From Oscillospiraceae bacterium (GTDB lineage Bacteria; Bacillota; Clostridia; UBA1381; UBA9506), in assembly GCA_015068615.1 (NCBI GenBank), contig SVKE01000006.1, positions 1 to 42,057 on the forward strand: a DNA stretch of 42,057 nucleotides, written 5' to 3'. This document shows positions 1 to 42,057 of the stretch, one piece after another. Each line of letters starts with the position of its first letter. Positions within the stretch are counted from its first letter, which is position 1. The position numbers were made by a program, and so were the translations under genes. The notes beneath the pieces were generated by a model that ran no database searches, was not told the DNA's origin, and was given only the letters and a program-made list of their open reading frames with translations.

Positions 1-85
1 TAGTTTTTTATCTCCTTATTTCGGAATTTATCGCCCTCTGCGTTAAACACCGTATGCCTCGCAAAGTGCCTAAAATAAAGGATTT

Positions 86-1453
86 CTACGTATTTTGTCT
101 TTGTAGCAAAACCACAGTCTCCACGTGGCTTGTGTTCGGGAACATGTCTGCCGGAATGGCTTGCTCGACTTTGTAGCCTCCCTCTGCCAGAATCTTTGCG
201 TCCCGTGCGAGGGTGGCGGGGTTGCAGGAAATGTAGACAATTTTTTTCGGGGCCATCTGCAAAATGGCCTCTATAGCCTTTCTGTCAGCGCCCTTGCGCG
301 GAGGGTCCAGAAATACAACGGAGAGACGTTCGTTCTGCTCAGCCAGCCGGGGCGCTACCTCCTCTGCGCGACCGACAATAAATTCAGCGTTTGTAATGCG
401 GTTGCGGCGAGCGTTTTCGCGCGCGTCCTCAATTGCCTGCGGCACCACCTCCACGCCAATGACGCGGGCTGCTTTTTTAGCGGCAAAAAGCGAGATGGTA
501 CCGATGCCGCAATATAAATCCAGAATGGTCTCCTTGCCGGAAAGGCCGGCAAGAGACAAGGCTGTTTCGTAAAGAATGCTCGTTTGCGGTGCATTGATTT
601 GATAAAAGCTGTGAGGAGAAATGTGAAAGCGCAAATCTCCCAGCGTGTCAATAATGTAGTCGCGGCCGTATAGCACCAGATTCTTCTTGCCTAGGAGCAG
701 ATTGTCCGGCTCCTTGTGTATATTTAAAATAATACTTTTTAGTGTATAGCCTGTCGGTACGGCCAAAAGCCTTTCGACCAGCTTTTCCGTCTCTCTGAGC
801 TTTGCGGAGGTGGCCGTTAGCACCACCATGGCCTCGCGGGTGCCTTCTGCCAGACGCACAAACACGCGTCGGGCCAGACCTCGGCGGGTTTTTTCATCAT
901 ACACACTGGTTTTTGTTTCATTTAAAAAAGAAAGTATCTCAGACAGCCAAAGAGCAGCCGCGCGGTCACCCTGCCGGCAATCGGAAAGAGGCACCAAATG
1001 ATGGCTGCCCGGCGCATAAAAGCCACCGATAGCCTGCCCCCTTGCATCCGTTCCCAGAGGGAACACCATTTTATTTCGATACCGCTCCGGTCGGGGAGCA
1101 GCCAGCGTTTCTGCCACGGGCACATCGGAAAAACCGCCGATGCGCGTGAGTGCGTCAGCAACGATTTTTTGCTTGACTGCAAGCTGCTCTGTATATGCCA
1201 TGTGAGCAAAATCACAGCCGCCGCACAGCCCTGCCGCTGCACAAAAATCCACCCGGCGCTCCGGCGAGGGCTCTATAACAGAGCACAGTGTGCCATATGC
1301 ACAGGCAGAGGTGATGCGCACGAGTCGGACGAGCACCCGCTCGCCCCGACAGGTATGGGGCACAAATACCGCCATGCCGTCATAACGGCCTACGCCGTCG
1401 CCTCCGGCGGCCACGTCCGTGATGGTCAGCTCAATCTTTTGTCCGATTTCCAT
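86..1453 (-). CDS. rlmD: 23S rRNA (uracil-5-)-methyltransferase, RlmD/RumA type
   Basis: This 455-residue protein is a SAM-dependent RNA m5U methyltransferase acting on 23S rRNA in the cytoplasm. An N-terminal TRAM domain (about 1-60) is followed by a cysteine cluster (CAAAGLCGGC, about residue 70) typical of the iron-sulfur site in this family. The C-terminal Rossmann domain carries LDLYCGIGTISLF (SAM loop), LDPPRKG and the catalytic-cysteine motif ISCNPATLARD. The ATG has a good ribosome site (AAGGGAG, 7-8 nt upstream). The start overlaps the end of scfB by 23 bp, so the two are probably co-transcribed. Whether it modifies one or two 23S uracils (RlmD or RlmCD) cannot be read from sequence. 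The 85 bases left of it hold no gene, but on the minus strand they end in AAGGAG close to position 1, suggesting another minus-strand gene starts just outside the window. Confidence 0.93.
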   Translation of the reverse strand: MEIGQKIELTITDVAAGGDGVGRYDGMAVFVPHTCRGERVLVRLVRITSACAYGTLCSVIEPSPERRVDFCAAAGLCGGCDFAHMAYTEQLAVKQKIVADALTRIGGFSDVPVAETLAAPRPERYRNKMVFPLGTDARGQAIGGFYAPGSHHLVPLSDCRQGDRAAALWLSEILSFLNETKTSVYDEKTRRGLARRVFVRLAEGTREAMVVLTATSAKLRETEKLVERLLAVPTGYTLKSIILNIHKEPDNLLLGKKNLVLYGRDYIIDTLGDLRFHISPHSFYQINAPQTSILYETALSLAGLSGKETILDLYCGIGTISLFAAKKAARVIGVEVVPQAIEDARENARRNRITNAEFIVGRAEEVAPRLAEQNERLSVVFLDPPRKGADRKAIEAILQMAPKKIVYISCNPATLARDAKILAEGGYKVEQAIPADMFPNTSHVETVVLLQRQNT

Positions 1454-2819
1454 GGTCGGCTCCCTTCATAACCTCACAGTAGATGGCGCATTCAATGCGC
1501 TTTCGCATCAACGCGCAGGAAAGGGGCAGGGGATTGTTAATATCGCCGCCATACTGCACGGCATTGGCAGCGCAGCCGCCGCTGCAATAGAATTTGGCAA
1601 AGCAGTCCTTGCAGGCAGGCTTTGTATATACATTTGCCTCGCGGAAAATCCGGCTGACCTCCTCTTTTAGGCCGGGCGTGCTGACATGCCCCAGCTTTTT
1701 GCTTTCATCGCCCACAAACTGGTGGCAGGGATAAATATCGCCGTTCGGCGCCACCGCCACATATTCGTGCCCTGCGCCGCAGCCGGAAAGACGCTTTAAA
1801 ATGCAGGGACCGCCGGTTAAATCAACCATAAAGTGGAAGAACTGAAAGCCACGGCCTTCCTTTTTACGACGGACATATTCCTCGGCCAGCTCCTCATACT
1901 GCTTAAAGAGCACCGGCAGATCCTCCTCCCGGAGCATGTATGGCGCCTCGGCCTCGGCCACAACAGGTTCTACGGAGATTTGCTCAAAGCCCAAATCCGC
2001 CAAGTGCAGCACATCCTCCTTAAAGTCCAGGTTCTCTCTGGTGAAGGTGCCACGGACATAGTATCTGTCCTGATTGCGGGATTCGGCGATATCCAGAAAT
2101 TTATCTACAATAGAATCGTAAGAGCCGGTGCCGTCTATGCGAATGCGCATTTTGTCATTGACCTCCTTGCGGCCGTCAATGCTCAGCACGATGTTATCCA
2201 TTTCCTCGTTGATAAATTGTTTTTTTGCCTCGTCTAAAAGCAGACCGTTGGTGGTGATGGTAAAGCGGAAATGCTTGCCGGTTTTTGCCTCTAGGCTCCG
2301 GGCATAGCGAACGATTTCCTTCACTACATCAAAGTTCAGCAGAGGCTCACCGCCGAAAAAGTCAATTTCAAGATTTTTACGGTGGCCGGAGCTTTGAATC
2401 AGATAATCAATGGCTTGCTTGCCCACCTCGGCGCTCATCAGGCCGCGGGGACCTTCATAGCTACCGGTTTCTGCAAAGCAATAGCGGCAGCGCAGATTGC
2501 AGTCGTGGGCAATGTGCAGACACATGGCCTTTACCACAGAGTCGTTCCGGGGTGCTTTGGCAACGTCGCTGTAAGGGTCTTCTGCAAAAAGGATGCCTTC
2601 CTCTGCCAGTGTATATAATTCCTCCCAAATTTCGGAAAGCTCTGCCTCATCATATTGCGGCAGCCGGTCTTTAATGGTGGCGGGGAGATCTTTTTCTGTC
2701 GGCTTGCTGCTACCTGCAGCCTGCAGCAAAGCATGGGTCATCTCATCAATGACCGATACCGCACCGCTGTTTACATCCAATAGGATATACGTGCCGTTTA
2801 TCGTAAAGCTATGTACCAT
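1431..2819 (-). CDS. scfB: Radical SAM/SPASM thioether maturase of the SCIFF peptide
   Basis: A 462-residue radical SAM enzyme that installs Cys-to-residue thioether bonds in the SCIFF precursor encoded just upstream. The N-terminal 90 residues resemble a PqqD-like peptide-binding (RRE) domain. The radical SAM cluster motif CNLRCRYC follows at about 105-115. A C-terminal SPASM domain has the expected cysteine series (GCGAG, PCHQF, CKDC, CSGGC, then LSC) for auxiliary iron-sulfur clusters. Adjacency to a six-cysteine precursor makes the assignment specific. The start has AAAGGAA 8 nt upstream. An intrinsic terminator separates it from scfA, so it probably receives only the read-through fraction of scfA transcription. 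Confidence 0.95.
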   Translation of the reverse strand: MVHSFTINGTYILLDVNSGAVSVIDEMTHALLQAAGSSKPTEKDLPATIKDRLPQYDEAELSEIWEELYTLAEEGILFAEDPYSDVAKAPRNDSVVKAMCLHIAHDCNLRCRYCFAETGSYEGPRGLMSAEVGKQAIDYLIQSSGHRKNLEIDFFGGEPLLNFDVVKEIVRYARSLEAKTGKHFRFTITTNGLLLDEAKKQFINEEMDNIVLSIDGRKEVNDKMRIRIDGTGSYDSIVDKFLDIAESRNQDRYYVRGTFTRENLDFKEDVLHLADLGFEQISVEPVVAEAEAPYMLREEDLPVLFKQYEELAEEYVRRKKEGRGFQFFHFMVDLTGGPCILKRLSGCGAGHEYVAVAPNGDIYPCHQFVGDESKKLGHVSTPGLKEEVSRIFREANVYTKPACKDCFAKFYCSGGCAANAVQYGGDINNPLPLSCALMRKRIECAIYCEVMKGADHGNRTKD

Positions 2820-2873
2820 TTTTTATATTCCTTTCCCTTCGGCAGAGCTTGTCCTGCCTGATATATTGGCAAT

Positions 2874-2912
2874 AAAAAAAGCAAGACCGGCAAAAGCCGG
2901 CCTTGCTTTTTT
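2874..2912 (-). terminator. Intrinsic terminator between scfA and scfB (attenuator-like)
   Basis: Two 11-nt arms (2881-2891 and 2896-2906) pair fully on the minus-strand RNA if one G-U is allowed. The loop is four bases and seven T residues follow in the minus direction (A run at 2874-2880). The opposite side also has a T run, so it may work in both directions. Its position, 17 bp past the scfA stop and 54 bp before scfB, fits a partial terminator that makes precursor peptide more abundant than its enzyme. Confidence 0.85.
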
Positions 2913-2928
2913 GCTGCGTAAGCCGTGC

Positions 2929-3069
2929 TTAGGCTCTTTCGCACTTTTGATTGGCAACCGTGCAAGAGGTTTTGCAGGCAGACTGGCAAGAGGTCTGGCA
3001 CTCGCCGCAGCCGCCTTTTTTTGCGCTTTCCTTCAAGGTTCCCTTGGTGACAACTTTAATATGCTTCAT
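2929..3069 (-). CDS. scfA: SCIFF ranthipeptide precursor (six cysteines in forty-five residues)
   Basis: A 46-residue ribosomal peptide beginning MKHIKVVTKGTLKESAKKG. The C-terminal half holds six cysteines in the order CGEC, C, C, C, C ending in CERA. This is the hallmark of the SCIFF family, found across Clostridia and modified by ScfB to thioether (ranthipeptide) form. The ATG follows TAAGGAGG by 6 nt; that ribosome site overlaps the stop codon of the preceding membrane-protein gene, suggesting coupled translation. The mature function is unsettled in the literature, with quorum-type roles proposed for relatives. Confidence 0.95.
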   Translation of the reverse strand: MKHIKVVTKGTLKESAKKGGCGECQTSCQSACKTSCTVANQKCERA

Positions 3070-3081
3070 GTTGCTTCCTCC

Positions 3082-3507
3082 TTAGTATCGTTTTTTTCCG
3101 GCGGACAGGTTAATCCCCAGAATGCCGCCTGCTGCGCCGCCGAACAGGCCGATGGCCAGCAGAATCAGTATGTAGCTGTTAAAAAACATATCACCTGCAA
3201 ACAAGCAGGAAAAAATGTACAATAAAAGGACATAAATAATGCCAACCGCAGCTCCGGTCAAGTAGCCCTTGCCGGACACTCCCCTTGAGGCAATGATGCC
3301 GCCCGCCATAACGCTTATCACGGCGGTCACAATGGCGATAGCGGGGATGCTTTCCTCCGGCAGACCTGTATAGGTCAACAAAAGGGCGCATATGGCGAAA
3401 ATCGCCAGCGTAATGCCGAAGGCAATCGGCACGGCCTTTGCAAGACGCCGCCACAAAAGGCCGGCGCTGCTTGTATCCTTTACCTGTTTATATGCTTCGC
3501 TGTACAT
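3082..3507 (-). CDS. TIGR04086-type small membrane protein
   Basis: A 141-residue protein with about four hydrophobic segments separated by short glycine-rich turns and a basic C-terminus (SAGKKRY). It resembles the TIGR04086 family of clostridial membrane proteins of unknown function, commonly found between yajC and the SCIFF genes, which is its position here. The start MYSEAYKQ is chosen because GGAGG lies 7 nt upstream of it; an in-frame ATG two codons earlier sits too close to that site. It probably belongs to the yajC-scfA-scfB transcript. No catalytic motif is visible. Confidence 0.8.
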   Translation of the reverse strand: MYSEAYKQVKDTSSAGLLWRRLAKAVPIAFGITLAIFAICALLLTYTGLPEESIPAIAIVTAVISVMAGGIIASRGVSGKGYLTGAAVGIIYVLLLYIFSCLFAGDMFFNSYILILLAIGLFGGAAGGILGINLSAGKKRY

Positions 3508-3589
3508 ACACATTCCTCCAAGCAAAATGAATAGGTACTACATCCTATGCCGGAGAACATGTTTTTATGACAGGCAACGCTTGCCGGAA

Positions 3590-3955
3590 TCAATCGGCAG
3601 AAATCACCTTTTCAACGCTTCTTATAGCCCAGCGCTCCATTTCAAGGTACTGCTTTTCTGTTTTGGTGCCGGTTTCCACGACAACCTTTTCATCCTTAAT
3701 CTTAAAGATGGTTCCCACAATACCGCCGATGGTGGTAATTTTATCGCCCACCTTTAAGGACGCAAGCATTTCCTTGTTCTCTTTGTCTTTTTTTCTTTGG
3801 GGTCTGATTAAAATAAAATAGAAAACCGCAATCATCAGCACCAGGGGTAAAATGGAAGCCAACATACCCATGGGGCCTGCCTGTGCTGCGGCTGCCTGTG
3901 CGTCCGCGCCTGCGGTTGCTGCTGCCGGAGCAGTTTCTGCAAATGCAGTTAACAT
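3590..3955 (-). CDS. yajC: Sec translocase accessory subunit YajC
   Basis: This 121-residue protein has one transmembrane helix (about 30-52) followed by the family signature FILIRPQRKK and a small cytoplasmic domain (KVGDKITTIGGIVGTI). YajC associates with SecDF-SecYEG at the membrane. The alanine-rich N-terminus ahead of the helix is longer than usual. GGAGGTG stands 6 nt upstream of the ATG, and a strong promoter lies 60-90 bp upstream. It is the likely first gene of the unit running into the SCIFF genes. Confidence 0.94.
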   Translation of the reverse strand: MLTAFAETAPAAATAGADAQAAAAQAGPMGMLASILPLVLMIAVFYFILIRPQRKKDKENKEMLASLKVGDKITTIGGIVGTIFKIKDEKVVVETGTKTEKQYLEMERWAIRSVEKVISAD

Positions 3956-4013
3956 AAGAGCACCTCCGTGTTTTTCTTAAAAATGGCAGGAAAATTCTTC
4001 CCGATTACAATAC

Positions 4014-4042
4014 ATTATACCTTTTTTTTGCAGATTTATCAA
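4014..4042 (-). promoter_or_regulatory. SigA-type promoter of yajC
   Basis: On the minus strand TTGATA (4037-4042) and TATAAT (4014-4019) are 17 bp apart. The predicted start is near 4007, giving a leader of about 50 nt before yajC. Confidence 0.8.
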
Positions 4043-4071
4043 TAGATTTTTAGGTTGTTCGCAAAATACAA

Positions 4072-4626
4072 TCAAAAAGTTGTATAATCCTCGTCGAAGA
4101 GCATGCCCGTGCGTACTTTTCGGGGATCTGCGCCCAGCGACTCTGCCAGGGCAAAGGCAAAGGCCGGTGCCGTGGCAACGCCACGAGAGGTGATGATGTG
4201 TCCGTCACGCACCACGGGGGCCTTCTCCGGCTGCGCGCCGATGAGCTCTTCCTCAAAGCCGGGATAGCAGGTGGCGCGACGGCCCTGCAGCAGACCAAAG
4301 GCTCCCAGCACCTTGGGGGCAGCACAGATGGCGCCGATGATTTTTCCGTGAGCGGCGGCACTTTGCAGAAGCGCCTTTAGGCTCGCATCTGCCTGCAGAT
4401 TGTCAGCGCCGGGCAGACCGCCGGGGAGCACGAAGGCATCGCCGTGAGCTTCGTTTGCCTCATCAAGCAGACAATCGGCCACAACAGAAATGCCATGGGC
4501 GCCGGTGACAACTTTTTCTCCGCCCACGGCGGCGGTGCATACCTCTATGCCGCAACGACGCAGAAAGTCCACCACGCAGAGGGCCTCTATTTCTTCAAAT
4601 CCATTGGCCAAAAATACATAGACCAT
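4072..4626 (-). CDS. DJ-1/PfpI family protein
   Basis: A 184-residue class I glutamine-amidotransferase-like protein of the DJ-1/ThiJ/YajL branch. The nucleophile elbow GAICAAP places the reactive cysteine at residue 101, and the acidic partner lies in NGFEEIEA (residues 8-15). FVLPGG and GFEEEL are further family motifs. Relatives are described as protein/nucleotide deglycases, glyoxalases or redox chaperones; the activity here cannot be chosen from sequence. It is cytoplasmic and monocistronic. Its promoter physically overlaps that of the divergent gene to the right. Confidence 0.88.
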   Translation of the reverse strand: MVYVFLANGFEEIEALCVVDFLRRCGIEVCTAAVGGEKVVTGAHGISVVADCLLDEANEAHGDAFVLPGGLPGADNLQADASLKALLQSAAAHGKIIGAICAAPKVLGAFGLLQGRRATCYPGFEEELIGAQPEKAPVVRDGHIITSRGVATAPAFAFALAESLGADPRKVRTGMLFDEDYTTF

Positions 4627-4643
4627 TGATATTCTCCCTTCAT

Positions 4644-4672
4644 TGACATTTTAGGATGACTATATTATACTC
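4644..4672 (+). promoter_or_regulatory. Promoter of the DUF6873-like gene
   Basis: TTGACA (4644-4649) and TATACT (4667-4672) are spaced 17 bp, with a predicted start near 4679. Its -10 box shares three bases with the -10 box of the opposing DJ-1 promoter. Confidence 0.8.
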
Positions 4673-4692
4673 GTTTTATAAGATTTATTCAA
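4664..4692 (-). promoter_or_regulatory. Promoter of the DJ-1 family gene
   Basis: On the minus strand TTGAAT (4687-4692) and TATAAT (4664-4669) are spaced 17 bp, firing leftward. It interlocks with the divergent plus-strand promoter, so both cannot be occupied at once. Confidence 0.8.
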
Positions 4693-4723
4693 GCAGAAAA
4701 TATTATCAGCAAGGAGAATCGGT

Positions 4724-5434
4724 ATGGCAGACTGTCTTTACATTGCAGATAACCGCTATTATGAGGAGATTCATAAGGCCTTCGGCACGGGGCGCGTCAT
4801 TTTGCCCTCTGCGTGCTGTCCGTCACTCTCTGCGCCTATCTCCTGTCATCCGGATATGGTGTTGTATCCGGCGGGGCGAGGCACTGTTGTTTGCTCGCCG
4901 GAGGTGTATGCCTACTACAGCGGTATTTTGTCGTCTTACGGCGTAAAATTGGTACAAGGCAAAGCCCATCTGGGTGGTTGCTATCCTGATGACATTGCAT
5001 ATAATGTATTAGAGGCCGGCAGCACGGCTTTTGCTCTGTGGGAAAAAACAGATGCCATAGTGTGCGAGAAGGCAGCGCAGCGCGGACTGCAGCGGGTCCG
5101 GGTGGCCCAGGGATATGCCCGCTGCTCCTCTCTTGCGATAGGAAACGGGCTCATTTCTGCGGATCCCTCCATATGCGCAGCGGCAGAGGCGGCTGGTCTA
5201 TCGGTGCTTGCCATCAGGCCGGGCGGAATTTGTCTGCCCGGCTATGACTATGGCTTTATCGGTGGTGCCTCCGGCGTTTTGGAAAACGGATCGGTGGCTT
5301 TTTTCGGAGACCTGAGCCTGCACCCGGAAGGGGAGCGCATCCGCTCCTTCATCAAAGCGCAAGGAGCCGAAACGAAAGAAATCTGCGGCAAGCCACTGAC
5401 GGATGTGGGCACAATTTTACGAATAGACCTGTGA
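4724..5434 (+). CDS. DUF6873-like (GME-fold) protein of unknown function
   Basis: A 236-residue soluble protein with no signal or membrane segment. Glycine/cysteine-containing stretches such as GKAHLGGCYPDDIAYN and FIGGASGVLE resemble the DUF6873 family, suggested to have the guanidino-group-modifying-enzyme fold; that match is from memory and not certain. Conserved-looking C, H and D residues could form an active site, but none can be assigned. AAGGAG precedes the ATG by 6-7 nt. A hairpin with a T run 40 bp downstream ends the transcript. Its neighbour ytxC is a sporulation gene, but they are separated by that terminator. Confidence 0.7.
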   Translation: MADCLYIADNRYYEEIHKAFGTGRVILPSACCPSLSAPISCHPDMVLYPAGRGTVVCSPEVYAYYSGILSSYGVKLVQGKAHLGGCYPDDIAYNVLEAGSTAFALWEKTDAIVCEKAAQRGLQRVRVAQGYARCSSLAIGNGLISADPSICAAAEAAGLSVLAIRPGGICLPGYDYGFIGGASGVLENGSVAFFGDLSLHPEGERIRSFIKAQGAETKEICGKPLTDVGTILRIDL

Positions 5435-5473
5435 AAACCGCACATAATAAACACACCGTCTGAAAACATATAC

Positions 5474-5504
5474 AGCATGCCTGTGCTTTTGGGCGTGCTT
5501 TTTT
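5474..5504 (+). terminator. Intrinsic terminator after the DUF6873-like gene
   Basis: AGCATGCC (5474-5481) pairs with GGCGTGCT (5492-5499, one G-U), followed by TTTTTT. Confidence 0.75.
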
Positions 5505-5540
5505 ACGGCGTAAGGAACATGCCGAAAGGAGTGAACATGT

Positions 5541-6377
5541 TTGTTCGATCGGATCACGCTTGGTGTAAACGGCGACACCAATCTGATAAAATCCAGATTA
5601 TACAACCATCCCGAATGTACCTTTCCCATTTCCGTTGCAAAGGATGCATCGGCAGAAGCAGTCACCTACATCAGCTTTGAGCCATCTGATGACCTCCTGG
5701 TCTTAGACAGATATTTAAACGTGGTGGCAGAATACATCATTGAACGGTATGAAACCCGCATGATACGCAGAATTTTAGAGGAGGATTACAGCGACCTTTC
5801 CATTTTGCACAAGCGGGAAATTTTAAAAAATGTAGCCTGCTGCACGGATGACCCGGAGTTTGGCTATAACGCAAGAAAACAAGCTATTTTGCTCAGCATG
5901 TACGACTATTTTAAAGAAGAAAGCCTGATGCTGATAGAGGGCTTTGTCACCTTCCGCTTAAAGGAATATGAGGCCCTGCTTGCCGAGCTGACAGAGCGAC
6001 TGGTGGAGGCGTATATCGCCCAAAGGGAGTACGAGGAGTTTATTGAGCTTTTAAAATATTTTGTAAACATCCAGCAACCGCGTCCGGCGCTGGTGCATGT
6101 CTGTGTTCGTCCGGAGGGCGGGTATACCATTTTAGATGAGAAAAATGCGGACATTACATCGCGCTGCTTTTCTGACTTTGTGGAGGGAGAGCTGCTTTTA
6201 ACCGAGGAGGCTTATGACGATTTGCTCATTAGCGTGCTGATTACGCTGGCACCTGAGAAAATCAGCGTACACGGCGGCGAGGCGATAAAAAACCGTGAGC
6301 TCTTTACCACCATCACCCGGGTGTTTGAGGATAAGGTCAGCTATTGCCCGGGCTGCGCACTCTGCCAGCATACATGA
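5541..6377 (+). CDS. ytxC: Sporulation protein YtxC family
   Basis: A 278-residue protein resembling the YtxC family conserved in endospore formers. The family-typical C-terminal stretch includes SVHGGEAIKNRELFTT and ends CPGCALC. It is acidic, soluble and of unknown molecular function. The start is TTG: an in-frame stop lies three codons upstream, and AAGGAG is 9 nt before the TTG. An ATG 4 bp upstream (5537) is in another frame and would give an unrelated 48-codon reading. The gene follows a terminator, so it must have a promoter within the short gap; none of the SigA type is clear, which fits sporulation control but does not prove it. Confidence 0.85.
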   Translation: MFDRITLGVNGDTNLIKSRLYNHPECTFPISVAKDASAEAVTYISFEPSDDLLVLDRYLNVVAEYIIERYETRMIRRILEEDYSDLSILHKREILKNVACCTDDPEFGYNARKQAILLSMYDYFKEESLMLIEGFVTFRLKEYEALLAELTERLVEAYIAQREYEEFIELLKYFVNIQQPRPALVHVCVRPEGGYTILDEKNADITSRCFSDFVEGELLLTEEAYDDLLISVLITLAPEKISVHGGEAIKNRELFTTITRVFEDKVSYCPGCALCQHT

Positions 6378-6400
6378 CGCCCCTCCCTCAAAAAAGGGAA

Positions 6401-6425
6401 GGCCGCGGTGGATTAAGCCGCGGCC
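6401..6425. repeat. GC-rich 8-bp inverted repeat after ytxC
   Basis: GGCCGCGG (6401-6408) and CCGCGGCC (6418-6425) enclose nine bases. It has a G run rather than a T run downstream on the plus strand. It may be a processing or stabilising hairpin at the ytxC 3' end, upstream of the true terminator. Confidence 0.55.
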
Positions 6426-6461
6426 CTCGGGGGGGATTATTATGAAAATGAGATATAGCTC

Positions 6462-6489
6462 ATTGCCGGAGAACCCTCCGGCAATTTTT
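6462..6489 (+). terminator. Intrinsic terminator of ytxC
   Basis: ATTGCCGGAG (6462-6471) and CTCCGGCAAT (6476-6485) form a 10-bp perfect stem with loop AACC, followed by TTTT. Between it and pgk lie two further small inverted repeats: 8-bp arms at 6546-6553/6557-6564, and CCAAAAGG/CCTTTTGG at 6568-6575/6587-6594. Both are upstream of the pgk promoter and of unknown role. Confidence 0.85.
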
Positions 6490-6644
6490 ATTATACGCCT
6501 AAATTATTTCCAGATTATGAATAGAATTTTAATATTTTGCAAATCCTGCAAAATTTTTTTGCAGTCCCCAAAAGGACAATAAATTGCCTTTTGGTGTAAT
6601 TTACATAAAGAATATTAAAAATAAAATCCTTAATTTAACAAAAA

Positions 6645-6676
6645 TTTATCAAAGTTTTCCTTGCAACTTTGATAAA
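6645..6676. promoter_or_regulatory. 12-bp dyad over the pgk promoter (candidate operator)
   Basis: TTTATCAAAGTT (6645-6656) and AACTTTGATAAA (6665-6676) form a perfect inverted repeat with an 8-bp centre. The right arm covers part of the -35 hexamer and the spacer of the glycolytic promoter, as an operator for a dimeric repressor would. It does not match the CcpA cre, Rex or CggR consensus known to me, so the regulator is unknown. Confidence 0.6.
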
Positions 6677-6689
6677 AATAAAATATAAT
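6661..6689 (+). promoter_or_regulatory. Promoter of the pgk-tpiA-gpmI-eno operon
   Basis: TTGCAA (6661-6666) and TATAAT (6684-6689) are spaced 17 bp. The predicted start near 6696 gives a short leader of about 27 nt before pgk. Confidence 0.8.
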
Positions 6690-6722
6690 AATAAGGTACA
6701 TAATTATGAAGAGGTGAAACGT

Positions 6723-7901
6723 ATGAGTTTAAAGACAGTAGAAGACATTTCCGTTAAGGGAAAAAAGGTTCTGGTTCGTTGCGATTTTAACGTGCCGATG
6801 GATGATGATGGCAACATCACAAACGACAACCGCATTGTCGGTGCGCTGCCGACCATTCAGTATTTAATTGAGCAAGGCGCAAAGGTCATTCTTTGCTCTC
6901 ACATGGGTCGTCCCAAGGGCGAATTCAACATGAAGTACAGCCTGGCACCGGTGGCAAAGCGCCTGTCTGAGCTTTTAGGCAAGGACGTGAAAATGGCGGC
7001 TGATGTTGTGGGTGACAGTGCGAAGGCTCTCACCGCCGATATGGCAGAGGGTGAGGTTGTGCTTTTGGAAAATGTTCGTTTCCATGCGGAGGAGACAAAG
7101 AACGTACCCGAATTTTCCGAAAAGCTGGCTTCCTTGGCCGAAATTTTCGTAAACGATGCCTTTGGTACCGCGCACAGAGCACATTCCTCCACCGCAGGTG
7201 TGGCTGACTATCTGCCCGCTGTTGCCGGCTATTTGATTCAGAAGGAAATCAAAATCATGGGCGGTGCTTTAGAGAACCCGCAGCGTCCCTTTGTTGCCAT
7301 TTTGGGCGGTGCAAAGGTAAAGGATAAAATCGGTGTTATCAACAATCTGTTAAATAAGGTAGATACCATCATCATCGGCGGCGGCATGGCCTATACCTTC
7401 AGCAAGGCTATGGGCGGCAAGATCGGCGATTCCTTGGTGGATGAGGAGCGTCTTGACTATGCACGCGAGGTGCTGGAGCTGGCTAAGGAAAAGGGCGTCA
7501 GCATCATGCTCCCCACGGACAATGTTGCAGCAGATAACTTCTCTAACGACGCAAACCAGAAGGTTTGCAGCGCCATGGAAATTCCCGACGGCTGGCAGGG
7601 CCTGGACATTGGCCCCGAGACCGTGAAGGCTTTTTCTGACGTGATTAAAAACGCTAAGACCGTCATCTGGAACGGCCCCATGGGCGTGTTTGAATTTGAA
7701 AACTTTGCCAAGGGCACCATTGCAGTGGCAGAGGCTGTTGCAGCAGCAGACGCCACCACCATCATCGGCGGCGGCGACAGTGCGGCTGCCGTAACCAATC
7801 TGGGCTTTGCTGATAAAATGACTCATATTTCCACCGGCGGCGGTGCCAGCCTGGAATTTTTAGAGGGTATTGAGCTGCCCGGCGTTGCTTGCTTAAAATA
7901 A
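6723..7901 (+). CDS. pgk: Phosphoglycerate kinase
   Basis: A 392-residue glycolytic enzyme transferring phosphate between 1,3-bisphosphoglycerate and ADP. The N-terminal substrate motif [20 protein letters not shown] and the C-terminal nucleotide motif GGGDSAAAV are intact, and the length is normal for bacterial Pgk. The start is the ATG at MSLKTVED, preceded by GAGGTG 7 nt upstream. An in-frame TTG further left is rejected because it lies inside the promoter. First gene of a four-gene lower-glycolysis operon. The usual gap gene is not in front of it. Confidence 0.98.
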
Positions 7902-7931
7902 TTTAAAAAATAGCATTTGGAGGAATGAGAC

Positions 7932-8678
7932 ATGAGACAAAAGGTTGCTGCCGGTAACTGGAAAATGAATATGACCCCCAGTCAGACATCGGCATTTATC
8001 AACGAATTAGCGCCTAAGGTAGCAGACGCCTGCAACACCGTGATTGTTTGTCCCACAGCCGTGTGCCTGCCGGCTGCAGTCAGCGCCGCTAAGGGCACCA
8101 ATATTAAGGTAGGCGCGCAGAATATGTATTTTGAGGATAAGGGTGCCTTCACCGGCGAAATCAGCGCGGATATGCTGCTGGATCTGGGCGTTTCCTATGT
8201 AATTCTGGGTCACAGCGAACGTCGCCAGTATTTTGCTGAAACGGACGAAACTGTGAATAAAAAGGTTTTAAAGGCTTTTGAAAAGGGTCTGATTCCCATC
8301 ATCTGTGTAGGCGAAAGCTTAGAGCAGCGTGAGCAGGGCATCACGGCAGACCTGGTTCGCATGCAGGTGAAAATTGCGCTCATGGGCGTAAGCGCCGAGC
8401 AAGCAAAGACTGCCATCATCGCCTATGAGCCCATCTGGGCCATCGGCACCGGCAAAACCGCCACCACCGAGCAGGCCGAAGAGGTTTGCAAGACCATTCG
8501 CGAATGTGTTTGCGAGCTGTATGGCAGCGATGCTGCCGAGGCAATCACCATTCAGTACGGCGGCAGCGTCAATGCGAAAAACAGTGCTGAGCTGTTTGCT
8601 CAACCGGATATTGACGGCGGCCTGGTGGGTGGCGCAAGCCTCAAGGCAGAGGATTTCTCTGTTATCGCCAATTCGTAA
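7932..8678 (+). CDS. tpiA: Triosephosphate isomerase
   Basis: A 248-residue TIM-barrel enzyme interconverting dihydroxyacetone phosphate and glyceraldehyde-3-phosphate. The N-terminal GNWKMN holds the catalytic lysine, GHSERR the catalytic histidine and [13 protein letters not shown] the catalytic glutamate and flexible loop 6. GGSVNAKN and GGASL form the phosphate-binding region. TTGGAGG precedes the ATG by about 8 nt; the gene follows pgk after 30 bp with no terminator. Confidence 0.98.
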
Positions 8679-8747
8679 TTTGACTGAGCCTTGTCCGGCG
8701 GCCTGTGCCTTCGGACGGCTTTTCGAAAGGAGCTTTCGGGCAGGATT

Positions 8748-11626
<2,879 letters not shown>

Positions 11627-11631
11627 AAATA

Positions 11632-11688
11632 TCCGGCATATACGGCCGGAATGAAAAGGGGCTGTAGCGGTTTGCTACAGCCCCTTTT
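11632..11688 (+). terminator. Terminator of the glycolytic operon (repeat-family member 1)
   Basis: A small hairpin (TCCGGC/GCCGGA, 11632-11650) is followed by a strong one. The second has arms AAAAGGGGCTGTAGC (11654-11668) and GCTACAGCCCCTTTT (11674-11688) with a five-base loop. The second is one of several near-identical palindromic terminators in this window. Confidence 0.9.
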
Positions 11689-11746
11689 AGCTGTTATGTC
11701 CTAAGCGAGAAATTTCTTAAGCTTTTGTGAATCCGGGCGGAAAAAC

Positions 11747-11775
11747 TTGACAATTGGGCAAAATAAGTATATAAT
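11747..11775 (+). promoter_or_regulatory. Promoter of wecA/tagO
   Basis: TTGACA (11747-11752) and TATAAT (11770-11775) with a 17-bp spacer: an ideal SigA promoter. The leader holds a small hairpin of CCGGC/GCCGG just before the ribosome site. Confidence 0.87.
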
Positions 11776-11828
11776 CGTATCATATTATCCAAAGAAGGAC
11801 CGGCAAGAAGCCGGAAAGGAATGGGTTT

Positions 11829-12902
11829 ATGAATCAGAACAGCGGACTTTACATTGTGTTTTCATTTGTTGTTGCTCTTATTATGGCCTATGTGGCAACG
11901 CCGATTGCCAAGCGGCTGTCCTTTAAAATCGGTGCCGTGGATGTGCCGAAGGATAATCGCCGCATGCACAAGGAACCGAAGGCGCTTTTGGGCGGTCTGG
12001 CTATTTTTTACGGCTTTTTGGTCAGCGTTTTGTGCTTTGCTGATTTTAAGCTGGCAAGCGGCAGCGTGAATTATAATCTCATTGGCATCTTAATCGGCAG
12101 TGTGATAGTTGTCACTCTGGGCGTGTTTGATGATATAAAGCCTCGCAGAGCAGTTTTTAAGCTCCTCATTCAAATCGTGGCGGCGCTGATTCCCGTGCTT
12201 TTGGGCGTGCGCGTGTTTGCGGTGCGCAATCCCTTGACCGGGCTGCTCATGACCATACCGGATTGGCTTTCCATTGCCGGCAGTGTGCTGTGGATTGTGG
12301 GTGTGACCAACGCGGTTAATTTGATTGATGGCCTAGATGGCCTTGCGGCAGGGGTTTCTTCCATTGCGGCCGTGGCTCTTTTATCCATTCTATTAATAGA
12401 GCACAGCTCTTCTGTCACGCTTTTGGTTATGGCGGCGGCGCTGGCCGGTGCCTGTTTTGGTTTTCTGCCTTATAACTTCAACCCGGCCAAGCTCTTTATG
12501 GGCGATACCGGCGCGACATTTTTAGGCTTTGTTCTGGCCTGCATTTCCATTCAGGGTCCCTTCAAAACCTATGTGGCCTTCACGGTGCCGCTTTTGGTGC
12601 TGGGTCTCCCGATTTTCGATACACTTTTTGCCATTATCCGCCGGCTGCTCAAAAGACAGCCGATTATGGCGCCGGACAGAGGGCATCTGCACCACAAGCT
12701 GATTGACAGGGGCTTTTCCCATCGCAGCACGGTGGTGATTTTGTACGGACTGTCGGCTATGCTGGCCATTAGCGGCATCATCATGTTGCTGACGGATATT
12801 TCCCGGGCTTTGATTTTAATTGTGTCCATTGTTTTATTCGGGCTTTTTTCCTTCACGCTGATGAACCGCAGCGAGGAGCCGGAGGATAAAAAGGACGAAT
12901 AA
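11829..12902 (+). CDS. wecA: Undecaprenyl-phosphate N-acetylglucosaminyl-1-phosphate transferase (WecA/TagO type)
   Basis: A 357-residue polytopic membrane protein of the polyprenyl-phosphate sugar-1-phosphate transferase family, loading the lipid carrier to start wall teichoic acid or other polysaccharide synthesis. About ten hydrophobic helices are visible. The conserved cytoplasmic motifs are RRMHKEPKALLGGLAIF, the catalytic NLIDGLDGLAAG, LFMGDTGATFLG and RGHLHHKLIDRGFSH; the last, HLHH type, separates WecA/TagO from MraY. AAAGGA is 8 nt before the ATG. No clear terminator lies between it and the ATP synthase genes 143 bp downstream, so read-through is possible. The final polymer is not shown here. 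Confidence 0.92.
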   Translation: MNQNSGLYIVFSFVVALIMAYVATPIAKRLSFKIGAVDVPKDNRRMHKEPKALLGGLAIFYGFLVSVLCFADFKLASGSVNYNLIGILIGSVIVVTLGVFDDIKPRRAVFKLLIQIVAALIPVLLGVRVFAVRNPLTGLLMTIPDWLSIAGSVLWIVGVTNAVNLIDGLDGLAAGVSSIAAVALLSILLIEHSSSVTLLVMAAALAGACFGFLPYNFNPAKLFMGDTGATFLGFVLACISIQGPFKTYVAFTVPLLVLGLPIFDTLFAIIRRLLKRQPIMAPDRGHLHHKLIDRGFSHRSTVVILYGLSAMLAISGIIMLLTDISRALILIVSIVLFGLFSFTLMNRSEEPEDKKDE

Positions 12903-13045
12903 GCCAAGAAGCAACGCATTGCCGGAGCGGTTCTATATGCCTTTGGCAGAGGTGCTAAGTGCCCGGACGCTTTTCGCTAAAGGGCTTCAATTAATCAAAT
13001 TTATAAACCTGCAACAGAATTAAAACGGCATCTATATGAATAAGG

Positions 13046-13447
13046 GTGAGAGCGATTAAAAAAATAGATAAAACTGTTTGGAAAGAGACACAATATATAG
13101 CATATGGGATTTTGCTGCTCAGTACTTTGTTGCAGGCGGTCTTTCTTATCATAGGAAAATGGAATTATACAGTGCTGCTGGGGAATCTCTTAAGCGGCGC
13201 TGTAGCTGTTCTCAACTTTTTTTTGATGGGTCTTACCGTGCAAAACGCACTCTCTAAGGAAGAAAAAGATGCAAAAACCGCCATGAAGGTATCGCAGCTC
13301 TATCGAAATCTGCTGCTTCTTGCAGTCGCGGTGCTTGGCTTGACCCTGTCCTGCTTTAATTCGTGGACGACGCTCATTCCCCTCTTTTTTCCGCGCGTCG
13401 CCATTGCATTCCGGCCGCTTTTCGATAAAAAGAGCTTCAAGAGGTGA
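13046..13447 (+). CDS. ATP synthase subunit I-like membrane protein
   Basis: A 133-residue protein with about four transmembrane segments placed first in the atp operon, where AtpI-type proteins lie; these assist c-ring assembly in some bacteria. Sequence similarity to the classic AtpI is weak, and it looks like the clostridial variant with DKTVWKET at the N-terminus. The start is uncertain: GTG at 13046 has a poor ribosome site, while GGTGAG at 13045-13050 could instead serve an unusual ATT nine bases further. The stop is five bases before the atpB ATG. Confidence 0.7.
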   Translation: MRAIKKIDKTVWKETQYIAYGILLLSTLLQAVFLIIGKWNYTVLLGNLLSGAVAVLNFFLMGLTVQNALSKEEKDAKTAMKVSQLYRNLLLLAVAVLGLTLSCFNSWTTLIPLFFPRVAIAFRPLFDKKSFKR

Positions 13448-13452
13448 AGTAC

Positions 13453-14632
<1,180 letters not shown>

Positions 14633-14649
14633 GGCAGGGAGAAGGTATT

Positions 14650-15162
14650 ATGCAAAGCTTGGATGTCATATCGGTTAATATTTGGAGCATATTAATCTCT
14701 CTTGCAAATCTTATCATCCTCTTTCTCATCATCAAAAAGTTTTTGTTTAAGCCGGTAAAAAACATCATGGCAAAGCGGGATGCCGAAATCGAAGAGGCAT
14801 ATGCCTCGGCAGAACAGGCCAGACGATCGGCAGCGGCTGATGAAAAAGCCTGGCAAGAGCAAATGGAGCATGCACAGGAAGAGGCAGACAGGGTGCTGCA
14901 GGATGCAACAAAAAACGCAAGGTATAGAGAAGAAAAAATGATTGAGGCAGCCAGAAACGAGGCAGAAGGCATTGTCCGCTCAGCCAGACAGGAGGCAGCC
15001 TTAGAGCGTAAGAAGGCAACGGATGAAATTAGGCGTGAGATTGTGGAGGTTTCCGGAGCGTTGACAGAAAAGCTCTTAAACCGTGAAATTAACGAAGAGG
15101 ACCACCGCGCCATCATTGCCTCCTTTATCTCCGAGGTAGGAGAGGGAGGCCCGGATGAATAA
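14650..15162 (+). CDS. atpF: F-type ATP synthase subunit b
   Basis: A 170-residue peripheral-stalk subunit with one N-terminal membrane helix (about 12-32, ending FLFKPVKNIM) and a long charged alpha-helical, coiled-coil tail rich in Glu, Ala, Arg and Lys. It links subunit a to delta and alpha. GGGAGAAGG precedes the ATG. Its end overlaps the start of atpH by 8 bp, implying translational coupling. Confidence 0.95.
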   Translation: MQSLDVISVNIWSILISLANLIILFLIIKKFLFKPVKNIMAKRDAEIEEAYASAEQARRSAAADEKAWQEQMEHAQEEADRVLQDATKNARYREEKMIEAARNEAEGIVRSARQEAALERKKATDEIRREIVEVSGALTEKLLNREINEEDHRAIIASFISEVGEGGPDE

Positions 15163-15679
15163 GGAATATGGTACGGCGCTGTTTTCTCTGGCCTTAGAGG
15201 GTGGCCTTGAGAGGGAATATGCCGAGGCCCTGGAAAAGGTGGAAGCGGTTTTTTCAGAAAATCCGGACTACTTTGATTTTTTGGCCTCGCCGGGCATCCC
15301 CATGAGTGAACGTCTGGAGGCTATTCGACAGGCGTTTTCGCCGGTTGCTCCGGAGCATATTGTGTCTTTTTTGCAGCTGCTGTGCGAAAGCAACCGTATT
15401 GGTGGACTTTTTGCGAGCATTGATGCATACAAAAAGCTGTTTGATGCCTGGGGGCAGGTGTCAAAGGCTCGCATTGTCAGTGCAGTCTCCCTAACGCAGT
15501 CAGAAAAGGACATGCTTATCAAAAAGCTGGAAGGTATATGCGGCCATGCAGTCGAGCCGGAATACACAGTTGAACCCTCGCTGCTCGGCGGTCTGCTTAT
15601 TGAAATGGACGGTAAGGTGATGGACGGCAGCCTGCGCCACCGTTTGCGTGATATAAAGGACGTGATGCATTATGAGTAA
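15155..15679 (+). CDS. atpH: F-type ATP synthase subunit delta
   Basis: A 174-residue OSCP/delta subunit capping the alpha3-beta3 head and joining it to the b dimer. The C-terminal signature region ([20 protein letters not shown] followed by RHRLRDI) is clear. The N-terminal helical bundle is typical. It overlaps atpF and atpA by 8 bp each. Confidence 0.94.
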
Positions 15680-17171
15680 AAGCGCAGAAGAAATCAGTCG
15701 TGTGATAAAAGAACAAATCAGAAATTATCAGTCCCGCATTGAAATGAAGGAAACCGGAACGGTGGTTTTAGTGGGGGATGGTATAGCGCGCGTATATGGC
15801 CTTAAGGCCTGTATGTCGAGTGAGCTGCTGGAATTTGAGGATGGCAGCTTTGGCATGGCGCAAAACCTTGAAAACGAGACCGTTTCCGTAGCCCTTCTTT
15901 CCAACCGCAACAACATCCGCGAGGGCTCTACGGTACGCAGAACGGGTCGGGTTTTAGCGGTGCCGGTGGGTGAGGCGCTTTTGGGGCGTGTGGTGGATGC
16001 GCTCGGCCAGCCTATAGATGGAAAGGGCGCGGTTGCTACCAACGAAACCCGTCCCATTGAGTCGGAGGCGCCCGGCATTATCGAAAGAAAAAGTGTTTCG
16101 GTTCCCCTCCAGACGGGCATCAAGGCCATTGATAGCATGATTCCCATCGGACGCGGCCAGCGTGAGCTCATCATCGGCGACCGCCAGACAGGAAAAACAG
16201 AGATTGTCATTGATACGATTATCAATCAGAAGCATTCTGATGTCATTTGTATTTATGTGGCCATCGGTCAGAAGAATACGGCCGTTGTGCAGCTGGCAAA
16301 CCAGCTGGCACGGGCAGGTGCTATGGAGTATACCATCATTGTGTCGGCCTCGGCCTCTGAGACCGCGCCGCTTCAATATGTGGCGCCGTATTCCGGCTGT
16401 GCCATGGCAGAATATTTCAGAGAGCAGGGAAAGGACGTACTCATCATTTACGATGATTTATCCAAGCATGCCGTTGCTTATCGTGCACTTTCTCTGCTGA
16501 TTCGCCGTCCGCCCGGGCGTGAGGCCTATCCCGGTGATGTATTTTATCTTCACTCCCGTTTGCTGGAGCGCGCGGCCTGCGTAGCGCCGGAATACGGCGG
16601 CGGCTCCATAACGGCGCTGCCGATTATTGAAACACAGGCGGGCGATGTTTCTGCCTACATTCCAACGAACGTTATTTCGATTACAGATGGGCAGATTTTC
16701 CTCGAAACCGAGCTGTTTCATGCAGGCGTTATGCCGGCCATCAACCCCGGTATTTCGGTTAGCCGCGTGGGTGGCTCCGCACAGATTAAAGCCATGAAAA
16801 AGGTTTCGGGCGAATTGAAGCTTTTATATTCGCAATACAGAGAGCTGCAGTCCTTCTCGCAGTTTGGCAGTGACCTCGACGCCGACACAAAGGCACGACT
16901 GGCGCTGGGTGAGCGCATTGTGGAGGTTTTGAAGCAGAAGCGCAACGCACCGGTGCGTGTGGGCTGTCAGGTGGCGATCATCTATGCTGTTATTAACGGT
17001 TATTTAAACGAGGTGCCCGTCAACAGGGTCGCAGCCTATGAGGTTCAGCTGTATGAAAGGCTGGAGAGTCAGTACGAAAGGCTTTTAGAGAGATTTGAGC
17101 AGGGGTATTTTGAGGATGAAGATGTGGCACTTCTCAAAACAGCCCTCGGTGATATGCAGAGGTGGCAGTGA
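15672..17171 (+). CDS. atpA: F-type ATP synthase subunit alpha
   Basis: A 499-residue regulatory nucleotide-binding subunit of the F1 head. The Walker A motif GDRQTGKTE is at about 168-176, and the alpha signature [14 protein letters not shown] is intact. The length is typical. The start overlaps atpH by 8 bp. The stop shares one base with the atpG ATG (TGATG). Confidence 0.98.
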
Positions 17172-17974
17172 TGGGTGCAGATATCAAAAAGCTGCGGAAC
17201 CGAATTAAAAGCGTTGATTCTACCCTGCATACAACCAAGGCCATGGGTCTTGTGGCCTCGTCAAAAATTAAGCGCGCGATCGATTCTATGCAAAAGGGGC
17301 GCGCCTATGCTGATGCCCTGCAGGAGACCGTTTCGCAGTTGGCTAAGTCGGCTGAATGCGCCAAAAGTCCTTATATAAAGAGCCGCACATCAGGCAGGAC
17401 AAGGCTGATTGTCATTGCCGGAGACAGAGGCCTAGCCGGTGGCTACAATGCAAATATTTTTCGCTTTATGAGGGATTATCCGGAGGCAGAGGTCATTCCA
17501 ATCGGCAAGCGCGCCTATGAGCGCTTTGGCGGCACCTGCTATTTTGCGGAAAAATTTTCTTACGAGAATGCCATACGCCTTGCCGAGGGGCTTTGCGCGG
17601 ATTTTGCCGCCGGGGTCTATGACCGGCTCGGTGTTGTGGGGACGCGTTATGTCTCCATGATGGTGCAGGAGCCGGTGCTGACATGGCTGCTGCCCCTCAC
17701 AAAAAAGGAGGAGGCACGGGAGCACTCGGCCATTTTTGAGCCGGATGAGCTGACCGTTTTAGAAACGGCCATTCCCACCTATGTTGCCGGCATGCTGCTG
17801 CGGCAGGTTAAGGAGAGCTTTGCCAGCGAGGTTGCTGCGCGGCGGATGGCTATGGATTCTGCAGGCAAAAATGCGCAAATGATGATTGATGATTTAAGCC
17901 TGGCCTATAACAGAGCAAGGCAAGGCGCCATCACACAGGAAATCACAGAGATTGTCGCCGGCAGCGGCGAATAG
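17171..17974 (+). CDS. atpG: F-type ATP synthase subunit gamma
   Basis: A 267-residue central-stalk subunit. The N-terminal coiled-coil helix (IKKLRNRIKSVDSTLHTTKAM) and the C-terminal helix with NRARQGAITQEITEIVAG are the family ends that form the rotor shaft. The ATG overlapping the atpA stop is chosen since AGAGGTGG is 6 nt upstream; GTG codons just before are less likely. The length is slightly short for gamma (usually 285-300), with reduction in the central Rossmann-like part. Confidence 0.95.
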   Translation: MGADIKKLRNRIKSVDSTLHTTKAMGLVASSKIKRAIDSMQKGRAYADALQETVSQLAKSAECAKSPYIKSRTSGRTRLIVIAGDRGLAGGYNANIFRFMRDYPEAEVIPIGKRAYERFGGTCYFAEKFSYENAIRLAEGLCADFAAGVYDRLGVVGTRYVSMMVQEPVLTWLLPLTKKEEAREHSAIFEPDELTVLETAIPTYVAGMLLRQVKESFASEVAARRMAMDSAGKNAQMMIDDLSLAYNRARQGAITQEITEIVAGSGE

Positions 17975-19653
<1,679 letters not shown>

Positions 19654-19683
19654 GCTGTTTGGTTGTTACGTATATATCAAAAC

Positions 19684-19722
19684 TTGAAAGAGGCTGTAGC
19701 ATTTTGCTACAGCCTCTTTCAA
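19684..19722. terminator. Shared hairpin between atpC and the XRE gene (repeat-family member 2)
   Basis: The arms TTGAAAGAGGCTGTAGC (19684-19700) and GCTACAGCCTCTTTCAA (19706-19722) form a perfect 17-bp stem. The surrounding T tracts are short, so termination may be weaker than for its relatives. It lies between converging genes and could serve both. Confidence 0.75.
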
Positions 19723-19725
19723 ATG

Positions 19726-19950
19726 TTAAATCAATATATCTTCATATGTCACACGTAACGCCTGTTTTAATGCTTTGATTTCATCCGGGTAGATGTGGCG
19801 CTGTCCTACTTCAATTTTGGCCAAAGCGCTTCTTGTAATGTCACAACCGGCAATTTGAAGCTTAGCCGTTAACTGATCTTGTGTTAACTTATTGTCCATT
19901 CTTATTTTTCTTATTTGCGTTCCAACTTGTTTTTCGTAAAATGAATTCAT
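19726..19950 (-). CDS. XRE-family helix-turn-helix regulator
   Basis: A 74-residue protein consisting of one HTH_3 domain: QIRKIRMDNKLTQDQLTAKL, then ITRSALAKIEVGQRHIYP as the recognition-helix region. It is probably a dimeric repressor. The start at MNSFYEKQ is preceded by AAGAGGT; a longer reading would run into the operator and is rejected. It is divergent from a SLOG gene, and both leaders carry copies of one palindrome, implying autoregulation and control of the neighbour. Base composition is more AT-rich than the flanking core genes, consistent with an acquired pair. Confidence 0.87.
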   Translation of the reverse strand: MNSFYEKQVGTQIRKIRMDNKLTQDQLTAKLQIAGCDITRSALAKIEVGQRHIYPDEIKALKQALRVTYEDILI

Positions 19951-19960
19951 AAGCACCTCT

Positions 19961-19980
19961 TTGCACCTATATAAGTATAA
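19961..19980. promoter_or_regulatory. Imperfect operator copy in the XRE leader
   Basis: TTGCACCTATATAAGTATAA matches the perfect palindrome at 20015-20034 at most positions. It sits just upstream of the regulator's ribosome site. Confidence 0.6.
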
Positions 19981-19986
19981 TTTTTC

Positions 19987-20015
19987 TTGATTATACAATT
20001 ATTTTATGATACAAT
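19987..20015 (+). promoter_or_regulatory. Promoter of the SLOG gene
   Basis: TTGATT (19987-19992) and TACAAT (20010-20015) are spaced 17 bp. The predicted start is near 20022, inside the operator. Confidence 0.7.
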
Positions 20016-20034
20016 TGCACTTATATAAGTGCAA
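20015..20034. promoter_or_regulatory. Perfect 20-bp palindromic operator
   Basis: TTGCACTTATATAAGTGCAA is an exact palindrome beginning at the last base of the -10 box and covering the predicted transcription start of the SLOG gene. It is immediately followed by the ribosome site AAAGAGGT. Confidence 0.75.
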
Positions 20035-20047
20035 AGAGGTATTTTTT

Positions 20048-20452
20048 ATAAAGTGTGCTTTTATAGGCCATCGCGATAGTGTTGGCCTGGAAGGACAAAT
20101 TTATGCAGAAATTGAAAAGCTTATGAAGATCGTCATAACTGCATTTTACAGCGGTGGCATGGGGAATTTTGATAAAATGTGCGAAAAGGCAGTAAAGGCT
20201 TTGGGCGGACATCTTACCTTTGTGCCGTACAATGTAAAACAGGTTAAGGCAAAGGATACCCGTTGGTTTGATGACATCCTTTGTCCCTTTGGTGATAAGG
20301 CATATGGAAAATATGATATACCAAATCGCAGCAGGTGGCTTGTGAATCATTGTGACGTATTTCTTTGCCATGTGTATAAATCCGGCGGCGCAAGGCATAC
20401 GCTGAACTATGCTGTTCAAAAAAATAAGCAAATTATTCATATAGCCCCATGA
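20048..20452 (+). CDS. SLOG-family (Rossmann-like nucleotide-binding) small protein
   Basis: A 134-residue protein if begun at KCAFIGHRD, where relatives start. The GHRD motif, SGGMGNFDKMCEKAV and a late SGGARHTLNYA region resemble the SLOG/DUF1273 superfamily of nucleotide or nucleotide-derivative binding proteins, some acting in defence and signalling. At the expected start, 7 nt after GAGGT, the codon is ATA rather than ATG. The only in-frame ATG (20006) lies upstream of the predicted transcription start and would translate the operator. The gene therefore has either a rare ATA start, a start lost by mutation, or an unseen upstream promoter. It ends at a bidirectional terminator. Confidence 0.75.
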   Translation: MKCAFIGHRDSVGLEGQIYAEIEKLMKIVITAFYSGGMGNFDKMCEKAVKALGGHLTFVPYNVKQVKAKDTRWFDDILCPFGDKAYGKYDIPNRSRWLVNHCDVFLCHVYKSGGARHTLNYAVQKNKQIIHIAP

Positions 20453-20454
20453 AC

Positions 20455-20487
20455 AAAAAAAACGGAGCGCATCGCGCTCCGTTTTTT
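20455..20487. terminator. Bidirectional terminator between SLOG gene and gerQ
   Basis: ACGGAGCG (20462-20469) and CGCTCCGT (20475-20482) form a stem flanked by an A run on the left and a T run on the right, serving the converging genes. Confidence 0.9.
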
Positions 20488-20497
20488 ATGTACCAAA

Positions 20498-20986
20498 TTA
20501 GAAAAGTCTCCGTCCCATGCCGCCGGAGGTGGGAGAATTTGCGGTGCGGTTTAAGGTGTTGTTCATTCTGCTGCGGGGACGGGTTGTTTGGTTATAAATG
20601 GTGACAAATTTAACAGAGTAGAGGTCACAGACGATGTAGCGATTTGTTTCTGCCTCATACAGGGTGACAAAATTATTGCCTACAGCGTAGAGAATTCCCT
20701 CCTTTTCCGTCAGATTTGAGGTGCCGATTAAAAATTCAATGACCATGTAATAGCCCAGATTGTTGGCTAAAACTGCCTGGAAGGAGTCCTGATATGCCTG
20801 TTCAAGATTCTGCGGATCGCCCATGGTGGGTGACTCCGGCAAAGGAATTTCCCGCTGCCCTCTTTCTGTGGGCGTGCTGTAGAGTCTTGTGGTTGCCGGG
20901 GGATTGGCCTGCGTGGGGATGTAGTCGGGCGTGGTTTCTGTCTCAAAACCGCGCTCCTGTACCTCTTGGGAAAACTGTGTGTCCAT
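20498..20986 (-). CDS. gerQ: GerQ-like spore coat protein
   Basis: A 162-residue protein with a Gln/Pro/Thr-rich N-terminal tail followed by a compact domain (about 75-135) containing EFLIGTSNLTEKEGILYAVG and YIVCDLYSVKFVTIY. That domain resembles GerQ, the coat protein that holds the lytic enzyme CwlJ in Bacillus spores. The gene directly follows cwlJ on the same strand, the partner it would need. The start MDTQFS has AAAGGAA 8 nt upstream. Many Gln and Lys residues are compatible with transglutaminase cross-linking known for GerQ, but that is inference. Confidence 0.8.
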   Translation of the reverse strand: MDTQFSQEVQERGFETETTPDYIPTQANPPATTRLYSTPTERGQREIPLPESPTMGDPQNLEQAYQDSFQAVLANNLGYYMVIEFLIGTSNLTEKEGILYAVGNNFVTLYEAETNRYIVCDLYSVKFVTIYNQTTRPRSRMNNTLNRTANSPTSGGMGRRLF

Positions 20987-21021
20987 ATGCATCTTCCTTT
21001 CTGGATTTGTTGCTGCCTATA

Positions 21022-21462
21022 TTATGTATCAAAATAAGCATTTGTGGGGTTATAAAAGCAATGCTCTACAATCCGTGTGATAAAAATGCCGACCTCGCTG
21101 GGAAAATTTTGTCTACAGGTTGGAGCAAAGGGATTGAAAAACCAAAGAGCCTGCCCGAGAGGCGGCAGTCTGTTGCCGGCAATGGCCCAGTCGGCAATGG
21201 CATAATGAATTGCCTCGGGACGCATGTTATAAATATTTTGCGGGTTATATTCTCCGCCGACCACCTCCTTGACGCAGGTAAATTGATCCGGTTGAAAGAT
21301 AATGTTGCGAATACTGCCCTGGCCGACGCGTGCATATTCCCCGCCCGGTGCCCGGACGCGGTTCATGACGACGCTGGCAACGGCGCGCATGCCATTATCG
21401 CCCTCGCCACCGGCCTCACACTGAACGAGCCTTGCCAGGAGCTCTCTGTCTGAAAAAGCCAT
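21022..21462 (-). CDS. cwlJ: Spore cortex-lytic enzyme CwlJ (SleB/CwlJ hydrolase domain)
   Basis: A 146-residue single-domain hydrolase. The family motifs LARLVQCEAGGEGDNGMRAV (with the catalytic glutamate), VASVVMNRV and ALWFFNP are intact. It lacks a signal peptide and peptidoglycan-binding domain, as CwlJ does and SleB does not. It degrades cortex peptidoglycan at germination. AAAGGAGGAGG precedes the ATG very closely. Upstream, CATATACT about 60 bp before the ATG resembles a sporulation sigma -10 box, but no convincing -35 partner is seen. Confidence 0.93.
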   Translation of the reverse strand: MAFSDRELLARLVQCEAGGEGDNGMRAVASVVMNRVRAPGGEYARVGQGSIRNIIFQPDQFTCVKEVVGGEYNPQNIYNMRPEAIHYAIADWAIAGNRLPPLGQALWFFNPFAPTCRQNFPSEVGIFITRIVEHCFYNPTNAYFDT

Positions 21463-21651
21463 ACCTCCTCCTTTCCTGTTGTAAAAAATCTACGCAACAA
21501 CGGCTCTGCGCCGGTTTACTATCAGTATATGTAACAATCAAGGAAAGTTGACGTATTTGGTGTCCCAAAATAAAGAGAGATTTAACCAAACAGAGGACTG
21601 AAATTGCGAATTGTTTCAAAATCGCCTCTGTATTCTTTTTATATAAAAACC

Positions 21652-21680
21652 TTGCTTTTTATATTGATTTATGGTATAAT
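21652..21680 (+). promoter_or_regulatory. Promoter of gyrB
   Basis: TTGCTT (21652-21657) and TATAAT (21675-21680) with a 17-bp spacer, start near 21687, leader about 48 nt. The 188 bases between the cwlJ start and this promoter hold no recognisable gene. Confidence 0.8.
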
Positions 21681-21722
21681 ATAAAAAAAGGGTATTTTTG
21701 AATGCGATTCGGCAGAAAGTAA

Positions 21723-23648
<1,926 letters not shown>

Positions 23649-23700
23649 ATTGAAGGATTATACCTAAAGTTTGAGGTTTTACGCCTAAAGGAGTTTGCAT

Positions 23701-26193
23701 ATGCAAGAATTTGAAAATCAGACAGTCATTCCTGTGGAGATATCCAAGGAAATGAAAAAATCCTATATCAATTATGCCATGAGCGTTATCGTGGGGCGTG
23801 CTCTGCCGGATGTGCGCGACGGCTTAAAGCCGGTTCACAGAAGAATCCTCTACGCTATGTATGAGGCCAATCTCTATCCGGATCGTCCCTACAAAAAGTG
23901 TGCGACCACCGTCGGTGACGTGCTCGGTAAATATCACCCGCATGGTGATGCATCTGTGTATGATGCGCTGGTGCGTCTGGCGCAGGACTTTTCCATGCGC
24001 TATCCTTTGGTAGATGGTCATGGTAACTTTGGTTCCGTGGATGGCGATCCACCGGCTGCTTACCGTTATACAGAAGCCAGAATGGCAAAAATGTCGATGG
24101 AAATGCTGACGGAGATTGAAAAGCAGACCGTAGACTTTATGCCTAACTATAATGAAGACAGACAGGAGCCCACCGTATTGCCCTCGCGCTTTCCCAATCT
24201 TTTGGTAAACGGCTCCTCGGGTATCGCTGTCGGTATGGCGACCAATATTCCGCCCCATAACCTAAGAGAGGTGATTGACGGCATCATTGCCTTGATTGAT
24301 GATCCGGAGATTACCATTGAAGGTCTGTGCGAGCACATCAAGGGCCCCGATTTCCCGACTGCGGGCATCATCATGGGCCTTAACGGCATTCGCAGCGCCT
24401 ATGAAACGGGCCGCGGTAAAATTGTGATGCGCGCCCGCAGCGAGATTGAGCAAATGCCCGGGGACAGACAGCGCATTGTTGTTACCGAGCTGCCATATCA
24501 GGTGAATAAGGCGCGCTTAATCGAAAAAATTGCTGAGCTGGTGAAGGACAAGCGGGTAGAGGGCATTTCCGGCCTTCGTGATGAGTCCGACCGTGACGGC
24601 ATGCGCATGGTCATTGAGCTAAAGCGTGATGCAAATGCCAACGTTATTCTAAACCAGCTGTATAAATACACCCAGTTGCAGGAAACCTTCAGCATCATTA
24701 TGCTGGCCATTGTGGGCAAGGAGCCAAAGGTGCTGAATTTAAAAGAGGTGCTCTATCATTATCTGGAATTTCAGAAGGATGTCATCACCAGAAGAACGCG
24801 CTTTGACCTTTCTAAGGCTGAGGCCAGAGCACACATTTTAGAGGGTTTGCGCATTGCGCTCGACCATATTGATGCCATCATCAAGCTGATTCGCGAAAGC
24901 TATGACGATGCCAAGCCCCGCCTGATGGAAAGCTTTAACCTCTCTGAGGTACAGGCACAGGCCATTTTGGATATGCGTCTTGCTAGATTGCAGGGCTTAG
25001 AGCGCGAGAAGATTGATGCAGAATATGAAGAGCTGATGACCCTCATTGCACACTTAAAAGAGGTGCTGGCCAACGAGTCCATGGTGCTGGATATTATCAA
25101 AGAGGAATTAACTGCCATCCGCAATAAATATGGTGATGACAGAAAGAGCGAAATTACAGCCAATGCCGATGAAATTAACATTGAGGATTTGATTGACGAG
25201 GAGGATGTGGTCATTACGTTGACTCACTTCGGTTACGTCAAGCGCATCCCCGTGGATACCTACAAGGCTCAGCGTCGCGGCGGCAAGGGGATTATGGGCA
25301 TCACCACCCGCGAGGAGGACTTCGTGGAGCGGCTGTTTGTCACCAGTACCCACAACTATGTGCTGTTCTTTACCAATAAGGGCAGAATGTATAAGCTGAA
25401 GGCCTATGAGATTCCCGAGGCCGGCAGACAGGCCAAGGGCACAGCGATTGTGAACCTCTTGCAGTTGGATCCGGAGGAGAAGGTTACAGCTGCCATTTGC
25501 GTAAGAGATTTTGAGCCGGATAAATATCTGTTCTTTGCCACCCGCAAGGGCATTGTGAAAAAGACGGATTTCATGGCCTATAATTCACGCCGCACCGGCG
25601 GCTTGGCGGCCATCGTCTTAGACGAAGATGACGAGCTGATTAATGTGAAGCTGACAGACGGCGCGCAGGACGTGCTGCTGTCTACGCACCACGGCATGTG
25701 CATTCGCTTCCGCGAATCGGACGTTCGTCCGCTGGGCCGTGTTTCTCATGGTGTCCGCGGCATTCGTCTTGCTAAGGATGACTATGTGGTGGGGATGAGT
25801 ACCGCCAAGGAAAACGGCGACCTGCTGGTTGTTACAGAAAAAGGCTTCGGCAAAAAGACACCTCTGACCGAGTATAAAACCCAGAACCGCGGCGGTCAGG
25901 GTGTAAATACCTACAGGCTCTCTGAGACCACGGGTAATGTAGCTGGCATTAAGGTTGTCACCGAAACAGATGACATTATGTTGATTACCTCCGATGGTAC
26001 CATCATTCGCATGAAAACCCGCGAGGTCAGCCGGATAGGCCGTTTGACAAAGGGCGTGCGGCTGATGCGTCTTGAGGACGTGCAGGTTGTCAGCATTGCA
26101 AGAACCGAGGAGCAGGATGAGGAGGAAGAGGGCATTGCGGTAACCGGTGAGGCTGCCGAAGAGACAGAGAACCCTCAGGAGGACGAGGCGTAA
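23701..26193 (+). CDS. gyrA: DNA gyrase subunit A
   Basis: An 830-residue breakage-reunion subunit. The active-site tyrosine is Y123 in [10 protein letters not shown], and the GyrA box QRRGGKG at the start of the C-terminal wrapping domain identifies gyrase rather than topoisomerase IV. The quinolone region reads [10 protein letters not shown], with Ala (A84) at the position of E. coli Ser83 and Asp (D88) at that of Asp87. The ATG at MQEFEN has AAAGGAG 7 nt upstream; an in-frame TTG two codons earlier is rejected. A very acidic tail closes the protein. Confidence 0.98.
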
Positions 26194-26224
26194 GCCAAAT
26201 CCTGTCCGTTGAATGGAGAGAGAC

Positions 26225-26440
26225 ATGATGAAATGCTATAACGATAAAATCAGGGATCTGCGAGAAGCACAAAAGCTGACGCAACAGCAGGTGGCTGATG
26301 TGCTTGGCATCCGGCAGCAGGTCTATTCCAAGTATGAGCTGGGTGTCCGCTCATTGCCGCTGGAGCACCTAATTAAGCTTTGCAAATTCTACAAGGCCTC
26401 CGCAGATTGGATTTTAGGTCTGACAGAGGAAGAGCAATAA
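26225..26440 (+). CDS. Small XRE-family regulator downstream of gyrA
   Basis: A 71-residue single HTH_3 domain: IRDLREAQKLTQQQVADVLG, then IRQQVYSKYELGVRSLPLEHL, and a C-terminal helix. It has the SinR/immunity-repressor look. The ATG at 26225 is preferred because GGAG lies 6 nt upstream; an earlier ATG overlaps this site. It follows gyrA by 31 bp with no terminator and is probably co-transcribed. Its target is unknown. Confidence 0.87.
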   Translation: MMKCYNDKIRDLREAQKLTQQQVADVLGIRQQVYSKYELGVRSLPLEHLIKLCKFYKASADWILGLTEEEQ

Positions 26441-26445
26441 CAGCA

Positions 26446-26478
26446 AAAGAGGCTGTAGCAAAATGCTACAGCCTCTTT
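26446..26478. terminator. Bidirectional palindromic terminator (repeat-family member 3)
   Basis: Arms AAAGAGGCTGTAGCA (26446-26460) and TGCTACAGCCTCTTT (26464-26478) around AAA. The core is identical to the copy at 32406-32450. It serves the XRE gene and the converging ABC-F gene. Confidence 0.9.
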
Positions 26479-28386
26479 TTACATCTCTGTCAGCTCCAGA
26501 GAAAGCCTCTCCCAGCTCTCGTATAGCGTCAGCAGCTTTTCGTCGAGTGCCGCCTCTTCTTCGGTTAAGACCTGGGCTTTTTCATAATCTGCGCAGACTG
26601 CCTCATCCGAAAGCAGATCTCCAATTTCTGCCTGTCGCGCTTCGCAGGCGGCAATCTCCGTCTCCAACTTTTTTATGTCGGATTCCAGCTTGCGTAGTCG
26701 TGCAGCCTCCTGCTTCTTTTGCATATAGGCTGCCTTTCCCTGGCTTTCTGGCGTGGTTGCGGAGGGTGTTTCTGTCTGCTCCTGTCTTTTGGAAAGAAAA
26801 TAATCGTAATCTCCGGGGTACAGCTGCAGCCCCTCTTTTTCCATATAACAAACGGAATGCGCCAACCGATTGATAAAATAACGGTCGTGAGATACAATGA
26901 GACAGGTGCCTTCATACTGTTCCAAGGCATTCTCCAAAGCCTGTCGGGAGGCAATGTCTAAGTGGTTGGTGGGCTCATCCAGCAGCAGAAAGTTGGCGTT
27001 CGACAGCATTAGCTTTACAAGGGAAACTCTGGCTCTCTCGCCGCCGCTCAAATCGCGGATGGGAGAAAAAACTTCGTCCCCGCGGAACAAAAAGGCTGCC
27101 AGCGCGTTTCGTATCTGCGTTTGTGTCAGCTGTGGATAGGCATCTGCAATCTCTTCAAAAATCGTTTTATCCGGATGCAAATCAGACTGGGTCTGATCGT
27201 ACCAGCCGGGGGTAATGCCCGCTCCCAGACGAATGCTGCCGCCTGTGGGCGCAAGTCTTCCGGCAATCAGGCGAAACAGGGTGGTTTTGCCGCAGCCATT
27301 GGGACCCAGCAGAAAAATTCGATTGCCCTTTTTGACGGTGAGGCTTGCGTTAGAAAACAAGCTGCCACGTTCAAAACCCATTGCAACCCGGTCCAGAATC
27401 AGCACATCCTGCCCGCCGCCTTCCTTCGCTTTTAGGGAAAAGTGCAGCTTTGCTTCCTCTGCCTGCGGCGCTTCCAGCGTTTTTTCCAGACGGGCAATGG
27501 CCTTTAGCTTGCTCTCAGCTGTTTTTATGTTCCTCTCCCGGTTCCACCTGCGCTGCTGCTCCACAATGCCCTCCAGGCGCTTAATTTCGCGCTGTGTATT
27601 GTCGTACCGGCGCTCGGCAGCCTTTTCCTCCTCTGCTCGCAGAGCCATGGAGGCAGAATAATTGCCCTCATAGACACTCACACGCCCATGGGAGAGCGCA
27701 AAGGTTCGGTTGGTGACCCGGTCTAAGAAATAGCGGTCGTGAGAAATTAGGCAAAAGGCGCCTTTATATTCACGCAAAAAGCCCTCTAGCCACTCCACAG
27801 CGGCCAAATCCAGATGGTTTGTGGGCTCGTCTAAAAGAAGCAGCGCCGCGCCGGAAAGCAACAGGCGACAGAGCGCCACCCGTGTTTTCTGCCCACCGGA
27901 AAGATGAGAAAAAGGAGCAGAAAGCTCCTCCTCGCGAAAGCCCAGCCCCAGGAGGGCGGCTCTTGTTCTTGCCTGATAGGTCAGCCCATCCCTTTCCGTG
28001 AAGGTCTCCATCAGGCGCTGATGCCGCTCTGCTAATCGTGCCGGGTCTCCTTCACCGAGTTCTAAAAGCCGCGCGACTTCCTTCATTTCCGCTTCCAGCT
28101 GCAAGACATCCTCATATGCGGTTAGCGCCTCTTCAAAAACTGTCTTATCCGAGGTCAGGTTGGTATGCTGGGCCAGATATCCCACGGTGGCTTGTCTGCT
28201 GCGGTGAACCTCACCATCGGTTGCATCAAGCTCGCCCAGCATAATTTTAAATAATGTGGTTTTACCGGTGCCGTTTGCACCGATGAATCCAATTTTATCC
28301 GTATCGCCGATGGAAAAGGAAACCTTGGAAAACAGAGTTCTTTCGCCGAATTCCTTTGCCACATCGGACAGGGTAAACAGGTTCAT
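26479..28386 (-). CDS. ABC-F family ribosome-associated ATPase
   Basis: A 635-residue soluble protein with two ABC domains and no membrane domain. Domain 1 has GANGTGKTTL, LSGGQKTRVAL and LLLLDEPTNHLD; domain 2 has GPNGCGKTTLF, LSGGERARVSL and FLLLDEPTNHLD. A charged linker (about 240-320) and a C-terminal coiled coil (about 530-635) are typical of ABC-F proteins, which act in the ribosomal E site as translation factors or antibiotic protection proteins. The overall look is YfmR/Uup-like rather than a specialised resistance factor; the subfamily is not certain. The start MNLFTLSD has GGAG 7 nt upstream. Confidence 0.92.
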   Translation of the reverse strand: MNLFTLSDVAKEFGERTLFSKVSFSIGDTDKIGFIGANGTGKTTLFKIMLGELDATDGEVHRSRQATVGYLAQHTNLTSDKTVFEEALTAYEDVLQLEAEMKEVARLLELGEGDPARLAERHQRLMETFTERDGLTYQARTRAALLGLGFREEELSAPFSHLSGGQKTRVALCRLLLSGAALLLLDEPTNHLDLAAVEWLEGFLREYKGAFCLISHDRYFLDRVTNRTFALSHGRVSVYEGNYSASMALRAEEEKAAERRYDNTQREIKRLEGIVEQQRRWNRERNIKTAESKLKAIARLEKTLEAPQAEEAKLHFSLKAKEGGGQDVLILDRVAMGFERGSLFSNASLTVKKGNRIFLLGPNGCGKTTLFRLIAGRLAPTGGSIRLGAGITPGWYDQTQSDLHPDKTIFEEIADAYPQLTQTQIRNALAAFLFRGDEVFSPIRDLSGGERARVSLVKLMLSNANFLLLDEPTNHLDIASRQALENALEQYEGTCLIVSHDRYFINRLAHSVCYMEKEGLQLYPGDYDYFLSKRQEQTETPSATTPESQGKAAYMQKKQEAARLRKLESDIKKLETEIAACEARQAEIGDLLSDEAVCADYEKAQVLTEEEAALDEKLLTLYESWERLSLELTEM

Positions 28387-28403
28387 TGTCACACTCCGCC
28401 ACT

Positions 28404-29003
28404 TTACTCATTGAATTTGTTTTTAATTTTTTTCTGCACCTTTACAATGGTATTACTGATAAAGAATTTTCTTGAACCGGCAAAATAGCCGCAAAAGGCG
28501 GCCAAAAGCGTAATTGCCGGGGAAATTAAAAGACACAGCGGTGAGGTTTTATCACCCAAAAAGCCGACCAGCGTGCCGAACCAGATGCGGACAAAGGGGG
28601 TAATGTAATCCAGCAGAAAAACCTCTGTTGCCACGCGGGGCTGATTTTCGGGGAAGCTGTACAGAATCTTTATCAAAACGTCGCGGGCCGGAATGATATT
28701 GGCCGCAAGCAACGCGTATACCCCGATGATGAGCAGATTGAAAATAACAAGGGGGGCCACCAAAAGCAGACCCTCCGTCAAGGGAGATTTGAGCTCCTTG
28801 TGCCTTATATCCTTTTGTGCAGCACCATGTGCGCGGGAATAGATTAAGCCGAACAGCACCAAAGAAGAAAGCACGCTATAGACAAAATACCCCCACGAAA
28901 AATTCAGCATCCAGGAAAAAATAATAAGTCCAATCAGCTGCAGCAGCAAACAGATTAAATAATCTACGAACATGAAGAGTGCTGTTTTTTTGCGGTTTGT
29001 CAT
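28404..29003 (-). CDS. Polytopic membrane protein of unknown function
   Basis: A 199-residue protein with about five hydrophobic helices (roughly 10-30, 35-55, 80-105, 130-150, 155-180) and a basic C-terminus ending VQKKIKNKFNE. No family is recognised. The ATG at MTNRKKTA is chosen because GGAGGT is 5 nt upstream. It lies between ybeY and the ABC-F gene on one strand, with 17-20 bp gaps, so it is likely in the phoH-ybeY transcript. Confidence 0.75.
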   Translation of the reverse strand: MTNRKKTALFMFVDYLICLLLQLIGLIIFSWMLNFSWGYFVYSVLSSLVLFGLIYSRAHGAAQKDIRHKELKSPLTEGLLLVAPLVIFNLLIIGVYALLAANIIPARDVLIKILYSFPENQPRVATEVFLLDYITPFVRIWFGTLVGFLGDKTSPLCLLISPAITLLAAFCGYFAGSRKFFISNTIVKVQKKIKNKFNE

Positions 29004-29023
29004 GAAAAACCTCCCAGTCATCA

Positions 29024-29503
29024 TTATCTTGTCAGGCCAATCGCCTCTAAAATGGCCTCCTGCTTTTGAAACATCTCTGTTTCTGCCGGTACGCCCTGCT
29101 CGTGGTCATAGCCCAGCAAGTGCAGCACGGAATGAACCGTTAAAAAGCCCAGCTCCCGGGAAAGAGAGTGACCATAGGCTGCCGCCTGTGCCTCGGCGCG
29201 GGGCAGAGAAATCACAATATCTCCCAAAAAAACACGGTTTTCTGTTATATCGGTATCCTCTATCATCAAAATACCACCCTCAGTTTCCAGCATCGGGAAG
29301 GAAAGCACATCGGTGACCCTGTCAATGCCACGTTGCTCGCGGTTTAATGAGCGAATTTCCTCATCATTGGTGATGGAAAAAGAGATTTCTGCTTCGTAGG
29401 GGAATTCCTCGGCCGCAAGTGTGTTTTCCATGCAGGTCACAAGCAGCTGCAAAAGCTGCTCGGGTAGCTCTTCAGCCTGCTTATTTAACAGTAGACTTAT
29501 CAT
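29024..29503 (-). CDS. ybeY: Endoribonuclease YbeY (rRNA maturation)
   Basis: A 159-residue metal-dependent RNase for 16S rRNA 3'-end maturation and ribosome quality control. The zinc motif HSVLHLLGYDH is exact, and IDRVTDVLSFPM is the second conserved block. The ATG at MISLLLNK overlaps the end of phoH by 23 bp, the usual arrangement. Longer in-frame readings begin inside phoH and lack family similarity. Confidence 0.96.
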   Translation of the reverse strand: MISLLLNKQAEELPEQLLQLLVTCMENTLAAEEFPYEAEISFSITNDEEIRSLNREQRGIDRVTDVLSFPMLETEGGILMIEDTDITENRVFLGDIVISLPRAEAQAAAYGHSLSRELGFLTVHSVLHLLGYDHEQGVPAETEMFQKQEAILEAIGLTR

Positions 29504-30479
29504 GCGCACCACCCCGCTCCTGCTTCTGCCGTTTGGCATCATATTTTTCATAGGCCTGAATAATCTTCTGCACCAGGGGATGCCGCACGACATCCTTATG
29601 GGAGAAATAACAGAAGGCCAAATCCTCCACCTCAGACAGAATTTTAATGGCTTCCTTTAAGCCGCTGCGCTTGCCATCCGGCAAATCAATCTGCGTAATA
29701 TCGCCGGTGATGACCGCCTTTGAGCCGAAGCCGATGCGGGTTAAAAACATTTTCATCTGCTCCGGCGTTGTGTTTTGTGCCTCATCCAGAATAATATAAG
29801 AATTATCAAGGGTTCGCCCGCGCATATAGGCAAGTGGCGCCACCTCTATCAGGCCCTTTTCCACATAGCTGTTATAGCTTTCGGTACCAATCATTTCAAA
29901 CAGCGCATCATGCAGGGGACGCAGATATGGGTCTACCTTGTTCTGTAAATCGCCGGGCAAAAAGCCCAGCTTTTCGCCGGCCTCCACTGCCGGACGGGTA
30001 ATGATAATGCGGCTGACCTCTTTTTTTCGGAAGGCCGTGACGGCCTTTGCCACGGCCAGATAGGTTTTGCCTGTCCCGGCCGGGCCAATGCCGAATACCA
30101 CCGTATTGTCATGCATGGCCTTGATATATTCCTTTTGGCCCAGCGTCTTGCTTTTGATGGGCTTGCCCCTGGCTGTGATGCATACGCAGTCCTGCCCTAA
30201 ATCACGCAGGGCACCTTCCTCACCGGCCCTGGCCATCATAATTGCGTAAGAAATGCTTTGCTCCGTCAGCGCATCGCCGCGGTTTATGGTTTCAATCAAG
30301 GAGTAAAGCACGCGGGAGGCTGTTTCGGCATCGTCCTCGCCGCCCAATATTTTTAAAACGGAATCCCGACAGGACACCGACACGGAAAGCTCCTTTTCCA
30401 CCTGCTTAATATGACAGTCAAACTCTCCGAATAAAACGCCTAAATCAACGGCGGATACATCTATATTCCGTTCTGCCAT
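29481..30479 (-). CDS. phoH: PhoH-like ATPase (PhoL/YbeZ type)
   Basis: A 332-residue P-loop protein of the PhoH family, thought to work with YbeY in RNA metabolism. An N-terminal KH-like region precedes Walker A GPAGTGKTYLAVAKA (about 140), Walker B YIILDEAQN and the family motif RGRTLDNS. AAAGGTGGG lies upstream of the ATG. It heads the phoH-ybeY-membrane protein-ABC-F block. Confidence 0.95.
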   Translation of the reverse strand: MAERNIDVSAVDLGVLFGEFDCHIKQVEKELSVSVSCRDSVLKILGGEDDAETASRVLYSLIETINRGDALTEQSISYAIMMARAGEEGALRDLGQDCVCITARGKPIKSKTLGQKEYIKAMHDNTVVFGIGPAGTGKTYLAVAKAVTAFRKKEVSRIIITRPAVEAGEKLGFLPGDLQNKVDPYLRPLHDALFEMIGTESYNSYVEKGLIEVAPLAYMRGRTLDNSYIILDEAQNTTPEQMKMFLTRIGFGSKAVITGDITQIDLPDGKRSGLKEAIKILSEVEDLAFCYFSHKDVVRHPLVQKIIQAYEKYDAKRQKQERGGAHDKSTVK

Positions 30480-30512
30480 AGCCTATCCCACCTTTACACA
30501 TCATTGCGTTTT

Positions 30513-30541
30513 AGTATGCACAAAAAAGCGATTTTCTACAA
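30513..30541 (-). promoter_or_regulatory. Promoter of phoH
   Basis: On the minus strand TTGTAG (30536-30541) and CATACT (30513-30518) are spaced 17 bp, giving a leader of about 25 nt. Confidence 0.7.
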
Positions 30542-30613
30542 AAATAAGAACCTAACCATGGGGCGCAATCAGAACTTTAGATGTTTGCCCCGAGGTTTCA
30601 TTGTGAGTATAAT

Positions 30614-30642
30614 AAAAAATGCGGCAAGCTTTTGCTTGCCGC
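30614..30642 (-). terminator. Terminator of tRNA-Glu
   Basis: GCGGCAAGC (30621-30629) and GCTTGCCGC (30634-30642) form a perfect 9-bp stem around TTTT. On the minus strand it is followed by a T run (30614-30620 reads as A on plus). It is 5 bp past the tRNA. Confidence 0.93.
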
Positions 30643-30646
30643 AACG

Positions 30647-30721
30647 TGGTGACCCGTACGAGATTCGAACTCGTGTTTCCGCCGTGAGAGGGCGGCGTCT
30701 TAACCACTTGACCAACAGGCC
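30647..30721 (-). tRNA. tRNA-Glu (anticodon CTC)
   Basis: A 75-nt gene including an encoded CCA (30647-30649). The acceptor stem pairs GGCCTGT with ACGGGTC. The anticodon stem CCGCC/GGCGG encloses loop CTCTCAC, giving anticodon CTC. The T arm contains GTTCGAATC. It has its own consensus promoter and terminator, so it is a single-tRNA transcript. Confidence 0.97.
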
Positions 30722-30760
30722 GTATACAATCGGAAACCGCATATCACCAACGCAGATAGT

Positions 30761-30789
30761 AGTATACCATACTTTGTTTCGTTTTTCAA
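30761..30789 (-). promoter_or_regulatory. Promoter of tRNA-Glu
   Basis: On the minus strand TTGAAA (30784-30789) and TATACT (30761-30766) are spaced 17 bp. The start is about 30 bp before the mature tRNA end. Confidence 0.87.
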
Positions 30790-30847
30790 GTGTTTTTTAA
30801 AATTATTTTTCTTTTTTTGCAATTATTTTCAAATTGGCAATTTTAAC

Positions 30848-30876
30848 TTGAAAAACGTGGCAACTTCCTGTATAAT
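30848..30876 (+). promoter_or_regulatory. Promoter of the DUF4380-rdgB unit
   Basis: TTGAAA (30848-30853) and TATAAT (30871-30876) with 17-bp spacing. Its -35 region shares CTTGAAAAACG with the divergent tRNA promoter. The rest of 30480-30919 holds only the tRNA and the promoters and terminator listed. Confidence 0.85.
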
Positions 30877-30919
30877 TTTAGTATAAGCATTTCATCTTGA
30901 AAAAAGGGGAGGACGTAAA

Positions 30920-31840
30920 ATGATTACGAAAAAGGAGATTCAATATAAAAATTACGGAAAATGTCTGGAAATCTCAAACGATTTGGTGCGTCTTGTGGTC
31001 ACCACGGAGCTAGGTCCGAGAATTATCAATTTTTCCTTTATTGACGGAGAAAACATTATGTTTGAGGACATAGAGCGGGAGATGACCATGAGCGACTCAG
31101 AGCACACGGCAGCCTTTGGTGGCGGCACCTGGTATATTTATGGTGGCCATCGCCTGTGGACGAGCCCGGAAGCGGCACCGCGCAGCTATTATCCCGATAA
31201 TGACCCTGTAGAAGTGACCCTGACAGAAAACGGCGCTGTTTTTACGCCTCCGGTACAGGTATGGAACCAATATGGCTATACCCTTGAGGTTTCCTTGGCG
31301 GAAAACAGCACCGATGTCACCATTTTGCATCGGGTGACCAATCATGCCGGCTGGGAAGTGACGCTGGCGCCCTGGGCCATTACGGTGCTCTCCACCGGCG
31401 GCACGGAGATAATACCGCAAAACACCCGTGACACAGGTCTTTTAGGCAATCGGCTTCTGGCCCTGTGGCCCTATGCTAAAATGACAGATCCCCGTGTGAC
31501 ATGGGGAGACAAATACATCATTCTGCGGCAGGATAGTGAGGCAGAGGGCAACTTTAAGCTGGGCCTGGATAGCGAGCATGCCTTTGCTATGTATTTTAAT
31601 CATGGCGATTTATTTATTAAAAAATATGCAACAGTTGATGGCGCTCCTTATCCTGACGGAGGCATGAATTTTGAAACCTACACAAATCGACTGTTTTTAG
31701 AAATGGAAAGCCTGGGGCCGCAGCAAACCATTGCGCCCGGGGCAAGTGCAGAGCATGTAGAATACTGGTCGCTCCATAAAGAGGCGTTGCCCGCTCTGGA
31801 TGAGGAGAATCTTGATCAAGTGGTGAAGCGGTATGTCTAA
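30920..31840 (+). CDS. DUF4380-type protein (galactose-mutarotase-like fold)
   Basis: A 306-residue soluble beta-rich protein. VVTTELGPRIINFSFI, YIYGGHRLWTSPE, SYYPDNDPV, LAPWAITVLSTGG and WPYAKMTDPRVTWG match the pattern of DUF4380 proteins, which resemble aldose-1-epimerase/mutarotase sandwiches; substrate and activity are unknown. GGGGAGG precedes the ATG by about 6 nt. Its last 8 bp overlap the start of the rdgB-type gene, so they are co-translated, but no functional link is evident. Confidence 0.85.
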   Translation: MITKKEIQYKNYGKCLEISNDLVRLVVTTELGPRIINFSFIDGENIMFEDIEREMTMSDSEHTAAFGGGTWYIYGGHRLWTSPEAAPRSYYPDNDPVEVTLTENGAVFTPPVQVWNQYGYTLEVSLAENSTDVTILHRVTNHAGWEVTLAPWAITVLSTGGTEIIPQNTRDTGLLGNRLLALWPYAKMTDPRVTWGDKYIILRQDSEAEGNFKLGLDSEHAFAMYFNHGDLFIKKYATVDGAPYPDGGMNFETYTNRLFLEMESLGPQQTIAPGASAEHVEYWSLHKEALPALDEENLDQVVKRYV

Positions 31841-32411
31841 GCGCTTGGTCGTGGCTACAGGCAATGAAGGCAAGGTGCGGGAAATCAAATCGATTTTGTC
31901 GGATTTTGCAGTAGAGAGCGCCAAGGAGGCAGGGCTGGTTTTTGATGTGGAGGAAACCGGCGCCGATTTTTCGGAAAATGCCGCCATCAAGGCACGAGCC
32001 TTAAAGGACGCAGCCGGTTGCGCGGTGCTGGCAGATGATTCCGGCCTGTGCGTGGATGCGCTTTCCGGCGGGCCGGGCGTTTACACAGCTCGCTATGCCG
32101 GGGAGCACGCCACGGATGACGAGAATATTGACAAGCTCTTATCTGTTATGGAATCGGTACCGGAGGAAGAACGCACAGCTCGTTTTGTTTCTGCCATTTG
32201 CCTGATTACAGAGGATGGTCGGGAGCTGTTCGGCTACGGCACTTGTGAGGGACGCATTTTAAAGGAACGTGCTGGCACAGGGGGCTTTGGTTACGATCCG
32301 GTTTTTTATGCAGAGGAATTTGGGCAAAGCTTTGGGGAGCTTTCCCCTGAGCAAAAGAATCAAATCAGTCACAGAAAACGTGCCTTGGAGGATGTTAAAA
32401 GTAAACTGTAA
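31833..32411 (+). CDS. rdgB: XTP/dITP diphosphatase (RdgB/HAM1)
   Basis: A 192-residue house-cleaning pyrophosphatase removing ITP, XTP and dITP. ATGNEGKVREI, FSENAAIKARAL, LADDSGLCVDALSGGPGVY, GGFGYDPVF and the late SHRKRAL are the family motifs in order. The start overlaps the previous gene; the next element is a strong palindromic terminator. Confidence 0.97.
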   Translation: MSKRLVVATGNEGKVREIKSILSDFAVESAKEAGLVFDVEETGADFSENAAIKARALKDAAGCAVLADDSGLCVDALSGGPGVYTARYAGEHATDDENIDKLLSVMESVPEEERTARFVSAICLITEDGRELFGYGTCEGRILKERAGTGGFGYDPVFYAEEFGQSFGELSPEQKNQISHRKRALEDVKSKL

Positions 32412-32450
32412 AAAGAGGCTGTAGCAAAATGCTACAGCCTCTTTTTACAG
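32406..32450. terminator. Bidirectional palindromic terminator (repeat-family member 4, longest arms)
   Basis: Perfect 21-bp arms (32406-32426 and 32430-32450) around AAA, with the core GAGGCTGTAGCA/TGCTACAGCCTC. It overlaps the stop region of rdgB and serves the converging murB. Confidence 0.93.
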
Positions 32451-32485
32451 CTCATTTTTATCAATTTCGCTCTTTTTTTAGGAAT

Positions 32486-33412
32486 TTACAAAACAGAGGC
32501 TTGCGAAAAATCACCTAAAAATTGCACCTCAGGCTCCAAGGAGACGCCGGAATGCTCATGCACCCTTTTCTGCACCTGCTTCATCAGGCGGCAGACATCC
32601 TCAGAGGTGGCGCCGCCCAAATTAATGAGAAAGCCTGCGTGCTTTTCGGAAATTTGTGCACCGCCTACCGTTAGACCCTTTAAGCCCGCTTCCTCAATGA
32701 GTGCACCGGCAAAGTGCCCCTCGGGACGCTTGAAAAAGCTGCCAGCACTGGGAAAGCTTAGGGGTTGCTTTTCCCTACGGCGTGCATTGAGCTCCTGCAT
32801 GGTTCGGCGGATGTCGGCGGGGTCGGCCGGCGTGAGCATGAGTCGTGAGCGCAGAATCACGCGGCCGGTCTTGATAAAAGCACTTTTTCTGTACGAAAAG
32901 GCATGTGCCTCACCTCGTAACGTGCCCGGCGTGCCGTCCGATTCCAGAAAGTCTGTTTCAAGCACAATCTGTTTCATTTCGCCGCCGTAAGCGCCGGCAT
33001 TCATATATACAGCGCCGCCCAGTGTGCCGGGGATGCCGCTTGCAAATTCCAGACCGGAGAGTCCGGCCTCCAGTGCGGTTGCGGCAAGCCGCGCCAGAGT
33101 CACGCCTGCCTCGGCAGTCAGCACGTTTTCCTCCCGTGTAACGCGGGAGAAGGGAGCACCCAGACGCACAACGGCACCACGCACGCCTGCATCTGATACC
33201 AAAAGATTGGAGCCGGCTCCCACCACAAAAACGGGCAGGCCGGCGTGGCGCAGGGTTTTTAAGGAAAAGTCCAGCCCCTCTGCGGTTTGCGGCAGAACCA
33301 AAAGGTCAGCCGGGCCACCGATTTGAAGAGAGGTATAATCACACATGGGTGCATGCTCAATAACCTTAATATCGGCTCTTTCGTGTAAGCGTGAAATCAG
33401 CTGCGTTTGCAT
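32486..33412 (-). CDS. murB: UDP-N-acetylenolpyruvoylglucosamine reductase
   Basis: A 308-residue FAD enzyme making UDP-N-acetylmuramate for peptidoglycan. LQIGGPADLLVLP, GAGSNLLVSDAGVRGAVV, ASGIPGTLGGAVYMNAGAYG and PSAGSFFKRPEG are the FAD and substrate motifs, including the catalytic Ser. The C-terminal glutamate lies in SLEPEVQFLG. The pattern is the type II MurB of Gram-positives. The ATG at MQTQLIS has GGAGG 5-6 nt upstream; the 28-codon extension is rejected. Confidence 0.96.
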   Translation of the reverse strand: MQTQLISRLHERADIKVIEHAPMCDYTSLQIGGPADLLVLPQTAEGLDFSLKTLRHAGLPVFVVGAGSNLLVSDAGVRGAVVRLGAPFSRVTREENVLTAEAGVTLARLAATALEAGLSGLEFASGIPGTLGGAVYMNAGAYGGEMKQIVLETDFLESDGTPGTLRGEAHAFSYRKSAFIKTGRVILRSRLMLTPADPADIRRTMQELNARRREKQPLSFPSAGSFFKRPEGHFAGALIEEAGLKGLTVGGAQISEKHAGFLINLGGATSEDVCRLMKQVQKRVHEHSGVSLEPEVQFLGDFSQASVL

Positions 33413-33440
33413 AAAAGCCTCCAAATGATAAGAATTTCTC

Positions 33441-34196
33441 TCATAACCCCGGTTTGGTATCCTCAAATTTCGCTCTGTCCAGGCCCTTGCGGTCACAGAG
33501 GTAGCTTAAAAAGCGGTCGGCCGTGAGGTTTACAATCTGCTCCATGCGAATACCGGCCTCCATGGCCAGCTCCCAGCAAAGCTCTGTGTTACCCAACTCA
33601 TACAGGCTATGTGCATCGGTTGACAGGGCAACCTTCACGTTTAGCTCTGCACAGCGTCTGGCAATTTTATAACAATTTTCAACATTTTTTTTGCGAATAC
33701 GAAAGGTATTGTTGTTCAGCTCAATGACCTTATCATACTCCTTGGCGGTCTTTAGCACCGCATCAATATCGTAGCTGTAGATGGGAGAACCGCTGTGTGC
33801 CAGCATGTCAATCAGGGGATTTTTGAGTGCCCTGATATATGTACGGGTATGATCTTCTTCAGTGCTCGCTACAAGGCTTGGAGCGTGGATGCTGGCAATG
33901 ACCCAGTCCAGCCGGCGGAGTACCCCCTCGGGGATATCCACGGTGCCCTCATAGTCAATGATATTAGCTTCGGCGCCGCGCAGCACATAGACATTGCCGA
34001 TTTTGCGGGGCACACAGCATAGGTTGGCAAAATGCCAGGGGTGGGCGCCGTCCGGGGTGGCTGGCCCATGATTTGTGATGGCCAGCAGCGAAATACCCAG
34101 CTCCTCGGCCCGCTGTACCATTTCGTTAACGGTGCTGTAGGCATGGGGGCTCACGGAGGTGTGGGTGTGTACTTCTGTTTGTATCTTACTCTTCAA
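33441..34196 (-). CDS. PHP-domain metal-dependent phosphatase-like protein (YcdX type)
   Basis: A 251-residue PHP-fold protein. Metal ligands are seen in EVHTHTSVSPHAY, AITNHGPA, ASIHAP, LAHSG and STDAHS, in the order of the YcdX/PHP hydrolases. The substrate is unknown; relatives are phosphatases. The start is a TTG overlapping the end of hprK by 11 bp with only a weak TGGA ribosome site, consistent with translational coupling. The hprK-PHP-murB order is common in Clostridia. Confidence 0.9.
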   Translation of the reverse strand: MKSKIQTEVHTHTSVSPHAYSTVNEMVQRAEELGISLLAITNHGPATPDGAHPWHFANLCCVPRKIGNVYVLRGAEANIIDYEGTVDIPEGVLRRLDWVIASIHAPSLVASTEEDHTRTYIRALKNPLIDMLAHSGSPIYSYDIDAVLKTAKEYDKVIELNNNTFRIRKKNVENCYKIARRCAELNVKVALSTDAHSLYELGNTELCWELAMEAGIRMEQIVNLTADRFLSYLCDRKGLDRAKFEDTKPGL

Positions 34197-35109
34197 TTGT
34201 TTCCAACAGCCTCCTGTTTAATTCTTCTGCCGCATTATAGCCCATTTTCCGCTGTCTGTGATTCATAGCGGCGACTTCAATAATAATGGCAAGGTTCCGT
34301 CCGGGCTTTACCGGAATGGTTAGGGAGGGAATTTGCAGCCCCATAATGTCTGTGGTAAAGTCGTCAAGGCCGAGCCTGTCATAGTGCTTGCCGGCCTGCC
34401 AGGGCTCCATATTAATGACGAGGTTAATGTTCTCCGTATCCTTTACGGCACCCATACCGAAAATGCGCTTTACATCAATTACGCCGATGCCCCGCAGCTC
34501 GATAAAGTGACGGATAATTTCAGGCGAACTGCCCACCAGCGTTTTGCGGGATACCCGCTTAATCTCCACTGCGTCATCGGCCACCAGCCGGTGACCGCGC
34601 TTGACCAGCTCGATGGCTGTTTCGCTTTTACCGACGCCGCTTTCACCCAGCAGCAAAACGCCTTCGCCGTATACCTCCACCAGCACGCCGTGCATGGTGG
34701 TAAGCGGTGCCAACCAGACGGAGAGCGACAAAATCAGGTCGCTCATAAAGCGGGAGGTACCCTCATGGGTTCTGAGCAAAGTAATGTTATGGTGCTTAGC
34801 TGCAGAGAGCAGCTCCGGGAAAATGGGCAAATCGCTTGTGACAACCAGTGCGGGAATACCCCTTTTAAAGAGCTCATCGAACCGTTTTGTGCGTTCGCTT
34901 GCCTCCATTTTTTCTAGATATGTATATTCAACCTTTCCCAAAATCTGAATGCGTCGGGGGTCAAAATAATCAAAAAAACCGGCAATTTGCAAACTGGGGC
35001 GGTTGACCTCGGCCACGGTAATGGCAATATCTTGATAGCCCTCCGGTCCGTGAAGCAGCTCAAGCCCCTGTTCTTCAATTAAGGTTCCCAGCTTGACAAA
35101 AATATTCAT
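34186..35109 (-). CDS. hprK: HPr kinase/phosphorylase
   Basis: A 307-residue bifunctional enzyme that phosphorylates HPr at its regulatory serine, driving CcpA-type catabolite control. The N-terminal domain (1-130) precedes the P-loop GESGVGKSETAIEL and LVADDAVEI. The family signature ELRGIGVIDVKRIFGMGAV and the C-terminal AMNHRQRKMGYNAAEELN are intact. AAAGGA is 10 nt before the ATG. Confidence 0.97.
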   Translation of the reverse strand: MNIFVKLGTLIEEQGLELLHGPEGYQDIAITVAEVNRPSLQIAGFFDYFDPRRIQILGKVEYTYLEKMEASERTKRFDELFKRGIPALVVTSDLPIFPELLSAAKHHNITLLRTHEGTSRFMSDLILSLSVWLAPLTTMHGVLVEVYGEGVLLLGESGVGKSETAIELVKRGHRLVADDAVEIKRVSRKTLVGSSPEIIRHFIELRGIGVIDVKRIFGMGAVKDTENINLVINMEPWQAGKHYDRLGLDDFTTDIMGLQIPSLTIPVKPGRNLAIIIEVAAMNHRQRKMGYNAAEELNRRLLETIEE

Positions 35110-35159
35110 ATACTTGTGTCATCCTTTCCGTTGCACATTTTTTCTGATGGATATCGGAA

Positions 35160-36104
35160 TCAGGAATTCCCGGTTTGCGCCGGCAGAACAAACCGCAGCG
35201 TGAAGGTTTCCCCATCCAGCGATTTCACGCCCTGCGGCAATGCCAGCTCCACGGAAACCTCACCTCTTTCGTTAATGTCATAGATAGAAAAAGGCTTTGT
35301 TTTAACAGAGGTCAGCGTATCGAGCAGGGTCTGCACCCCGGCAACCTGTATCTCCTTAATGCTGCTTTCGTCCAGCTGGTAGCCTGAGGCACCCTCATAA
35401 AAATCGGGGGTCAGTGCCACCGTTTTGGTTTTCAGAATTTCAGCACGAACCTCAATTTCCTCGGTGTCAAAGGTCAGTAGCTGACTCTTAATTTCCTTGT
35501 TGTTCGTTCCTAAAACCGTCAGCGGCATCAGTCCTGCCGTGTCAGCAGATTTACCGCTGACATCCACAATGGCGGCCACGGATTGAATGCCGTCAATAAT
35601 GGTTTTGGGGCCGCTGATGGTCACGGTCTCCGGCTCTGCTGTCAGCGCACCGACCACATAAGAATCCTTGGGGGAGCCCTTGGTCACTACCTCCACGGGC
35701 TTTTCCACCGTGACAAGTTGATCCACGTCAACCGTCAGCGAGGAAGGGCTTTTGCTTACCATCTGTAGGTTTGCATAAGGCAGCACAACATTGGTCATCA
35801 CCGTGTGCTTGCCTGTTCCTTCGATGGCGCTCACATCTGCCAGCACGGTAATATTTTCTCGATTTACCTCTATGGCATATTGGCGGGAGCCGTTAATGCG
35901 GACATCAATGGTGTGCTCGTTATCATTTAATAAAATCAAATTCTTTTCCGCCAATGTGTCTTTTTGTGTAAACACAACCGGCACGCCCTTAATGGTGCGC
36001 TCTATATCGGGGCTTTCCACCTGCACTACATACAGCCACAGCGAAACGGCAATGATGACGGAAAAAACCTTCAAGGCGGCATCGCTTTTAATTGTTTTTT
36101 TCAT
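35160..36104 (-). CDS. cdaR: YbbR-domain protein, CdaR-type regulator of diadenylate cyclase
   Basis: A 314-residue protein with one N-terminal membrane helix (about 12-30) and an extracytoplasmic region of about three to four YbbR beta repeats, such as TVDVDQLVTVEKPVEVVTKG and VTISGPKTIIDGI. CdaR binds and regulates CdaA. Its ATG overlaps the cdaA stop (ATGA), the standard pairing. The glmM gene that often follows is not here; hprK follows instead. Confidence 0.9.
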   Translation of the reverse strand: MKKTIKSDAALKVFSVIIAVSLWLYVVQVESPDIERTIKGVPVVFTQKDTLAEKNLILLNDNEHTIDVRINGSRQYAIEVNRENITVLADVSAIEGTGKHTVMTNVVLPYANLQMVSKSPSSLTVDVDQLVTVEKPVEVVTKGSPKDSYVVGALTAEPETVTISGPKTIIDGIQSVAAIVDVSGKSADTAGLMPLTVLGTNNKEIKSQLLTFDTEEIEVRAEILKTKTVALTPDFYEGASGYQLDESSIKEIQVAGVQTLLDTLTSVKTKPFSIYDINERGEVSVELALPQGVKSLDGETFTLRFVLPAQTGNS

Positions 36105-36937
36105 TGCTTTGCCCTCCCTTTAAAGAACTTAACCGGAATGCTTTTTTCCTCCAATTCGGTGACAAGCAGCTTGTTGAGCAGCTCGCTCAAAGAGGCCGCA
36201 GAGAGGTTGCGAATCATGTCGCCGTCGTGCATCACAGAAATTTTCCCCGTCTCCTCCGAAACAACAAGGGCCACGCAATCTGCCTGCTCCGTTACGCCGA
36301 GAGCCGCCCGGTGACGGGTGCCGAACTCCTTGCTCAGCCTCTTATTGGCAGAAAGCGGCAACACGGCAGAGGCCATATACAGCTTTTCGCCGCGAATAAT
36401 CACGGCGCCGTCATGCAATGGTGTATTCGGTACGAAGATGTTTTCCAAAACCTCGGAGGAAACATCCGCGTTAATCACAGTACCGCCCGTGAACAGGTCG
36501 TTTAGCTGACTTTGCTTTTCAAAGACAATGAGCGCGCCTGTTCTGCTTTTGGAGCAATTGCCGGCGGCAATGCAGACCTCGTCAATCACATCTGAGAGCT
36601 TGCGCGGCTCCTCCAGATTTAAAATGCCGCTCAGTTTGCTGCGACCCACGTGCTCTAAAGCCCTTCGCAGCTCCGGCTGAAAGACAATGAGGAGAGCCGT
36701 CACGCCGACCTGCATGGTGTTAATCAATATGTAATTGATGACGTTAAACTGTAGCCAGTCACTTACGTACATCACAACCAAAAGGATACCCAGACCCTTT
36801 AAAAGCTGCAATGCGCGGGTTTGACGAATGAACTTCACCACATGGTACACCACAAAGGCGACTAAAATTACGTCGATGAAATCCGTTAGCTGAATACTCT
36901 TGATAAAAGGGTAGACAACCGTTTCTAAATAGTTCAC
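36101..36937 (-). CDS. cdaA: Diadenylate cyclase CdaA (c-di-AMP synthase)
   Basis: A 278-residue membrane enzyme condensing two ATP into c-di-AMP. Three N-terminal membrane helices (within 1-85) lead to a DAC domain with the catalytic motifs PLHDGAVIIRG and GTRHRAALG. AAAGGAG is upstream of the ATG. It is likely in one transcript with prfA upstream and cdaR downstream. Confidence 0.97.
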   Translation of the reverse strand: MNYLETVVYPFIKSIQLTDFIDVILVAFVVYHVVKFIRQTRALQLLKGLGILLVVMYVSDWLQFNVINYILINTMQVGVTALLIVFQPELRRALEHVGRSKLSGILNLEEPRKLSDVIDEVCIAAGNCSKSRTGALIVFEKQSQLNDLFTGGTVINADVSSEVLENIFVPNTPLHDGAVIIRGEKLYMASAVLPLSANKRLSKEFGTRHRAALGVTEQADCVALVVSEETGKISVMHDGDMIRNLSAASLSELLNKLLVTELEEKSIPVKFFKGRAKQ

Positions 36938-36958
36938 AGAATCACTCCTTTGAGCAGA

Positions 36959-37096
36959 TTAATAGCGGTAGCGACGAAAGAGCGCCAAAAGCGCTTTGCA
37001 GGTTTCCTCCGTAGCGGTGATGGGCGCTAAGCCCTCATGCAGCATTTAATAAATGCCGTCAGCAATCAGCTCATCTACAGCCGTTTGGCGCATCAT
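36959..37096 (-). pseudogene. Degenerate small ORF between prfA and cdaA
   Basis: One reading frame on the minus strand gives MMRQTAVDELIADGIY, a TAA stop (37046-37048), then in the same frame MLHEGLAPITATEETCKALL ending in RRYRY and a TAA. The two halves, 16 and 28 residues, read as one natural small protein split by a nonsense codon. They could also be two micro-ORFs or chance. No family is recognised. It fills the 186-bp gap in the prfA-cdaA unit. Confidence 0.35.
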
Positions 37097-37123
37097 GTCC
37101 CGCCCCGGGTTTAGGGGCAGGCG

Positions 37124-38194
37124 CTATGCTTCGCTGCCCTTTAAGAGTTCACTTTGGTGTGTGGTGATCAGGGTGTCAATAATTTCGTCCAAATCACCGT
37201 CCAAAATACTGTCCAATCTATGCAGAGTCAGGCCCACGCGGTGGTCTGTCACCCGGCCCTGGGGATAGTTATAGGTTCTGATACGCTCGCTTCTGTCGCC
37301 GGTACCCACCTGACTTTTGCGCTCCTGCGCAATTTGTGCCTGCTGCTCGCTCTGCATCAGGTCATACAGCCGCGAACGAAGAATTTTCATAGCCTTATCC
37401 TTGTTTTTATGCTGCGATTTCTCATCCTGGCAGGAAACCACAAGGCCTGTGGGCAGATGTGTGATGCGCACGGCAGAGTCTGTGGTATTAACGCACTGGC
37501 CGCCCGGGCCGCCCGCGCGGAATACGTCAATGCGCAGGTCATTGGGGTTAATATCCACCTCGACCTCCTCCACCTCGGGCAGCACGGCAACCGTGACCGT
37601 AGAGGTGTGAATCCGTCCGCCGGACTCCGTGGTGGGGATGCGCTGCACACGGTGGACACCGCTTTCAAATTTCAAACGAGAGTAAGCGCCCTCACCGGTG
37701 ATGCCAAAGGAAATTTCCTTGTAGCCACCCATGTCTGTGGCGTTCTGGCTTAAAATCTCATAGCGCCAACGGCGCGATTCGGCATACATGGAATACATCC
37801 GGAACAAATCACCGGCAAAAAGAGCCGCCTCATCACCACCAGCGCCGCCGCGGATTTCCACAATGACGTTCTTTTCATCGTTGGGATCCTTCGGCAGGAG
37901 GAGAATTTTGAGCTCGTCGCTGAGGCCGGCAATCGCCTTCTGTCCCTCGGCGATTTCTTCTTCAAGCAAAGCGCGAAATTCCTTATCCTGCGTGTCCGGC
38001 AGGAGTGTGCGCGCTTCTTCTACAGAGTCCTTCGCCTTTTTATAGGCACGATATTTTTCCACAATGGGGGTGATGTCGGAATGCTCCTTACAAAGCTTGC
38101 GCCAGGTCTCCTGATCGGCAATCACATCAGGATCGCTGATTTTTTCCGCCAGCTGCGTAAAGCGTTCTTCTATAAATGATAGCTTTTCAAACAT
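37124..38194 (-). CDS. prfA: Peptide chain release factor 1
   Basis: A 356-residue release factor for UAA/UAG. The catalytic loop [20 protein letters not shown] carries GGQ, and the preceding stretch [18 protein letters not shown] is typical of the RF1/RF2 core. A length near 356 and the absence of a programmed frameshift fit RF1 rather than RF2. AAAGGAG is 6 nt before the ATG. The promoter lies inside the intergenic region shared with mnmA. Confidence 0.97.
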
Positions 38195-38251
38195 GGTTGA
38201 CTCCTTTTGGTAAGATCATAATCAGTTTAGTGTATGATGTCTGCAGAAAGA

Positions 38252-38299
38252 ATATAATTAGGGGGAATGCAGTTTGCACTACACTCCCCCTAATTATAT
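38252..38299 (-). promoter_or_regulatory. Large inverted repeat in the prfA leader
   Basis: Arms at 38252-38266 (ATATAATTAGGGGGA) and 38285-38299 (its exact complement) enclose 18 bases. The predicted prfA transcript begins near 38286, so most of the stem would form at the 5' end of its leader RNA, about 60 nt before the ribosome site. There is no T run, so it is unlikely to be a terminator. Confidence 0.65.
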
Positions 38300-38321
38300 C
38301 ATATTGACAAACGCTTTGCAA
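38293..38321 (-). promoter_or_regulatory. Promoter of prfA
   Basis: On the minus strand TTGCAA (38316-38321) and TATAAT (38293-38298) are spaced 17 bp. It interlocks with the opposite mnmA promoter. Confidence 0.75.
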
Positions 38322-38332
38322 GCAGATATAAT
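38304..38332 (+). promoter_or_regulatory. Promoter of mnmA-hydE
   Basis: TTGACA (38304-38309) and TATAAT (38327-38332) with a 17-bp spacer: full SigA consensus. Each of the two divergent promoters has its -35 box in the other's spacer. Confidence 0.88.
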
Positions 38333-38381
38333 GTAAAGAATCAGGAGATCTGTATATTTTGTGCGAAGGGAGAGACAGGCT

Positions 38382-39416
38382 ATGAAGGTGATGGCTGCCA
38401 TGAGCGGCGGAGTGGACAGCTCTGTGGCTGCATATTTGCTGCAAAAGGCCGGGCACACGGTTTGTGGGGCCACGCTGCACCTGACCGGGCCGGAGGGGCA
38501 GGAGGCACGCCTTGCGGCAGAAAGTCTTTCCATTCCTTTTTATGAATTTGATGAGCGGGAGGCCTTTCGCCGGCAGGTGATTGACGCCTTTGCCGAGAGC
38601 TATGAGCGGGGCGAAACGCCGAACCCCTGCATCATCTGTAACCGTTTGATTAAATTTGGCCTGCTTTTAGACAGGGCCAGAGCGTTAGGGCAGGACTGCC
38701 TTGCCACCGGGCATTATGCCAGGGTGGAGCGGGATTTAGCGTCGGGGCGATTTTTGTTGAAAAAAGCAAAGGATGAGACCAAGGATCAGACATATATGCT
38801 GTGCCTGCTGACCCAGGAGCAGCTGTCACGGGCGCTGTTCCCGCTGGGAGACCTTACCAAGAAGGAAATCCGGGAGATAGCGGCAGATATCGGGCTCAAA
38901 AGCGCCAATCATCCGGACAGTCAGGATATTTGCTTTGTGCCGGACGGAGATTATGCCGGCTTTTTGGAAGCCCGTCGCGGGGAGGCGTATCCCATCGGGC
39001 AATTTGTAGATGAGGACGGTCATGCTCTGGGTGAGCACAAGGGCATTGTACGCTATACCATAGGACAGCGCAAAGGTCTTGGCATTGCGCTGGGTCGGCC
39101 TGCTTTTGTGCTTTCTAAGGATGCCGTGGAAAACCGAGTGGTGTTAGGAGAGGAAAGTCGGCTCTTTAGCACTCGCGTCCGGGCAGAACAAGTCAATTGG
39201 ATTGCCTGTGAAAAACCGCCGGAAATGCTTCGCGTCACAGCAAAAACACGCTACAGCCATCAGGCGGCCGAGGCCGTTTTGCATGTGCCGGAGGAGGGCG
39301 TGGTTTTGGCAGAATTCAAAAAGCCCCAACGGGCGCCCGCGCCGGGTCAGGCAATGGTATTTTACGACGGCGATGTGGTGGTTGGCGGTGGTATAATAAC
39401 GAGGTTTTTAAGATGA
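38382..39416 (+). CDS. mnmA: tRNA-specific 2-thiouridylase MnmA
   Basis: A 344-residue enzyme thiolating wobble U34 of Lys, Glu and Gln tRNAs. AMSGGVDSSVAAYLL is the PP-loop, NPCIICNRLIKFG holds the first catalytic cysteine and DSQDICFVPDGDYAGFL the second. It is a little shorter than usual (about 360) because the stretch between the PP-loop strand and SIPFYEFD is reduced. The ATG at MKVMAAMS has AAGGGAG upstream. Its stop overlaps the hydE ATG. Confidence 0.96.
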   Translation: MKVMAAMSGGVDSSVAAYLLQKAGHTVCGATLHLTGPEGQEARLAAESLSIPFYEFDEREAFRRQVIDAFAESYERGETPNPCIICNRLIKFGLLLDRARALGQDCLATGHYARVERDLASGRFLLKKAKDETKDQTYMLCLLTQEQLSRALFPLGDLTKKEIREIAADIGLKSANHPDSQDICFVPDGDYAGFLEARRGEAYPIGQFVDEDGHALGEHKGIVRYTIGQRKGLGIALGRPAFVLSKDAVENRVVLGEESRLFSTRVRAEQVNWIACEKPPEMLRVTAKTRYSHQAAEAVLHVPEEGVVLAEFKKPQRAPAPGQAMVFYDGDVVVGGGIITRFLR

Positions 39417-40453
39417 AGGAATTAATTGACCGTTTAGCAGTGAACCATAGCTTGACCCGGGAAGAGCTTCATCGTCTGCTGGAGCAGCCGGAGGCTTCCC
39501 TGCGGGAGTATGCGGCCCTCCGTGCCCGCGAGCAAACGCTCCGGTGCTTTGGGAAGCGCATCTATATCCGCGGCTTGATTGAGTTTACAAATGTTTGTAA
39601 AAACGATTGTTATTATTGCGGCTTGCGTCGTAGCAACAGCCTGTGCCGACGCTATCGGCTGACGGAGACGGATATTCTCGCCTGCTGCGAGCAGGGGTAT
39701 CGCTTGGGTTTTCGCACCTTTGTGCTGCAAGGGGGAGAGGACGGCGGGTTTTCCGACGCGACCTTGTGTCGGCTGGTAGAAACAATTAAAAGCCGATTCC
39801 CCGACTGTGCGGTGACCCTTTCTGTGGGAGAGAGAAGCCGGGCGGTGTACCAAAGCTTTTTCGATGCGGGTGCAGACCGATATCTTCTGCGGCATGAAAC
39901 GGCAGACAGTGAGCATTACAGCCGTTTGCATCCCGAACCGCTCTCTGCTAAGGAGCGCAAGCGCTGCCTGTATGATTTAAAGGAAATCGGCTTTCAGGTG
40001 GGCAGTGGATTTTTGGTGGGTTCGCCCTATCAGACCATTGACCACTTGTGTAGTGATATATTATTTTTACAGGAATTTAAGCCACAGATGATTGGCATCG
40101 GGCCGTTTATACCGCATCGGGACACACCCTTTGGCAGCTTTCCGCCGGGGGATTTGGAGCTGACATTCTTTTTGGTGTCGCTGCTACGTCTGGCTCACCC
40201 AAATGCTCTGATTCCGGCTACAACAGCAGTGGGCAGCCTGGCAGAGAACGGGCGGGAGTGTGCCATTTTAGCGGGTGCCAATGTGGTGATGCCGAACTTA
40301 TCGCCGCCGGTGCATCGGGGCGATTATGCGCTATATAACAACAAGCTCTCCGACGGTGCAGAGGCTGCGGAATCTCGCGCACTGCTGGATGCGCGTCTGG
40401 CTGCCATTGGTTATGAGGTTGTGGTAGATCGCGGCGATTACATTGAACGGTAA
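39413..40453 (+). CDS. hydE: [FeFe]-hydrogenase maturase HydE (radical SAM)
   Basis: A 346-residue radical SAM protein. IEFTNVCKNDCYYCGLR holds the CX3CX2C cluster motif, and VLQGGEDGGFSD plus the C-terminal barrel region (LAGANVVMPNLSPP) match HydE, which helps build the dithiolate ligand of the H-cluster. HydF and HydG are not in the window. Translation is coupled to mnmA by an ATGA overlap. BioB and ThiH were considered, but HydE-specific context residues fit better. Confidence 0.92.
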   Translation: MKELIDRLAVNHSLTREELHRLLEQPEASLREYAALRAREQTLRCFGKRIYIRGLIEFTNVCKNDCYYCGLRRSNSLCRRYRLTETDILACCEQGYRLGFRTFVLQGGEDGGFSDATLCRLVETIKSRFPDCAVTLSVGERSRAVYQSFFDAGADRYLLRHETADSEHYSRLHPEPLSAKERKRCLYDLKEIGFQVGSGFLVGSPYQTIDHLCSDILFLQEFKPQMIGIGPFIPHRDTPFGSFPPGDLELTFFLVSLLRLAHPNALIPATTAVGSLAENGRECAILAGANVVMPNLSPPVHRGDYALYNNKLSDGAEAAESRALLDARLAAIGYEVVVDRGDYIER

Positions 40454-40454
40454 T

Positions 40455-40714
40455 GGGGCTGTAGCAAAATGCCCAGACCATGCAAAGTATAAAAGGCCTA
40501 TAATAACAGCATATTGTAATTGGAAAGAGATTACAAGAATACAATTATAAGCGGTAAAAATCGTTATATAACGATTTTTAGATTCAAATGCTTTGCACTT
40601 CGAACAAACTTCGCCTCTTGCTGTACCCCTGTACAGCTTCGGGACTCAGTTTGTCCAATCTACGCTATTTTGCGTCCATCCCCAAAGGGGCTGTAGCATT
40701 TTGTTACAGTCCCC
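40455..40714. repeat. Structured non-coding element with inverted terminal sequences
   Basis: The 303-bp gap after hydE holds no gene. It begins with GGGGCTGTAGCAAAATG (40455-40471) and ends with CATTTTGTTACAGTCCCC (40697-40714), an inverted pair with one insertion and one mismatch. GGGGCTGTAGCA is also a direct repeat (40455 and 40687). Inside are TTGTAAT/ATTACAA, a perfect 26-bp palindrome (40555-40580), GCTGTAC-CCCT-GTACAGC nested within GAACAAACT/AGTTTGTCC, and ACGC/GCGT. It could be a MITE-like insertion into a repeat-family terminator or a structured RNA. Confidence 0.5.
40555..40580. repeat. Perfect 26-bp palindrome
   Basis: Each 13-bp half is TAAAAATCGTTAT or its complement, with no spacer. 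It has no T run and no adjacent gene start, so a protein-binding site or cruciform is possible. Confidence 0.8.
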
Positions 40715-40719
40715 TTTTT
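40687..40719 (+). terminator. Intrinsic terminator (repeat-family member 5, mutated)
   Basis: GGGGCTGTAGC and GTTACAGTCCCC pair with one bulge and one G-U around ATTTT, followed by TTTTT. It is the probable end of the mnmA-hydE transcript. Confidence 0.75.
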
Positions 40720-40733
40720 GCTGTGTATGCTCT

Positions 40734-40769
40734 AAAAAATCCCCCCTGCTGATTCATCAGACAGGGGGG
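40734..40769 (-). terminator. Terminator of the accessory cassette
   Basis: On the minus strand a 12-bp stem with one bulge (CCCCCTGTCTGAT and ATCAGCAGGGGG) is followed by TTTTTT. It overlaps the last codons of the 123-residue gene. Confidence 0.82.
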
Positions 40770-41128
40770 AGTAGCTCCAGCGCTTCGGCCACCTGTCTTG
40801 CAAGACGGGTGCGGTACTGACTCCATGTACGCTTGCTGGCACCGGCATCGCGGCTCTTTTGGGCAAACATCAGCGAAAAATAAGGGTAGTTAAAAAAAGC
40901 GTGCAGGGCATCTAGACTCTCCGAGGTGCCGGGACGAAGAAGGTAAGCCTGCCGCGCTGTCTCCAGGGCTTCGGCAGCGGCCGCCCATTGCTGTGTCCGC
41001 TGTCGGCTGCCACTCCCTTTTGCATGCTTTCCGCACTCCATGTAATCACGAAAAATGTAAAAGATTTGCATGTAGAGATTATGAGGCAGGCCGGAGGGCT
41101 TTTCTTTTTTAAATTTGTAATGTCTCAT
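40757..41128 (-). CDS. Protein resembling phage late-transcription activators (RinA/ArpU-like), tentative
   Basis: A 123-residue basic, helical protein. LPHNLYMQIFYIFRDYMEC near the N-terminus and SKRTWSQYRTRLARQVAEAL near the C-terminus recall the layout of RinA/ArpU/DUF722-type phage activators, the second part looking like a sigma-region-4-like helix pair. This is a pattern judgement with no search behind it. Its ATG overlaps the stop of the Cys-rich gene (ATGA), so the two are co-translated. A terminator runs through its last codons. Confidence 0.65.
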   Translation of the reverse strand: MRHYKFKKEKPSGLPHNLYMQIFYIFRDYMECGKHAKGSGSRQRTQQWAAAAEALETARQAYLLRPGTSESLDALHAFFNYPYFSLMFAQKSRDAGASKRTWSQYRTRLARQVAEALELLPPV

Positions 41129-41298
41129 GCGCGCTCACCCGATGAGCGATAGTTTTTCGGTACGCCATAGCGTTCCCGGTCTTTTTTGTCCTGTTCCTTT
41201 GTTTTATAAAAAGAGCAAGGGCTGTGGCGGCAAATCATTTCTGTCATGACCGAACAGCGCCCTATTCGATAAGCAAAGCAATCCTTGTGAATCATCAT
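41125..41298 (-). CDS. Small cysteine-rich protein of unknown function
   Basis: A 57-residue protein with four cysteines (DCFAYRIGRCS, then ICRHSPCSFYKTKEQ), suitable for one zinc or cluster site, and a charged tail ending NYRSSGERA. Small clostridial proteins with a C-F-x-Y-R...C-S-F-Y-K-T pattern are familiar, but no function is known to me. The ATG pair at 41293-41298 has GGAGG 9 nt upstream. A longer open frame reaching 41547 is rejected since it is antisense to the XRE gene and starts upstream of the predicted promoter. Confidence 0.7.
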   Translation of the reverse strand: MMIHKDCFAYRIGRCSVMTEMICRHSPCSFYKTKEQDKKDRERYGVPKNYRSSGERA

Positions 41299-41406
41299 AT
41301 GATCAAACCTCCGTTTGTGATAAGCAGATTTTTGTCGTTCCCATCTGACGGGACGTTCATATGTGCCGAAAAAGGCATCGATATGAGCATCGTCAGAGGC
41401 TGTCAT

Positions 41407-41444
41407 TGTATACAAAAGCATGGTTTTAAGTTGCAAACCGCAAC
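41407..41444 (-). promoter_or_regulatory. Promoter with operator for the Cys-rich/RinA-like genes
   Basis: On the minus strand TTGCAA (41431-41436) and TATACA (41407-41412) are spaced 18 bp. The -35 hexamer lies within the dyad GTTGC-AAACC-GCAAC (41430-41444). The predicted leader is about 100 nt. Confidence 0.6.
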
Positions 41445-41488
41445 AAATAGTTGCAAAATTTAGTAAAAAACGAAACATTTTGTATGCC

Positions 41489-41698
41489 TCATTGGTCGGA
41501 AAAAAAGTATTCCATAATCTGTCCGCCGGGGATATGCAAAATATCACGAATTAATTCCACTTCCTCTAAGGTCATGTCAGAAATGTTTCGTATTTTGCGC
41601 CCCAGCGTGCTTGGAGACATCCCAACCAAATCTGCCAGACGTCCAAAAGTGAGTCCCTGTTCTACAATTTTTCCTCTTAGCTTGTTTGTGTTTACCAT
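41489..41698 (-). CDS. XRE-family regulator, phage-repressor-like
   Basis: A 69-residue single HTH domain: KLRGKIVEQGLTFGRLADLV, then GMSPSTLGRKIRNISDMTLEEVE, and a C-terminal segment (IRDILHIPGGQIMEYFFSD) typical of small phage-derived regulators. AAGGAGG is 9 nt before the ATG and the promoter is near consensus. The dyad GTTGC-N5-GCAAC between its promoter and ribosome site implies autorepression. Confidence 0.87.
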   Translation of the reverse strand: MVNTNKLRGKIVEQGLTFGRLADLVGMSPSTLGRKIRNISDMTLEEVELIRDILHIPGGQIMEYFFSDQ

Positions 41699-41719
41699 AG
41701 CTGTAACCTCCTTTAATTA

Positions 41720-41734
41720 GTTGCGTTTTGCAAC
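41720..41734. promoter_or_regulatory. Operator dyad in the regulator's own leader
   Basis: GTTGC-GTTTT-GCAAC, the same arms and spacing as the site at 41430-41444, lying just after the predicted transcription start. Confidence 0.65.
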
Positions 41735-41741
41735 TGCATAA

Positions 41742-41770
41742 ATATTATCACAATGTACAGCTTTTGTCAA
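41742..41770 (-). promoter_or_regulatory. Promoter of the phage-like XRE regulator
   Basis: On the minus strand TTGACA (41765-41770) and TAATAT (41742-41747) with a 17-bp spacer. Confidence 0.83.
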
Positions 41771-41821
41771 TAGAATTTGTGACACATTTTGCAACATTTG
41801 TTTTAAATTTTCTTCAAAAAT

Positions 41822-41850
41822 GTTGCATTTTGCAAAAACTGTGGTATAAT
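41822..41850 (+). promoter_or_regulatory. Predicted promoter and operator firing into the tandem array
   Basis: TTGCAT (41823-41828) and TATAAT (41845-41850) are spaced 16 bp, the -10 lying in the first repeat unit. The -35 box sits inside GTTGC-ATTTT-GCAAA (41822-41836), a 9-of-10 match to the regulator's operator. Confidence 0.5.
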
Positions 41851-42057
41851 AAGCGCATACCGAATTAAAATTAAATAGGTTGCGCTTATTGCACCATAAT
41901 TTACCTTAAAAAGTTTAAAACGGAAAATTATGGTATAATAAGCGCATACCGAATTAAAATTAAATAGGTTGCGCTTATTGCACCATAATTTACCTTAAAA
42001 AGTTTAAAACGGAAAATTATGGTATAATAAGCGCATACCGAATTAAAATTAAATAGG
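41842..42057. repeat. Tandem array of identical 89-bp repeats, running off the window
   Basis: Two full identical units (41842-41930, 41931-42019) and 38 bases of a third (42020-42057) are present. Each unit contains an imperfect hairpin: TGGTATAATAAGCGCA pairs with TGCGCTTATTGCACCA (14 of 16), extended by ACC/GGT after a bulge, around an A/T-only loop apart from one G. A second weaker inverted pair TAATTT/AAATTA spans the rest. No variable spacers, no ORF. The total copy number is unknown. Confidence 0.95.

Follow-up and report, generated by a model that had tools for sequence, protein, structure and literature searches.

A perfect 89-bp tandem array at a contig end belongs to a family of short hairpin repeats seated at the -10 boxes of host promoters in uncultured gut Clostridia

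The window, the whole stretch of DNA that was analysed (42,057 bp), is an entire contig (C21) of the 1.32-Mb, 74-contig metagenome-assembled genome (MAG) of an Oscillospiraceae bacterium, and its last 216 bp (41842-42057) form a tandem array with a period of 89 bp and zero mismatches (2.43 copies), in agreement with a preliminary description of two full copies and a partial third. TRF run on the window returned a single row (41835-42057, score 432). The array is truncated at the right because the window ends where the contig ends, and its 216 bp equal 127 + 89, as would be expected from an assembly-graph loop at k=127, so its copy number is bounded only as at least ~2.4. The exact 89-bp unit was absent from every other contig of the same bin. 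The array was earlier taken for a recent tandem expansion, which we judge right, and for something other than CRISPR, which holds since the whole unit is repeated without spacers. The features of the locus are listed in Table 1.

Table 1. Features of the array locus in the window and sites of a second hairpin family
Feature	Position	Strand	Remarks
69-aa XRE/Cro-type regulator, divergent from array	41489..41698	-	present in 10/10 genus genomes
-35 box TTGCAT, host promoter	41823..41828	+	inside GTTGCATTTTG, kept in relatives
First extended -10 TGGTATAAT	41842..41850	+	TATAAT 41845-41850; 16 bp past -35
Hairpin unit 1, A type	41843..41895	+	GGTATAATAAGCGCA - core - TGCGCTTATTGCACC
RF02952-like full-length match, linker 1	41864-41939	+	38.5 bits; gathering 48.6
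Linker 1	41896..41931	+	arms extend pairing with next -10 box
Hairpin unit 2	41932..41984	+	same sequence as unit 1; TATAAT 41934-41939
Linker 2	41985..42020	+	same sequence as linker 1; RF02952-like match 41953-42028
Third box GGTATAAT and start of unit 3	42021..42057	+	contig end cuts unit 3
Second-family site, L080 (G006)	~2860-2970		
Second-family site, L075 (genome of the window, C57)	3171-3265		
Second-family site, L161 (G008)			prfA leader

Each unit contains a stem of ~21-22 nt per arm (AAATTATGGTATAATAAGCGCA / TGCGCTTATTGCACCATAATTT) whose sole break is an AT opposite a GC; the hairpin and this mismatch had been recognised as a 16-bp near-palindrome, an arm size that proved too short. 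RNA folding of copy 2 gave -29.0 kcal/mol (z = -6.7), with 0/200 shuffles equally good. The TATAAT of each unit, in the left arm, belongs to an extended -10 (TGGTATAAT), and the left flank of copy 1 reads AAAACTGTGG where the other copies have AAAATTATGG, a deviation due to this flank being host promoter and not repeat. Direct reading of the 89-bp unit on its + strand showed neither of the attC cores GTTRRRY and RYYYAAC.

The 69-aa regulator scores below the Pfam cut-offs for HTH families and matches the phrog_3 repressor (E 4.5e-7). By sequence it is thus the repressor-like HTH protein that had been called a phage-like neighbour, but the gene is conserved in 10/10 genus genomes, in several of which it shares a contig with prfA, so that nothing points to a prophage. 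Behind it lie two short ORFs of 123 and 140 aa (40757-41547), neither of which matches Pfam; the longer one matches phrog_27214 (function unassigned in PHROG). All 9/9 other genus genomes have an empty locus with the same divergent layout, the GTTGCATTT promoter and no unit, and their element-free promoters carry a -10 at the same place as the start of the array, where the first box holds the host promoter position. In these relatives the empty promoter leads to a ~210-aa gene with an XRE-type HTH. Since the array begins at exactly the relatives' -10, synteny indicates that the missing right-hand gene, just past the contig end, is most likely this conserved ~210-aa XRE-type regulator, in line with the earlier expectation of a functional unit continuing rightward. 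Between the two divergent HTH genes (41720-41840) are recurring, genus-conserved GTTGCNTTTTGCAAC-like sites, one of which overlaps the -35 of the array promoter; they are likely operators of XRE regulators.

The array belongs to a widespread family of short hairpin repeats in uncultured gut Clostridia that had not been characterised before. Its units are arranged as TGnTATAAT - hairpin - linker hairpin - TGnTATAAT, so that n units carry n+1 extended -10 boxes, and the units are non-coding and ~89-103 bp long. The genome of the window holds 27 matches, with ~14 further loci that are often mosaic arrays, in which three hairpin cores (A, B, C) are combined with two linkers (ACAAATTACC..GGAAATTTGT and GGTGTGTAGCAAGCCG..CGGCTTGCACTTA); a -10 box, almost always TGnTATAAT, precedes every hairpin, and most are followed by a linker and then another box. 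BLAST with one array located the family in 22/61 genomes of relatives, and a pattern search found it in 21/95 genomes of the order (7/27 genera), with 0 matches to the reversed control pattern in the same 95 genomes. Copy numbers across the order range from high in G029, G043, G023, G006 and G000 to zero in G009, G010 and G020. All genomes compared are draft MAGs, and the relatives with names come from the gut, among them RGIG5569 (sheep colon) and SIG457. Near-identical units occur across species (97% over 110 bp between the genome of the window and G003). Among 2.9 million viral contigs the pattern matched 18 times, and none of these matches, when inspected, could be identified as belonging to the family. 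Like MITEs, the units are short, non-coding, dispersed and multi-copy, and as terminal inverted repeats they have RARYRCA / TGYRYTY arms that pair in nearly all of the 130 units of a curated set.

This curated set (130 units with flanks, 12 genomes) places the family at promoters. The next ORF is faced by 111/130 units, with 16 opposite and 3 at contig ends; several of the 16 exceptions reflect small ORFs that were falsely called or overlooked, and ORF-calling errors explain L009 (ferredoxin) and L081 (phoH) at the least. A -35 at the proper distance (>=4/6 matches) precedes the first box in 64% of units vs 14% with shuffled upstream sequence (mean score 3.80/6 vs 2.52/6), as against 3% of internal boxes, all 32 of which are extended -10 boxes. 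First boxes are therefore host promoters, and internal ones are not classical promoters. The TTG of the right arm was considered as a -35 and rejected, since 39-42 bp separate it from the following -10, a spacing much too wide for a normal promoter. Two roles proposed in the preliminary description, a repeated small RNA and an iteron- or centromere-like array, were not upheld; the boxes are promoter -10 elements before ordinary genes scattered round the chromosome.

Occupied and empty versions of the same promoter were found at other loci as well. One C unit sits at the parA promoter (TTGAAA-17-TATAAT in both the genome of the window and G003) and a four-unit array at the clpC promoter, each in the genome of the window only, and two A units sit at the prfA promoter in G006 only. 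In clpC unit 1 the left arm is GAATACA, the sequence of element-free G003, and the right arm still fits GAATGCA, a mismatch which suggests that the insertion junction lies within the left arm. The ychF promoter has a single degenerate unit in G044, and in G043 a matching unit plus an extra one upstream; these sequences read as the addition of a new unit on the upstream side of an older one. The prfA leader in the window (38195-38320) carries an unrelated -10 hairpin (GATATAATTAGGGGGAGTG..CATTCCCCCTAATTATATTC), and in G001 the same place is taken by an almost perfect inverted copy of the promoter (~27 bp), suggesting that copying from a host promoter can happen.

Covariation was assessed on 33 aligned units. 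Standard pairs make up 97.8% of the -10 hairpin and 96.6% of the linker hairpin, with 27 and 58 double-change cells, respectively, vs 9.7 and 15.2 after shuffling; 0/500 shuffles reach either hairpin's count, and shifting the partner destroys both signals. The two hairpins share ATTGnAnC and are mutually exclusive. The compensating arm changes proposed as a check were thus found in strength in both hairpins, the opposite of degenerate copies in relatives lacking such compensation. The G opposite T(-10) is retained in 130/131 family units; avoidance of an antisense promoter accounts for this only in part, as half of the units still have TACAAT on the other strand. With shuffling stratified within genomes as the null, the host base before TATAAT agrees with its right-arm partner in 75/96 first units (vs 64.3, P = 0.00005) and with the end box in 66/82 (vs 57.0, P = 0.0003). 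This excess is unlike the random landing of a ready-made element and calls for a contribution from local duplication or templated repair. Pairing may guide the choice of sites; otherwise the host promoter must serve in part as the template for the arm and end box. No clean target-site duplication beyond the TGnTATAAT box was seen at the loci inspected, and some loci disagree.

The linker has a relative in Rfam. Positions 1-76 of the 76-nt model of RF02952 (dfrA-dnaX RNA) align to the linker plus the next -10 box with a score below the gathering threshold (Table 1), and the model itself ends, like the repeat linker, in TGATATAAT, the consensus terminus UUAUGAUAUAAU being an extended -10 as in the repeat. 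Matches occur at 11 places in the genome of the window, 14 in G006 and 5 in G003, those checked sitting at repeat units, and none occur in 14 control genomes; a search of 391 genomes of the class returned nothing at E 0.001 under strict filters that missed the genome of the window too. We regard RF02952 as probably a relative of the repeat linker and do not claim membership. Rfam describes an sRNA, whereas here the match makes up one half of a DNA repeat that bears promoters, a hint that one of Rfam's curated families may represent a stretch of promoter DNA rather than an RNA.

From the dispersal, orientation, exact -10 placement, empty sites, n+1 grammar and covariation of the units, we think it fairly probable that this is a MITE- or BOX-like, promoter-bearing mobile repeat that enters host promoters at the -10 and expands in tandem. 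A unit would consist of a hairpin with an extended -10 in its left arm, followed by a linker hairpin ending in another -10, and would enter the host promoter precisely at the -10 box. The host -35 and one -10 would stay at the left and the right end would supply a second -10, so that promoter function is kept and the 5' UTR merely lengthened; with the -10 copied at both ends, the repeat could spread without breaking the promoters it enters. Further units would join or duplicate in tandem, and the resulting arrays, with n+1 boxes for n units, would be mosaic or, as in the window, homogenised, and in the window the units would have entered the divergent promoter of the conserved XRE-type regulator gene past the contig end. 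We infer that the dispersal is transposition-like, with movement by an enzyme acting in trans; promoter function presumably survives insertion, the internal boxes would be weak promoters, and the elements would be mainly selfish. A more tentative proposal, which we hold rather unlikely, is that the units are mobile cassettes integrating exactly into the -10 of active promoters as a safe-harbour strategy, perhaps through the single-stranded DNA of an open complex, with recognition partly by right-arm pairing and the promoter rebuilt at both ends.

The main rival dispenses with mobility: template switching at the promoter, a known source of hairpins (PMC8794818), would copy the -10 region in inverted and direct orientation, slippage would amplify it, and gene conversion would make loci similar. 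The prfA promoter, with different hairpins per species (including the inverted host-promoter copy of G001 and the unrelated hairpin in the window), speaks for this, as does the locus-by-locus agreement of arm, end box and host base. However, the same cores and linkers stand before unrelated genes and across species at up to 97% identity, and template switching would erase the nearly invariant G opposite T(-10). We thus consider it unlikely as an account of the family, and local template switching probably shapes the arms.

A selected regulatory leader, in which tandem hairpins and boxes serve as an RNA or DNA switch, would make use of the pairing of ATTGnAnC with either the left or the right -10 box, giving two exclusive and covarying hairpins, and would fit the curation of a linker relative as an RNA family (RF02952); the functional unrelatedness of the downstream genes, the orthologous genes of close relatives that lack the element, and the varying copy number at one locus make it quite improbable. 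Hairpin pairs, dispersed intergenic copies and the GTAG-like start of one linker hairpin recall a REPIN-like element moved by a RAYT/Y1 transposase, and we know of no REPINs that are promoter-oriented. The transposase search covered PF01797 alone, which had no match in the copy-rich G000, G006, G023, G026, G029, G043 and G044; a RAYT origin is therefore unsupported and, as far as MAGs allow, largely refuted, so that we give it hardly any credence. The reading we retain is the promoter-bearing mobile repeat, taken as non-autonomous.

Promoter-bearing MITEs, structured interspersed repeats and mobile promoters are already known. BOX elements are modular and variable in copy number, and we are aware of no promoter placement among them. 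Those of Streptococcus pneumoniae are structured interspersed repeats, presumed parasitic, that probably affect co-transcribed genes (PMC3049150); the present repeat is likewise structured and interspersed and differs by its promoter seating. Correia elements of Neisseria are short non-autonomous inverted repeats with sigma-70 promoters, mostly upstream of genes, and, compared by description only, differ in that precise insertion at a host -10, n+1 arrays and paired linker hairpins are not described there (PMC10969869). BrickBuilt of Porphyromonas gingivalis is a MITE that has promoter activity and contains a tandem repeat (PMC4596501), differing in its 23-bp repeat, bidirectional promoters and 19 copies in a single strain of one species. 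The putative mobile promoters of Matus-Garcia et al. 2012, short promoter sequences re-used before unrelated genes (as cited in PMC8049555), are a statistical class, unlike a defined repeat family; here too, the same promoter sequence appears before unrelated genes. Base-exact seating at a host -10 with boxes on both sides has, to our knowledge and in the literature searched, not been described. A family seated in this way, with the promoter intact and n+1 growth, offers a testable case of a host-sparing selfish element, and a natural series of 1 to n copies for the evolution of 5' UTRs and promoter copy number.

A second hairpin family, unrelated in sequence (TATAATTNGCATA ... TATGCNAATTGACGGCG), shares this grammar and also sits at -10 boxes; here too the right arm places ATTG opposite TAAT (sites in Table 1). 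In the genome of the window, Gut-1 RNA (RF01706) was also found above threshold, beside a tRNA at the end of contig C48 (L011, 3792-3856).
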